In this document: positions 1 through 64,000 of the stretch, in pieces | How the letters are laid out: every line of letters begins with the position of its first letter | Numbering within the stretch: the first letter of the stretch is position 1 | Assembly: GCA_021234155.1 (NCBI GenBank) | Contig: JAJEKV010000129.1 | Span: 1,095,963 to 1,159,962 of the forward strand | Source: Isoetes taiwanensis | Taxonomy: Eukaryota; Streptophyta; Lycopodiopsida; Isoetales; Isoetaceae | DNA length: 64,000 bases | Direction: 5' to 3' | Made by a program: the position numbers and the translations under genes | Notes under the pieces: model-generated | The model's input: only the letters and a program-made list of their open reading frames with translations | The model's database searches: none | Told to the model about the DNA's origin: nothing

Positions 1-434
1 TGTCCATTCTATAAATATACATTCAGACCAAGCCAATTTAACCACAAAACTCTCCTTAGTGCCAACTCATATGAAGTTTCAAACTATTACATTGAGTTCA
101 TGTACTTTGACCTGTGGAACTAGCAATAATGAAGCCATATAGACATGGTTACTGCTGAGCATTGACTTGACGAGTATGACATGAGTAAGAGACAATTTTG
201 CGGTAGACTACCAAAACAAGCGTTTTTGCAAACCCTTAATGATTTCTTTCCACATGCAAGTCTAGCGCTAACATGAATACCAACTAGAATCCCAAGCAAC
301 TTGGAGGTTCGTCCATGAGCAAAAGACTTTCATGAACAATCATGAACACATGCCGGAATTGAAGCATCCAACATCCATAGAGTCATACACTTCTGCCACA
401 CCACAAATATAACAGAAGCCAGTGAAAATGTATC
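1..434. other. No recognisable feature
   Basis: This AT-rich stretch holds only short ORFs that look like noise. It may contain the unrecognised 3' end of the minus-strand LINE that follows, but I see no poly(T) run or zinc-knuckle motif to support that. Confidence 0.4.
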
Positions 435-870
435 TAACAGCAATTTCTAGATTCTCAGAATTAGCGGTAGAAAGAAAAACATGTCGTCTGTATATTGATT
501 TTCACGTCCTGTTTACCATCTACCAAAGTGAGACTTTGGAGGATCCCCTCCATTGTTGCAATAGTAAATAACTGTGATAAGACCTCTGCAACAACTGTGA
601 AAAGTAGCGGTGCGAAAGGGCATCCTTGGCGAATAACACGAACAAGTGAGAATACATCTGTTGGCTCGCCATGGAACAACATAGTAGCCCAAGTAAGGAC
701 ATGCAACTTCATAATATTTGATGTAAATTATTGTTCGAATCCCAGTTTGAGCACGCATAGCTACATAAATTTCCAACTAACACTGTCATAAACTTTCACA
801 AAATCAAGCATAAGATGCACGACATGAAGGCCTTCCCGATATGCTGATATGGTTTGGGACCCATGGGAGA
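435..870 (-). mobile_element. LINE reverse-transcriptase fragment (palm/fingers part)
   Basis: Read on the minus strand, broken frames give LMLDFVKVYDSVSWKFM and then RQGCPFAPLLF. These are the FxKAYDSVxW block (first catalytic Asp region) and the GVRQGCPLxPLLF block of plant L1-type LINE reverse transcriptases. Several stops and frame changes show it is dead. It matches the part of the RT that should come directly after the fragment at 6282-6990, so the two look like one LINE split by about 5.4 kb of later DNA. The FADD catalytic block is not seen here. Confidence 0.75.
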
Positions 871-981
871 CTACTTAAGAAGATCTTGGGGAGGCGACAC
901 CTATTTGTCACATATAGAGGGTCAAACCTCAATATCTAGACACTTTTGCCCATTTGATTGGGGCACGATAATTAAAGCATC

Positions 982-1191
982 TCGAGGAAGGGGAGGAATT
1001 GACATGGTCTGTGGGGTATGGGATAAAGCCTAGAAAGGTTGGGGCCCATTGGATAAAAATTTTCTTGAAGGATCTGCCCTTTTGGTGTGTTGGTTATCAC
1101 TAGAGGTACTAGTATGTAATATTTGGTGTGAGAGCCAAGGTTCAATTCCCTGTGGCAACATTGGTGTGTTCCACATCTCGAGGAAGAATGT
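982..1191 (+). mobile_element. TRIM-like miniature LTR element, copy A (LTR + internal)
   Basis: The order is: purine-rich tract (GAGGAAGGGGAGGAAT, ending 999), LTR-like segment 1000-1121 starting TGACATGGTC and ending TGTAATA, two bases, then a primer-binding-site-like TGGTGTGAGAGCCAAGG at 1124-1140. Other copies read TGGTATCAGAGCCAAGG, the complement of the 3' end of plant initiator tRNA-Met. About 50 bases of internal sequence follow. There is no coding capacity. Related copies lie at 5526-6281 and 24903-25372 on the other strand. A terminal-repeat retrotransposon in miniature explains this order best. Confidence 0.65.
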
Positions 1192-2118
1192 AATTCTCGA
1201 AACCATTGCTACCTTTTAGTTAGTTAGACGCCCTTGGTAGTTAGGTTTTCCTCGCATATATACTCCATTTCTTCCCTTTTCTTCTTCATCAGCTCATCTT
1301 CGTGTTTCTCCACTTGTCGGTTCTTTCTTCAAGCTACTTTCCTTTGGTCGACATAGTTTCTTCTTCGTTCTGCTTTACGTTAGAATTCGTGCATCCAAAA
1401 AATTCGTCCATTTCACGAAACCCTTGTCTTCGCATTTCCTTTTGATCTGCTGCTTCTGCTCTACCTTTCAGTTTGTTGCCTGGAGGTTTCTGGTCTGGAG
1501 GTTTCGGCCATGTGTTTCGGTTGGGGCTTTTTCTCTGGCTAACTGTGGCAGTGAAGCAAATCGAACATAAGAAGCCCGCTATCTTTCTTTATCCTTTTCC
1601 AGTTGTTCGCTCTCTGTTCCAATCCGCAGGGTTTCTTTGTTGACCGTTTGTCATCTGAGACAATTGCAAAGGGTTATTTTTGTTTAACGTTGTGTTGGAT
1701 GCCTGGGATAAGACCAAATCCACAGGGCTTTTGTTCCCATTGCCAGTTAAGCAGATTCCACAGGGTTATTTTGTTTGCGGATTTGTTGGCTGCATAATCA
1801 GAGCGACATCAGGAGGCATATCTGTAACCTCATCAGACATAGCATGTTGTTCTATTCCCATGTACGCTGCTAGAATACTGAAGGCTGGAAACCTGCGATA
1901 GAAGTATATGCATATCCATGTGGATAAGTGCAGGATAACTTTCCAGGAATGATGTGTATCAGTTTTAAGATCAACCTGGTTCTTCGTGTATTTAAAAGGG
2001 AAATTGGCTCTTTTATTGGATAACAGTATGCAACTTTACAGCGACTCAGATAAATTCTTGTTTCTAAGCATCTTGAAAGCATGCAGGATCCTTTGCACCT
2101 TAGAGTGAGGCAGATTCA
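1192..2118 (+). promoter_or_regulatory. Possible promoter and leader ahead of the PPR pseudogene
   Basis: A CT-rich stretch (about 1255-1340) follows a TATA-like CATATATACTCC near 1253, which is the look of a plant core promoter and 5' leader. From 1610 to 1790 there are three or four degenerate copies of a CACAGGGTTATTTTGTTTG-like phrase about 50 bp apart. This is a compositional argument only; no start codon or reading frame is convincing here. Confidence 0.25.
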
Positions 2119-2680
2119 TTCATGAGCGGATCTTTGGGATATATTGAATTGAATGTTGTTGTCACCATTGCTTTAATTGGCATGCTTTTCAACTGCATTT
2201 GTCTAGCTGATGCTCGCTATGTCTTTCATGGAATATCACACCCAAGCTTAATCTTACGGAATGCAGGGATCTCAGGATACACAGATATGCACAACAGCAG
2301 GAAGGTTACTCTCACGAAGGTCACTCTGCTTGCAGTTCTTTGATAACATGCAACGGGAGGGCATAATGCCAGACCAAGTCAACATTGTCCTTGGGAATAA
2401 ACTTTGATAGATATTCCAAGTGTGCAAGCGTAGAGGATGCAGCGAGGGCCTTTTGGATAGAGATGACGTGTTATGGATTCAGAGATTTCAGCACATACAT
2501 GACACGAGCACTTTATGTGCCTTCACAAATGACAGATGCTTTTATTAATAGGTCTTTGGTAGTGGAGACCAATTTTTGGAACTATATTTTAGAATACCCT
2601 CATTGATTGCATGCCAAGTGCAGTAGTCTGGAAGAAGCAAGAAGGGTCCTGGTCCGCTTCAGTTGCACCAGAGTATTCAA
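2119..2680 (+). pseudogene. Decayed PPR (pentatricopeptide repeat) gene
   Basis: Frames at 2122-2343, 2385-2606 and 2607-2680 carry PPR-like text: ALIGMLFNCICLADARYVF, then a piece resembling NAMISGYTQHG, then QREGIMPDQVNIV, then SKCASVEDAARAFWIEM, then HAKCSSLEEARRVL. These match the helix pairs of PLS-class plant PPR proteins (MYxKCGxLEDARxVF; NAMISGY; MxxEGxxPDxVT). Such proteins bind organellar RNA for editing and processing. Stops and frame changes interrupt it every 60-75 codons, so it is not functional. It lies inside the DNA separating two halves of a LINE. The identity is fairly secure; how it came to lie here is unknown. Confidence 0.7.
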
Positions 2681-3504
2681 CAGTGTGCAAATTCTATTAC
2701 CTCAAAGTTACTGCTGTGTATTCTCAGATTTTCATCTGATCAAGTCCACCTGGATCAAGTCTTTCTGCCTGAGGTGTCTCGTTACATTGCATTATTTGTG
2801 TTCATACCTCGTCCAAGTTTTGATTCTCAAGTTGGAAACCAGTCATTAGTCATTTGTATGGACATGCTTGGAGTTTGTGGTGCATCAAGTTGAGAACTGG
2901 TCGTTGGCTGAATTGGCTGAGTTGTTTCAAGAATGATGGTGAATCAAATCTGTGGTCTATCAAGCATAACCTTTTTATCTGAAGTACTGGTATAGAGATT
3001 TGATGACCATTCCAGATAAGCATTCTTACTTGCCCCCTTTTCTTTCCAGCGTAATAAGTGTTGTGATTACTTTGATAGCTGCATTTTCTTAACATAACTT
3101 TGCCTCGGCCATAGCTTCTTAAGATATATCTCTTCTCTGGTTATTTGCTAGCATATCTTGCTATGAGGTATCCTCCAATTTTCTCTACTTTATGTGTTTT
3201 GACAAATTATTTTTGCCACTTGGTAATTTTGGAAGGCCTCCTAATATTGATAATTCCTTTTATGATGACATGGCTGTGGACTTCTCTTTGAGGAGGAGAT
3301 GGAACCGTTGATGGAGCCTTTGGTATTTAGAGGATAGATAGCAAGAGATTCCGCCATATGTGCCAATAATTTCATTCTTGACCCTATGTTTAGCTTCCAA
3401 AAATTTTCATTTGTATCAACCTATTTTAAATATATTATTTGGATAGCGTGCAAGATTTTGTCAAACATAGAGCTCTATATTAGAACTGACTAGGCCTTCT
3501 TACC
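2681..3504. other. No recognisable feature
   Basis: AT-rich sequence with short ORFs only. It could include the decayed 3' part of the PPR gene, but no repeat motif is legible after about 2680. Confidence 0.35.
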
Positions 3505-5240
3505 GTAATTCACAGGAGCCTCTTCCTTTTCTGATAGATACCTACAATAATGTGTATTGAACATGTTGATGTAATGGAGATTTGTTTGAGAATAGAATGA
3601 TGGTGCAAGACGGTAATAGGAATTACAACCTTAGGTGAGTTTATCCGTTGTTTCTCTTGCTTGATTCCTTTCACAAATCTACAAAATCTTGAAGTCGGAT
3701 AAATTACCATATTTGAGCAGAGAGACTGCTTCTGCCAGGTGGAGTCTCTTGTATCTTTTGGTCATTTCAGTATTGTTTACAAATGTTTTTCACAACTGTA
3801 CTTCTATATTGATACCCTTTTGGATACCCTTGCTTTGTTTCGACGAGATTACTCTTGCCCGTGATTTATATACCCATACATTTACCATCTTGCTGTATGT
3901 ACAGGACCTGGGCATTTTGTGGATGTAATAAGCATTCTAGTTATGCTTTCATATAGTCGATAAATAATTTTTGTCCCCAAGTTGCTCCTTCTCAGTATTT
4001 ACTAAATAAGTTCCACATTACCCCTTCCTCGCATTTGCCTTGGAATTTGTGATGTTGAATGGATGAACTTCTCTTGCTATTTGTAGGCGTTTTCTGTTCA
4101 GTTATTTTGGGATGCATTTGGAATGTCGTGGATGGTGACGATGAGTTATTTGAGTTGGAAGAGATTTTGTACCTATGATGCCATTGGGCTTGATGAGATG
4201 TTGAGGTGTTATTGCTTGTTTGGTCTTTGCTGCTTAAAAGCCTAATCAATATTGTGTTGTTGTGTTACCGAGTATAGTGGCTATTGTAGATGTTTTGATA
4301 GAATTTCTCATGTTAAATTCCCAAGGCAGATGGTCATGGGCATTCTAATTAGCCAGAAATGATGCATTTTCTTTTCCAAACAATAGTTTCTTCCTATGAA
4401 CAGTTATTCTTGCTCCTTGGGTCTGGGGCTTTTTACCTTGTTTCACAGGAGTCTCTTCCTCCTCTAATAGATACCTACAATACTGTGTATTGAACATGTT
4501 GATGTAATGGGGTTTTGTTTGAGAATAGAATGATGGTGCAAGATGGTCCTAGAAATTACAACCTTAGGTGTTTATCCTTTATTTCCCTTGCTTGATTCTT
4601 TTCACAAATCTAGAAAATCTTGAAGTCGGACAAATTTACCATGTTTGAGCACAGATTGCTTCTGCCAGGTGGAGTCTCTTGTATCCTTTGGTCATTTCAG
4701 TATTGTTTACTAGTGTTTTTCACAACTGTAGTTCTATATTGATCCCCGTTTGGATACCCTTGCTTTCTTTTGACGAGATTGCTTTTGCCCGTGATTTATA
4801 CCTATACATTTACTATCTTGTTGTATGCATAGGGATCCACATCACCCCTTCCTCGCCTTTGCCTTGCAATTTGTGATGTTGAATGGATGAACTTCTCTTG
4901 CTATTTGTAGGCATTTTTTTGTTCAGATATTTGGGAATGCTTTTGGAATGTCGTGGATGATGATGATGAGTTATTTGAGTTGAGGAGATTTTTGTACCTA
5001 TGATACCATTGGGCTTGATGAGATGTTGAGGTGTTATTGCTTGTTTGGTTTTTGCTACAAAAAAAGCCTAACCGATATTGTGTTGATGTGTTACCAAGTA
5101 TAGTGGCTATTGTAGATGTTTTGATAGAATTTCTCATGTTGAGTTTCCCAAAGCAAATGGTCATGGGCATTCTAAGTAGCCAGAAATGATGCACTTTCTT
5201 TTCCAAACAATAGTTTCTTCCTATGAACATTTGTTCTTGC
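3505..5240. repeat. Tandem duplication of a ~0.9-kb segment
   Basis: Two direct copies lie side by side: about 3505-4437 and 4438-5240. Matching landmarks include the phrase around TAGATACCTACAATA (3535 and 4467), ATGTTGATGTAATGG (3562 and 4496), GAATAGAATGATGGTGCAAG (3590 and 4523), GGTGGAGTCTCTTGTATC (3738 and 4670) and TTGATGAGATGTTGAGG (4190 and 5015). The second copy has a deletion around 3900-4010 of the first. No known protein is legible in either copy. Confidence 0.8.
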
Positions 5241-5338
5241 TCCTTGGGTCATGGCCATTCTAAGTAGCCAGAAATGATGCACTTTCTTTTCCAAACAATA
5301 GTTTCTTCCTATGAACAATTGTTCTTGCTCCTTGGGTT
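5157..5338. repeat. Local ~89-bp tandem duplication
   Basis: The segment beginning GGTCATGGGCATTCTAAGTA at about 5158 is repeated almost exactly from about 5247 and runs through the same TTCCAAACAATAGTTTCTTC phrase. It is nested at the end of the larger tandem duplication, so the block has duplicated at two scales. Confidence 0.8.
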
Positions 5339-5525
5339 TGAGGCCTATTGATATGAGACCCCTCGCACATCTTACTGCCCTTTATTTCGGGATGACATAC
5401 TTGCTGCCTCTGATATTGTACATTGTGTTGTTTTAGTGGAGACACCCAGATGGGGCTTTCTTTTAGTTTTCTCCTTTGCTTGCTGGTTTTGAGAATTGAA
5501 TTTATCTTCGTATCACGATAAGAAG

Positions 5526-6281
5526 ATAAAGAGGAATTGATATGGTCTATGGGATAAAGACTAGAAAGGTTGGAGCCCATTGAGGTTTAGGGATAATCAA
5601 GCTCAAAAGAATGAATCCTTCAAATAAATCTTTATCCAATGGGCCCCAACCTTTCCTAGCTTTATCCCATAGACCATATCAATTCCGGCCCTTTCCTAGC
5701 TTTATCCCATAGACCATATCAATTCCTCCCCTTCCTCGAGATGCTTGCATGTGAAATACACCAATTTTGCCATGGGAAATTGAAAACCTTGGCTTTGATA
5801 CCAAATGTTATATACTAGCACCTCTAGTGATAATCAACACACTAAAAGGGTGGATCCTTCAAAGAAATCTTTATCCAATGGGTCCCAACCTTAAAAGGCT
5901 TTATCCCATCCCCATAGACCATATTAACTCCTCCCCTTCCTCGAGAGCACCAATTTTGCCACAGGGAATTGAACCTTAGCTTTAATACCAAATGTTACAT
6001 ACTAGCACCTCTAGTGATAACCAACACACCAAAAAGAATGATCCTTCAAGAAAATCTTTATCCAATGGGTCCCAACCTTTTCAGGCTTTATCTCATACCC
6101 CATAGACCATGTCAATTCCCCCCCTTCCTCGAGATGCATATCCCATAGACCATATCAATTCCTCCTCTTCCTCGAGATGCTTGCCCTCAAGCATGTAGAA
6201 CACATCAATGTTGTCAGGGGGAATTGAACCTTGGCTCTGATACCAAAGGTTGAATCCTAGCACCGCTAGTGATAACCAATG
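5526..6281 (-). mobile_element. TRIM-like LTR/internal chain, copy B, with inverted head
   Basis: On the minus strand three LTR-like segments of about 120 bp (5807-5926, 5993-6113 and a partial one from 6248) alternate with short internal segments. Each internal segment holds a primer site (complement of GGCTCTGATACCA; best copy 6231-6244) and a purine tract (complement of TCCCCTTCCTC). A partial LTR start lies at 6140-6165. At 5530-5583 the LTR head also appears on the plus strand, facing copies at 5630-5690, which forms a hairpin. The primer-site-plus-polypurine grammar repeats as LTR-internal-LTR-internal. There is no coding capacity. Confidence 0.65.
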
Positions 6282-6990
6282 ACTATATCATATGCCCAAT
6301 AGATTCTCTCATACAATAGCTAGATTATTGAAAATGCATGTTCAAAGAAATCTTGAATGAGTTGTAGAAATAGAATTATCAAAAATGTTCTTTACTCGCT
6401 TCAAAGAAGCCTTGGCAAAGATCTTATACACTGAGGATAACAAAGTGGTTGGTCGCCAATTTGAAACAACCTGGGGATCTTTACCCTTGGGAATAAGTGA
6501 GATGACACATGTATTCAGAATTTTATTCAAGTGGTATGACGGAAGTCATAACAAGCATTAAACACATCTAGCTTCAACCATTCCCAATATTCCCAAAAGA
6601 ACTCAATTGATATAGCATCCAACACCATTTTTAGTGCAAAAACTGTCGAACATAGATCAATAGTAATTATAACATCCTTTATTGATAGGCGTTGCTCCTC
6701 AAAAACGATGGAAAAATCCTAGACAACACAGCGTCTCACATTTCCACATGAAAGGGCAAATGTCTCTCAATAAAAAGTGTTTGAAAGTGATTTGTAGATG
6801 TTGCTTGATTTCTGCTGACTCCAGAAGCACTGAACCATCATCCAGGTGCAATAAAGACATGGCTGACATCTTGCAACACCACTTAGCTAGATGAAAGAAT
6901 AAGTCTGTACAATGGTCTCCATCACGAGATCACTACAGACCTGCTTTAAGCTTTGCCTACTAGTCTTCCAAAGCTTGAATCTATATCAGA
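6282..6990 (-). mobile_element. LINE fragment: region upstream of RT plus RT fingers
   Basis: Minus-strand text in several frames runs: DGDHCTDLFFHLAKW (the GDxNTxFFH block), LHLDDGSVLLESAEIKQHL (the LxDGSxxxxxxEIxxHF block), VLDAISIEFFWEYW (the PDGLPIEFFKxFW block), INTCVISLIPKG-like text, SNWRPTTLLSSVYKIFAKA (the NWRPITLLNxxYKIxAKAL block) and CIFNNLAIV (the GRxIxDNxxxV block). This order is that of plant L1 LINE ORF2. Multiple stops show decay. It ends where the TRIM chain begins and its continuation is the fragment at 435-870. Confidence 0.8.
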
Positions 6991-7953
6991 ATATGCCGAT
7001 TATGAACCCCTATAAGGATTCCTTGTTGGCAAAGAAAGAAGATCCTGATACAGAGTTTCCAATAAAGCACAATTTGCTGCAGATTCTTGGTCCCACTATT
7101 TGGCAAAACTTTTTGCTGCTGCAAGTGCATCCACTATGTCCCATTCCTCGATGTCGACAATTCTACAAAACCAATACGTGCTTGGAGGTTAATTTCATTA
7201 AAAACCATATGTGGCTAATCCAATTGGTTCTTTTGTAAGGTTTGTTAGAGTGGTATTTTGACATGGTAAATGAATAAAGTGGTATTACATGTTGCTAAAT
7301 AGATGTGGTATATTACAGTGCTTTAAGGGTATGGTTTGTCCATCTGGTAATATTGTTCAATGTGGTGGTAAACTAGCATGGATTAATGTCATGGTAAAAG
7401 CACATGGTTCGCAATACGTTACATGCAAATTACTATTAGTGTTATCAATTTTAGATGTATTATTAATGTAAATCAATAATGATAACCAGTAACTATTTTT
7501 CATTTGAAGCATTCCAAGTTTAGTACAAAAACTATTGGCTGTGGACACTGGTTGTGCCACTGTGCATTATTCAATAACAACAAAAGTATGGAGCAAGGGG
7601 ATTTGAACCCAGACATTTCCAAAACTCATATAGACATTTCCAAAACTCATATATTCAACAACGTACAAGACAAATTTAGATCAAATGGCAAACATGTAGC
7701 TCAGAAAGAAAGATTGGCCTTGCCTTTTTATTTATATACATATCAGTCACATTAATACACCTTAAACTGAAAGTAATCACCTTGTATTACATCAGACACA
7801 TTAATACAGCTTAAACTGAAGACCTCTAGATGCATCTCGTGATGCAACAAAGCCCAGAAATAATATCTACCTTCTAAATCCTGATATGCATGTCCAGCAA
7901 TAGGAGCCATCTAAAAATATCAAGACAGATAGCTTGGTTTACCAGATCAATTG
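6991..7953. other. No clear gene; short repeat and possible SINE trace
   Basis: At 7600-7620 a GGGGATTTGAACCC phrase (complement GGGTTCAAATCCCC) resembles a pol III B box. The neighbourhood 7567-7625 is similar to 18405-18455, suggesting a small dispersed repeat. At 7616-7655 an 18-bp phrase (CATTTCCAAAACTCATAT) is duplicated. I see no coding region. Confidence 0.3.
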
Positions 7954-8199
7954 TGTTGTAACAGAAAAGACACGTACAGTGTCAGCATGAATCTCGGGCG
8001 GTTCTCAACGAACTCAACAGGGAATCATGCAGATCTAATCATGTTTAGATACAGGAGACCACTATTTATAGTGGTAGCATAGATGTTGTTTCATGCATTC
8101 GTAGCATCAGTTCTTGCTCTTCGTTTCTTGTTTTAGCGCCTGCCTTTCCGGCTGGTTCTTGTTGTAATCTCCTCTTGGATCAATAGAATCACTTCAACA
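7954..8199 (+). repeat. Copia 5' LTR
   Basis: This 246-bp LTR has canonical TG...CA ends. A TATA-like CTATTTATAG lies at 8071-8080, about the usual position for the U3 promoter. Base by base it appears identical to 12348-12593. Confidence 0.95.
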
Positions 8200-8212
8200 G
8201 GTTATGGGCCCA
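8200..8212 (+). promoter_or_regulatory. Primer-binding site for an initiator tRNA-Met half molecule
   Basis: GGTTATGGGCCCA directly abuts the LTR. It is complementary to the anticodon stem-loop of initiator tRNA-Met (UGGGCCCAUAACC), not to its 3' CCA end. Drosophila copia and yeast Ty5 are known to prime from such an internal cut of this tRNA. The TRIM elements in the same window use the usual 3'-end site instead. Confidence 0.8.
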
Positions 8213-8329
8213 CTAATCCTTGAGCCAGAAATTAAGTCCTATCTCTCATTGCTCATCGCCCTTTGTTCATTCCGTGCATTTTTTTAAAAAAAAAAAAAAT
8301 GGATTCCGCTCTCTCCTTTTCATCGGTGA

Positions 8330-11300
8330 ATGGCGTCTCCTTCCCGATTTGGGGAAAGATTATCAAATGTGGAGGTGGCGCCTCCAAATGATCTTGGAGG
8401 ACAAGAAATTATGGGAAGTTGTCTCGCCCTTTCACTTTCGGCCCATTGTCTCGATGAAACCGGCAACATTGAGATTGTCTTGGATGATAATCTTTTCGAT
8501 CCGAATGAGAAAGACCCGCAAGGCTCGGTTGTTGATATGTACTAGCCTCCATGATACCCCCGCTTTGGTGAAGGGTGCTCGATCTGCCTATGCCATGCTC
8601 GATTCTTGATAATCATTATCGTCAAAAACGGTGGCAAACCGTCTTGCTTTGAGGAAAGCATTGTATAATCTCCATCTTTCTGAAGGAAATGATGTCATGG
8701 ATCACATCTGCCATATGAAGACTATGCTGGATGATCTTGATGCCACTGGAGTGGCTATCACCAATGATGAAAAAGTCTGTCTTCTTCTCAACAGTCTCCC
8801 ATCTGCATACGAAGGTCTAATCATCAATCTTGAAGGACGTCTCTCTGACTACACCTTTGAGGCCGCCATAGATCGTGTCAAATCGAAGCACTCCGTCAAG
8901 GACATCTCAAATCTCCCACTGATTCTGTGATGATGGCAGCCTCCAAAACTCCTTCAAGACGTCCCAAATTGGATCGTAGCACTGTTACTTGTTACAGATG
9001 CCAGAAAATTGGGCATTTTGCCCGTGAATGTACTGCCAACACTCCAAATCCAGTGCAGTCCAAACGTCCCAATCCTATCATAGAGCAAGGCAATTTAGCC
9101 CAGGAATCTACAGACTGTCCAGTCTTTGAAGAACTTCCACCTCTCCTGCCCACTCCATCTGCCCCCTCTGAGTTCCTCTTTACCACTCTTGATAGCCTTT
9201 CTTCGACACCATTGATCACGCTTTGGTATCTTGATTGGAGCCACGTGTCACATGACCCCTTTCAAACACATTTTTTCAGTCCTATCATCCTCTTTCTTCT
9301 CACGGATCGGTTAAGCATGGGAGATAACAACCCTCAATGGGGAGTTGCACTTTCGACAACGTTTCCATCAAATTACCATGTGGCGGCACCAAATTCTTGA
9401 AGAATGTACTCCACGTTCTCGTGCGCATAAACGGTTAGTCTCTGTCGGTCAAATTACGCCTGCTGGTTTCCAAGTTTCCTTCGGACTAATTGTTGCCGAT
9501 TTCAGACTCTCATGGGCATGTCGTCCACCGGATCACGTCTTGGCAATGTATAAGCTTAACCTCTCTCTTTCGAAGTTGCATGCCTTGCCTCTACAATTGC
9601 ATCCTCTCCTTTTCTCGGCATGCACGTCTTGGCCATCCATCTTCTTCGCGTTTTCAACTCCTCACATCCGGAGGCCTTCTCCCACCTGTTTCACCACCCA
9701 AACAAGCCCGCTCGCTTTTTGCGGGGAAGCTTACCGCACCACTTTCTCCTCGCCGATTCCCGTGCCTCTCATCCACTAGCCTTGGTCCACGGTGACTTGT
9801 GTGGCCCGTTTTTCGAGCCTAGTGCCGGTGGTTGCCGCTACATGCTTTTGTTTTTAGATGACCATACACGCAAGCTCTTTCCATATCTCATTGTTCGCAA
9901 AAAGTGACACATTTTCTCAATTCATGGTTTTTCACAAATTTGCGTAAAGAGCCGGTGGTCACAAGCTTATCACTCTTCGCACTGACCGTGGAGGCGAGTT
10001 TATTTCAAAAATGTTTCAGCAATACTGCGCAGATCATGGCATTCAACACCAATTCTCAGTTACTAATTCACGAGCAAAATGGGGCGTTGAGCGAGCAAAC
10101 CGCACTATTTTAGAGATGGTGCGCACACTTCTCCTCAACATGAATGTTTCCCATTCGTTTTGGGGAGGCCATTTTTCTGCTGTTTATCTCCCCGAACCAT
10201 ACTCCTCCCGAAGCATTGCCCATCGATTCACGAAGAGCTATGGTCTTCCCAGTCAATCTCATTGAAACATCTCCGTGTGTTTGGATGCCAAGCACATGTT
10301 TTACTTCCCCAACGTCCCACTAAGCTGTCTGCAAAATCCATTCCCTGCATGTTCCTTGGATATGATAAGAATAGCAAAGCCTACCGACTCTATGATCTCC
10401 AATCTCACAAGCTAATCATAAGCTGCCATGTAAGTTTTTCTGAAGATACTCCACGCCATCATACTCCTTTACCTTGATTTCCTTCTTGTTGATTATCCTC
10501 TTGAGCCTTCACCCTCAGGTGCCTACTCCTCTCATTTCATCTCCGGCTGCCACTCCACTCCCATCTTCTGACCCATCCGCAGCTTTGCCTCCTGAGCCCA
10601 CAGATCCCTCTCCGGAGGCACGATCTCTCTCAGGCTGTGCCTCCCCCTTCACTTCCATCAACAGAACCCACCTCTCCACCTCCTTCATCACGACCCATTC
10701 GCCACAAAAAACCTCCTGTTTGGGCATCCGATTACACTTTTGTTTCCCGGATCCTTCCCGAACCTCTCTCATATTACGAAGCCATAAATGGACCTTTCAA
10801 AGGGATTGGGAAGCAGCCATGCATGAAGAGATCGATTCAATACATGCGGCCCGACACTTGGTCTTTGGTCTCCCGTCCGCGCAAAAGCCCGGTGATGGTG
10901 ACCAGCAAATGGGTATTTAAGTTGAAGTACCATCAAATGGCTCCATTGCTCGCTTCAAAGCTTCGTCTTGTCGCCGCGGTTTCAATCAAATTGAAGGCCT
11001 CGATTTTGAGGAAACATATGCACTGTGGCAAAAATGGTCTCCATTAGAACCATCCTATCTTATGCCTCGTCCGACGAATGTATATCCATCAAATGGGCGT
11101 ACACAATGCTTTTCTCAACGGTGATCTTCAAGAGGAGGTATATCTTGAACAGCCCCAAGGTTTTATTTCTTCTGATCCAACACAGGTATGTCGTTTGCAC
11201 AAAGCACTCTATGGTTTACGGCAAGCTTCAAGATCTTGGTATACCAGGCTTGATCAGACCCTCCTCCAACTCAATTTCCAGCGTAGTGAGGCTGATCCCG

Positions 11301-12384
11301 GTGTTTATGTTCAGCTCCAGCCCTCCTTCCTCATTGTCTTATGCTCGTGGATGACCTCCTCATTGTGGCGACCCTCCGAATCGACCTTGCTACTCTCAAA
11401 ACTCAGCTTAATTCCCATTTTCGCATGAAGGATCTCGGTTCCATCCACTACTTTCTTGGTCTTGAGATCTCCTATTCTCAATCTCTTGGCACTCATCCCT
11501 CACTCAAACCAAGTATTTGGTGATTTGCTTCACCGTTTCCATTTGCAAGATTGCAATCCGTTACCACACCTATGGAGTTTGGCCTTCACTTGAATCCCTC
11601 TTGATCCGAAGTTTCTCCATCTCTCCATTTCATTCGTGATCATTACTGGTCAAATTCTTGGAATGATTAATTTTTTGCCATATCCACTCGACCGGACCTT
11701 GCTTGCGCCATTATGTAAGCCGAGCCGGGTTTTCTACCTCTCCAAGGAACACTCACTTTGTGCCTCCCTCAAGCGTGTGCTTAGCTACATTGCCGGGTCT
11801 CTCCAACTTGGCATTAAGCTATGCGGTGATTGTCACTCCATTCCCTTGCATGGGTATACGATCTTGATTGACAACGCGAGACCAACATGACCGAAAATCC
11901 ATCTCTGGATAAATTCATTCTTGCTGGAGGGCCCATCAGTTGGAGCAGCTCCAAACAATCATGTGTGTCTCTCTCTAGCACCGAAGCAGAATACGTAGCC
12001 CTCCACCATGCCTCTAAGGAAGCTGTATGGCTGCAACGTCTCTGTGCTAATCTTGGTTTTGCTGATACAAGCAACACTTTAATTCACGTGGACAATCAGG
12101 GGGCAGTAGCCATAGCTCATAATCCCGTTCTCCACCGACGGGTTAAACACATCGACATCAAATATCATTTTGTCAGGAACCTTGTCACAGATGGTTTCAT
12201 TCAGTTAACTTACTGCCCAACTGACGAAATGGCTGCAGACGTTTTCACCAAGGCCTTAGCCCGACCCAAACACTCCAAATTTATTACTCAAATCGGCATG
12301 CAACTTCTGAGTGGGGGTCGAGATTCATCCCCGACACTGAGTGGGGGTGTTGTAACAGAAAAGACACGTACAGTGTCAGCATGA
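8330..12384 (+). pseudogene. Copia gag-pol polyprotein, multiply frameshifted
   Basis: Pieces in order: gag start MASPSRFGERLSN (8330); gag helices with LPSAYEGLIINLEGRL (8631-8930); CCHC knuckle CYRCQKIGHFAREC (8990-9031); integrase zinc part HARLGHPSSS (about 9618-9650); integrase core with VHGDLCGPF (9787), RTDRGGEF (9980) and VERANRTILEMVRTLL (10087); RT with EEIDSI (10825), SKWVFKLKY (10904), VHNAFLNGDLQEEVYLEQPQGF (11097-11160), CRLHKALYGLRQASRSWY (11186) and LVDDLLIV (11344); RNase H with SSTEAEYVALHHASKEAVWL (11977) and DNQGAVAIAHNPVLHRRVKHIDIKYHF (12089). At least eight frame changes or stops separate these. In the first RT catalytic block the usual DV[KH]NAFLNG reads GVHNAFLNG, so an Asp needed for catalysis is Gly. 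Confidence 0.92.
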
Positions 12385-12593
12385 ATCTCGGGCGGTTCTC
12401 AACGAACTCAACAGGGAATCATGCAGATCTAATCATGTTTAGATACAGGAGACCACTATTTATAGTGGTAGCATAGATGTTGTTTCATGCATTCGTAGCA
12501 TCAGTTCTTGCTCTTCGTTTCTTGTTTTAGCGCCTGCCTTTCCGGCTGGTTCTTGTTGTAATCTCCTCTTGGATCAATAGAATCACTTCAACA
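12348..12593 (+). repeat. Copia 3' LTR
   Basis: This 246-bp copy is preceded by the polypurine tract at 12339-12347 and followed by the AATTG target duplication at 12594-12598. Its sequence equals that of the 5' LTR. Confidence 0.95.
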
Positions 12594-12598
12594 AATTG

Positions 12599-13120
12599 TT
12601 GTGAAGTTGAACTACCATTTTAAGCAATAGCGTTTGACTCTAGTTGCAAGCTATCAAGCAATCGTTGTCTAGTTCCGGATGCTGACTAGGATATCCTGCA
12701 TAATAAAGGGTTTTAGATTAGGAATTAGCAGTTTGATATAGCCCTTCCGTTCGCTATAATCTTATGCTTAAATGCTAGCAATACAAGGTCCCCAGAAGAA
12801 TGCAATGCAGGAAGCCATAGCCGGCTTGTACAACTGTTCACTATAGCTCCAGACTAGCCCATCGTCATTCAATGAAGCATCATTCTCGTGATCATCCGTT
12901 GCATAAAGAAGTACGGCATTGATTTGTAGAAGCCAAAAAATTAAAGCAAAATTGAAGGTTCAAATCATTGCATACCTGGCCATATCAAGGAGTGCCATCA
13001 CCGTCAAACACAAAGTGCAGGATCTCAGATCGTCGGAATGGTTCAGATCGTCCAAATGGCTTTCTACGAATCAAACAAAGCATGGATGCAGAACGAATCT
13101 TTCGCCACATCTCATACCAG
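12599..13120. other. No recognisable feature
   Basis: Non-coding sequence flanking the Copia insertion. The short ORFs at 12919-13174 have no legible domain. Confidence 0.4.
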
Positions 13121-13122
13121 AA

Positions 13123-13334
13123 TGTGCAGCCATTCGCCATAGTTAATGATCAAAGAGCTGAAGGACCTGCATAAGAGAATGTCAGTCTAATGATGAAAGA
13201 GCTGAAGAACCTGCACACGAAAATGTTAGTCTGAGGATAACAAAAGGAACCTGCATAAGAAAATGTCAGTCTAATAATCAAAGAGCTAAAGAACATGCAC
13301 ATGAAAGTGTTAGTCTGAGGATAACAAAAGGAAT
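13123..13334. repeat. Minisatellite, 84-bp unit (two copies) built from ~42-bp halves
   Basis: The segments 13166-13249 and 13250-13334 are near-identical, both starting CCTGCATAAGA and ending AGGATAACAAAAGGAA. Each is itself made of two diverged halves sharing AATGTYAGTCT and AAAGAGCTRAAG. A further partial half lies at 13145-13165. Confidence 0.8.
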
Positions 13335-14580
13335 ATTTATCAAATCTAATAGAGCTCAAATGGAGATTATCTGCCATCGTCAGGCTCCATAAATGGAACC
13401 TAGATCTTTGGCAGCCAAAAATGGCATTTGCAGAGCATAAGCTTCATCAAAGCTGAGGAATATAGATCCTATAGCATAAAAGAAGAAGCATCACTGGATT
13501 TGCAAAAGAAACTTCACCGGATTTGCAAAAAAAAACTCTGCTCCAGGGATATGCTTCAGTATATATGTAGGCATGCAGAACAGGACATCATGCAAGAGCC
13601 GCAAACCCATGAGGGTGCACGAAGTTAGGGCATCAGTAACGCTACACTGCAGCGATGGCACTACATCGCGCGGTCATGTTGTAGCCACGGGCATATCCGT
13701 AGTATATCCGTGTCTTTGATATGTTATAGCCACGCCCAAAAAAAATTACACGGAGTTTTTGTGGACTTAGGGGATTTTTTGCCATTTAAGGCTGGCTATA
13801 ACATGCCCACATTCGACATTTACTGCGATGGCACTGCAGCTTGCTATCAGACGCCATAGGAATTTTTGCCAAGAGAAACTGCACATGAATGGGTTAAGAG
13901 CCGTTGCAGTCTTTATGTGCTCACGTTCTCGGGTTAGATTTCCTCAATGGTTTCTTTTTCTCAATTATTAAGAGGTTAACCCTCCCCTTGAGGGGATTAT
14001 TGGTTTTTGGTGAAAATGATGGCAGCGTTAGATTGGATTTCTTATTCAATAGTTCTATTTCTACTGTTGGAGATGGTTGTCTTTCTATTTCTGGCCTGTT
14101 GAACATCGTGTTCCCATTTGCTGCTTGATTTGTTTTGCCTGTTTCTTGTACCGAATGGAACCTAGATTCGTGAAAAATCCGTCAATTGAATCAGAAGACG
14201 AAGATTGTGAATGTATCCAGCATAGCCATAGACCTTGCTAGATCGAGATTGTGGGTGCTCGAGGAATCAAAAAGGCAATTATAGGGCAACTTACATCTCA
14301 CCAGCTTTTTACCTCCTCTGTACTAGCGGCGACCCTCCTGAACTAATCGGCTTCAAAAATAGCTCCTCCTTGCTGTGAACACATGGGCCTGCCTCCGTTA
14401 TGCAAAAACAGAGAACATGTTCTTATTTGATCAGTTTAAAGAGGGTTGCATTCTTATCATTCGAGGCCAACAGAAGGATGGAGCCAAAGACATTTCTTTG
14501 AATGGCATAACAGGTTTCTGGCTCCTGCATCTCTGCATCCTCTTTGCATGAATCTAGTTCGTGCATGTGATCTATCATTC
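13335..14580. other. Non-coding region with small inverted and repeated motifs
   Basis: Around 13650-13850 the phrase GCGATGGCACT occurs twice (about 13652 and 13823) around a segment with two variants of GTTATAGCCACG / GGCTATAACATG in opposite orientation. This may be a small non-autonomous DNA element. No gene is legible. ORFs at 13904-14128 and 14423-14611 have no recognisable domain. Confidence 0.35.
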
Positions 14581-14593
14581 TTCCGTTCAGGTT

Positions 14594-16462
14594 TAAAGTT
14601 TGGAATCCCAAAAAAACCTTGGCCGTTCATTTTTTTGCCCCTTTTGCAACGGTTCCATTTCCCTTCTTTCTTAGCCCCATCTATGGACGATTCGTCCAGC
14701 CCCCAGTTCGTCCAGCCGCGTGGAGATCTGTAGCTAGCTAGATCTGCACATGGCAAATCCGGATATGCGAGTCTATATCTTCTAGTTTTTGCAGAACTGT
14801 GAGCAGAAGGAGTCTAGCCATGGCAGAGAGGGTAGGATGTCTTGCTCTGGTTTTTTCTTAGATGATGAAGGATGTCTGCCTGAGAGTAGCGCGGTTGCTG
14901 CATCGAAATTACACACTACTGTGGAGGTGCACTGTTGCTCCACAATTTAGCAACAAGAAAATTGTGGCTGCAATGTGATGCCCTCAGCCAAAATTTCAAT
15001 AACATTCTGATACAGTGTTGTATCCACCGCTGCGCTTCCTGGCAAGGATGGCCACTAATCCATGTTCTTTAATAGAATTCGTAAATTAGATCTTATATTA
15101 TTGTCTTGCCTTGACAAAGAACCAATTGGATGCTCAGTTTCTACATCAACCCCTTTGTCAGCCGGATACTTCAGACGAGAATACTGTGCATTATTCTGAT
15201 CTAGATGGATCTGCCATTTAGCTAAGTCTGCCATTTGGATAAGGCACCGTCATGGGTTTGTGCTTGGATTGCTTGGGTTTGTGCTCTAGTCTATAGAGTT
15301 TGTCTTGTTGTATTTCCAAGCCACGAATTGAAGACGGAGCAAACACATACAGGATTCGAAGAGCAAAGGGCCTCTTGCTTGCTCGCGCTTGTCGGATGTC
15401 ACCTCTCGGCCTGTGCTGACTGTCCTCCTAATTTAGGTTCCGCCACGTGTAATTTGGAGAAATTTTATATCCAACTGCTGATAGCTTTTTGGAATTTTTT
15501 TTTTTATAAAATTAGAGTTATGAACCCATTAGAGTTATGAACCCTTTTTACTAACTCTAATGGGTTCATAACTCTAATGGATTTATAAAAAAAATTTCAA
15601 AAAGCTACCAGCAGTTGGATATCAAAAAGCAGAACCTAAATTAGGAGGACAACCAGCACAGGTTGAGAGGCGACATCTGACAGGCGCGAGCAAGCAAGAT
15701 GCCCTTTGCTCTTCGAATCCTGCATGTATTTGCTCCGCCAGTCCGTCTTCAACTCGTGGCTTGGAAATACAACAAGACAAACTCTATAGACCAGAGCACA
15801 AACCCAAGCAATCCAAGCACAAACCCATGACGGTGCCTTATCTAAATGGCAGGCTTATCTAAATGGCAGATCCATCTAAATCAGAATAATGTATGGCATT
15901 CTTGTCTGAAGTATCCAGATGACAAAGGGGTTGATGTAGAAACTGAGCATCCAATTGGTTTTTCTTCAAGGCAAGACAATAATATAAGACCTAATTTATG
16001 AAATCCATTAAAGAACATGGATGAGTGGCCATCCTTGCCAGGAAGCGCAACGGTGGATACAATACTATATCAGAAGTTTGTTGAAATTTTAGCTGAGAGC
16101 ATCACAGTGCAGCCACAATTTTCATGTTGCTCCACAAATTTTAGAGCACGAGCATCAAAGTGCACCTCCACAGCAATGTGTAATTTCGATGCAGCAACCG
16201 AGCTACTTTTAAAGAAAAAACCAGAGGAAGACGCCATCGTTGGCCTCCTTCTGCTCACAGTTCTACAAAAACTAGGAGATATAGACCCGCATATCTGGAT
16301 TTGCCATGTGCAGATCCAATTGCAGATCTCACGCGGCTGGGCAAACTGGGGGCTGGGGGAATCGTCCACAGCTGTAGGGCTAAGAAAGAAGGGAAATGGA
16401 ACCGTTGCAAAAGGAGAAAAAAAATGAATAGCCAAGGTTTTTTTGGAATTCCAAACTTTGAA
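14594..16462. repeat. Large inverted repeat (~0.93-kb arms, almost no spacer)
   Basis: The left arm 14594-15545 and the right arm 15550-16462 are reverse complements along their whole length with scattered differences and small gaps. Landmarks: AAAGTTTGGAAT (14594 against ATTCCAAACTTT near 16450), GCGCTTCCTGGCAAGGATGG (15030 against its complement near 16030), GGCACCGTCATGGGTTTGTG (15243 against its complement near 15825), GGATCTGCCATTTAG against its complement near 15870. The centre is itself a palindrome around AACTCTAATGGGTTCATAAC (15550-15590). A transcript would fold into a very long hairpin. I see no protein in either arm. Confidence 0.9.
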
Positions 16463-17402
16463 TGATTGCATAACTCTAATGGGAAATAACCCTCGAGGCC
16501 AAAGGGTTATTTGACTATTTTCCATGATTCCCAGGAGGGGAGGGTTAACCTCCCTTAAACCCATGTCCGAGCAGGTTAGGCACTGTAAAATCCCACTGAA
16601 TCTGTCCTCTTCGATTTCAATCTTCATAAAAAGAGCAAGATTTGGGCTCTGTTTTCTCAGAAAATGGCTTGAAGATCTTCAAATATTTATGCAAAACCTT
16701 GGAAGCTCTGTTGATCACAAATCCTTCTCTTTTTCCACGGCAATAAACCCTTCCATCTAACTCTGCAAGAATAAGGCCACTGCAAGATCTTTTTTAGATG
16801 ATTTGCTACAAAAAAAAGCCCTTGAATCAGAGGTTCTATGCATCAAATAGAGATTGGGTTCTGTGGACACAATTTTTTCTGAATGGGCTATTCAATCCAG
16901 CCAAAATCTCCCACCCAATGCTGACCTTTTCCATTAAGAACCTTTAAGTTTTTTTCTCTGCCCTGGAAACAGGTGCCCTTTTGATGGGCTTGCATGGAAA
17001 TATGATGATTCTGTAAACTTTTCGAAGCATGAATCCTGAGAACTGCGTTTGAATCTTGCAGATGCTGTTATATATAGAAGAATCCCATAACAGCTGGAGC
17101 TTCTAGAATCATAAGGCTCTGCCGGAAATCTATCTGGAATGCATGGATTTTCCTTTTTGAATACATTTGCATGGCGCTACAAACAAAAATGTATCATTTT
17201 TCTCCTCTTCCAGGCCAATTTGGGCAGAACAAAGGTGATCTGATGGCGGAATGCTTGGGAGAAGTTGAAAATAGAGCAACAATTTCTCATACAGAGTGAT
17301 AATCTCTGGAAATTCCTTGAAAAAGCATATTCCAGTGAATATGCAATATAACCCTTCATTCACGATGGTTTTAAGTACGCCCGATTTGGGTTGGCCTCCC
17401 AT
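16463..17402. other. No recognisable gene
   Basis: The right flank of the inverted repeat begins with a small palindrome (AACCCTCGAGGCC...GGGTT, 16484-16510) and a GGGGAGGGTTAACCTCCC phrase (16535) whose complement also occurs at 13973-13993. The 140-residue minus ORF at 17130-17552 has no legible domain. Confidence 0.35.
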
Positions 17403-17482
17403 GGAAACCCTTCCGGGTTTCCAGGGAAACCCTTCCGGGTTTTCAGGGAAAACCTTCCGGCTTTCCAGGGAAACCCTTCCGG
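17403..17482. repeat. 22-bp tandem repeat (x3.6), each unit palindromic
   Basis: Copies start at 17403, 17425, 17447 and 17469, an exact 22-bp period. The core GGAAACCCTTCCGGGTTTCC nearly equals its own reverse complement, so each unit can form a small hairpin. The same core builds the hairpin at 19769-19859. Confidence 0.9.
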
Positions 17483-19768
17483 CATGTACAATGTTTGACC
17501 AGGATAGTGCGTACGTGTGAGTGTGAAGTTGCACTCTATTATGTTGCATCATGGCACTATGCTCTACATAATCTCTATTGCATAACCTTTGTCTTTGTTA
17601 AATATTCTTCCGTCGTACATGCAAGAGACCAAAAGAAAAAAAGAAGCAATTTCGATGGAGTCCTTGATGAAGAACCTATTTGCCAACAAACGCAAATCTA
17701 GTTTGATGAAGAATCTAGTTGGATACCTTGATAATTAGTTTTATTCAGATATTTTAACTTCTCTTATGAACCTGTAGTTCCATGTTCATAGTTTAAATAT
17801 AAAGCAATGGTCCAAAATAATCATGTGGATCACATTCTTACAGCAGAAACCTAAGAACTTCTCATTTATCACTGAAGAATATCAAAATTTTAACCTTATA
17901 ATAATTAAATCATAAAGCATATGATAGGCAACACCGTCTTAAAGGATTCAGTACTATTTATTTATTTATAACAATGGTCCACAATAATCTTGTGGATCAC
18001 ATTCTTAAAGCAGAAACCTTCAACCAGTTCTACATGTAACCTTAACATGAGAACTCAGTTTTAGTTCTATTTCCAACTTTAAGTAATAAGGAAGCTTCAA
18101 CAGAACATTTTCATGGAGGCTTTTAAAGCTGGAACTTGGAAGATGGAACAAGAAATTGTATTATGAAGCACAAAACCAGTCAAACCTGATTTGGATAACT
18201 CGGATTGTTTCTTGCTTCATGCGTATGCCAAGATACATTCTTTTAGCATCAAATAGAAATCGCTCCTTTATCATAAGAAAACATTTTACCACAGCTTGCA
18301 TGAAAGAACAAAACTGCAGCTGCCACACCATAAATATGTAAACACTGTTTATAATTCAAGCATCTTTTGGTGCTTTGAACACAAAGCAAATCTAAGATTG
18401 TCCATTATGTAACAACAATATAAACACAAGGATTTAAACCTGGACATAGAATAGCCAAAAGCATGTCCATTGTGAATCGATACCTTTTTGCAGGTCGCCA
18501 AGTGGCTCTGCCTACCAACTGTTGGAATCCAACTGTTGGAATTCAACCTTCAAATCCACCAGTATATTTTAATCTTATAGAGATATTCCCCATTCTGTAA
18601 ATGCGGCACGGCTCTGTAAATGACCTAAGGCAGCATATCTATTACCAGGAATACTTGGAAATAAGGCAGATTCCTTGAGTTAAGAAATTGCAGCCGTTTC
18701 TCACAGATGTCGCATATGCTACTTTTCCAAGTACAAATCATCAGTATATAGCATCAAATGCATTTCGAAAATTTTAACTGTGCTAGCATATATCCGGAGT
18801 CTGAGGCAAAACGTACCTTGTAATGCTGATATTTTGCAAAATCCGTTAACCCCCGTTTATGAGTAGGCACAGATCATCGTACCAAATTTTGAGTCGCTCT
18901 TTCGATTACCACACATGCGAAATGCAGGCACATGGTTCGGCCAATATAGGCCATGGAAAAAAGCCATTTCGAAATTCCGGACCATGCATTTCTATGATAT
19001 CCATGCGAAATATTTGTCCGGCGGATCCAAAATTTTCTTTGCCTGTTACCTTATGTCCGGCAACGCTACGGCTTCTTGCATGTATTATCTAGCTCTTTCA
19101 CATTTTATCTACTAGTGGATTGGCAAATGGCACCGCAGAGTGAGTGTATCATCAGGGCCACGCGCGTGCCAAATCGGGCCGGTTTGCCATACCAAACCGC
19201 CAATTTTGCCATGTTTGGTGTCTTCATGCATATGCCTGTTTATCGCCATAGATAAGGGAGAGCACTAAATTGATTCCCAGAAATAGGATTTACCAGCCCA
19301 AAATCGATATACGGACATTATCCCGACCATTGCATTATTTTTTGCACTCTTACATGACTTCGTGCACTCTTACGTAAATTTTGCCGTTTTGTCGCTAGGT
19401 CTTCTTCTTTCCTGCAAAAAGAAAAAAAATCAAAACACAGAGCCAATGCCAATGCTTCAAGAACTCAGAAATCCACCGGAACATTGGCTTCTTCATTCAT
19501 ACCTGATTGAATCACTCACTACACCGTTCTTGAATCGCTGAAACACTTCCGCCTCTGCCTAATCCCCTTAATCCCCTTGAAACACTTCCTGATCTGCTTC
19601 TAATTCTCACTTAGAGGAAAGAAATCGCCGGAAGAAGAGTAAGACAAAAAAAATCCCTTTCTCTCAAAAGCTTTTCAAGAATAGCCGTAGGAATTAATTT
19701 CTAAGAATTAATTAGCGGTGGATATCTCTTCCCCCCAAAAATAATCTATTTATATTATATTTTCTTAC
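17483..19768. other. Non-coding stretch; dispersed short repeats only
   Basis: A phrase around ACAATGGTCCACAATAATC...GTGGATCACATTCTTA is repeated (17805-17845 and 17972-18012). Positions 18405-18455 resemble 7567-7625 and carry a decayed B-box-like GGATTTAAACC. No ORF has a recognisable domain. Confidence 0.35.
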
Positions 19769-19859
19769 GGAAACCCTTCCGGGCTTCAAGATATGGAAAC
19801 CCTTCTGGGTTTCAAGGAAACCTGGAAGGGTTTCCATATTGAAGCCCGGAAGGGTTTCC
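19769..19859. repeat. 91-bp imperfect hairpin with GGAAACCCTTCCGGG motifs
   Basis: The left arm (19769-19813) carries GGAAACCCTTCCGGGCTTCA and GGAAACCCTTCTGGGTTTC. The right arm (19818-19859) is its reverse complement with a few mismatches, leaving a loop of only a few bases. It could yield a microRNA-like foldback or be a tiny foldback element. The same core is tandemly repeated at 17403-17482. Confidence 0.85.
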
Positions 19860-20279
19860 ACTAATTTATTTAATAACCCCAATCGGGGGAGATAGTGTGA
19901 GCGCTTCATTCATCCAATGGTGGGTAACTTTAGGTTTGGTTAACCTGCGAGGACAGGGGTTTAAGGGATTGTTTATATTATTAATTTTGATATTATAGCC
20001 GATGTTATGGATCCCTATGCACCAATACTATATGTATTATAAGAACTCCTATTTCTACATTAGCAAGTTGGTAAGGAAACCATATATACTCAGTTATTCA
20101 GATTGGTTCCTCTACCTATACTCAGTTATTCATATTGGTTCCTCTACCTGTCTCAACATATGGGACTAGGTCCTCAGAACTTGTCCAATGACATTTAAAG
20201 TAGCTATAAAACCCTAAATCTTGCCAATTCTATCCAGCCCATTTCATTAAGTTATATTTTGGGAGTCCATTAAGGGCTG
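19860..20279. other. No recognisable feature
   Basis: AT-rich sequence with a short direct repeat (CTCAGTTATTCAKATTGGTTCCTCTACCT at 20089 and 20121). Nothing codes. Confidence 0.4.
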
Positions 20280-20590
20280 CATTTGACAACTAAAAGGTAC
20301 ATTTCCCTGGACTACCACAGTCGTCGGATCTGTCAATCCGACGGCCCAGACTGTATGTTGGAGCCTCTGGACACCTCTCGTTTCGATTATGCTCAATTAT
20401 GATTGGGGACGCCTATGATTTTAAGATGTCGAATACGAGTTTGCCTAAGGTTTTGATGGTATATCGAGCCTCTATACAGTTTCGCTTAAGCTTTTAGAAT
20501 ATGAAATACGGGGATTCGAACCTCTACCAAAATAACTCAATGTCCTAATAAGACTACTTTAACCAATCTAACCAGTGAGCTAATGTGACT
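20280..20590 (-). mobile_element. tRNA-derived SINE or tRNA pseudogene
   Basis: On the minus strand starting near 20586, TTAGCTCACTGGTTAGA matches a pol III A box and, about 50 bases on, GAGGTTCGAATCCCCG matches a B box exactly. Spacing and order fit a tRNA-like head. The region lacks a proper anticodon stem and CCA-proximal pairing, so it is not a working tRNA. Unrelated sequence continues on the 3' side as in a SINE body; the far end (20280) is a guess. Confidence 0.5.
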
Positions 20591-21049
20591 ATTTTTTATC
20601 TTAAATCTATGTTTTTTTTTATAATAACCCATTGAATTGTTTTAGGGATATGGTCTATGGTTTCAAGAATTATATCTATATCAAATCCCCCTGGAACCCC
20701 CTGTTATTTTGCTACATATTGATACCAAGGCACATTTCATTCATTGATTTAGCTACCGTGCCATTACCTTATCAAAAAGACATGAGGAGATTTTATCAAA
20801 AAGACATGAGGAGGTTCATTGAACGTGTTAGAATTGAATTGAATGAGTGGTTTTTCTTGCCTTCATTTGTTGGTGATAATTCTTCATGTAAATTAAACCA
20901 TTGGCATGCTCTCATTTTGGTTGGTAAATGTAGAGGGTCTTATGCGCCATCGTAACACCATGATTTCCTCATGACAAGAAAAAATGTAGCATAGTAAATT
21001 TAATTAACATCCTGGAATGCATAATGTTTATTGAAGTGCTTTGTGAATA
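20591..21049 (+). other. Unidentified 107-residue ORF region
   Basis: An open frame at 20632-20955 includes a duplicated YQKDMRRF phrase (an in-phase 24-bp repeat, 20776-20818) and ends NHWHALILVGKC. I do not recognise it. It may be a fragment of a TE protein or chance. Confidence 0.2.
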
Positions 21050-21560
21050 ACCATTATGAATAACCACTCCTTTGTTTGGCAATTACGAATAAACAATTGA
21101 AATTAGATTGGTAAGGAAACCCATGTTACAAATCATATTCGATTTTCAATAGATAATCCTACAATACAAAACTAACATGAATAACCACTAGATATTTAAA
21201 TTGACAGTGAAAACCACCTTATAAACTACACTAAGTTTATTAAACCACATGACAAAAGAAAACCAATATGGCCAGTTTTGCAATAGAAAACCAACATGAA
21301 TAATCACTAGGTACTTAAATTGGCAATGAAAAACCCACCTTCTAAACGACACCAATTTAATAACCATACTACAAATAAAAGCCAATTTGAATAATCATGG
21401 TCTAGCATTGAATAACCATACCACAAACTATTACCAACTTAATAAGCCATGTTGTGTCAACAAACTAACATGAAAACCATGCTAGAAACCATTACTAATT
21501 TTAATAAACCATGTTGGGTCGAAAACTAGCATGGAAACCACATCCTACTCATAAAAACTG
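21050..21560. repeat. Degenerate tandem repeats rich in AATAACCA / AAACCA
   Basis: Two ~118-bp units (from 21173 and from 21291) share AACATGAATAAYCACTAG, then ACTTAAATTG, then GAAAAMCC. Smaller related phrases (AACTAACATGAAAACCATGC; AAACTAGCATGGAAACCAC) continue to 21560. The pattern is a decayed minisatellite. Confidence 0.7.
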
Positions 21561-24263
21561 CTATAATATGTGGTTTTTATTAAGATTAACCTTTTTTGCC
21601 TAAATAACCACATTTATAATGGTTTCTTAGTGATTAATTATGGCAGTTAAAATTTTGGATGCCTTGTGGTTTTCTTGCCACACAATCAGGGCTATGTCCA
21701 GAATGATCAGTCTGAATGGAGATGACTGACAAGGAAGGAAACCATGCTATCACCATCCCTGCACTACCAGAATCAACTGATATAATAACATTGGAATGCC
21801 AGCTAGTTGTGTTTGCGAGCTTTGTAACATCTCCCTTGCAACATTCACGTTTGGTATTTTGAGATTGGGCTTCCAAGCCCATGGCCCAGATTTAATGATT
21901 CCTACTATATGATGGGTTATGTCCTCAATAAAAGGTCGAGATTTACATAAAGAAGGATTTAGCCATAAAGCGGATACATCAACAAAATTGCAGGGGACTT
22001 TAAATAACCACGAATTATAACACATGAAATACATCTAACATGCACCTAGTGATCCATCTCCACTGCAGGAATTCTAGAAGCTTGAACAACATTTTGAAAA
22101 TTAGACTATTAAAATATATCATCGAGAGATTCTAGTTGTTGTAACTGTATATTAATATATCCAAAATTGCAGTCAACTCTTATTTTCTTTCCTTAGACAA
22201 AATCTGGAAAGACACCATGACACGAACCTTTCTAGAAGCCCACCTCATACATCCAAACATTAAATGGATTGAATGAAGCTCTTGATATAGAGTCAGATGA
22301 TTCCCAAGCACTAGCATTAACTGAACTCTGTGGAAGCACATTAGAAGTGGAGGCTACACCTAACCGAAGTTAATTTTGGCATGGAGGACATTTTGCTTAA
22401 TACACTTGGCACATGTTCGCACGAAATGGGTTATCTTGGCAGATTATGGCAGTGTAAGGATCTCAATGTGTCTTATAATTTTGCAGAGCTTGGATTTAGC
22501 TGTGATGTTCCACGTATTTATATGCCTTTTTATGTATAAATACATGACACGTCGCTATGAATAATTAATGGCACATTAATTATTCATAAGCTAAGGTTAG
22601 CTATGTTAATCACTAATTATTAAGGTGGAAACGTAATCCAAAACCCTAAATCGAATTTAGGGCTTAATCTAATATTAAAAGGGCTAAAATATCAAATTAA
22701 TTAATGATAACCAATCTAGAATTGCCACCCGACCCAAATCAGGTATTCCACCAGCAGGGCATGGAGAACCTGAGAGATGGGAGATCTAGCTCAGATACCA
22801 GTTAGTAGGCTTAGTTAGCTTGAGATTGTAGTTAGGAACTAACCCTTGTTTGTTAGATGGATGATTAGTCTCTCTATTTTATATTCTAGATGAGATTGGG
22901 ATGGATGTATCAGATATGAATGTTCTCTTTCTGTTCCTCCTGTGTTGTATGGGTAAAAGGGGGGTAAAGACCTAAAGGCCATCTAGAAATAGCGATGTTC
23001 CTAGTCAGAACCCTTAAAACCCAGTAAATGCGGCCTATACACAAGAGCCCACCTGGCTGTGGATGCTATGATGTGGTTCATCACCAAATAACGGACACAA
23101 TTGGTGAAGTGGAGGCAGAGCCTTGCTGAGTGTGGCTACTGGGGCTCCTATAGTGTGTTAGGCTTATAGTCGGTCACTGCATGTGGGCTGGGTATGGGCC
23201 TGACATCCCCTGGGTCGCAGGATATGGCCTATATGGACATCCTGGACTTTGCGTAGATTTAGGGGGGTAAGTCAGGTACGAATACGGGTGCTGCAGGTGT
23301 GGCAGGTATCCTCTAGCACACGCATGGAACCGTTGTGATCTGAGAGGGGACGCTTCTCTGACCTGCCTCATCGGACGGGGGAGATGTAACCCAAAGTAGT
23401 CCCATAGGATGATTACTTGGGATTGCGTCTCTGGAGAGCTACAATCACGTCATAGCATATTTCAGCCTATCTGCAAAGTGTGCACAGGAGGGGCGGATGG
23501 ACTGAACTACCTTAGCCATTGTTCTATGCTAGCCAATGCCATGTTATACCTCTGTCTGCTGTTATCTTGAGGCCCTGACCGTCAGTCGACCCCATGGAGT
23601 CTGGGCCCGGGGTAGAGTTATGGCGCATTTCCTTTGTTATGTTTGGGTGCATATTCACACGGGGGGTGACTCCGGGCAACGAGAGCTGTTGGATAGGCAT
23701 ATTCACCCCTTATTCCTTAATCTACACCGTACGTAAAGTTCCTCGTTTGTGGGGTATGCAAGTACAAAATTTGCTATACTGTATAACAAGATTCACAAAA
23801 TACTATAAGATTTCAAGCAGAATACTATATAGTGTTGATTTCATACGTGCAAAATACAATTATGAGGGCTCTCGCTGCCCTACGTCCATGGATTCTTGTG
23901 GTGAGAAACCAAAGTGGGAAACTTTTCTGCTTGTTAGCACAAGGATCTAGAAGCCTCAAAATCTAAAAATGCATGGTAATTTTTGCGGGGCTTCATTCGG
24001 AATGAGCCATAAAACAATATCCAATAAGCAAATCTGTATTAATCACCGGTAGGATGTAAAAGCCTACCAAACCCGGCCGGAAAATTGCTGTTTTAGCATA
24101 GATAACTTAACCAAACATATCCATATCATACACTATCAAAAGGATCTCGGAGAGAGCTTTCCTTTATAATAAAAAATCATCTCAAACGAGCTCTCGGATC
24201 AAAAGTTATGATAAGAAATGTGTTGCTTGGGGAAACCGCACTACATGCGCCCTTTCATGTGCC
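21561..24263. other. Non-coding; possible LTR-like sequence 22.7-23.7 kb
   Basis: No protein domain is legible. Around 22700-23700 the sequence becomes GC-richer and non-repetitive. A phrase CTCAGATACCAGTTAG at 22793-22808 is one mismatch from the complement of the initiator-tRNA primer site, so a decayed LTR edge on the minus strand is possible but has no mate in the window. Confidence 0.25.
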
Positions 24264-24437
24264 CATTATGCACCACACACACAAAAAGAGGGCTTTTGTT
24301 GTGAGCCATTGGTTGTTGACCATTATGCACCACACACACAAAAAAAGAGCTTTTGTTGTGAGCCATTGGTTGTTGACCATTATGCACCACACGCACAAAA
24401 AAAAAAGGGTTTTTGTTGTGAGCCATTGGTTGTTGAC
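24264..24437. repeat. 57-bp tandem repeat (three copies)
   Basis: Units start at 24264, 24321 and 24378. Each begins CATTATGCACCACAC, passes an A-run of growing length, and ends GAGCCATTGGTTGTTGAC. The third is 60 bp because its A-run is longer. The open frames seen through it are by-products of the repeat. Confidence 0.9.
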
Positions 24438-24902
24438 CATTGGAAAAAAAAAGGCTAAAATCAATGGCTCAGAAATGGTGCACTCTAGATGTACGCATTA
24501 GTACATCCATTTGAATACATCACGAAATCATAGGAAAACCTTAGTGAAAAGCGTACAAAAACACAAAGAAAACCCCCTGTTATTATGCTACATATTGTTG
24601 TTAGTTGTATTGATAATGATGGGCCACCCTTCATGGTGGTATATTATTTATTAGTATTGTTGCCAGGTGCTAACATGTATGTACGCTTTCGCTATATAGG
24701 ATTTCCATAGAAGGCGTGGGACAAATGACACCTCCGTGTCCTTCACCCGGACACTGGGCCATCACAAGTGGTCCGAGTCAAACTGAGGGCCTTTCCATAT
24801 GGTGATGGAGTCGCCATGGGAGGGGAATTTCCCGTATTTATATGATGGGAGCATCGTATGGATTCGGGGAGCGTCATATTAGCTATGGTCAATAAAGAAC
24901 CT
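24438..24902. other. No recognisable feature
   Basis: Sequence between the minisatellite and the TRIM chain. A phrase near 24570 (CCCCCTGTTATTATGCTACATATTG) resembles 20696-20720, so it may carry a piece of another dispersed repeat. Confidence 0.3.
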
Positions 24903-25372
24903 CTTACACACTAGCACCTCTAGTCATAACCAACACACCAAAAGGGCAGATCCTTCATGAGCCCCAACCTCTACGAGGTTTTATCCCATACCCCCAGGCA
25001 CTAAGACCATATGAATTCCTCCCCTTCCTCGAGATGCTTGAGAAACACACCAATGTTGCCACGAGGAATTGAACCTTGGGCTCTGATACTAAATGTTATT
25101 CACTAGCACCTTTAGTGATAACCAACTCACCAAAAGGGTGGATCCTTCAAGGAAATCGTTATCCAATGGGCCCCAACCTTTCCGAGGCTTTATCCATACC
25201 CTACAGGCCATATCAATTCCTCCCCTTCCTCGAGATGCTTGCCCTCAAGCATGTGGAACACACCAATGTTGCCACAAGGAATTGAACCTTGACTCTGATT
25301 CCAAATGTTACACACTAGCAACTCTAGTGATAACCAACACACCAAAAGGGCGAATCCTTCATGAGCCCCATG
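24903..25372 (-). mobile_element. TRIM-like LTR/internal chain, copy C
   Basis: Three LTR-like segments on the minus strand (24903-25014, 25094-25215, 25306-about 25372, the last cut short) alternate with internal segments 25015-25093 and 25216-25305. Each internal segment has the purine tract (complement of TCCCCTTCCTCGAG) and a primer-site complement (GGGCTCTGATACTAA; GACTCTGATTCCAAA). The outer two LTRs share a CTTCATGAGCCCCA variant that the middle one lacks, which suggests unequal exchange between elements. Confidence 0.7.
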
Positions 25373-25587
25373 TCTAGGTTTTTGGAGTTGTAGGCTTCAA
25401 TTCCATGCGAACAGTGGGGACATCTTTGCGAAACTCTGTAGGATGCTCAATGCCTTGGAGGCTTCAAAACAATGTCTCTGCTAGTGTATGACATTGGAAT
25501 ATCTATGTATCAAGCCATTAGGAGCCATCAAAGGGTTAGAATTTAACATTGCGTTGTGTTAAGGGGCAATTTGTTAGAAGGAGGGTG
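25373..25587. other. No recognisable feature
   Basis: Short spacer between the TRIM chain and a LINE 3' end. Confidence 0.4.
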
Positions 25588-26093
25588 TTTGACATTTTTT
25601 TTTTTTTAAGGACGAAAAAAAGTCTATTAATCAAAGGCGAACATTACCAGTGTAAATATCTCGACTAACTGTGTAAGCACAAGAAAATGCTCCTGAACAC
25701 GAGCCCGAAGCATTATGTGCTTATTTCAGTAGAGGAGACTAATGATAATAATCTACTTGAAGATATTGAATCCACTTCTTTTCTGAGGGGGGAAGACTTA
25801 TAAGCCATCAATATCTTGGCTTGGGCTACAACAATAACGCTACAAACAGATGAATAAATGCCTTGGAAAATGTGCAGCCTACAACGCTTCCAGATTAACC
25901 ACAATACCCAACCAAACCCTAGATGAAATGCTTTCTACTTGGGTGGGACCCATGCAGCTAGGTAGGATGCCAAGAGAACAGATTGGCTATCCAACGTACT
26001 GCCCATGTAATGTTTAATAAACCTTGTAGCCAAGACCATACTAATTCAACTTTTGGATAAGAAAAGAGGTAATGTTCAAGTTTTTTGACATTT
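25588..26093 (-). mobile_element. 5'-truncated LINE, 3' end, with target-site duplication
   Basis: On the minus strand the text ends LIWKRCRLHIFQGI and then AKILMAYKSS, the WxIWxxRNxxxFxG block at the C-terminus of plant LINE ORF2, followed by a poly(A) tail seen as a T-run at 25594-25607. TTTGACATTT occurs at 25588-25597 and at 26084-26093, at the two edges, which suits a LINE target-site duplication. The body is about 490 bp, so most of the element was lost at insertion. Confidence 0.7.
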
Positions 26094-27008
26094 GAGAGGC
26101 AAAGTGCTGCAGAAATACAAAGATTGTAGCATTGCTACAAGGTATTAACATGCAAACACCTATGTAAAACCTGCCACCAAAGTACAGAAACTTTAGGATG
26201 GGGCAATTTATTTCAAAGCCAGCTCCATGCATGCCATATCTTGGAATATCTAAAGATCTTATAGTTGTGGTCTGCCTTTTGATATATTTTCAGATTCTAT
26301 TAATATGGAAAAAAAAACCAGCCTAGTATCAAATATATAGTTAACTATAACAATATTAGAAATTACAAGTTACAAAACCATATTTTGTTCATAAATTGCT
26401 AGTTATAGAAGGAGAAAAAAGATGATGCTCTTCAAATAAATTGAATTGAATTAAGTTCTATTATGCACAGAGGTCATATAGTCTATGCAAGCTCATTACT
26501 ATATGTAGAATTAAAAATTCCATGTCTGGAAGGCTTTAAGAAGAATAAAATTGACGTAGTAATAATGAACTTACTTAGAAATATATATGTGTGCCCTTGT
26601 AGTTATGCACATTGTTTAAGCGCATGCTTGATAGAAGATGCTAGAGCAACCTTCTTAGATGTCTACGAAAGTGCATGTAATGATTGAATAGATGTAAATA
26701 AATCATACTTAACTTTTGTGAAAGTGCATGTAACGATTGAGTAGATGTAAATAAATCATTATACTTAACTTTCATTTTTATAAATGCTGACAATTATGAT
26801 GTATCACATATCCTGCATTCACATGGCTCATGAACCCATTTACCCCGTGGCAAGTGGTGTCTAATAAAGTATTAAATGGGTTGTTGTTAAAATTACTTAG
26901 GAATTACGTTTTTTTTTTTTAATATAATTAATTATAATACCATAATAACGTGAACGTAATTTCAACAAAAGTCCAATTTACGTCTTATAAGCCTTCGTGA
27001 GCTTTCAC
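26094..27008. other. AT-rich non-coding DNA with a ~52-bp tandem duplication
   Basis: The phrase GAAAGTGCATGTAAYGATTGA with the following TAGATGTAAATAAATCAT is repeated at 26668 and 26720. No gene is legible. Confidence 0.5.
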
Positions 27009-27645
27009 TTGTATAAGAAGCTTCGTGTGAGGCTCGACAACGGATTCGCCACCTCTGTGGCTAGCCTCCCACCTCACCTCACAGCTCGCTTCTTACACGA
27101 CATTAAGGCCCACAGCTCTACCTGCGTTCTCAGTTGCCCATGAAGAAGCGCAGGATCATCGCGTCCATTCGAACAGGGGCCCACCATCTTCGGCTTGAGA
27201 CGGGTCGGTGGGTTGGAGAGCCGCGCCAGGACAGGCTTTGTCAGTGTTGCCCGCTGGGGGTTGTTGAGGATGAAAGCCATGCCTTCCAGAGCTGTCCAGT
27301 CTATAGTCAGATTCGGGCTCGCTACATTCTCTTGGTGCGACCTGGTCTGCCCCTGCACGAGCTACTCAGTACGCCGTCAGTTCGATCCCTTAGCTCCTAC
27401 CTCCAGGAGGTTTTAGATCTGCAGACTCACCTCTGCCCCCGGGCGCCTACCTGAGGTGCCGGGAATTCATGTGTATATATATATTTGTACAGCTGCCAGC
27501 AGGCTTGTTGCTGCGACGGTTTTTCCCTCCCACGGGGGGGTTTTTTAATCCGGGTAGCAACGGGCTTGCTGCACCCGTGTAATTTGGGTCCCATAGGCCG
27601 ATTGGCCTCGGCGGACGATAAAAGAACCTTCCTTCCTTCCGTCCT
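27009..27645 (+). mobile_element. LINE ORF2 C-terminus and 3' tail
   Basis: Overlapping frames read IASIRTGAHHLRLETGRWVG, RLCQCC, VEDESHAFQSCPVYSQIRARY, matching the C-terminal zinc-knuckle region (RTGxHxLxxExGRW...CxxC...VEDExHxLxxCPxYxxxR) of many LINE ORF2 proteins. The frame shifts once near 27130 and then runs to a stop at 27452. A GC-rich 3' UTR-like part follows and ends in a CCTTCC microsatellite (27627-27643) instead of poly(A). This type differs from the minus-strand LINEs in the window. Confidence 0.75.
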
Positions 27646-27706
27646 TTATATAATACGTGAATAAAACTCTTTAAAATGCAACAAATGGCCAAGCCATGCC
27701 CAACCC

Positions 27707-27905
27707 GTAAAAATAACTTACGATGCATCCTGCCCTTTTCTCCAATGGCATCTTGCCACATGGCACAATTTATTTTCTAGAAATATTAATGAAGGCTTTG
27801 TTACGTCACATTCAGTCCATTAACGTCACATTATATCTTCTTTGCCTGAGATTTCGATCGTCTACCTGAGGTCCGATGGGCAGAATGCATCGTAAGTTAT
27901 TTTAC
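27707..27905. mobile_element. MITE candidate with 28-bp terminal inverted repeats
   Basis: The left end 27707-27735 (GTAAAAATAACTTACGATGC...) and the right end 27878-27905 are reverse complements with two differences. The 199-bp body has no ORF. I see no target duplication. A phrase TGCCACATGGCAC...AATATTAATG (27752) is echoed at 28052-28084, so a second related piece may follow. Confidence 0.6.
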
Positions 27906-28099
27906 ATTACAACAATGTTAATTTTTCCTGCATTTTGGCAGGGTCAACTGTCATTAGTGCAGTTTCCCTTGCCGGAATGCAAGGGAATTAAACTCTTATA
28001 TATGCAAAGAACATATAGGTGCAATTCAGCCCCATCCGTCTATCACGCCGTGCCATGTGGCACTTTTCTTTTCCAAAAATACTAACAAGCGAAAAAAAA

Positions 28100-28720
28100 C
28101 AGAGACATTAAAAATTTTACTACGCTTCTAATACCTGGCATTCTGCTGTGTTTACCTCACATTCAACGATTCTACCCAACATTCTCGAATTCTACCCAGC
28201 ATTCTAGCCACTAAATTGCACCTTTCTATTGTTCATGCAACTCCTGCCATTTACGTGCAACTCCTGGCATGTCAACCGGACCCTGCGCTTTGCACGTCGC
28301 CCTGTTTCCATGCCAAGAATGGCATGTAAGTGGTCATTCCATGCCAGGATGTAAGTGGTCATTCCTGTATACGTCAAGGTAAGTGGATGAGTCTAATGTT
28401 ATTTTCCAAGGTAAGTGGATGAGTCTAATGTTATTTTCTTGATTCATTCTTTTGCAGAATGACAAATCGCCTCACCGAAACCTGCAGAATCCGGTCAAGC
28501 TTACCTTGACGTAGTGCAATGGAAAGGGGGAAGGCATTCTTGCCAGCCCCCTGACCTGCAGAATCCGATGGCGCTCCCAGATTATGCAGGTCAGGGGGCT
28601 GGCAAGAATGCCTTTCCATTGCACATAACTTCGCACGTCGTTCTGTTTCCAGCCGCCATGTTTCCATGCCAGGAATGGCATGGAAGTGTCATTCCCAACA
28701 TTTTGTGATTTATTTTTCTT
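28100..28720. repeat. Foldback cluster upstream of the pyruvate-carrier gene
   Basis: It holds a 33-bp direct repeat (AAGGTAAGTGGATGAGTCTA... at 28377 and 28409), a ~65-bp direct repeat (GCACGTCGYYCTGTTTCC ... GGAATGGCATG at 28288 and 28634) and a hairpin at 28514-28624. The hairpin arms (starting GTGCAATGGAAA and ending TTTCCATTGCAC) match perfectly over the GGCATTCTTGCCAGCCCCCT part, with one 6-base insertion and a loop of about 25 bases. It ends about 160 bp before the ATG of the next gene. Confidence 0.8.
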
Positions 28721-28879
28721 CACAAACGACAAACGTGTCAATTACAAACATGTGCTGTATATTGTCGGGTATATTTAGGGAATCAAAGGTCTTGAATAAA
28801 AATAAAAAAATACCTCCATTTCTTTTCTTTCCCCCAACGTGTTGGTAGCTGGGAGAGTTCCAGGGCGTCCCGGCGACCT

Positions 28880-30037
28880 ATGGCTTCTTCAACTCTCAAA
28901 TCATTCTGGAACCACCCCGCCGGACCTAAAACAAGTAACTTATTCCTTTAGTTTCTTTTTCGTCTCTCTGTCATTTTGATTCTTGGGCAGATCTGGTTGT
29001 TTAGTTACGCAATTTTTTCCTTTTTATTTGATACCGGCGCATTTTAAGTGTTTTTATGAGATTTCAAATTTTGGTTGTTCTATGTTAGAAATGAATATCA
29101 GGTTATTCAAGTATATGCCCACAAATCCATTTCTACCCAAGTTTTAGAAAGTAATATCCTTGAGAAATTTTGCTGTTTAAGTCAGATAAGCCAAATGTGA
29201 ACTTCGAAAACTATTTGAACTCCATGGTTATGTTAGCTATCCACGCAGTGGTGTTAACTACTATGATAGCACTCTTCTTTTTCTTCTATAGATGTGATGA
29301 CCATAATGAATGATATTGGAACTTGCTAGTCAATAAATTTGAAACAATTTCCATCCTCTTTTCTCTGTTTATAACGTGTAAGTTTTGCAGTACTTACTTT
29401 CTCTTATTCTTTCCAATTATTTGTCTTCTATTCTAAGAATGCCGACCTAGAAATATGATTTATGATGGACCAGCTAATTTTGGTGTCATTTCATATCCAT
29501 CCAGTTCATTTTTGGGCCCCAACATTCAAGTGGGGAATTGCAATTGCAAATATTGCTGATTTTTCAAAGCCACCTGAGAAAGTGTCTTATCCTCAGCAAA
29601 TAGGTGATTAATTATGTACGCACTCTTTTTTTCTTTAGAAATATGACTGATTCCATTATCTTGTGCACTCAAATTATTCATTTCATGGACAGCTGTTACT
29701 GCAACTGGTCTAATATGGTCGCGTTACAGCACGGTTATTACACCGGTATCTCTAACCCTCCAATCTTTATCTGGCCACTTTTTATTTGCATATAGACGTT
29801 GGATTTTGTACTTACCTTCGCACATTTTATTTCAGAAAAATTGGAACTTGTTAAGTGTCAATGTATTTATGGCAGCAACTGGAATCTATCAACTGTCCAG
29901 GAAAATAAAGTAAGTTAAGTGATCATTCTCTGATGCATTTCATTCATAGCCCGTTTCCTTACATTTCAAAATTCCTGTGATTGTATATCAGGCACGATTA
30001 TGCTGAAGACCAAAGTCATGAACTAGAAAAGGCTTGA
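28880..30037 (+). CDS. MPC2: Mitochondrial pyruvate carrier, MPC2-type (five exons)
   Basis: Exons 28880-28934, 29505-29603, 29693-29745, 29836-29909 and 29992-30037 splice at GT-AG introns (GTAACT, GTGATT, GTATCT, GTAAGT donors) to 327 bp, 108 residues. The product starts MASSTLKSFWNHPAGPKT, continues HFWAPTFKWGIAIANIADF, KPPEKVSYPQQIAVTATG, WSRYSTVITPKNWNLLSVNV and GIYQLSRKIK. These are the diagnostic blocks of the plant pyruvate-carrier subunit that pairs with MPC1 in the mitochondrial inner membrane to import pyruvate. Length is normal for the family, and hydrophobic stretches fall around residues 27-38, 52-66 and 72-88. All five exons are intact and phases match (1, 1, 0, 2). Foldback repeats lie just upstream; AATAAA at 30109 is a possible poly(A) signal. 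It is the only clearly functional host gene here. Confidence 0.95.
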
Positions 30038-31247
30038 TAATGTCGAAAAATGTTAGAACACACAGCCATTCAAGGGTTTGTGGGTTGTGCTAGAACTATG
30101 CAACAAAAAATAAACGTAAAATTCTTTACCCCAGTTTGTTTTTCCACCTGAGCTGAAAAAAATTACAAATTGAGCACACAGTTTTCAAAATATACCTGCC
30201 TGACTGCTTGTAGTTATTTTTGTGTTTACCTGGAAGATGGAATAGCAAAAGTATTTGCATCAGGTGGTGAAATCCCAATAGTACCTTCTAACACTCCTGC
30301 TATTTCTGCCCCAATTGCTAAGTAACATGTAATTCTGTGAAAATTATAACTAAGGCATGAGATTTTGGGTGAGGCTTGGACAGCCCACTAACGTCATGGT
30401 GCCTTATAAACCTTCAATGCTATCTACTTAAATTAAAATGCACAGAATTCAACAAGGCCACAAGAAATGTCATTCTTAACACTCATTAGGTTCAACGTTT
30501 AAGAAATGTTATTTAGTTCAAGGTAAAAAACGGTGATGTCCCACTGTGGGTTGGCCGCTAGAAATTTGTACGATTTGTGCGTAGATAGAAAGAGAGTTGT
30601 GAATAGAGATTGAAGCTGGATCACATGCACCAATTGTAATTATGAAATACAATTACTTGTTCCACAGTGGCCATTGAACTCTAGGCCTTAAACATTTTAG
30701 AGATAAATCCCTTGACCATTAAGAACTCTAGGGCCTTAAACTAGAGATAAATCCCTTGACCATTAAGATAAGCCAAAAATGGTTTAGGGAATATTAAACA
30801 TATATGCCTTGGGGGCCTTGGCAAATAAATACCCCTAGAGCATAAAATAAAGTTAAGGGCACGCATTAAGAAAAACTAGAGGGAATTCATACCTCCACCC
30901 TAGGAAAAATATGGGCCCTTAACAATAAAAATGAAAAGACTTGAAATAGTGTATGGCATATAATGTTCAACGGCTATCCTGTCTTCGGACGTGAGAAACA
31001 GTTGGCTCCATAATTATTATCTAACATGCACAGAGCTGTCAGCTTTAGACCGTGATCGATCTGGGGACTTTTTGTTTCTTTGCGTTACGCTCCATAGCCA
31101 TGGCGGTCAGAGCTATGGTCGGCTTACAAATTATGCTACTTTCACAGAATGCCTGAGAGCCCATAATAGAGGTCGCTGGATGCTCCCATCATGTCGGAAT
31201 CTATGTGTTGCATGTGCGCCAAGTTTCGCAGGTCTTTGCTATAAAGA
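30038..31247. other. Flank of MPC2 with a ~48-bp tandem duplication; unidentified ORF
   Basis: AACTCTAGG..CCTTAAAC...GATAAATCCCTTGACCATTAAG is repeated at 30674 and 30721. An ORF at 30991-31293 reads into the T-run of the next LINE and is not recognisable. Its last codons come from that insertion. Confidence 0.4.
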
Positions 31248-32654
31248 CTCTGCCTCTTATAATTTTTTTTTTTTTTTTGAAGGATCACATTAACTAATAT
31301 TAATCCAGAATAAATACAAGATGAGCGGTATTAGGGTACTCCTGCCCACACCAGAGCAAGCACCCACCTAACATGTGTACCTATCTACGACTCATGCCAC
31401 AAATCTCCCCAGAGTGTCTACAATGTGGAGGGTTCTTTCCCAGACCGCTGCTTTGAACTGGTCTTTCCGAGGGGACGCCAGGTACGAAAGATATAGTTTG
31501 TACCTCAACTGCGGGACCAAAGCCTCAGGTTGCATCTCTGCATTCCTGAACACCATCATGCGTCGTCGCTTCCAGATGAGCCACAACAACCAGGCTTTAC
31601 ACAGATGAAAGGCCGGACTACGGAAGTTGGGACCATTTGCTGGGGTACACCCCCAAAAGAACCTCTTTGATCATGGAGCGTAGGTTTGAAAGAGGCGGCC
31701 GAACCCACCGCCATGCCTGGATATGCAAGCAGAGAAACATGCGGTGTTCGGGGGGTCTCCACACAGTCACCACACATAGGACACAAGTCAAGCCGATCCG
31801 CGGGTTGATCCTGTGGAACCCACGTGTTCACCCTCGAGCGATTGCACTGTCTGCCACAACAATACGGAATCTTGGGAGGCGGAGATTGGGTTCCACACCC
31901 ATCTCCGGTAAAGGCCCAATCATCCCGGGCATCAAGACTCCCCCGCGTCGAGGGAGCGGCCTCATCTTGAATTGCCAGAAGCCCATAATAGGATTTCACA
32001 AAATTTGAGGGATCTACTTTTGGGTGACACTTCCACACACGTCGTGATGCCTGCGGAGGGTGCAGTGGTAGAGCATTAGCCACCCGCCCGTGATAGTACA
32101 ATCCCGTTCTTGAAGTTTCCAAATCGTGGCGAAAAAAAGTTGCCGTGGTGCACCGCCCGGCCCATATACCAGCTGCCAACCGTCAAACCCCCCACCGCTG
32201 CATCCGGGGCTGAACTTGGGGATCGACGGAGGCTGCCAGAATCACAGGTGCGCGTGATTCAAGCGGGATCCACCACGGCGATGCCTCCAACTGAATGCAG
32301 CTGGTGGCGTCAATTGCAAACAATGGACGGACCTGCTCCCAGGCTCGCAGGAGCCCCTTCAGAAATGGAGATGCATGAGCATACGGCCTGATATCCACAA
32401 ACAATGCCCAAGGGAGCCGCGCGGACACGGACGGCTTGTGGAAAACTATCGAGTGACACAGCGACTGATGAAGCAAGACCATGCCCGGGGAGTCGAGCGC
32501 ATTCTCAAGAATGGCAAAGACAAACTTAGACAAGAGGACCTTGCCATGCGGCGAGAGATCAAAGAAGCCAAGTCCACCCGCAGCCTTGGGGCGTATGCAC
32601 TTCCACCAGGCCACCTTCATGACCGCCCCTTCCTCTCTGCCACTTATAATTTTT
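31248..32654 (-). mobile_element. 5'-truncated LINE with poly(A) and 20-bp target-site duplication
   Basis: The T-run at 31263-31278 is the poly(A) tail of a minus-strand insertion. CTCTGCC[T/A]CTTATAATTTTT occurs at 31248-31267 and 32635-32654, a 20-bp duplication with one mismatch. The frame at 32183-32620 reads WKCIRPKAAGGLGFFDL (the PKxxGGLGxxDL block) and later frames carry DLCPMCGDCVETPRT (zinc-knuckle CPxCxxxxET). It is the C-terminal third of ORF2, broken by a stop near 32181 and a frame change near 31730. It is the best-preserved insertion of its family here. Confidence 0.88.
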
Positions 32655-32884
32655 AATGCCGTAAAGAAGCAAAGTTGTGACTATGGTGATTGTTACCTTG
32701 AAGATATATTCCACCATCTATAACATATTTGTAAGATATGGCGCTCTCTGTTTTAGTATTGTCTATGCTTCTGTTCACATTCCAAGACTCAAACTTCCAT
32801 AATAAAAAAACACTCAGTTTGCAGCAAATTCGAGTGAACTCCATTTAGTAATGTAATAATGTAATGTATTATTCTCTCGATGTT
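32655..32884. other. No recognisable feature
   Basis: AT-rich spacer between two LINE remnants. Confidence 0.4.
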
Positions 32885-34050
32885 CAGACCCTCAGGTCCA
32901 TAGGCGGCTTTTACAAAAATGTGCATTTATATTAGGCCATTTGCCTCAAGTTCATCAGGTAAATCATTTAATTCTAATATCTCTTTATAGAGATTCCACC
33001 AACCATATAAATAATTCCCAAGAACCGTAGTATCTAGTGTCTGCTCATGCAAAGAGGAGAACATCATGCACTCCAATAGCACGTGTTGCTCATCTTCCAC
33101 ACTAGCTCGTCTACAACAGGAGCAGAAGGGAAGTTCTCGGGGAACCCCATGAAAGCGACGGACCTCGCTTTCAAGTTTATGACTGCTTAACCTTATAATT
33201 GAGATATCATGTTTCTTCTTTTGCCCTGCAGGCTAGTATTCAAGTATTCTTGCTCCACATAGATCAGCATGGAATAATGCACTTCTATAGAATTCCATGG
33301 TGTTCCCCATGTCTTTTGAGTGACGCTATCAGTTACTAAGCATCTGATCCCTGCATTTGTTTCAGGTAGGTCATGCAGGCTAATTCCCCAACGCTCTGCT
33401 CACTCATGTAACTATTGGAGCCATCCTATGTATCTTGTTGCATTGATTCTCTTAGTGCCTGGTGTGGAATTCTTCCCTCTAGGTTCTGGATTCTGACCAA
33501 GTATGAGAGGGCTTGATAGAGGGCTTCAGCTTCAAGTGGGAGAAAACCTACTTCTGCCATAAGCATTGGATATGGAGTTTGGGCTTTTACTCCTAACTCA
33601 TTTAAAAGGAAGCGCTTTTGAACATTTTCAACCTTTGTCCACATCTTCTTAGAGAGTCCAGGTCCCCAAACTTGACATCCATATATTGTGATAGGCTGCA
33701 CTAGTGTTCTATACATAAGTTTCCTCAAATTCCATTTACAGACATGATTATTCTTCCATAGGCTCAGCACACTGTATAGAGCCCACATGCCTCCACAATT
33801 CTCTGCTCCACTCTTGCATTCCATTTGTAGCCATCTGTTACTTCAATTCCCAGATATTTATATGCATGTGTTCGTTCTAGTACTTCCCCGGCATATATCA
33901 GGTCTACTTTTTCCCTTCTTCCAATAATCATCACTTTGGTTTTCCGTCTATTCAACCGCATCCCTGTTGCTTCGCAAAATGACTCAAGAACATTCAATTG
34001 TTGTTGCAATCCTAGTGATATTCTAGATAGGAGAACAACATTGTCAGCAT
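32885..34050 (-). mobile_element. LINE ORF2 remnant: RT palm to C-terminal knuckle
   Basis: Minus-strand frames read KYADNVVLLSRISLGLQQQL, CEATGMRLNRRKTKVMIIG, YKYLGIEV (33764-34050), then YGCQVWGPGL, VENVQKRFLLNELGVKAQTP (33426-33740), then SVEDEQHVLLECMMFSSL near 33065-33120. This is the order RT palm, thumb, zinc-knuckle of a LINE of the kind seen at 27009 (VEDExHxLLEC). The catalytic FADD block reads YADN, so the second Asp is lost. It is cut upstream by the next LINE at 34051. Confidence 0.8.
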
Positions 34051-35450
34051 ATTTATTTTTTTGAGGGTAAGATATATGTGTATTAATATTAAAATTAGAA
34101 AATATGTACAATAGAACCCCTCTATAAGGGAGATACAGATGATGTGGGAGTCCAAGTACAGGTACTACAGAGGGCATCTACTCGTCTTCCCCACTAAGAG
34201 GGTACTATAAGGAAGATCTTCTTTCTTCACCAAAGAGTGGGTACTATAGAGAGAGCCAGCTCCATTCCAGTACAAGATCCACCAATTAACTTAAATACTA
34301 TCTGTTACTCATTATCAACCCAATGGCACCTGAAGTATGAATAGAACCCCATCAAGGTCCCTATTTTATCAAGTCCTTTGTTGTATTTCGTGCCTTTCTT
34401 CTTATGGTGAGATAGAGCCATCAAAGCGACCTCCATATTAAACGAGTTTTTTAGCTTTTCTATAGAGATCCCCTGACCACCTAAAGCCACATCACAATGA
34501 TGCTTCCAGATAACCCAAAGTGTCAGGTTCACCAGAGAGGCATCAATGCAGCAACGATCCGTATTGATGAGCAGCTCTGGCCAGACCAATTGGCTTAACA
34601 TGATACCAATAATAGGGCAGACCCACTGCCAGAATTCAACAATCCGGGGACAGAAAAAGAGGTGAGATATGGATTCAGTTACCTGACAGCCCAATGGACA
34701 TCTGTCGTCAACTGTAATGCCCTTAATAATTAACCGTTCCATAGTACTTAATCCCCCTTGAAGAGCTAACCATCTGAAGAACTGAATCTTCCTAGAGCAG
34801 ATAGATTTTCAGGAGTTAGACAGTAAGGTTTTGGTGTCTGCCATACTAACCCCAAGCCTCACCTCAGCTAACAGGGGGGTATCCTGGCACAGATCCCTAT
34901 ATATCCTCTTCACACTATACTGATTTTGCCCATCATATCCCCTGACCCCACAACACCCGTCAGATTAATGGTATTCCATAGGATTTCCTTTAAGACTTTA
35001 CGGTCACCTTCCCTTGAGTTCGGGATTACCCTCTTGAATGCAGTCCAATTAACCCATCTGCCATTTGACGAAGATACGAGGGTGTGAGAGTGCCAAGGAA
35101 AGCCCGTCTCTCTCCCAGATCCCAGTGTTCCAAAATAGACTAAATCCACCCGCATCCCTGGGGGGATCTATTGGAGAGAAGAGATGCTGCACTTTTAACC
35201 ATGCATGAAGAATTTTACGCATAACAGAAGATGTTCCAGGGGCCACCTTGAAGTTGTAGAATAGAGCACCCAGCTCATCCCTAGGGAGAGATGGCTTACC
35301 AAGGAGCTTGCCTTGCTTCAACCAATAAGAAACAAATCTCAAGGCGGGGGATGACTCACCTTGTAGTGCACGCCAGACAAATTTGGCTGCCAGAGCCTGA
35401 GCTTGTAAGAAGGGATCCTTACAGCCCAAACCACCATCTTTTACCCATCT
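34051..35450 (-). mobile_element. LINE 3' part inserted into the neighbouring LINE
   Basis: Minus-strand frames: DGGLGCKDPFLQAQALAAKFVWRALQ (35350-35440), then GGFSLFWNTG, WERDGLSLALSHP (35060-35160), then RLIIKGITVDDRCPLGCQVTESISHLFFCPRIVEFW (34620-34740), the CPxCxxxxESxxHLFFxC knuckle, and LTLWVIWKHH near 34490. It ends in a short A-rich tail (T-run at 34051-34058) exactly at the cut edge of the preceding LINE, so it inserted into it. Several stops are present. Confidence 0.78.
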
Positions 35451-35679
35451 TGTCGTTCATTTATATATCAAATCTGATCGAATTGGAAGCTGCAGAGGCA
35501 GGACCGACTATCAAACTCGACAAAAATTAGAAGGTTAACTAAGAACTAAAATGAGGAAATGCAAAGAAAGCTTAGCATACTTGTCTAAACATGTATAATT
35601 GTTATACAATAGCATATTGGAATATTCGTGTCACCGGGGCATCAATCCCAGCCGTCGAATTTTGTTTCGTCTAATCTGC
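35451..35679. other. Flank between LINE and the large DNA transposon
   Basis: No legible coding sequence. Confidence 0.4.
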
Positions 35680-35730
35680 ACCGTGAAGCACAGTTTCATT
35701 ATTTATGGACTTTCCACAAGTCCATAAATA
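35680..35730 (+). repeat. Left terminal inverted repeat of element 1 with hairpin
   Basis: The terminal segment is followed at once by an ATTTATGGACTT..AAGTCCATAAAT palindrome (35701-35729), an arrangement that could be a transposase-binding hairpin. The right end has the same TGTGGAC phrase twice (near 46985-47012) but not the same palindrome. Confidence 0.55.
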
Positions 35731-36033
35731 TCTCAAATTATCGCCAGTGGTAAGAATATAGGGTTCTTTCTTCAAAATAGTGACATGATTTTGTGCTCGG
35801 CTTAAAAAAGAACTCGGTTTCCGTGCGGGTAGTTGACATGGCAGGCCGTGGAATCCAATGCGAATTTTTAGATTTCGTCATTTCTTGTTATTAAAATGAG
35901 CCACAATTTCGGGAATCGTGCAAGTAGGTGAGATAGGAGGTCCCTTCATCCAGTCTCTTCATTGTCTCTTCATTCTATCTCTTCGTGCAAGCACCTTCAT
36001 TCGCTCTCTTAGATTCATTTCAGGTCACTCAGA

Positions 36034-36318
36034 ATGGTCGACACAAGGCGCAGACAGGGACACACCATCGCCGAAATGCAGTCTCATATTAGTGAGGCAA
36101 TCTTAGCCCATGCGAATCAGTTGCAGCTGGAGGTACAAAACGAGATGAGCCAGATCCGAACGAGAGAAGTTAGCGCCCAACTCACGAAGCTCCTCAAAGG
36201 GGATGGGTTGATAAAGGATGGCGACGAGGAAGAACTCAGTAGGGTGGAGCTGGAGGACTGCCTCATATCTTTGAAAAGCATTTGTATTCTGAGGCAAAGG
36301 CACCGAAAAGGCTGCTGA
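36034..36318 (+). CDS. Short unidentified ORF near the left end of element 1
   Basis: An open frame of 94 codons begins MVDTRRRQGHTIAEMQSHIS and is predicted helical (QLQLEVQNEMSQIRTREVSAQ). N-termini of some Ty3-type Gag proteins look similar (short basic start and a coiled coil), but no further gag blocks follow. Helical text continues out of frame to about 36400. It may be the start of a small element-encoded protein or a gag scrap. I do not assign a function. Confidence 0.3.
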   Translation: MVDTRRRQGHTIAEMQSHISEAILAHANQLQLEVQNEMSQIRTREVSAQLTKLLKGDGLIKDGDEEELSRVELEDCLISLKSICILRQRHRKGC

Positions 36319-36776
36319 AAATGGAGGACGTTTGGATTCACAACACGTTCGACCTGTTTAAAAGCTTTACAAGAAGCAAAGAAGACAATGCGAAGGTTTG
36401 GTAACCAAGCTCATCGTCGTCGGCGATGGTCACACTCTCAAAGACTTGGATGATCATTTGGATCTGTCAGTGAAGTCATATTGATGAGTTCGATCCGGGG
36501 ATCTTATTGAGGTTGAACCCGGGCATTATTTGAAGCTTTTGTCTTTTATATTATATGTTGTCTATTATCTAGTATGTTTGTGTTGAATTAGCCATACTGT
36601 AAGACCTATGTATTTTCTTTATCTAAAAGAATACCAAACTGTTGGTTAATCAATATTGGAAACACTGGAAAGTAATACCAAAAATATTACACATGTCTTT
36701 ATATTCTTGGATCATGTACATAAGTTATTTCACTTTTTGATTCTAAAAACATATACATTGAGTTACAGAGGGTGCG

Positions 36777-36798
36777 AAATTGGGCGCCCGCCCAATTT
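36777..36798. promoter_or_regulatory. Isolated 22-bp near-palindrome, element 1
   Basis: Arms AAATTGGGC and GCCCAATTT flank a GCCC spacer. The match extends outward as GGTGC / GCACC. It lies just beyond the 3' end of the minus-strand gene and is the leftmost member of the family found in the intron and intergenic arrays. Confidence 0.75.
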
Positions 36799-37710
36799 GC
36801 ACCTCGCTAACTTGCAAAACAGATCGTATGACAACATGAAATGCTTAAGGGTCCACCCTTGGTGACATATCGGTGTGACCAACTTCACTTTGTTCTCCCC
36901 CCCCCGTGCCGCTTGCTTGGGGAGCTCCATCCGGGCCAGGAATTCTTGAGGAGGTTAGTGTAAGCGTCAACACCCTCATTCTCAACCTCATCGTCCATTT
37001 GAACCTCATCCCCTTCTCAACTTCCTCGTCCTCAACGTTAGCCTCTTTCATAACCTGAGGCTCCTTTTCAACGTCAACCCCAACCTCCATTGCTTGCTCT
37101 GATGGTAGTGGGTCCACAGGTTGAGCATCTTGTGTCTCCAATACAACAGAAGGTTCTTGGTCCTTCAGGAGCAGCTCCGTAAACTTCGAGCTACCCTCGA
37201 CCAGATCTTGGGTGCACACTCTTTGCTGGCAGCCTGCCAAAGCATTAATGTTGTCCTTCTTCTTTCTAAAGAAAGACATGTCCTTTGCTCCAAAAACGCA
37301 ACCTTTCTCAAATGGTCTGTGAGAGAACCCTTAGACATCCGAAGAGTGGATTGCAACTCTTGCACCGTTTGTGCAGGGAATGGACAAGGAGGTGGAGGAG
37401 GGGTCGCCACTGTACTTGCCTTGGAGCCGCTTGCTTTCTTTTTTCCCTCTGCTATCTTTTGCAATGCACGGGCTCTCGATTTCTTCTCGTCCAGCATAAC
37501 TTCAAGTTGATCAAATATCTGAACAAGTTTAAGCTGTATATTCTCATCAATCTCAAATGCAGCGGATTTATATCCTTCGCACATGGCTGCACGGCTAAAG
37601 GATCCTCCGGAGAAGAAGTCAAGGACACTGCAACCCTCAAGCATAAATTTCCGCACTAGGTATGTGCATGTCCTGGAATCTAATTGATGTGGCAAAAGAG
37701 CACCCCCGCC

Positions 37711-37957
37711 TCCTGGGTAAAAGAATGCTAGGGTGTCCTACATTTGGCCAAATGTAGAGTAAGAGATGTATCACATTTCAAATACATAACCACCGCCTCC
37801 CATAATTTCGAATGGGTGACGTGGCTAATCCCAATAATTCCATATCCCAACCAACTTTAATTAAAAAAGAAAACAATAATAGGTGCCTACATTATCCTAC
37901 ATTATACGTAATGTAAGGGCATTTTTTTTAGACACCCTAGCATTCTTTTACCCTCCT
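37711..37957. mobile_element. MITE (239 bp) in the last intron, duplicating the splice acceptor
   Basis: The ends 37715-37737 and 37931-37953 are perfect 23-bp inverted repeats beginning GGGTAAAAGAATGCTAGGGT. TCCT flanks both sides (37711-37714 and 37954-37957), a short target duplication. On the gene's strand TCCT is AGGA, which spans the 3' splice site AG|GA, so the insertion recreated an acceptor next to exon 3. There is no coding sequence inside. Confidence 0.88.
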
Positions 37958-39263
37958 GCCACACTCTTGTCACCCAAGGCCGATACAACCAGTATGCTGA
38001 ATGATAGTAGACAACCGTTATAAGTGATATTGAAAAGAAATGGACAGAGACACAAGTTTAAATCCTGTTACCTGCTGCGCACTCATGATCGGGGAGGTTC
38101 TTCTCTATGTCCTCCGCTTCTTTCAAGTGCTGCGGAAACTTCGAATACTCTTGAGGATGGTCCGCGTCGTTGAAGCATATATTCAGGTCATTCATAGCAG
38201 GGGCAGCTGCTTGGTCTCTGGCCACATACATTACCAGAACAAGGGTCTACAGCTCGCGAACACGAGAGGAAGGGTTTCTCTTTTTAGGATCCTGGTACAC
38301 TCCCACCCATACACGACTACCTCCGTCTATAGTTTTCATGGCAGACAAGCATTCACTCAAACGATCTGGACTGATAAAGATCGTGATCCAATATAGTTGC
38401 TGATCCGTTAGCACACTGATCTGGTCCAAGAACTTCTGGTAATCCTCCATGCTCCATTTCTTGATATTTCTGAAATCACATCCGATAAACCGAGCAGAGG
38501 TATTGACCACATCAACTGACATCCCCAGAGGACTGACACGGTAGCATTTGAATGATTTAGATCCATCTTCCACCGGTCCGCGCAGATACTCATCAACCTT
38601 CAGGATAAGAGCCTTTGGAAGGTTGAGCTTTTCTGCCTCCTTGCGGCTATCAACCCAATCACCTACACTGTTAGCGAACATTAACATCAAATTTTCCGTG
38701 AATATGGGATGAATTTTCCTCAAATCTGCCATGTTGTCAACTTTGAGCTTCTTTACATCTTTCAGATATTTAAGGAGTGCACGCTCGACAGTGCCAATCT
38801 TCTTCAGTTCTCCCGCACGGATTTTCATGACACGCCTACCTGTGTAATTTTTAGTGGTCTTGATGTACGTGGTGCCTGTCATGATCTCCGTCAACAGTCT
38901 TTGCAAATCCATTGGATGCATGGACTTTAAAGATCGGCACTTGTTATTCGTGAACATTCTCAGCCGGTCCTTAACCACTATCGTCTCACCCAATTCATCT
39001 TTTAGTTGGTCTTCATAGAACAACTGAGCCACTTGTAGGCACATATTCCAAGTTTGGTCATCCAAGTACACGAAGAAATCGTAATCTCGCATGCTAAGTT
39101 TCTTCAATGTACGCAAATCGGCTATAGCGAGCCAATCCCAATTTAATGGCCAAGGAGATGACATAGTAAACTTAGCATATTTGAAATATATGATCTCAAA
39201 ATCGAGAAATGCACAAGCTACCATGCAATGCACATGGGGGCCAATGCACATGGGAGGGCTACC

Positions 39264-39938
39264 AAATTGGGCGCCCGCCCAATTTGATGGCCAAGGAGAT
39301 GCGATTTTACATGCTTAATGCACATGGAGGTAACCCAAATTGGGCGCCCGCCCAATTTGATGGCCAAGGGGGTGCAATTTAACATGCATAATACACATGG
39401 GGACATCCAAAATTGGCGCCGCCCAATTTCATAGCGTGAGGCTACATGAAACATGTGTGATAAAGACATGGGAGGGCTCCCAAATTGGGCGCCCGCCCAA
39501 TTTGATGGCCAAGGGGGTGCAATTCAACATGCATAATACACATGGGGGACATCCGAAATTGGGCGCCCGCCCAATTTCATAGCCAGGAGGCTACATGAAA
39601 CACAGTGACAGCACATGGGAGGGCTCCCAAATTGGGCGCCCGCCCAATTTGATGGCCAGGGTGGTACAATTTAACATGCATAATACACATGGAGGCATCC
39701 GAAATTGGGCGCCCGCCCAATTTCATAACCAGGAGGCTACATGAAACATGGTGACTGCACATGGGAGGGGTCCCAAATTGGGCGCCCGCCCAATTTGATG
39801 GCCAAGGGGATGCGATTTAACATGCTTAATGCACATGGAGGCCTCCCAAATTGGGCGCCCGCCCAATTTGATGGCCAAGGGGGTGCAATTTAACATAATA
39901 CACATGAGGGCGTCCCAAATTGGGCGCCCACCGAATTT
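39264..39938. repeat. Tandem array of the near-palindrome in the intron of element 1
   Basis: Ten copies lie about every 60-75 bp (starts 39264, 39337, 39409, 39482, 39556, 39629, 39702, 39775, 39848, 39917), set in ~145-bp double units that alternate ...TTTGATGGCCAAGG... and ...TTTCATAGCCAGG... contexts. Arms AAATTGGGC / GCCCAATTT are strictly kept while flanks vary. Copies three and ten are damaged. The array sits between the GTAAGT donor (39979) and the next exon of the H3-mimic gene. Confidence 0.92.
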
Positions 39939-41581
39939 GATGAGAAAAAAATACTACATGACAATTAGAATTGACTTACTGAATATGCGCTATCTTGGGA
40001 TAGTCCACGCTTTCCCTTCTTCGGCTTTCCATAGATTGCCCATTGATTCCTTAGCTGCTGTATTTGCTCGAAGTAAACATCCTGATGGATGGTATTCTTG
40101 GTGATATCGTTGCTTTCCTGGCTAACCTTCACATATTCAGTAGGAGTGAGGTTCCCGGCCAGCACGCGACATTTTCTTTTAGCGTAGAAGAAAAAAATAA
40201 GATCTTTCGGATGAGCCCTTTCTCACGGCCATTCCAAGGCCGATTAACAAGAATTTGGGCAAGCTGCAGGTGGTGTGATTGCCATTTACAATCCGACCTC
40301 GCATTGTCCAAATCGCCGGCCTTCTTCCACGATTGCACGCCGAAGGTGCGGATCAAAGGGTACAACATCCGCACAAGGTGGATGCATCTGGACATTAATA
40401 AAGGATTCATAGAGTGTATCTACATGTTCAGGACTGATGACCCTGCAGGTCATATTTGCAGGTGCTTGATGCATTTTAAATATATCCACCTCTATTTCGA
40501 ATTCAATTCCAAGAGGATAGATCCTTTCCCTGTGCCTAATGTTGATCAATGCACTTTGTGACAGCGAACGTCTGCTTTCCTGGGTCCCAGCCCCGCCAGA
40601 TGTCGAGCACTTAACAATTTGCCTGTCATCTTCCTCTGAGCCTGTCCCAGTCGAACTCCCCCCATCGGATCCACCTGATGTGGATGGAGGAGTCGAGTCT
40701 CTTCTTTTCTTCGACGAGGAAGCTATTGCCTCATGCCGACTTCGTTTTCTTACTTGCGTTTCTGGTGGGGACTGCTCAGATACCTCCTGCGAACGAATGC
40801 TTAGGTCCGGGCTACGTGATGTAGTTCGCATACCACCAAGAATCATTTTTGGCGTTTGTGTTTCTGATCTTTTCTTTTTTGGAACATTTAATTTTTCTGA
40901 CGAGACGGCTGTTGGCTTTTCTGTGCCCTTAGGTCCTTCATTCTTCCTAGAAACTCCATAACGTGACCTCAACCACGGCGTGTCATAGACCTTAGGTTGG
41001 TTCTTCCCATGATATTCTGTGTAAAGGGCCTTTGATCGATTTTGTTTATGATCGAGTATGTACTGTCTAACTGTGTTAAATCCATCTATAATATCTCCCC
41101 GTTTGGTGAGTCCAGATCTATCAAGGCTTTCGTAAGAAGCAAGGACCCAGCCCTTGGCCTGACACGAATGTGGAGCCTCAGTGATGCTTGCATGCATTAA
41201 CTGAGGATTGTAAGTCTCAAAGGGTAACCTGTATCCTTGAAATGACTTATCAAGCACGTCTTCCACGACAACATCTAGCTCGTTGTCAACCTCAGTGCTC
41301 ACAGTCATGTCAATTGCGATACCAGCATTCTGTATCCTCCGAGTCCCGGGCTCAGCAAAGTACAAGCACAGATCCTTGAGATGATTTGTGCTTGAGCCAG
41401 GGTGGATTGTGCCTACCTCTATGCACCATGAAAACTTGTCCGCTACAGCTGTCATTAGCTCTGGGACGACTTCAATACCATTGAACTGAATGCTCGACTC
41501 TGTTTCCTTTGCTGCAGCAAATGCCTGTGCCAACGGAGGGCCAGCTCCAGGTACACGTGCAGTTTGTTTAGTTCTGGCCAT

Positions 41582-41690
41582 GGGTGCTGCATAACATCAT
41601 TCATTAAACCCATTAGTAGTGTATTCAAGCATTAAAACAAGATAGGGGAGAACAGAGGAGTTTTAAAAGCAAGAACATCGGCAAGAGGGT
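41582..41690 (-). promoter_or_regulatory. Leader of the H3-mimic gene
   Basis: On the minus strand TTATGCAG|CACCCATGGCC immediately precedes the start, so the ATG probably sits five bases into an exon behind a 5'-UTR intron. CACCCATGGCC is a favourable translation-start context. This supports choosing this ATG and therefore an H3-like N-terminus. Confidence 0.5.
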
Positions 41691-41945
41691 GCCAAATTGG
41701 GCGTCCGCCCGATTTGGCACCCCAGAGGAGGTTTGGATGGAGAAACCGAGGCAAGAGGAGACACCCCAGGAACAGATGCAAGAGGGTGCGAAATTGGGCG
41801 CCCGCCCGATTTGCGACCCCAGAGGAAGTTTGGATGCAGGACCAGATGCAAGGAGAGGCAAGGTGGGCGCCCCCCCAATTTGCCACCACAGATGCTTGGA
41901 GACAAGGAGAGGCAAGAGGATCACAAATTGGGCGCCTAGAGTCGG
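41691..41945. repeat. ~75-105-bp repeats carrying near-palindromes
   Basis: Four copies of the palindrome family (41694, 41791, and damaged ones near 41860 and 41924) sit in a repeat that also contains CCAGAGGARGTTTGGATG and GATGCAAGRAG. Inverted GGTGCCAAATTGGGCG / CGCCCGATTTGGCACC extends the arms in the first copy. It lies upstream of the H3-mimic start. Confidence 0.85.
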
Positions 41946-42239
41946 TTTAGAAGCATGGAAGCAGAGGGTGTGTGGATGCAGAGGGTTATTTGGTGCAGAG
42001 GACACAGCTTCTGAGGTACTAAGTCACAACCAAAATTAGAAGCATAGAATCCAAAATTGATGGATGTAGGATAGCTGAGAATTTCATTTAGGGTGGACTG
42101 CTTATGGCCAGTGGCTTATCGCCTGCAGTAATATAATAAACTAAACTTAAACATAAAAGCGTTACCTTTTCCTTCCTTCAAGGGTCATTTTTCCATGAAA
42201 CCAGTGGCGCCTGGAAGCTCAGGGACAGCGCTTACAAGA

Positions 42240-42370
42240 AACAGAACCTGGCGGAATCACTTAGAAGACGATAGGCGCAGCGTGAACCTGGCGAAATCAC
42301 TATCAAGACGAGAGCAGCTGCCTGATCCTGGCGCAATCACTTTCAAGACGATAGGCGCAGCAAGAACCTC
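42240..42370. repeat. 40-bp tandem repeat (three copies)
   Basis: Units starting near 42246, 42286 and 42326 share CCTGGCGNAATCACTNTCAAGACGA followed by TAGGCGCAGC or a variant. Confidence 0.8.
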
Positions 42371-42554
42371 AAATGAATGAGCAAGCGGTTAGGAATCGGT
42401 GGCGAGATTGAACATGTGAATGACAAGTGGCATCCATGCAAATGAAGAGTCTTAAAAATAGACCGTTTTAACTAAATATAGACCAAAAGAAATAACAATA
42501 AAAATAGACTTATGCAATAAATGTGCCCGAAACATTAAATGCCGATTTTTAAAT

Positions 42555-42735
42555 TAATATAGACGTCCGCCCGCCCGCCCCAATTTGAATTGCCCGCCCC
42601 AATTTGAATTTAAAATCACAGGCCCGCCCGCCCCAAATTGAATTTAAAACTACGGGCCCGCCCGAATTTGAATTACGTCCCGCCCGAATTTGAATTTGAA
42701 TATATATTACGGGCCCACCCGCCCAATCAAACTCT
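42555..42735. repeat. CCCGCCC / AATTTGAATT repeats
   Basis: Irregular alternation of CCCGCCCGCCCC with AATTTGAATTTAAA phrases, apparently built from half-sites of the palindrome family. It lies between the two divergent genes of element 1, just before a possible first exon of the transposase at 42829-42849 (ATG GCG TGC ... AAG|GTAAAT). Confidence 0.7.
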
Positions 42736-43180
42736 AGTGGGAGAATTGAATTTTGAATTACTCTCACGGAAGCGGAGCGGATAAGTATTTCGTTCTCCCA
42801 CATTCTTGGGCGGCTACTTGTTCAGCGGATGGCGTGCGATTCACCAAAGGTAAATTTCTTCCGGTTTATACGTTTATTATTTGCCACATTGGTATAGATG
42901 CGGATTTTAAGATGCCTGGATTGGTATAGAACATTATTGATGAGAAGATTTGAGAAATAAATAGAAGTTTGAGAGATGTATGCCCGGTCCCCCCAACATA
43001 ACTGATGTAGCCTACATTCTATTTGGGGTAGCATGGAAGCTGTCCTGGTTACAACCCAATTACACACCCGTGTAGATCACGAATGGCCAAATTTTATTCC
43101 AAATTGGGTTAGCAAATCGATTTCATACCCGTGTAGATGTGCAGGGCCAAGTAGGGTGGGTGCCTAGTTTGATTCCTGAG

Positions 43181-43920
43181 CAACTATGTATGGGCAGATA
43201 GACCCTTACATAGAAAGAGTAACTATGTATCATTATGTGGGCGGGTGCACAATTACAACTGCTAAGGACCACTAGAAGGAGCAAATTGGGCGCCCGCCCA
43301 ATTTCATCTGCTAAGAAAAGGCGCAGCGAGGCGACAAATTGGTAGTGCCCAATTTCAACTCCCGAAGTTTACTACAGCGAGGGGCAAATTGGGCACCGCC
43401 CAATTTCTACTAAAAGCAGCTTGCGCCGCAAAATTGGGCGGGTGTTCGAATTTCAACTCACTCAAGTTACTACAAATGTAAGCAAATTGGGCTGTTGTAG
43501 TGGTCTCGTGGAGTTGAATTGGGCAACTGCCCAATTTGTATCCACCGCTTGGTGAATTAGCGGCTTCAATTTGCCCCCGCTGCTATGGGATCTTCAGGAG
43601 TTGAAATTGGGCACCCAAACAATTTGCTACCTGTTGTAGTCTTTCTTAGCAGATGAAATTGGGCGGGCGCCCAATTTGCTCCTTGTAGTGGTCCTTAGCA
43701 GTTGTAATTGTGCACCCGCCCAATTTGCCATCACAGGGTGCTATACAATAATGATACATAGTTACTCTTTCTATGTAAGGGTCTATCTGCCCATACATAG
43801 TTAATCTTTCTATGGAAGGGTCTATCTGATTACAGCATGGAGGAAATTGGGCGGGTGCCCAATTTCACCTGCCAAGAACCATTACAAAGGGAGCAAATTT
43901 GGCGCCCGCCCAATTTCATC
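43181..43920. repeat. Inverted-repeat block with ~11 near-palindromes upstream of the transposase
   Basis: The left arm 43181-43315 and the right arm 43643-43802 are reverse complements; both contain TGGGCAGATAGACCCTTACA, ATAGTTACT-type text, GTGCACAATTACAACTGCTA and a full palindrome. Between and beyond them are palindrome copies near 43336, 43386, 43428, 43482, 43525, 43598, 43850 and 43894, most with altered centres but paired arms (for example TTGGGCAACTGCCCAA). It lies in the intergenic or 5'-intron space between the divergent genes. Confidence 0.88.
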
Positions 43921-43983
43921 TGCTAAGGACCATCTGCTACAAATTTGCTCTTGAACTGATTCATGTTTTCTTTGTGCGTGAGG

Positions 43984-46960
43984 TGTACCTATTCAAAAGG
44001 CTGGCCGGGCAGTTGCCAAAGGAGCCATAGGAGCCAGGGAGAGATGCCACTTTAAAGACATCCCAGATGGACTTGTGAGTGTTGGTGTTCTAGCTGTGTT
44101 TGAGGGGCATCATGTTCTCTGTTGGCCTACTCCAGATGCAAGAACCTTAGGTGAGGGGCTGGGTTCCTTCATTCTCTGGAGGGAAAGTGATGTTCACGAC
44201 TCCAATGTCGTGGACGTGCCATCGATCCAAAAAAAAGGAAAGTGGGAAGCAAACAGAGACACTATGTCACTAACTAGGTACACACTCACCGGGAGACCGA
44301 CCGCGAAATTTATCACTCTTGTCTGCTGCCATCCCCGCAGCGGAAGGATTTATATCCTTCACCGGGTCCGCGATGCAGTATGTGACCAGTTCTTGGGTAT
44401 GAAGACCGTAGGGAGGTTTATTGATGAAGGCTTTCCCCCTCCGACAGAGGTGAACTTCCGGTGTCAGGCATGTTTGACAATACCTAAAGCGGGCATGCTT
44501 TTAAGGTGGAATAATGATCTAGTTAGGGTTTGTGGGGTGAAGGTGTCGGAAATTTTAAGTGCAGCACCAGTGGAACAGCATGATACGACGTCGAGCCAGG
44601 GCAGCTCGGAGCTTGAGAAGCATCCGCAGTACGAGAAGCGTAAATACACCTTCCATTCTCGTCAGCCAAAGAGAGCATCAAAGCCTCCAAAGATAGATCG
44701 ACTAACAACCAATGAAGCCATCTTGAGGTATAGGAAGACCATGTGTTGCAAACAGAGATGTTGTGAGAAATTCAGTAGGGATCAAGCTATAAACATGCGA
44801 AAGGATTTCTTCGCCATGAAATCGAGTGACAGGACCACTTTTGTGTATGATATGTTAGGCAACAATATGAAGGGTAGAAGGGTCCATCGGCTAGTCTTGC
44901 AAGGCGTCAGTGTCTGTGAGAGAGCTTGGTACCTTGGTCTTGGGATTTCAAAGTCGGGGTATCTCAAGTGGAAGGCAGAATTCCGCTCCGGTGCTCGAAA
45001 GGCTGAGCATGGCAATTCAGGCACGATGAAAGCACTCGAGAAAACGTGAGGAAGTTGCCTGCTATGTTTACGAAGACATGCATTCTCGAAGAGGTCAACG
45101 CTGAAGTCATGACACCGATTGGGCAAGAAGGTATCTCCGGCTGGGATTTCATAGGACGTGGAGACGAGCTTCAAGGACGCCGGATATTGCTAAGAAGATT
45201 GCATTCTCCAAGTGTGACACTTGCGAGGTTATCCGCACGAAGCTGTTGAAGACCAAGGATGAGGCTGAAAGGAGAATATTGCATGATCAGAGAAGGGCAC
45301 ATAGACTAGAGCAGCAATCATGTCGCACCGATCGGGTCATGGAGATCGTTATCCCAATGTGCATCCTCGAGACTATGTATGTATCATTCATGACAAAATG
45401 GATCGAGCAAAGACTATGATTCCAAAGTTGCTATAATCCGTGAAGTCCCTTTGGAGACTAGATAAGTTAAAGACTTCATTGACAGTGCACTTACCCACCC
45501 GGCCATGGGAGAGGGTCCTATGGTAATTTTGCTTTGGATCCGTGGGGACGACTCCAACTTCCACGTAGGTTCCTTTGAATAGCATTTTGAAAAGGTTGGA
45601 GCTGCCTAATGAGTTTGCAGGAGGCCATCTATCGTTATTCGATCCATCAGTCCCAGATTGGGCAAGGGCCTTACGTGACACCACCGCGCTTAGCGCCAAG
45701 TTGTCGCTATATCCGGCAAGAGCATCCCCGTTGCCCCCCTCAACCGGAGGGACCCTCATTGAAGCGCCTCCCTCATTGATTGATGTTGCAACTAGACAAT
45801 GCATCCGGACAAAACAAAAATAGGTATGTATTCTCATATCTTTCATACCTTGTATATCTCGATGTTTCGATGAGATTGAGTTAGGTTTTATGATGCCCGC
45901 CATACACATGATGATATAGATGCTATGTTTGGTAATTTTTCATCTACCTTGAAGAAAGCCGGTGCTAACCATGCCCGAAGTTGTTGTATGAATTTCATAC
46001 GTGCAATCTCAACACGCCGATGCCATATCTTGTTGATAAGGTTCCAGATTGGAAAGGTTTCATAGAAGGGTATATCCCCGATGGGGAAGATAGATTGATT
46101 TGGTCACACCGAGCCCTCGACCTTTAGATTTGCTATGAATGGTGGCCGGGCCCGTCATGTACCATAAGGCTCGCCCCACGTTCGTGGATTGGTTACCTCC
46201 TCTTTGGAATAAGAATGTGGAAAGAAGGAGAGGATGGAAAACCCCTAATGCCATCCGAAATCCAAAGATGTTAGCACCTAAGACCTCGGTGAAAGACATT
46301 GGTCAGCTCAAACAAGATCCATAAGCATATCCTCCATTGGGTCGCATGCTCGGCGAACAAGAAGGGCACACCGAGAGGCGGCCAAATATACAAAGACAAT
46401 TTACGGCGACAATTGAATATTGGATGGGACTCTTGCAGCATTCGGGTAACATCACCCACGTGGTAGGTCCTTACGAGGACTTTTGTACAAGACTAGGCAA
46501 GATAGACTTGACATACCCTCGATGTGGTGGGCGTGGTGGAGCCAATTGCAACCATCACTCCCGCTTATGTTGGTCCATTGAAGGATAAGCCCGTGCGAAT
46601 TCAATCCATTCAAGGATTTGAAGAAGGGCATGTTTGTATTGGCGCCGGAGGATGATGTCTTGTGCCCAACATGGCTAGGGTATGCTACTGAGAGGAACCT
46701 CAAATGGATGATAAGAAAGAGAACTTCGAGACTATCGGTCACTTGGTGGGAGCTGTCCTGTTAGGGAACCGGTGTTCCCACCAACTATGTCAATTGTTGG
46801 AAGAAGAGATGGAGGCCGACAACGCTAGTGACCGCATTGAGATAGAGAGTATCGACTACGCTTGAAGTCCTTCGAATAAGAAGAAGCTACCAAACACTGT
46901 CAAGATTCCTACGCTTGTTGCAGAAGCATATGCGGCACTTGCCGGGGATGTATGTTAGTG
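43984..46960 (+). pseudogene. DDE-type transposase of element 1
   Basis: Open text runs from about 43984 (PIQKAGRAVAKGAIGARERC, HFKDIPDG) through a 324-codon frame to 45049 with MCCKQRCCEKFSRDQAINM and VCERAWYLGLGISKSGYLKW then HGNSGT. Further frames give KCDTCEVIRTKLLKTKDEAE and RRAHRLEQQSC (from 45210), HDKMDRAKTM (45393), LQLDNASGQNKNR (45786-45824), HTHDDIDAMFGNFSSTLKKAG (45901-45963) and VMYHKARPTFVDWLPPLW (46150). This order (Cys-rich N-part, CxxC with helical H...R, D-x-N-x-x-x-x-N-K core, GHTHxDIDAxF) is that of a widespread plant and animal transposase family I recall as DUF7869-like. At least five frame changes or stops make it inactive. GT donors after NKNR and elsewhere suggest introns too. 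Confidence 0.72.
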
Positions 46961-47036
46961 TTATCGAAGCGTCTGTTTTATAAAAAGTCCACAATTCAAG
47001 GTATTGTCCACATTTAATGAAACTGTGCTTCGTGGT

Positions 47037-49320
47037 TTAATGCCGAAGTTTGCCCTCCGAAGTGGGTGCGGGTGATGGCGAGACAGATGCGCGGGTGCAG
47101 ATAGGATAGTGGTGCGGATGATGGCGACTCCTAGGGCAAGGCAAACTTCAATTTGGTTGCCATATTTCTCTGCCGAACAATTATGGATTCACTGGCTCTT
47201 AGGGTATGTCTGCGGCAAAATCCGATCCTATTCTTTCTGAAGGCATCGTTAGGGTTGTGATTGAGCGGTTCTACCATAAGACTTCTACCTTATTCGGCAT
47301 AACCTGGATGTTTTATACCTGCTCATATGCATCAAGATCTTTTGTTGCAGTACCATCTCCACTGCAAGCACTTTGCAAGAAGGTAAGCAAGTCAGTTAGA
47401 GCTTCGACGAATTCGGTTGCTAATCTAGAACTTATTTGGCAAGGATCCTTGAATGATTCAGATTCGTCTTCTTTGGCTTCTAAGCCATAAATTCAGTTTC
47501 TTAGAGGACGGGATTGTGAAGGGGATGAAGCCATCCAGGAGCTGGAAAGTGGAAATTTACGGAGTTCTAGATAAATCAACTCCTGCATTTCAAGGTAAAA
47601 TTTTTGTGTGAAGATTGGTTATTTCATGGGCATAATTTTCTCATCTCCTTGATGGTCTATGTGCAGGACTTTGGATCTGAAACAGTTGTCCTTCATCTGG
47701 TCATTATGAGGGCAGGGGTAAGCTTTCTTTTTTATTTGATTTACATCGGATGTTTGATTTGATTTACATTGAACATGTAACGTATTCGTGTTTGAATAGG
47801 TTATTTAGTCAATAGCATGGGTCTAATCCCTGCAAATTTTCTTGACAACCTCAGACTGCAAAGCTGACTTCATCTATGAAGGCATAATTTGGCCTTTACT
47901 GTGGATTGAGGGTTCCCAACATGAAAGAAAAAATTAACGTAAAGTAAAAGCTAACAAAGATCTAGCAGGGAGCAGTGTTACATAAAGAAAAGGCTGCAGA
48001 AAAAAACAACCCACACCTTGAGTGGAAAAATGCAGCAGACAAGGGCATGGTCATGGCAAATGGAGGCATCCATATGATAAGTTTTCTTTTTTGTTTTCTC
48101 TTTGGCCATAGCCAGAAGGTTGGAAGCTTGGATTTTCTCTCATCATTGAAGATTATCTTGTGCAGAAATCGTGGATAGATATGGAGTGTAGACTACCACT
48201 TAAACACTGCAACTTGAAAGGTACTTTTCAATCCTTTTATTTGTTTTGCTGTGCACCGTTACCAACGGACCCTGCTTGGCACCAAACAACCCAACAAGCA
48301 AGCTCGTGTCCTCCCTTGCAAAGGTCTAATTGAATGCATTCTTTTATGGCTCATTCCCTACTTCAACTGAACTGATTGATTGATCTTGATGTATCTTAAA
48401 AATATGCATAAAGAACCCACTAGCGCAGACAACTTTGTTGGTACTTCATGACTAAATTGGTCTGTAATGAATGGTAGAATCGACGGTGGATATGACCTCA
48501 TCTTGGGAGACTCTTCAAACTAAGAATAGCAACATCCATAATTGATGCATACTATAGCCAGCTCAAAATAAAGAAGGAAGAGTTCGGAAGACCCCCTGTT
48601 CAGGTCTGAAAATCATTTGAAGGATTTTTGAATTGATTATTTTTTACTCTCTAAAATTTGATTAGCATGTCAATTTATTACCGTGTCTTTGGGCTGCTTT
48701 AACTGTTCTAGGTTCCTTCATTGCAATTTCTCATGATTCCACATAAAACAGGTGCTTACTCTCTATTTGCACATTTTGAAATATCTTTTATTGAGTGATT
48801 GAGACTCAATTCTGATTTATTTGAGGAAAGGTTGTACTTTAGTTATAATGTGCGCATTTTAGAGCTAACCTGCTCATATCTGTAGACATATTTTTTCTGT
48901 ACAATGATTGAGTTACATTTCATTCTCTATAATGATAATTTTTAGAGCAAGCCAGGTGATCTAATTTCCCCGTCAAACCCCCTTTAGGATTCACTCGTCC
49001 CTTAACATGCGTCCCTTAACATGCAGGCACATGCTGGACTCCATCTTGAAGCAATAAGCCAGTTTGGTCAATATGACCAACTCGAAACAAAGAAAGAACC
49101 AATGACTGTTGAAAATTTCTTAGGAACATATTGTGGTAAGTCATTCCACGAATGATAGCATGGCAATCTTGAGCACCATATCCAATTATCATTGCTGCAG
49201 TCCAATTGCTTGGTCACTGATTTTTTTTAGTAAGTATGTGTGCCACATCAAGTTTGCTGCACAAGCAACTTTAGTTAGCAAAGCTGAAATTTGGCAACAA
49301 TCATCTACAACATAAGAAGT
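47037..49320 (+). other. Exon-like but unidentified region (possible decayed spliced gene)
   Basis: Several stretches read like exons with splice signals. Text HKFSFLEDGIVKGMKPSRSW then EIYGVLDKSTPAFQ ends at CAAG|GTAAAA (47593); DFGSETVVLHLVIMRAG follows a TGTGCAG acceptor (47665); LRIATSIIDAYYSQLKIKKE ends at CAG|GTCTGA (48604); AHAGLHLEAISQFGQYDQLE follows an ATGCAG acceptor (49026) and ends TGTG|GTAAGT (49136). Phases do not join cleanly and frames break. I do not recognise the protein. It directly abuts the right end of element 1, so a host gene disrupted by the element is one possibility. Confidence 0.3.
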
Positions 49321-50147
49321 TTTTCCATTCTATAGGATTGAAAAAACTGGGTGGTAACATGCTCAACCTAGTTATCAAAGCAGCAAGGCTTTCTGTTATG
49401 CTCAACCTTTATGTTGCAATTAAGCATTTAATAAATCCAAATTTTTGTATCAATCTCTGTTCAAGTTTTTATGTTTTCATAGCATAGAAATCCGACTTTT
49501 TATCTTTTAGGGTCACGCAACTTCCTGATAATCTGGATTTTATGATATATTCAATCATCATGGAAGTTGTTTCCACCAAAAAAGGACTTGAAGTAGGTAT
49601 TTAATATGGTTATAGATGAGGTGGATTATGATGAAAATGTATGTTATATTTGACAATGTAAACAAGATTGCCATTGATAATGTGGCAAGGTTTGAGATAT
49701 TGTAATGCAACGTGTGTATAATCTCTTATAATAAGTGCGTTGCTTGCATTTGCAATTCGTTAATCTCTTGACGATAATAATCAATATTGTCAGTATTTTG
49801 TTCCTACTTTTACACGTGGACTTTTATATTCATTGAGTGCTCATTTGCGGGCGCTTGCATGGATGTAACACAAAAAGTAACGCGCAGCAATAAGCAGTAA
49901 AATGGCACAGTATTTATAGCACTCCATATGCGTTAGAAGAAAGAAAAGAGATCTTTGAGTTCGGCTTGATGTCTTTTCCTATTTTAATTGTTGCTATTAG
50001 GGCATGCTTTTGTGCAAGATTAGACCGTTGTTGGGCACCCAAATTGCAACAGATCCTCTTTGGGCTTTGAGCTACAAAGGAGCAGTTCTGTTACGAATGT
50101 TCTAGCCAGTTTAGTTGTGAATGTTGGGAAAAAGTCAGTTGAGGAAA
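49321..50147. other. No recognisable feature
   Basis: AT-rich sequence with no legible coding region or repeat. Confidence 0.4.
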
Positions 50148-50856
50148 CCCTAAGAAACAATACTGCCTAGTTAGGAAAACATAAATCCACGGTCTACCAT
50201 TCTTGCATAGAATGCATAACCCAAATGAAATCCAAAGATCCCGCACCAAGGCTATAGCACAACAACACTCAAAAACTAGCACTCTTACACTAGGCAGCTT
50301 TGACACTAAGAATTCCTTGCACTATCTCGAATAACCACATTTCAAGCTGGAAAACAAGTCGAACAAAAGAAATCTTCGTGGCGGCACATTAACACAAGCA
50401 CATTAGAACCTTTTGCAAGTTTTAACATAGTATTATAATAATAGTAAGCACAATTTGGCTTATAGTTCCTGGAGTAATATGCAATATGGCACCCAAAGGC
50501 TTCTGCTCTTTGCACCACATCCTGGTCCTCTTGGGTTTGTTGTAACCCGATGCCTCAGTTCTCTTCTTGCTATCGTGTCCATAGCTTTTCCCTCAGTCTT
50601 GGGTGAGCCAAATAACCCACCCCTAAGAAACAATACTGCCTAGTTAGGAAAATATAAATCCCTGGCCTGCTATTCTTGCATAGAATGCGTAACCCAAATG
50701 AAATCCAAAGATCCCACACCAAGGCTATAGCATAACAACACTAAAAAACTAATACTCTTACACTAGGCAGCTTTGACACTAAGAATTCCTCGCACTATCT
50801 CAAATAACCAATTCAAACTGGAAAACAAGTCGAACAAAAGAAATGTTCGCGGCGGC
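50148..50856. repeat. 238-bp direct repeat pair 473 bp apart
   Basis: 50148-50385 and 50621-50856 are about 93% alike, both starting CCCTAAGAAACAATACTGCC and ending near CGTGGCGGC / CGCGGCGGC. Ends are not TG...CA and no primer site follows, so LTRs are unlikely; a segmental duplication fits better. No protein is legible. Confidence 0.85.
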
Positions 50857-51250
50857 CAATTTCTTGTAAATATAGTGGATGGGATGTCGGAGCTTGGGGG
50901 CCTTTTGAAGCTAATGCATTAGGAAAACCGACGAGCTCTAGCTCAACCACCATAAAAATCTACTCTCCTATGCTAAACGCTGCCGCCTTCTCTAAATAAA
51001 ATCCCTAAACTTAAAGTTGAAAAGCAAAATCGAAATTGGGTATTGGTGGAATATTCAGGAAAGAAAATGACGTGTTGTAAAATTTCCTGCTCTTTTTCTC
51101 TATCCCATACTTTTTCCTAAAAAAATAAAACTTTATTCGAGGATAGAACTGGCTATATTTTTGTTAGCAAGATTTTTCTGATTTTGCATGGTATCTTATA
51201 ACAGTTCCAGGAAATTTCCCGAACCAAGGTTCATGCGCACCTCAGTCTAA
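50857..51250. other. No recognisable feature
   Basis: Sequence between the direct repeat and a minisatellite; no legible gene. Confidence 0.4.
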
Positions 51251-51254
51251 AAAC

Positions 51255-51550
51255 AGAAAGTTCTTTGAATTGGTGGTAGATGTAGGTAAGATAATCATGG
51301 GCATCACTTTCATCCTCATGGGCGATCCTTTGGAATTTGTTGTAGATGTCACTAAGATCCTCATGAGTGATCCTTTGGAATTGGTAGTAGATGTAGATCC
51401 TCATGGGTGATTCTTTGGAATTTATGGCAGGTGTGGATAAGATCCTCGTATGTGATGCTTTTGAATTTGTAGCAGATGGCAGTGCATGGGTATGCATGAT
51501 AGTAAGTGTGAGTAAGCTCCTCATGGATGATAGTAAGATCCTCATTGGTA
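51255..51550. repeat. ~55-60-bp minisatellite (five or six degenerate units)
   Basis: Units share AAGATCCTCATGGGTGATCC, TTTGGAATTTGT and GTAGATG. On the minus strand they stay open and spell repeated KFQRITHEDL-like decapeptides, but no start, end or partner domain makes a gene convincing. It ends where the LINE ORF1 begins. Confidence 0.75.
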
Positions 51551-51554
51551 GTCA

Positions 51555-52419
51555 AAGATTCCGTTGATGGGCAAGCACGACAAAGTGAATGGTACTTCTT
51601 CCTTTGCAAATGTACTTTTAAATTCTATTAATAATATGAGGAACCCCTCGAAGGGGGGTACCATTTCCTTTAAAAATGCTCTTTTAAATTCTATTCCTGT
51701 TGAAAATGTGGTCCATAACTCTGTGAAAGATTCTTTGAAAGGTTCCATGGTTGACCTTTTCATTATTAAGGATAGATTTGTTAAAGGAAAATATGCTAAT
51801 AATGGGATCTTAATTCACTTCCCTCCGTCCGCCCTTATTATAGGTTAAGCATTGGCTTAACAAAACCATCAATATCCCGATTCTTTCCATTCTCAAAATA
51901 GATAATAAGACATACCAGATTCTCTACAGGGATAGTAACCATAAAAATAGCATTTTAATCAGGAAAATTTCTATTGTAGCTAATTGCCCAGTCTACATCA
52001 TGAAATGGAACCATCTTTATATTCCTGGCGACCATTCAGGACAACCTAGATAAAATGCCCTAATTTCCCCCAGTTTTTTGGACCCTGAGCCATCTTAGGT
52101 CCATTGGTTCTTGCCTTGGAGAAGTCATTAAAATTTCTATCCCTCAAACAGACTTCCCCTCCATACGTATTCTTAAAGAAGTGAACTCTAATTGGGAGAA
52201 GTACATAGGGACTAGAATTGATCAGGACACTTTCCTTGATGCGGATATCAAGTACTCCACGATGCCTATAAAGGCCAAAGATAAAGGCAAGGCTCTCATG
52301 GATAAGGGCAAAACCTCTGCCTCAGTTAAGAAGTCTGTGTGGGTCAAGAAGAATGTGGGTGCAAAATCGGTACTGGGTAGCAGAAATCACCGTCCAGACG
52401 CCGCTTACAAGTGCTTAAA
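51555..52419 (+). mobile_element. LINE ORF1 (Gag-like), 5' part, split by element 2
   Basis: Text in shifting frames reads TISFKNALLNSIPVENVVHN, KDRFVKGKYANNGILIHFPP, NKTINIPILSILKIDNKTYQ, SILIRKISIVANCPVYIMKW, then SHLRSIGSCLGEVIKISIPQ and IRILKEVNSNWEKYI. This is the order of a DUF4283-type plant LINE/Gag-like ORF1 (WxxxxF.., IG..xGxPxxxD, RxxVExxL). It reaches ...HRPDAAYK at 52409 and resumes at 60056 with ...CLNASPKVVPHERFYTH. A frame change near 51840 and others show decay. Confidence 0.65.
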
Positions 52420-52681
52420 ATCGGCGTGTTTTAAACACGACGTGCATGATTGATCAATTGACATGTAGGGTGCGCGCCCGTCAAATGACAGGCTGAGAGA
52501 ATCATGAGCTTGAATGGTGCCGGAAACATGAATGCCTGTAGCCCGCCATATTCGTGGATGGCGGGCTTACCCATCTTGAATTCAAGCAAAATGGAGGGAC
52601 TAATTGTTTCCAAGAATTGCCTGAACCGAAATTCAACAATTTGCCCTCACCAATTCTGCAATACACAGAAATCCGGGATAG

Positions 52682-55410
52682 ATGAAACCCAATTCCTCTC
52701 CCCGTTCACTTTACAAAGCCATTGATGCAGCAAGGAAGAGAGATCAGAGGCAGAGATTGTATGCAAAGAAGGTAGCAATGAAGAAGAATTCCCCTTCTAA
52801 AGATTCGCCTTCAAAGAAGAATAAGAAATTGAGACTGAGTGACCGCAGAATAAGAGAAATTTCAGGAGAAATTTTTGAAGTATTCAACCAAATTAGTACA
52901 AATGTTGATGACAATGACAAAGGCCGTATCCTTGACAGTCTTCTTTGGAGGGCAAGGGATTTACCAATTGCTTCTATAAAGAAATCTAAGCAGGTTACTA
53001 TGGCCGAGCAAATGGTGAAGAATTTGAAGGAAACAATGCAAGAACATAAGTATGAGAGGAATTATGACATGCTTCGTGCAAGGAAGTCCACCCTGACAAT
53101 GGAAGCAGCAGGTACAAATGGTGTCAAGCCATTGAATCAAACAGAAGTGGCCAGATTGCTCAGCATCCCCAGAAAAACAATTTCAAATGCTTTTCAAAGA
53201 AGGGTGCAAGCTAACAAAGGGGAAGGACCTTGGTCAATGTTCAGGAGGAGGAAGCGGATGGATAGCATGTTAGATTACAATAGAGAAGCTGTTCTCAAGT
53301 TCTGGACAGAAAATACAAGAGTTTCTCCATACAAGAAAGACGTGAGGAGGTATGTATCAGAGACAGGAATAAAGATGGAACATCCAATTCACCTTCTTGA
53401 AGTCAGCCAAGTAAGTATTCATCCTATATTGTAGGGTTCATTATATGTAGCATTTATTTGGCATTCACACGATTTCCCTGCAGTTGCAATTCTACCTCAG
53501 GTTTAGAGAGGAGAATCCTCATATCAAAATTGCATTGCAGACTTTTGAGAGGTTGAAACCGAGTTTTGTAAGGAGGATGCGTGAAAGGCATACATTTTTG
53601 CATCTACCACTTGAAATTTGAATACATCATGCGGGGATTGAAGCGTACCGAGAAAATTGGGTGGAGTTCATGACAATTGCAACCGCCATGCGTGATATTT
53701 GTGGCCCCCGCCCGTAATGTGCAAATCAAGGAGCATACAATCAAGTGCACCAGTGATTTATGGAGATAAGTGGTATGCAGCAAAGGTGATGATGAGGAGT
53801 GGTTTGATCATAACTGCTTGATGTTGGCGTGTAAAAAATGTGGGTTGGATAGAATTAGAAAATGTCCACAGGAAATGGATGGCACGGGTTCATTACTAGT
53901 TACTTGGAAGACATTTGAAAAGCAACTCGTGGACCAGACAGAGAATTGTGGGGATCCAAGAAAGGCTTTGAGGTACAAACCTGTCTTAAGATTAGTACAG
54001 AAGGAGAGAAGTCCCAAAGAGTTTCAAGAGGATGTGAAGAAGGTAATATCAGATTTTGTTCCACACAATTACATAGCACATTGGCAAGGCCAATCGGTTT
54101 TTAACAAGTGTGTGTCATCATTTCGGAAGATACAATTGTATCTCAAGTATTGACTTTGCGTAAAAATTACAGCATCAAGATCCGAATGAGCCCCTACCAA
54201 TGCAGACCGGCATACGCACCAAGTTTCTATACTTGTTCACATAACATATAGACATGACAAAAGTGCCGATATTCCTGTTCTGTGCGCATTTAAGAAGACT
54301 GGCCCAAAGAAGAAAAAAAAACGTAAGATTGGAGCAGATCAAGAATAGACTCAACAATGGTAGGAAGATCATAAAAGAGACTCACTTTTACATTTTCGAT
54401 GATAAAGTGCATGACTCATTATTTGTGGAACACGCCTACAAAAGCATGTTGCATGGCTTAAGGAACAGGAAATAGAGTATGAGAAGCATTGGGTTTGGAG
54501 TGATGGTCGCTCATCACAATTCAAGTCACAAAACTTTTTTTTTTTCTTAGGCGGTACTTCACAATTAATGACAAGGAAATAGTGTGGAACTACTTTGCCA
54601 CTGCTCATGGTAAAGGTGAACATGATGGTGCAGGTGCTGTTATCAAAAGGCTGCTAAGTAAGGAACAACTCAAACCCAATGGTGTGCAACTGAGGCATGC
54701 TAAAGATATTGTAAAATTTCGTGTACATATTTCAAAGTGATCTACCAGTTGATGAAACAGATGAGATCAAAAGATATTTTTGGGAAATTGAACCTGCTGT
54801 TGTGGCAAACATGCAAGAATATGAAATTGAAACACTTAAAGGCACAAAGAAGATTCACTGCATCAGACCTGTCAACAGGAGTAGACCAAACAAACTTGCT
54901 CATAGATGCCTGTCATGTTTCTGCTTGTTTTGCATGGATCAGAATTGGGACTCCTGCATCAATACAGGTAGATTTGGAAAGTGGGAGGTAACTGACTTAA
55001 AACCAGGAGTTGAGAAGAAAAAGAAGACTCTTGAACAAGCCAATGAATGGATCAGTAATTTGGTAGAGGTAGGTGACAATTTTGCAGTGAATGCTGAGGT
55101 AGACAATTCAGAGGGTGTGGACTTCTACATCCTCAAGTGCACAGAACCCAAATGCACACTTGAAGATTCATACAAAGATGGATGGGGGCAAAAATTTGGA
55201 GTGCATGAGGTTATCTTAAGTGGACTGTATTATCAATTCTTGGGTAATTTCAAGTACATGTTGCTCACTAAACAACCCGAAGCCTCTGTGCACAGCCATG
55301 TGGTAAGATATCCTAAAATTGATATGGACAAAATAGAAGGCACAGACATGTACAAAATTTCACAGGAGACCCATGAAAAAATTATGGCCAGTCTCCCAAT
55401 AACATTGTAA
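52682..55410 (+). pseudogene. Transposase of element 2
   Basis: Exon 1 (52682-53410) encodes a basic N-part, TEVARLLSIPRKTISNAFQR (helix-turn-helix-like), VLKFWTENTRVSPYKKDVRR and HPIHLLEVSQ. A 73-bp GT-AG intron (53411-53483) is followed by LQFYLRFREENPHIKIALQT, FERLKPSFVRRMRERHTF. Later frames give WFDHNCLMLACKKCG and VTWKTFEKQL (53770-54153), HFYIFDDKVHDSLFVEHAYK, WSDGRSSQFKSQNFFFFLRR (54496), HGKGEHDGAGAVIKR (54604-54650) and a C-terminal frame 54721-55410 with RPNKLAHRCLSCFCLFCMDQ, GDNFAVNAEVDNSEGVDFY. The FWxxxTRxSP...HPxHxLExSQ...RRMR...SDGxxSQFKS...HGKGxHDG order matches a transposon-encoded family widespread in plants and animals. The D-G and H-G-K-G blocks are probably catalytic. 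Frame changes near 53590, 54160 and 54540 make it inactive. Confidence 0.75.
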
Positions 55411-55906
55411 TTCTTTGACACTTAACCAAATTGATGTAATTCTTTGCAAGTGATTTGTTGTTCCAGCACCTAAGCACGTAAGCACACATTTGTATATATA
55501 TTAATAATAGTGAGGATGCACAAGGGTGGTGTGCATGGACATGTACTTCGAAATGAAGATTGAATTGTTGTTTAAGAATGTACATTTATGACATTGGAAT
55601 AACATTCAATTATTTATTTTGGCCATCACTATCCCAACATTCTTGGCAAAATTATATTGTCAAGGCATTTCCTCGATGTGACATATGTCAATTCCAATGG
55701 TCATACGAAATATTTAAGCCTGGTTACGAATTAATTGTTCTGGCGCGTGTGAGGTTTTTCGTACACTGACGCCCCTAAGCATAGGATTTAAGCACTAGGC
55801 GCCTAATCATAGGATTTAAGCTCTTCTTACGCCCTCATGCTTCCGTCTTAAGCCGGCTTCTTGCCAAAATCCTCTTCTTACGCCCATTCCGTCTATTTCC
55901 TTTGCA
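55411..55906. other. Spacer with short AAGCAC/TTTAAGC phrases
   Basis: Between the transposase and the acidic-protein gene; CTAAGCATAGGATTTAAGC-type text is repeated near 55776 and 55806, and CTAAGCACGTAAGCAC lies at 55470-55485. It may include the promoter of the next gene. Confidence 0.45.
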
Positions 55907-56405
55907 ATGGCCTCTGCATGCATCGGAAATAAAGCACTAGAGTATATGCTTAAGCAGGTGCCTGAGGATGCGGACGTCGCTCCGCAATACAGGAGCGCCT
56001 ATTTCTTTGAGCCGGTTCGTCCAGAAGAAGCAACAGACACTGAGGACCGTGAGGAAGAAGAAGGTATTCTTTTGTTTTGCAATTTTTTTTGTTTTGTTTT
56101 TCTTTTGTTTTAATTAAATGCTTTTTTTGTTTACAGAAGTCGAGCAGGAAGTGGAGCAGGAAGTGGAGAATTCTGAAGAGGAAGAGGAGGAGAATTCCGA
56201 GGAAGAGGAGGGTGAAGAGGAAGAGGAGGATGAAGAGGAAGAGGAAGAGGAAGAGGAAGAGGAAGAGGAAGAGGCAGATGAAGAAGAGGAAAAACAACTC
56301 ATTTTCGAGAGCTGCTACGAAGACCGCCCGACCAAAAGGCAGAGGAGGCGGGAATTGGAGGAGAATGTGTGGAGTGAGCCCGAATCTGAACCCGAAAGAC
56401 CCTGA
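55907..56405 (+). CDS. Glutamate-rich acidic protein (two exons), element 2
   Basis: Exons 55907-56063 and 56137-56405 join across a GT-AG intron (GTATTC...TTTACAG) in phase to 426 bp, 141 residues, with no interruption. The N-part (MASACIGNKALEYMLKQVPE, FFEPVRPEEA) is ordinary; residues about 49-105 are nearly all Glu with few Asp, Val, Ser; the C-part reads IFESCYEDRPTKRQRRRELE with a basic cluster like a nuclear localisation signal. It lies directly after the transposase on the same strand. Acidic tracts of this kind occur in histone-binding and transcription-activating proteins, but function here is inference. CCCGAAAGCCCC-type repeats follow the stop. Confidence 0.6.
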
Positions 56406-56784
56406 AAGCACCCGAAAGCCCCTGAAAGCCCCCGAAGACACCCGAAAGCCCCCGAAAACACTGGCCTTATGGCCTTTTTTTGTAAAATGTTTTGTTTATA
56501 TAAAAGGTTTTTTGTCTCTAGCACTTTGTTCTTTGTTTTTCATTTTTTTTCTCTATCAAATGTTCTTTTTGTCTATCAAATATATGAAGTTTTTTGTCTC
56601 ATCTACTTTGTTCTTTGATTATCTCACTTACTTTGTTATCTACTTTGTTCTTTGTTGTGTCTCACATTTTGTTTTTTCCATTATGTAAAGAATGAATTCA
56701 TTTGATGTTCTTACTTCTATTATCCATGCAGGTGACAAAACATTGAATTCTTGTACAGTTCATTCAGATTCTGCTTGAATGTAA
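56406..56784. other. 3' flank of the acidic-protein gene
   Basis: Begins with five or six imperfect GAAAGCMCC repeats (56403-56460), then T-rich sequence with repeated CTACTTTGTTCTTTG phrases (56601 and 56641). It is probably 3' UTR and intergenic DNA. Confidence 0.4.
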
Positions 56785-57110
56785 CAGTGCTCTAGCTCAT
56801 ACACTAAGCACTTTAATTAGTTTCAGCAGTGCTTGTGAGGAAGCACTGGAACACACGAGCACTTATGCAATAAACAGCTAGCTTTAAACAGTTATATAGC
56901 ATAACAGTAAGCACTGCACCTTAACTGCATGATAGTAAGCACTTGATGACATTAACACTTCTGCTAGCGTTAAGCAACTACATACTTAGTAACTGTCACT
57001 GCATGATAGTAAGCAGTATCTGCCATTAAGACTCATACCAGACTAGCACTTGCAAGCAATTTTTTTTAAGCACTTGATAAGTTTTAAGCACCCCTTGCAG
57101 TCAGCATTGA
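56785..57110. promoter_or_regulatory. Cluster of AAGCACT(T) motifs in the convergent spacer of element 2
   Basis: Around ten copies of AAGCACT/AGTGCTT-type heptamers occur in 325 bp, in both orientations (for example TAAGCACTTTA near 56802, GAAGCACTGG 56843, GTAAGCACTGC 56909, GTAAGCACTTG 56935, TTAAGCACTTG 57067). The element's own ends carry CAAGTGCTTAAA. Shared sequence suggests binding sites for the element's transposase. Confidence 0.55.
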
Positions 57111-57482
57111 ACTAGATATAAACAATATAGCAAAAACTTATAGACAAGTCTGCATTGAACTATATAAACAATATAGCAAAAACATTCTTAAATTAATATA
57201 GGATAAAGATGGTACATGAAAAGTGTAGGATTCCTTGGCCTAAGTAAATGACAATCAGGCCAATAATCATAAATGTCTCAGGCTTAATCACAGTAATGGA
57301 GGATGACAATGTTCATCACCATAAACCTTCTCCAATTCCTCATTCACAAGGGTGCACAACTGCAATTGTTTTCCAGAAAGTCTTTCCAAGCATAGCTTCA
57401 TAATCTTTCTATCTGTCATAGGCCAGGGCATGCATCTGTGTGTGTTCTTCACCAGTAACTTCATTTTTTCCTCAGTCTTGGC

Positions 57483-58060
57483 CTACAGTATTCCTTCTAT
57501 CTTTGGGGTGAGTACTGTTAGCACTTCATCACAGACATCCATCTTGAATGCAGGTACTAGCAGAAGTTTCCAGGGGCTGCTAAGGTAAGACTTGTATAAT
57601 GAATCATCAAGAAGCAAAGTCTTACCTTTGAATCTTGGGTATGACTCATATATTTTCCCAAGTGGGTTCATCATATTTGGGATGACCCTGGGTTTGTTAG
57701 GGTGGTAAAACTGGTCTTCACACATTTTTCCCCGTCCCCATACAAATAGAAATCCGTCCTTCAAATTGACATAGTACTTGCAAAGACATCTTCCACATTA
57801 GAGAGTTGCATTGATGACCATATACCAACACAACACTCTCAGAACAAAGTCTTCAAGAAGAACACCGCTCGGGTCCGAATATCACTTTCTTTACGCTAGT
57901 GTATGTAATTGTCAATCCCCGATTCCAAGCGTATGTGTTCATTTGCACCAAACGTTTTTACCAACACACCATTTAAATCCGAGACAATGAGTTTATCTTT
58001 TGCTGCCAAATCAATATTTAGTACGTTGGAACATCCTACACAACATGAATTACTACATGA
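57483..58060 (-). pseudogene. FCP1/NIF-like HAD phosphatase carried by element 2
   Basis: Minus-strand text: KDKLIVSDLNGVLVKTFG (HAD motif I; about 57950-58005), VGIWSSMQLSNVEDV (57800), then the open frame 57764-57483 with NLKDGFLFVWGRGKMCEDQF and GKTLLLDDSLYKSYLSSPWK (motif with DDS), LLLVPAF. This order matches FCP1/TIM50/NIF-type phosphatases, which act on phosphoserines, notably of the RNA polymerase II tail. The DxDGT motif reads DLNGV, a variant I recall from plant members. Frame changes near 57780 and stops near 57890 break it, though introns could explain part. It lies convergent to the acidic-protein gene. Confidence 0.6.
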
Positions 58061-58201
58061 ATAAATAGATGAAGATGAAAATGAAAAATGGGTTGAATGT
58101 GGAAACCTTTCTGTATCAACAGCAGGATTCTCTGACCTAACAGAATCAACTGGTAATCCTACAGTGAATGCAACAAAAGAAAATCAATAATATTCAATGT
58201 T

Positions 58202-59954
58202 TTAAGCAACACTAAGTTGTGGCCTTGGCCAGCACTTCCACACTGACTTTCCAGGTTTATTAAGGGCATCAATCACTTGTTGAAGATCAGGCTCACCTGA
58301 AACTTGAGGGCCTGATTCTGCATTTTCTTCAGAACACACTTTGATAGGTGTGGTGTCATGATTGAGACTGCTTCCTGCATCTTTCACAGTGCTACTTCTT
58401 GTTCTCTTTCTTGTAGCCTGAACAACTTCTTTGCTATCCTCCAGCTTATCCCTCTTTGTTCTTCTGCCCTTTCCTTTTGGCAAAAATTCACCCAAGTTGC
58501 CCTCATCCAATGGAATTACTCCCTCAACTTCCTTAAGTGCTTCAGTGTGTACACTCGGGTCTGTTGTTTTTTCCACAACTGGTGCTGTGTTTACAACTTG
58601 TGCTGTGTTTGCAGCTTCTTCTATAGCTTCTTGGACATCTTCTTGGACTGGTGGTGGTGGTTCTGCTGTTACATTCAAATCAGTCACAATTGACTGTACT
58701 CCTATAGGACTTTGCAGGTGTTGTGCATCTTCAAATGAAGCCATTGTCCTTTGAACCCTGTAGGGTGAGACCTCAATTGCAGGACGGATTAACACATCAT
58801 TTTTTGGTGTACTATTTGAAGCACCTGCAAGATGGCCAAAACCTAGCTCGTCAAATACACCCTCTGGCACCTTTCCAGGGCAACCATGAATACATTGTCC
58901 TCCTCTCAACAATGAACAACAAGCTATATGATACTCATGTTGGGAATTCAGTGCTAAACTTAACCTGTAAGCTTTAGTGAATTCTAGACCACATGCTGAA
59001 CATGTATAAAATGGATCTTGCACTAACAACTTATCTCGTCTAATAGTAGAGATGCTAAATGTTGTAGGAGTATCCATTTTCAGCTTCCACAAATTGTTTA
59101 TGTAGAAATGCAGAAGTCTCTGTTTTTCTTCGAGAACTTTTAACTCCTCCTCAAGTTTGATTTTACATTTGACCTGCTCACACTTGGATGTAGGGTTCAT
59201 TGCTTTTTGTACCTTGTTCCTGTGCCAAGTTTCCATCCGATGGGCTGCCCAAATCTTTAATTTCTGCCTCCAACTCACAGTTTGGATTAAGCTTGAACTC
59301 CTCCTGTAAATCATTTGTGGCCTGTCTTAAACTGTTCTCAGCCTCTTCCAACATCATTTTCTGTACTTCAGAGGCCTTCTCATTGCCTTTCAACTCACTT
59401 CCTACTTCTTCCAGATTCTTTGTGATAAGTAAAACTGATTTTCCAATCTCCTGTACTGCATTCTCTAAGGTTTTTATGTTTTCATCACATGCACTGATCT
59501 CATTTGATCCAGCTGCCACCTTTGGCTTTGCCTTCATTTCAGTTTTCCTAACATGTGCTACAACATCTGCCTCTGTTTTTACTTGTCTATTGTTGTGGTA
59601 TCTTTGGCATTGCACAGCAAATGCAGCCCAGTTTACTTTGTGTTCCTCAGGTGCAACTATTGATCTAGTGCAATTTTCAAACACAAAAGCAAGGGCCAGT
59701 TGCTTTCTTACTTCTTTATTGTGACAATTCTTGTAGATTTTTCGGCAGAGTGTTTTCAACTTCTCTTGAAGATGCTCCTTTGGACAGTGCCATTTTATCT
59801 TTCCCTTGTTTAACTTCTTTATCCAAACAAATTTCCAAACTCGATCCGTGACATTATTTTCCAACCAAGTTTCTTCCTCGTGGGGCTTCACCCTCGAATT
59901 GCACAGACCTCTGATGCTGTGAAAATCATCCGCGCTCCATGCCTCCATCATCAA
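58202..59954 (-). pseudogene. Coiled-coil protein with Cys/His zinc-like motif, element 2
   Basis: Two overlapping minus-strand frames (59954-59178, 258 codons; 59314-58202, up to 370 codons) read as one protein of roughly 580 residues with a frame change or very short intron near 59200. Part one: acidic start with WSADDF, a basic mid-part (KKLNKGKIKWHCPKEHLQEK), then a long coiled coil (ENAVQEIGKSVLLITKNLEE). Part two: KLEEELKVLEEKQRLLHFYI (coiled coil), YTCSACGLEFTKAYRLSLAL with EYHIACCSLLRGGQCIHGCP (Cys2...His-x4-Cys2...Cys-x3-Cys, zinc-binding-like), a low-complexity Pro/Glu linker and a basic RKRTRSSTV region. The ATG lies 92 bp inside the element's right end. I do not recognise the family. 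Confidence 0.5.
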
Positions 59955-60045
59955 CAGTCAAACACTGATCTGAGTTTTCGCGTGCAGGGGAAACGGAGGG
60001 AGAAGGGTGTGACGGGCTTCGACGTCCGCGAGTTTCAGCACTTGG

Positions 60046-60509
60046 AGTGCTTAAACGCTTCGCCAAAAGTTGTACCCCACGAGCGATTTTACACCCATGT
60101 ACAAGACAACAATTTGGGGACCAACACCAATCAGGCTGACCTGAAAGAAGAAAAAGGGGAATGCAGCAATAGTGAGGGTAATAAACAGAGCTTTATTACC
60201 ATTACCCGTAATCCTTCCCATTCCCTCAGCATTCAGCCTCTCAGAATTTGTTATGATATTGAAGTGGAATCTCAGGGAGGGGAGATCAATCAGGATATTA
60301 TTATCACTGATTACACTAACAATGAAGACTTTTTTGGGGATTATGTATATGACAGTGATAATGAGTATGATGTGCATTTGGACAGAAAAAATAATGAGGA
60401 TTGGCATATGGTTTCCTACAAAAATAAAAAGATAAATAAGAAAAACACCCCTGAGCCTGCTAGGAAAAGCTCTAAGGTCCATAAGAAAACCATATTTTAT
60501 GGATATTAA
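60046..60509 (+). mobile_element. LINE ORF1, C-terminal part
   Basis: The frame from 60047 (ECLNASPKVVPHERFYTH) to TAA at 60509 is acidic and ends RKNNEDWHMVSYKNKKINKK then KVHKKTIFYGY, typical of plant LINE ORF1 C-termini (WxxVxxKKxxK). Its last 11 bases overlap the ORF2 ATG. It continues the ORF1 interrupted at 52419. Confidence 0.65.
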
Positions 60510-63500
60510 TCTTAGATGTATTTCATGGAACCTTCAAGATATTAACTCAAATCTCAAGCGTGACAGTTTGAAGGTTTGTCTTTCTTCCATAAATATTGAC
60601 ATTATTTTCTTTCAAGAGCATAAATTGTGTGATGATAATTTTGAAAGGCTTATTACTAACACTCTTCCTGGGAATTTTAAGCTCTGGGCTATTAAGGCCA
60701 ACAACACTTCAGGGGGAATTTCAATGGCTTGGAAAGATACTCTTGATATCTCCAACATTCAGATGGTTCATGACAGCAGTGGTAGATGGCAAATCATGCA
60801 TGTCGACATAGGTAACATGAGGTTAGCCTTAGTCAATATTTATGCCCATAACCAACCTGGGGATAGAAGTGTGCTCTGGAATACTGTCAGAAATAATCTC
60901 ACCGATATTCCACATGATGAATGTCTTTTTGTTGGGGAATTTAACATAGTAACCCATAATTATATGAGAAGCATCAACTTTAGACCCCTGTTAACACAAG
61001 AGAATAATTCTTGATCTCATTTACTTTCCAGTCACAATTTTAAATTGGCTAGATCTCAGCCCAATGCATATAGTTGGTTTAATCATAGAATTGATGATCC
61101 CATTCAGTGCCTTCATGATAGGTTTTATCTGAGTGAGAGCATGTGGAACTGACCCAATAGAGTATCCAACCTTAATGGTTTTGACCATTATTCTCAGTTA
61201 ATTGAGATAAAAGATAACTCTGCTCAAGCCAAAAGAAACTCATTCTTTAAGCTCAATGTCTCCCTTCTGGATCATCCATCATTTATTCAGGGGTTTAAGC
61301 AGATTTGAAATATGCTCCATCAACCTGCAGAACAGTTTGTTTGGATGGACTGCTGGGTTAAGATGGCAAAGAATATCAAAAACTGGTTAAAAACTTGAGG
61401 GAAAGAGCTTCACATGTGAGAGAAGCAATATCTAGAAAATCTGAGACATCAGTTGATTGATACTCCTCTAAATCAACAGGGCCCAATAAGAATTCAAATT
61501 GAAAGGGAGGAGATTAAAATTGCTAAAGGCTGGCAACCAAAAGCCAAAATAAGGGAATTAAAGGATGAAGAGATTCAATTCCAAGTACTTCTTTATTAAA
61601 GCCAAATGTATGGCCAAGGGAAGCTTAATGCATAGTGTGCAGATTGGTGATACTCTTATTTCAGAAGATAATGATCTAAAAAGAGCAGCTACTGCCCACT
61701 TTACCAGTATCATGGGAACTGCTACAAATAATTCTGATATGGATATTGATCACTTCATAAAGCTTCATCCCATGGTGACTGAAGACCAGAACAACAGTAT
61801 GAAGGCTCCCTTCTCCTTGGAGGAGATTTGGTCCAATATATGTGGTATGGAAAATGATAAAACTCCTAGACCTGATGGTCTTCCAGTTGAATTAAAAAAA
61901 AAAAACTTGGAACATTACTGGGCCTATTATTACTAATATTTGTAATGAGTTTCTTCTTTTCAGATTCATGGATTGCAAGATTGATACAGTTTCATCACCC
62001 TAATTCTCAAAGTGGATGAGCCAATCTCTTTTTCTGATTATAGACCTATATCCCTAAACAATGTCATTTATAAGATCTTCTCATCCTGTATAGCAGCAAG
62101 ACTTAAGCCCATCCTTGATCTTATCATAACCAACACTTAAAGTGCTTATCTGAAAGATAGATCTATTCTTGACAATGTTGCTACTGCTATCTTGGGAATG
62201 CATTGGGCCAAAGGATCGAGCCAGGACATAGCTTTGCTCAAATTGGACATCACTAAGGCATTCAACACAGTGAGTTATAGATTTTTAACCAAGTGTTGCC
62301 AAAAGATTGGCTTCTCCATAGAGATAATTAGTATTTTTCTTGCCATTCTAAATAATTCTAGATCTTCTGTGCTAATTAATGGAGAGTGTAGCCCTTTCTT
62401 TGATATCAGGAGAGGGGTCAAACAAGGATGCCCCTTTGCCCCCTTTCTCTTCCTTATTGTAATGGAAAGGTTGAATAGGCTCTTAGGTTTGCTGGTCAAA
62501 CTAGTAGAATTACAGGCTTGAAGATGCCTAATGACCGAGGAGAGCAATTCCTTCTTAATGCCCATTTCGCAGATGACACTTTCTCGTTCATTAAAATGGA
62601 GCAGCAATCTATAGCCAACACTCAAAGTATTCTAGACAAGTTTGGGGAGTGCTTTGGATGCAAGATTAATCCAGCTAAATCTAAACTCATTGCTAGAGAT
62701 CAGATAAAAGGAGGTCAATTTGCAATTGCTTTAGGTTGTGAGTATCTTCCTCCTAATATTAAAACTAAGGTTCTTGGTATCCCTTTTGCTCTTAGAATTA
62801 ATGCAAGTGATCTCTGGAGTGACATCATTGAGAAATTTAGTAGGAAGGCTGATCTTCTCAATAGCAAATATCTATCCCAAAACGAAAGAGCAATTATTGC
62901 TAACTCAGTAATTTCTTCATCTCATGTTTATCAGTCTTCTATCCTTCTTGCTCCAAAAAAGGTTTCGAACAAACTGCAGTGGATTATTGGAAGATTTATA
63001 GCAAGTGATGGAAATAAAAGATGTTGGATCCCTGTGGCCATGAACGAGTGCTGCAAAAAAAAAAAAAAGTATGGCGGGCTAGGGATTATTAACATTGAGA
63101 AACAGGGCATTGCTTTAGCAGCAAAATATATCTATAGGGCTGGAAATGATTCAATTAATCACCCTGTCTCTTGTCTCATCAGGCACTATCTCCATAAGTG
63201 CCACCCCTTTGGGTGGAGGAATGTAAGGATGTCTCTTCCCCATAGTCTATATTTTGATTTTAGTGTCCCTAACAATACTCCAGGGATCATAAAGAAATGG
63301 ATTAAATCATGGAACTCCGTTAAGAGGATGTAGTCCTGGAAAGATCAAACCATTTTTTGGAATCCTTCATTGCTCCTAAATAATCCCCAAATCTGTCTAG
63401 GTCTACACTTTCCTATCCAATGCATAAAGTGGATAGACCATGGGATTATCTATATCTCTGATCTTTTTTATAATGGTGGTTTCATTGAATTTCAGAATTC

Positions 63501-64000
63501 TACCTTGAGGGATTTGCGAGAAGAGCATGGCACATTATATCAGATCATAAAGGAAATTCTAAGTGGAGGCAGATAGTATAATCAAACCAGTCAGTGGCAC
63601 ATCAATGCTATGACAGGCTTTAAGGTTAAAAAAGCCTACAGATATCTTGCTCATGATTTAGTCATTTCTATCCACCTAAAATGGAACATTAATGAAGACA
63701 GGTGTATAGCTAATCTTATGTTCATGTGGAACTCACCTATCAATCCTAAAATGAAATCTTTTATGTGGCAATTTTGGCATAGACCCCTTGCCAATAATGC
63801 TAAGAGATATAGGTTGAGAATGGCTCATTCTAATGTATGTGAAAGATGTTTACAGGAGATCGAAAATGAAGAACACCTCTTTCAAGGATGTCTCTGGGCA
63901 GAGTGAGTTCTAGAATTAGCATCAGAGGAGTTCAACATTCCCTACCTTTCTACCACTCCTCTGATGGATATCCTATTCCCCCAGCATCCAAATAATTGGA
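60499..64000 (+). mobile_element. LINE ORF2 (endonuclease, RT, zinc knuckle), runs off the window
   Basis: ORF2 starts at ATG 60499, overlapping ORF1 by 11 bases. Endonuclease (60499-61014): RCISWNLQDINSNLKRDSLK, IIFFQEHKL, WQIMHVDIGNMRLALVNIYA and GEFN where a GDFN is expected. Linker: FFIKAKCMAKGSLMHSVQIG (61580). RT: GLPVELKKKN (61879), PDYRPISLNN-like text at 62037, LLKLDITKAFNTVSYRFL (62231), RRGVKQGCPFAPFLFLIVME (62412), HFADDTFSFIKMEQQSIANT (62562), CKINPAKSKLI, then AKYIYRAGNDS; zinc-knuckle VCERCLQEIENEEHLFQGC (63838). Stops and frame changes near 61014, 61310, 61940, 62140, 62520, 63333 and 63576 show it is inactive, although FADD is intact. Confidence 0.85.

Follow-up and report, generated by a model that had tools for sequence, protein, structure and literature searches.

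The Ectocarpus element Sola1-1_Ec32 encodes, on the strand opposite to its transposase, a protein of 1104 aa that combines ParB-like and DNA methyltransferase domains, and the excerpted text of the same report cites green and red algal cases from earlier studies (PMC12477816; Iyer, Abhiman and Aravind 2011; Petroll et al. 2025). As a ParB-plus-methyltransferase protein encoded opposite a transposase has therefore already been described in Ectocarpus, accessory genes of this kind are known. A second point of reference is provided by VANC of the Arabidopsis VANDAL transposons. The VANC21 motif is the non-palindromic 9-mer YAGTATTAY, and arrays of VANC motifs occupy non-coding parts of VANDAL elements including the introns of VANC21 (PMC5735166, excerpted text). 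Here, we analysed a stretch of 64,000 nucleotides from Isoetes taiwanensis, in the following called the window, which contains a transposon with similarities to both systems. Likened by description, it shares with Sola1-1_Ec32 the large size of a DNA transposon, an accessory gene for more than 1,000 aa on the strand that does not encode the transposase, and putative ParB-like and amino-methyltransferase domains, and it shares with VANDAL elements dense, element-specific motif arrays in non-coding sequence, accessory-gene introns included. However, the exact histone H3 tail, the apparently lost motif IV and the palindromic iterons found here are not mentioned for the algal proteins in the excerpted text of PMC12477816, and an H3 mimic and a methylase domain are likewise not mentioned for VANC in that of PMC5735166. 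New here are a protein that opens with an exact copy of H3 residues 1-8, the retention of methyltransferase motif I while motif IV appears to be lost, and an array of 22-bp palindromes that is specific to the element. According to our best reading, to which we assign a probability of roughly 0.4, the accessory gene, gene B, encodes an anti-silencing factor that resembles VANC, targets the element itself and combines an H3-tail mimic with a methylase domain that is probably inactive.

The 11.3-kb element is a DNA transposon with inverted ends. The element proper extends from 35686 to 47030, and together with the 4-bp TSD CGTG on each side it covers 35682..47034. Its terminal inverted repeats (TIRs) are AAGCACAGTTTCATTA on the left (35686..35701, plus strand) and TAATGAAACTGTGCTT on the right (47015..47030, minus strand). 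The left border is common to copies L009, L010, L012, L013, L014 and L016, and the right end has 40 scored matching places among 728 candidates. A 4-bp TSD was present in all five copies checked (CGTG, AAAA, ACAT, GACT and GTAC), which is the length reported for Sola2 in the excerpted text of PMC3627910. Short TIRs and a 4-bp TSD, as in Sola transposons, are also possible in other superfamilies; by its 4-bp TSD and its layout, the element may be described as Sola-like. Genome-wide, the window exon-2 ORF of gene B yielded 124 match rows (120 scored candidates), which sets a lower bound on the copy number (>100 genome places). Three copies chosen as the most divergent proved to be decayed members of subfamilies already sampled. 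The window copy itself is dead. It also contains remnants of two plus-strand genes, both frameshifted: gene A (36034..36518), which encodes ~167 aa where open (copy L026), and gene C (43982..46870, extent approximate) for a DDE-type transposase (DUF7869). A stretch similar to gene A occurs in most fetched loci, and no Pfam family matched it above cut-off. For gene C, PF25273 matches an open piece of copy L017 with an E of 1.6e-31; the window pieces 43985-45046 and 45108-45416 gave no Pfam match, and none of the papers searched names DUF7869.

Gene B (36845..41581, minus strand) lies on the strand opposite to the DUF7869 transposase gene and comprises exon 1 (41581-39980), exon 2 (39137-38072) and exon 3 (37996 to the stop at 36845), with exon ends deduced from GT/AG sites and from other copies. 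A preliminary description of this DNA had proposed that a ParB-like region, a stretch containing LYWITIFISPD and a C-terminal block with HQLDSRT and VLDFFSGG follow each other in a single gene of a DNA transposon. Indeed, these blocks are present on the minus strand in the proposed order, with LYWITIFISPD in exon 2 and HQLDSRT and VLDFFSGGS in exon 3, and other copies read them as one gene of three exons with a product of more than 1,000 aa; the ends and TSDs given above bear out the transposon. In the window, gene B is disrupted by frameshifts near 40300-40180, a TAG in exon 2 and a nested MITE in exon 3. Comparison of three pairs from one subfamily yielded dN/dS values of 0.118, 0.137 and 0.163 for exon 2. 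Since gene B is multi-copy and these values are low, the gene is real and was formerly under purifying selection, and its blocks are not due to chance.

Each of 23 loci carries 4-33 copies of a 22-bp palindrome, AAATTGGGCG-NC-CGCCCAATTT. Altogether, 333 iterons were counted in these loci as compared to 0 for the reversed motif and 0 for each of 10 letter shuffles, and 2112 exact copies were found genome-wide, whereas the backward control gave none. At the two ends of the 22-mer, the A and the T, which lay outside the search pattern, are 89-100% conserved per subfamily, whereas the flanks beyond reach 29-78%. In the window, nine iterons are located in intron 1 of gene B (39250..39960), one at 36778 and nine more at 41695-41861 and 43284-43896. 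That is, the element holds 19 iterons and the other 52.7 kb none, and an ordinary genomic repeat was rejected for the window. Iterons are absent from gene B exons at the 23 loci, because the five called exonic fall in intron 2. The array had not been foreseen in the preliminary description. Its binder could also be the gene A product or the transposase. L162, a decayed 2.15-kb piece, lacks the palindrome. The piece L164 shows no match to genes A, B or C and keeps one TIR end and six exact palindromes, a pattern equally expected of sites for transposition and of sites for anti-silencing. It is conceivable that the palindromes serve the transposase, or the gene A product, as sites for transposition and that gene B acts elsewhere, e.g. 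in chromatin tethering via H3-tail readers. The sequences kept by L164 would agree with such a role. However, the palindromes crowd the gene B introns and the intergenic region between genes B and C, and in 12/12 right-end loci the terminal 1.8 kb on that side are devoid of them, which makes such a role rather unlikely.

As in beta-class N6/N4 methyltransferases (M.RsrI, PF01555), motif IV precedes motif I in gene B. DFFSGG represents a variant of AdoMet motif I (DxFxGxG-like) that is placed after the catalytic half, and VLDFFSGG (37603-37626, minus strand) aligns with VLDFFAG of M.RsrI. This block is found in 16/23 rows with all five subfamilies represented; the other rows read VLDFFSEG (L017) or VFDFFSGD (L018), are partial (L019) or have decayed (L009, L012, L022 and L026). 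PF01555 was the family matched most commonly, that is by 7/10 members with a best E of 0.0043, where scores do not reach the curated cut-off. A profile comparison with the PDB matched M.RsrI as sole molecule (E 0.29), and the PHROG DNA methyltransferase phrog_3008 matched 8/10 members (E 0.0019) and phrog_498 7/10. The predicted methyltransferase assignment is weak, and it recurs across three libraries, in line with the beta-class order proposed in the preliminary description. Hhalign scores against methyltransferase profiles were low (24.9, 23.4 and 23.6 as compared to 27.2, 23.1 and 19.9 for the best of 40 shuffles), and with one of these profiles the ParB region also reached 20.9. An AF2 model computed for exon 2 from a single sequence was dropped as proof of a methyltransferase: its pLDDT was 38.7, Foldseek returned no match at E <= 0.001, and a translation factor (E 0.25) outranked the amino-methyltransferases (6k0w, CcrM 6pbd, MTA1, METTL3-14 and M.BceJIV at E 0.64-1.7). 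Two patterns each for the methylase and ParB regions retrieved no relative from viral contigs, and phage records gave three matches at E 5-8, none of them meaningful. Eight phage methylases used as a yardstick showed no ParB domain at E <= 0.001.

Active beta-class enzymes carry (D/N/S)PP(Y/W/F) at motif IV. Gene B departs from them in lacking DPPY as well as in its Pfam scores below the curated cut-off: the window copy reads GCDFRN at this site (38466-38483, minus strand), and CDFRN, CDFRY or CDLRY is present in 23/23 rows. As DPPY occurs in none of these rows, catalysis is doubtful. Motif IV is more likely to be catalytically lost than just divergent, and the methyltransferase domain is probably inactive. 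An active enzyme that marks the element's own DNA with 6mA or 4mC via an unusual catalytic motif would account for the retention of motif I and of the beta-class order in all five subfamilies and for purifying selection on exon 2, and its Ectocarpus counterpart is predicted to make 4mC or 6mA (PMC12477816, excerpted text). However, the uniform deviation at motif IV renders this explanation improbable, and the active DNA modifier envisaged at the outset is not supported.

The ParB-like motif NGNHTT is located at 40269-40286 on the minus strand, in a region of the window copy that is disrupted by frameshifts. The surrounding WIVNGNHTT is invariant across the nine rows chosen for alignment A2 and by eye resembles IVDGFHR of YbdM ((D/N)GxH motif). 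However, no ParB family matched gene B in Pfam, PDB or PHROGs, and hhalign scores of the ParB region against YbdM relatives (ParB-like family) were no better than those of shuffles. A ParB-like region, as suggested in the preliminary description, is weakly supported through this motif.

Histone mimics are known from viruses, e.g. the tail of influenza NS1, where a few residues of the N-terminal H3 tail are copied at the C-terminus. In gene B, by contrast, the mimic is N-terminal, comprises 8/8 residues and resides in a transposon. From the inferred start codon, the gene reads MARTKQTAR (41555-41581, minus strand), which copies H3 residues 1-8 and was already noticed in the preliminary description. 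The exact sequence is found in 10/17 copies with an alignable start, covering three subfamilies; no alignable start was found in subfamily L045. Seven of the eight codons differ synonymously among the three subfamilies, while Thr-6 is ACT in all three, and the H3 residues at the N-terminus appear to be under selection. From residue 9 on, gene B departs from H3, and K9 is absent from the mimic. In copy L027, whose exons 1 and 2 are open, the start is MARIKKTAR, showing that the mimic can drift. Although this drift and the divergence beyond residue 8 would suit a functionless relic of a captured H3 exon or a coincidence, such an origin is very unlikely, as all eight residues are kept by synonymously different codons in three subfamilies and the copy begins precisely at the N-terminus, the position required of a mimic.

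In our preferred reading, that of a self-targeting anti-silencing factor, gene B would be the accessory chromatin protein of a multi-gene DNA transposon. Removal of the first methionine would present an H3-like tail to those host proteins that read or write the R2/K4 face of H3, while the ParB/methylase-like body would bind the palindromes, with the methylase domain most likely being not an enzyme but a scaffold that binds DNA or AdoMet. Activating H3-tail factors would thereby be gathered, or repressive ones decoyed, on the element's own copies, and silencing would be opposed, as by VANC proteins for VANDAL elements. More tentatively, an exact H3(1-8) tail placed on palindrome arrays by a methylase fold devoid of catalysis may provide a K4-type active-chromatin look, through which silencing is escaped. 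The combination of an H3-like helper protein with the element's own palindromes suggests that host chromatin is manipulated at its own copies. Few cases of transposons that counter silencing are known, and the pairing of a histone-tail mimic at a true N-terminus with an array of defined 22-bp palindromes represents a simply testable system. Our data also suggest that at least some ParB-methylase proteins of such transposons may in practice be readers or scaffolds rather than methylases. In the window, the element is neighboured by a LINE, whose weak matches hint at a plant-like host.

Gene B lies between genes A and C in a DNA transposon of 11.3 kb, whose left end at position 35686 is common to six copies besides that in the window and whose right end lies at 47030. 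A 16-bp inverted repeat bounds the element, and 4-bp target duplications (CGTG, AAAA, ACAT, GACT and GTAC) were present in all five copies examined at both ends. A search of the 1.66-Gb genome with the last 332 bp of the element, at its right end, scored at least 40 matches from 728 candidates. Gene B (minus strand, 41581-36845) is oriented opposite to genes A and C, which are on the plus strand. Gene A specifies ~167 amino acids in copies with an open frame, and a Pfam search with this protein found no known family. Gene C encodes a DDE-type protein (DUF7869 match with E 1.6e-31 for an open piece of copy L017), and stretches resembling the window's gene C adjoin gene B also in divergent copies, e.g. 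L017, L018, L021 and L027.

Deduced from open-frame copies, gene B comprises three exons: exon 1 covers the N-terminus together with the ParB-like region, exon 2 an unassigned stretch and the N-half of the methylase region, and exon 3 motif I, i.e. the AdoMet-binding motif, and a charged tail. The order of ParB-like, methylase and AdoMet blocks given in the preliminary description holds, and all of them reside in one gene of the open copies. In the window, gene B is a damaged copy: frameshifts disrupt the ParB-like region, exon 2 contains a TAG, and a MITE of ~239 bp interrupts exon 3. This MITE (37715-37953) possesses 23-bp perfect inverted ends (GGGTAAAAGAATGCTAGGGTGTC) and is absent from the examined copies alignable on both flanks. 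Genome searches with the window's exon-2 ORF returned at least 124 matches (120 scored; 2655 candidates at first look), and those with the divergent copy L045 at least 121 (117 scored; 2897 candidates at first look); this copy shares 53-60% identity with the better-preserved members of the other subfamilies. Exon-2 dN/dS ratios were 0.118, 0.137 and 0.163 for three pairs from one subfamily (348-349 codons), synonymous sites being saturated in comparisons between subfamilies. Over the N-terminal 222 codons, copy L010 versus the dead window copy yielded 0.364. An apparently duplicated second ParB-like exon piece is located upstream of gene B in copy L028 (9010-9612 of that locus).

The start of gene B could be aligned in 17 of 23 loci, the six others being L015, L016, L017, L019, L023 and L045. 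Exact MARTKQTAR is present in 10 of these 17 starts, spread over three subfamilies (window, L010, L011, L013, L014; L020, L021, L046; L025, L026). Elsewhere, the start carries a stop at Q5 (L024), one inserted base (L028), R2V (L012) or shifted frames (L018, L022), L009 is without a start, and exon 1 of L027 begins with MARIKKTAR. The L027 start (MARIKKTARIPG), open yet divergent, is a naturally occurring variant of this H3-like N-terminus. As seven of the eight codons of the mimic differ synonymously across the three subfamilies (Thr-6 is ACT throughout), it is the peptide rather than the DNA that is conserved. At position 9, where H3 has K, the copies carry V, M, L, I or A, so that mimicry extends to R2 and K4, not to K9. 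The ATG of MARTKQTAR presumably serves as start codon of gene B; several copies contain a TGCAG acceptor-like site a few bases 5' of it.

A ParB-like region had also been proposed, and this stands at the level of a motif, WIVNGNHTT, which is unchanged across all nine rows of the alignment covering the region; no match to ParB emerged in Pfam, PDB or PHROGs, nor from hhalign versus a ParB-like family. The name is used here for motif-level resemblance only, in parallel with the algal proteins. For the methylase region, PF01555 matched seven of ten members with a best E of 0.0043, under cut-off, M.RsrI was the only PDB molecule matched (E 0.29), and PHROG DNA methyltransferases were matched by 8 and 7 of 10 members. 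These matches all point, if weakly, to a methylase. Comparison by hhalign with three phage/bacterial methylase profiles scored 24.9, 23.4 and 23.6 versus 27.2, 23.1 and 19.9 for the best of 40 column shuffles and 14.7, 18.8 and 14.1 for reversed-profile controls; the ParB region scored 20.9 versus the first profile. A structure model of exon 2 built without alignment was set aside because of its poor quality. VLDFFSGG stands at motif I in 16 of the 23 rows, with all five subfamilies represented; the motif is variant in L017 and L018, partial in L019 and decayed in L009, L012, L022 and L026. The catalytic motif IV, already described as divergent, is indeed CDFRN, CDFRY or CDLRY in all 23 rows. 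Its loss counts against catalysis by gene B.

A 22-bp palindromic site, AAATTGGGCG-NC-CGCCCAATTT, recurs in all 23 gene-B loci. Searching for its inner 20 bp with up to three mismatches detected 19 sites inside the element and none outside it in the window; across the 23 loci it gave 333 sites (4 to 33 per locus), as compared with none for the reversed motif and 10 letter shuffles. Relative to gene B, 162 sites are upstream, 102 intronic and 69 downstream, and none falls into its exons; five near exon blocks lie within the short intron 2 by sequence and were counted as intronic, and nine in L028, adjoining the duplicated exon piece, as upstream. Orientation is one way for 236 and the other way for 97. 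Conservation of the core is partly imposed by the three-mismatch limit; the outer A and T, outside the search pattern, show conservation of 89-100% within every one of five subfamilies, versus 29-78% for farther flanks. No palindromes were found in 12 right-end loci or in L162, a decayed 2.15-kb piece. Genome-wide, the exact 20-mer occurs 997 + 1115 times, element copies and other DNA taken together (backward control, 0). One further piece (L164; G000:C372:9800-13000) carries six exact palindromes spaced 174-181 bp and one element end; it lacks matches to genes A-C, and a second end was not found within it. Since its array terminates in the element's own inverted repeat, this piece looks like a gene-less non-autonomous relative.

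The likeliest working of gene B is self-targeting together with display of the H3-like tail, with gene B as the putative binder of the palindromes. The arrangement resembles that of VANDAL/VANC (PMC5735166), with an accessory gene and motif arrays in its introns and in intergenic DNA. In its domain plan, gene B matches the accessory protein encoded by a brown-algal Sola-1 element (PMC12477816). A literature search, with thin coverage of subscription journals, found no title or abstract opening that describes a transposon accessory protein bearing an H3 tail, leaving novelty unproven.

Close to the element's left end, the minus strand at 33764-34742 contains fragments of a broken LINE-like reverse transcriptase (RVT_1, E 2.9e-6; zf-RVT, 0.0029; both under cut-off). 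Open frames on the plus strand at 52682-55410, with weak Pfam matches only, may belong to a second transposon-like gene.

Follow-up and report, generated by a model that had tools for sequence, protein, structure and literature searches.

A histone H3-identical N-terminus encoded by a DNA transposon of Isoetes taiwanensis

Results

Organization of the transposon

The window, that is, the whole stretch of 64,000 nucleotides of the Isoetes taiwanensis genome analysed here, contains a DNA transposon carrying the genes ORF1, ORF2 and ORF3, the features of which are located as follows.

35686..47030: whole DNA transposon, 11,345 bp, with terminal inverted repeats beginning AAGCACAGTTTCATTA, delimited by copy comparison
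35682..35685: target-site duplication CGTG on the low-coordinate side
47031..47034: target-site duplication CGTG on the high-coordinate side
43982..46990, plus strand: ORF1, transposase with DUF7869, divergent from ORF2 and broken here; end approximate
39980..41581, minus strand: start-codon exon of ORF2, with the tail, a conserved N-terminal part, an NLS-like low-complexity part and a conserved C-terminal part
38072..39137, minus strand: ORF2 coding exon 2, which spans about 350 aa in relatives and is decayed in the window; limits set by eye
36845..37996, minus strand: ORF2 coding exon 3, containing VLDFFSGGSFSRAAMCEGY, which weakly resembles methyltransferase motif I; limits set by eye
37715-37951: MITE-like 237-bp insertion within exon 3 of ORF2, with inverted ends (GTAAAAGAATGCTAGGGTGTC...); ends by eye, extent from the alignment gap to copy L098
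36013..36401, plus strand: ORF3, small conserved gene convergent with ORF2; limits approximate

The inverted-repeat ends start at 35686 and 47030 with CGTG on either side, and the alignments to copies on other contigs stop at identical points on both sides. Both element ends were compared in four copies only; the target-site duplications elsewhere are TGCT and TTAA (two copies) and the 5-bp AATGG (fourth copy). The DUF7869 domain (PF25273) of ORF1 was detected at E=4.1e-39 in copy L106, where the frame is open for 1074 aa. A search for ORF2 gave 105 matches, taken from the best 97 of 3,022 first-look candidates and all from one genome, which represent 97 copies after subtraction of 8 secondary pieces. 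At least 44 of these 97 copies have an ORF1 match (among the best 123 of 5,027 candidates) within 15 kb, and in 42 of the 44 this match is upstream and divergent, about 0.2 such neighbours being expected by chance. The terminal inverted repeats, the 4-bp target duplication and the divergent DUF7869 transposase bear out the initial annotation, in which the ORF2 product had been called a DNA-transposon protein.

The copy of the element in the window is broken, which the initial annotation had overlooked, as it had the motif arrays and the wide occurrence of the tail coding described below. The transposase frame is interrupted, and ORF2 leaves the paralog frame after codon ~417; many paralog matches end at query residue 417. 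Just outside one of the other transposon copies, we observed an RT ORF of 669 aa (L101:23-2029, minus strand; RVT_1 E=1.4e-27), which is non-LTR-like by eye, and similar broken frames are located at about 33000-34200 of the window.

In relatives, ORF2 is composed of three coding exons of 534-542 aa, about 350 aa and up to 295 aa, the donor-like site of the first exon being read by eye. Two features besides the N-terminus had been proposed for this protein. The nuclear-localisation-like motifs are visible in the window ORF as the basic stretches PKKKRSE and SSKKRRD. The methyltransferase-like C-terminus, on the other hand, is absent from the 431-aa ORF of the window, and what stands of this claim is a set of weak matches in a later exon (37713 and below). 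There, the motif-I-like VLDFFSGGSFS of exon 3 weakly matches M.RsrI (E=0.086) and RsmD (E=0.026-0.036), and one copy gives a weak Pfam N6_N4_Mtase match (E=0.2); beside these, no DPPY-type motif, the catalytic motif of DNA N6/N4 methyltransferases, is visible by eye in exon 3. Neither a convincing match nor a recognisable DNA-binding domain emerged when the first two coding exons were compared with Pfam, NCBIfam, PHROGs and PDB, and the structure models were of insufficient quality (pLDDT 31.9 for exon 1 and 47.2 for exon 2, from alignments of 7 and 3 sequences, respectively). A ParB/sulfiredoxin-like reading of the C-terminal part of exon 1 (VISPEHVDTLYESF...NGNHTT, by eye) was rejected, Pfam, NCBIfam and phage tblastn giving it no support.

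Identity of the ORF2 N-terminus with histone H3

Direct reading of the window showed that the minus-strand ORF (41581-40286, 431 aa) begins MARTKQTARVPGAGPP. Its first nine codons, ATG GCC AGA ACT AAA CAA ACT GCA CGT, encode MARTKQTAR and are followed by VPGAGPP, in agreement with the initial annotation of an exact H3 N-terminus through Arg8.

41555..41581, minus strand: MARTKQTAR, the N-terminus identical to H3 (start codon and residues 1-8 of H3), from the sequence and paralog conservation

Since the canonical H3 genes of the same genome (L122 and L123) encode MARTKQTARKSTGG, residues 1-8 of the mature protein are exact and the likeness ends before Lys9. The N-terminal tail residues 1-8 of the host H3 genes are thus present in ORF2.

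At the base composition of the window, 1.66 Gb should contain the degenerate 27-nt pattern coding for this tail about 0.005 times. A search of the genome (1,658,258,908 bases, 1,110 contigs) gave 1,888 occurrences, while the reversed pattern gave 0 and an H4-tail pattern of the same length, used as a control, gave 16. Given the H4 count, the excess is not a common property of histone tails. A chance match is ruled out by these counts, as had been supposed from the nine-residue identity itself. We also rejected a classification of the window ORF as a histone: no PF00125 histone fold was found in the scanned ORF2 exons of the window and of copies L098-L101, and tblastn with a histone-fold segment gave, in the window, only matches of E 4.8 and 8.3.

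The N-terminus might instead serve nuclear import, N-terminal acetylation or protein stability, with a coincidental likeness to H3. It is indeed basic (R2, K4 and R8), but the non-basic residues T3, Q5, T6 and A7 are identical as well, the coding pattern is expected only about 0.005 times per genome, and separate NLS-like stretches are present further along the ORF. We consider this alternative improbable.

Start codon of ORF2

The ATG at 41581 is likely to be the start codon of ORF2, judging from the surrounding sequence. An in-frame TGA starts 18 nt upstream of it in the window, and the initial Met is retained in 57 of the 70 copies with an N-terminus available, decayed ones among them. An acceptor-like AG precedes the ATG by 5 nt in 40 of the 70 copies and by 8 nt in 5, including subfamilies whose sequence differs further upstream. 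Comparison by tblastx of the region upstream of the ATG between the window and three divergent copies, covering 1.2-1.5 kb in the latter, gave only short pieces, none longer than 44 codons (25% identity), and many of them sit in repeat-rich DNA. Because these pieces are short and weak, a long conserved coding exon upstream is unlikely; the upstream exon is probably a non-coding leader, while a short coding exon may be present.

If an upstream exon were spliced in frame, the ATG would be internal and the motif would lack a free N-terminus. The position of the acceptor-like AG, 5 or 8 nt upstream and thus in the same reading phase in 45 of the 70 copies, and the short upstream matches are in line with this arrangement. 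Against it are the retention of Met even in decayed copies and the lack of long conserved coding sequence upstream in the window and the three divergent copies, and the acceptor would be accounted for by a non-coding leader exon. An internal ATG is, in our estimate, highly improbable.

Conservation of the tail among ORF2 paralogs

The set of 70 N-termini consists of the window copy and 69 of the 105 matches, those in which the match began no later than residue 15. The tail is retained by many paralogs, some with an identity as low as about 55%. MARTKQTAR is exact in 33 of the 70 copies and not in the other 37, many copies being decayed; the 33 exact tails are written in 12 different codings. 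Among the 32 copies with at least 150 open codons, 21 have exact tails and 11 differ at one or more tail residues, the departures including MARTKSTAR (2 copies), MARIKKTAR (1 copy) and the K4R form MARTRQTAR (1 copy). Identity with H3 in the 32 open copies is 32 for A1, 30 for R2, 30 for T3, 31 for K4, 28 for Q5, 29 for T6, 28 for A7 and 26 for R8. In the 33 exact-tail copies, the position of Lys9 (residue 10 counting Met) is never lysine but V, M, A or L, indicating that the mimicry covers residues 1-8 and Lys4 and not Lys9. For this reason, the emphasis that the initial annotation had placed on Lys4 fits the data.

For nine subfamily representatives, picked by eye (L022 was dropped, its frame not being open for 150 codons), the tail shows a pN/pS of 0.089 (pS 0.79, pN 0.071), the lowest among 141 overlapping eight-codon blocks within the first 150 codons, with synonymous sites near saturation. 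When all 32 open copies are taken, the tail ratio is 0.160, the sixth lowest of the 141 blocks, five being lower. The pooled ratios are 0.48 for codons 10-40 and 0.36 for codons 41-140. By these sequence ratios, the tail looks preserved by selection. The expectation that paralogs keep ARTKQTAR while the flanks drift was thus mostly borne out, by the 21 exact open copies and by the ratio in the nine representatives, and not by the 11 open copies that differ.

Near-palindromic motif arrays

The 24-bp near-palindrome CAAATTGGGCGGGCGCCCAATTTG occurs at 18 sites in the window (up to 4 mismatches), all 18 within the element and none in the other 52.7 kb, and dinucleotide shuffles gave no site at up to 3 mismatches. 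The sites are distributed as follows.

39263..39939: array of nine CAAATTGGGCGGGCGCCCAATTTG sites in intron 1 of ORF2, mostly with a 73-bp period
41693..41882: three motif sites upstream of the ORF2 ATG
43282..43917: five motif sites, one with 4 mismatches, in the region separating the divergent ORF1 and ORF2
36776..36799: one motif site 3' of ORF2

Copies L098-L101 likewise carry the motif before the ATG, within intron 1 and 3' of the gene, and the non-coding DNA around it in L099-L101 is hardly alignable to the window. In five copies taken together, 79 of 79 sites (up to 4 mismatches included) are non-coding, though 45% of the compared length is coding by intervals set by hand. Genome-wide, the 22-mer core of the motif has 2,019 exact occurrences against 0 for the reversed control; among 100 listed places, 49 are within 12 kb of an ORF1 or ORF2 copy or of a tail match with ORF2-family coding. 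The location of the arrays in the element's own non-coding DNA suggests that ORF2 may act on its own element.

Other H3-tailed and H3-like sequences in the genome

Twenty further matches to the tail pattern, all MARTKQTAR by construction, were picked for different codings; the listing of the pattern covered 100 of the 1,888 occurrences, from low-numbered contigs and not at random. Fifteen of the 20 are other mobile-type sequences with a histone-H3-like fold. Part of the H3 fold was detected downstream of the tail at E<0.01 in 14 of the 20 short pieces, and for the fifteenth (L097) in a longer stretch, the PF00125 matches reaching E=1.6e-28 in L096 and 1.1e-11 in L089. Lys follows MARTKQTAR in 17 of the 20 matches. 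When four long stretches were analysed, gag (L095), RT (L097) and protease with integrase-SH3/chromodomain (L094) were located downstream on the same strand; gag, protease, RT and chromodomain were not found in the frames scanned in L096. At least part of the sampled tailed sequences are thus Ty3/gypsy elements with an H3-like ORF (family A1). A total of 17 A1 copies were found by the whole protein instead of the tail and chosen among the matches starting at query residue 1; seven of these have exact tails.

MARTKQTAR followed by a long charged linker and, at the C-terminus, a histone-H3-like fold was observed, intact or broken, at L094:5326-6489 and L096:5015-6317 (both minus strand), and the same layout of tail, linker and fold, again intact or broken, at about 2697-4010 of L097 and 2802-3907 of L095 (both plus strand). 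In L094, L096 and L097, palindromes are present on both sides of the H3-like ORF, each locus having its own.

L094:4900-5193 and 6705-7198: palindromic repeats flanking the H3-like ORF
L096:4621-4918 and 6527-6807: palindromic repeats flanking the H3-like ORF
L097:2224-2486 and 4155-4429: palindromic repeats flanking the H3-like ORF

These flanking palindromes recall the motif arrays of the window transposon.

Another group, A2 (L107-L117 and L119-L121), combines a near-canonical H3 core of at most 86% identity with an unknown domain, and 14 of the 15 sequences fetched start, as judged by eye, with the MAITKSA, MANTKST or MATTKST type. An ORF with an H3 core in L118 apparently starts MEEVKQVYKRKPRYSK, and therefore not all of these H3-like proteins seem to have an H3-like start. 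At least 15 canonical H3 genes of full length, at 96-98% identity, are among the best 150 of 9,022 candidates. Elsewhere in the genome, one gene matches chlorophyll a-b binding proteins, the nearest of them from land plants. The difference between 1,888 codings of the H3 tail and 16 of the H4 tail suggests that the host has coexisted with many histone-like element proteins.

Comparison of ORF2 with the retroelement N-termini beyond the tail gave p<=0.05 in 3 of 35 cases, two of them at p<=0.01. All three involve the related loci L079 and L080, and the other 32 show no similarity past the tail. The ORF2 N-terminus may share its origin with the N-termini of the retroelement H3-like proteins, going by these comparisons. 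The view that the whole ORF2 N-terminus was taken from such proteins was not adopted, 3 of 35 being too little to accept it, although it may hold.

These results also bear on a passenger origin of the tail, in which a single copying event from host H3, or from a retroelement carrying H3, would have been followed by inheritance of a functionless sequence. A donor was available in the H3-tailed retroelement proteins of the same genome, the exact tail is gone from more than half of the copies (37 of 70), and the three significant comparisons with L079/L080 point the same way. In opposition, the tail combines nearly saturated synonymous sites with the lowest protein change among the nine representatives, and 32 of the 35 comparisons lack similarity past the tail. 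Descent without function is very improbable on this balance.

Discussion

A proposed role in anti-silencing

ORF2 is the accessory protein of a DNA transposon family. From the sequence comparisons, we propose, with a probability of about 0.8, that its mimicry of the H3 tail is maintained by selection. After removal of Met, the free N-terminus would present ARTKQTAR, imitating the first eight residues of H3. In the manner of VANC, ORF2 would act on the motif arrays of its own element and display the H3 tail there. Host modules that recognise residues 1-8 of H3, such as the pocket of LSD1/LDL-type demethylases, PHD-type readers and H3K4 writers, would then be occupied or recruited, and the outcome would be that an H3K4-methylated, unsilenced state is favoured and the transposase is expressed. 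Taken together with the motif arrays, the SNAG precedent (see below) makes self-directed anti-silencing the simplest model. For this full model, in which display of the H3 tail is combined with H3K4 anti-silencing through the motif arrays, we would give even odds at best.

The mimicry could also be real and recruit host chromatin factors to another end, either the choice of integration sites or the damping of the element's own expression. The data on tail conservation apply equally to such uses, and chromatin targeting is plausible in that the same tail is present on the histone-like proteins of other elements, one of them with an integrase-type chromodomain (L094). The tail is, however, located on ORF2 and not on the transposase, and the motif arrays inside the element's own non-coding DNA point to self-action. 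Use of the tail for these other ends is therefore regarded as unlikely, in favour of self-directed anti-silencing.

In a wider and doubtful extension, display of the H3 tail would be a recurrent strategy of mobile elements in I. taiwanensis, shared by the DNA transposon and the retroelement H3-like proteins, the tailed proteins binding their own repeats to form, on the DNA of the element, a counterfeit nucleosome tail that diverts the H3K4 machinery of the host from silencing. Palindromic repeats specific to each element lie on either side of the tailed gene both in the DNA transposon and at the three retroelement loci analysed. If true, such a strategy would represent a transposon-made chromatin mark independent of nucleosomes.

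An exact H3 N-terminus under selection on a transposon accessory protein would join histone mimicry and transposon anti-silencing. It provides a hypothesis, directly testable at the peptide level, for the way in which a lycophyte transposon evades or exploits H3K4-based control, and a natural reagent for finding proteins that bind the H3 tail.

Comparison with known systems

The arrangement of the element is similar to that of the VANDAL transposons of Arabidopsis, DNA transposons encoding a transposase and accessory proteins, in which short motifs are repeated in introns, intergenic regions and other non-coding parts (PMC5735166, PMC10398659). According to the available text, VANC proteins bind motifs tandemly repeated in the non-coding parts of their own VANDAL transposons, causing loss of DNA methylation (PMC5735166). 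These accounts, in their available parts, mention no H3-like N-terminus (PMC5735166, PMC10398659). VANC is described there with DUF1985 and DUF287, whereas no Pfam match to either was found in the ORF2 exons scanned, and the transposase here is of the DUF7869 type. As no VANC domain was found in ORF2, the two systems are alike in layout and possibly in function, but not by homology.

The SNAG peptide is the nearest biochemical precedent for the ORF2 tail. SNAG domains are host-encoded and only loosely H3-like, while the match of ORF2 is exact over eight residues and encoded by a transposon. In the SNAG-domain repressors GFI1 and SNAI1, as in ORF2, an N-terminal peptide imitates the H3 tail, and SNAG peptides are described in the accessible text as occupying the substrate pocket of LSD1 and blocking the enzyme (PMC5896174).

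Among viral mimics, the ARSK motif of influenza NS1 is likewise an H3-tail motif on a parasite protein engaging host chromatin factors, but it is short and C-terminal, unlike the N-terminal tail of ORF2 (PMC10208167, available text). The word stem 'transpos' has 0 occurrences in the available text of this review of histone mimicry, which holds no transposon case there. In the open-licence literature searched, at the level of listings and abstract openings, we found no DNA transposon reported to mimic the H3 tail, and a word search gave 0 occurrences of 'histone' in the main texts of the genome papers of I. taiwanensis (PMC8566536) and I. sinensis.

Histone-carrying mobile elements are not new as such, since fungal hAT transposons with histone H3-like genes have been published, as the accessible parts of these papers show; these are, as here, mobile elements that amplify H3-related coding sequence (PMC6710886, PMC3538342). 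For the Pyrenophora H3-like gene, ESTs exist and the tail is discussed in the same sources. In the fungal elements, as far as these sources go, the histone genes were captured as cargo, whereas the window protein has the tail and no histone fold by Pfam. Within the same genome, the A1 retroelement ORFs resemble the window element in their MARTKQTAR start and, in the three examined, in their flanking palindromes. In contrast to ORF2, however, these ORFs possess a histone fold, in most cases retain Lys9 (17 of the 20 sampled) and are followed by gag, protease, RT or chromodomain in three of the four long stretches.
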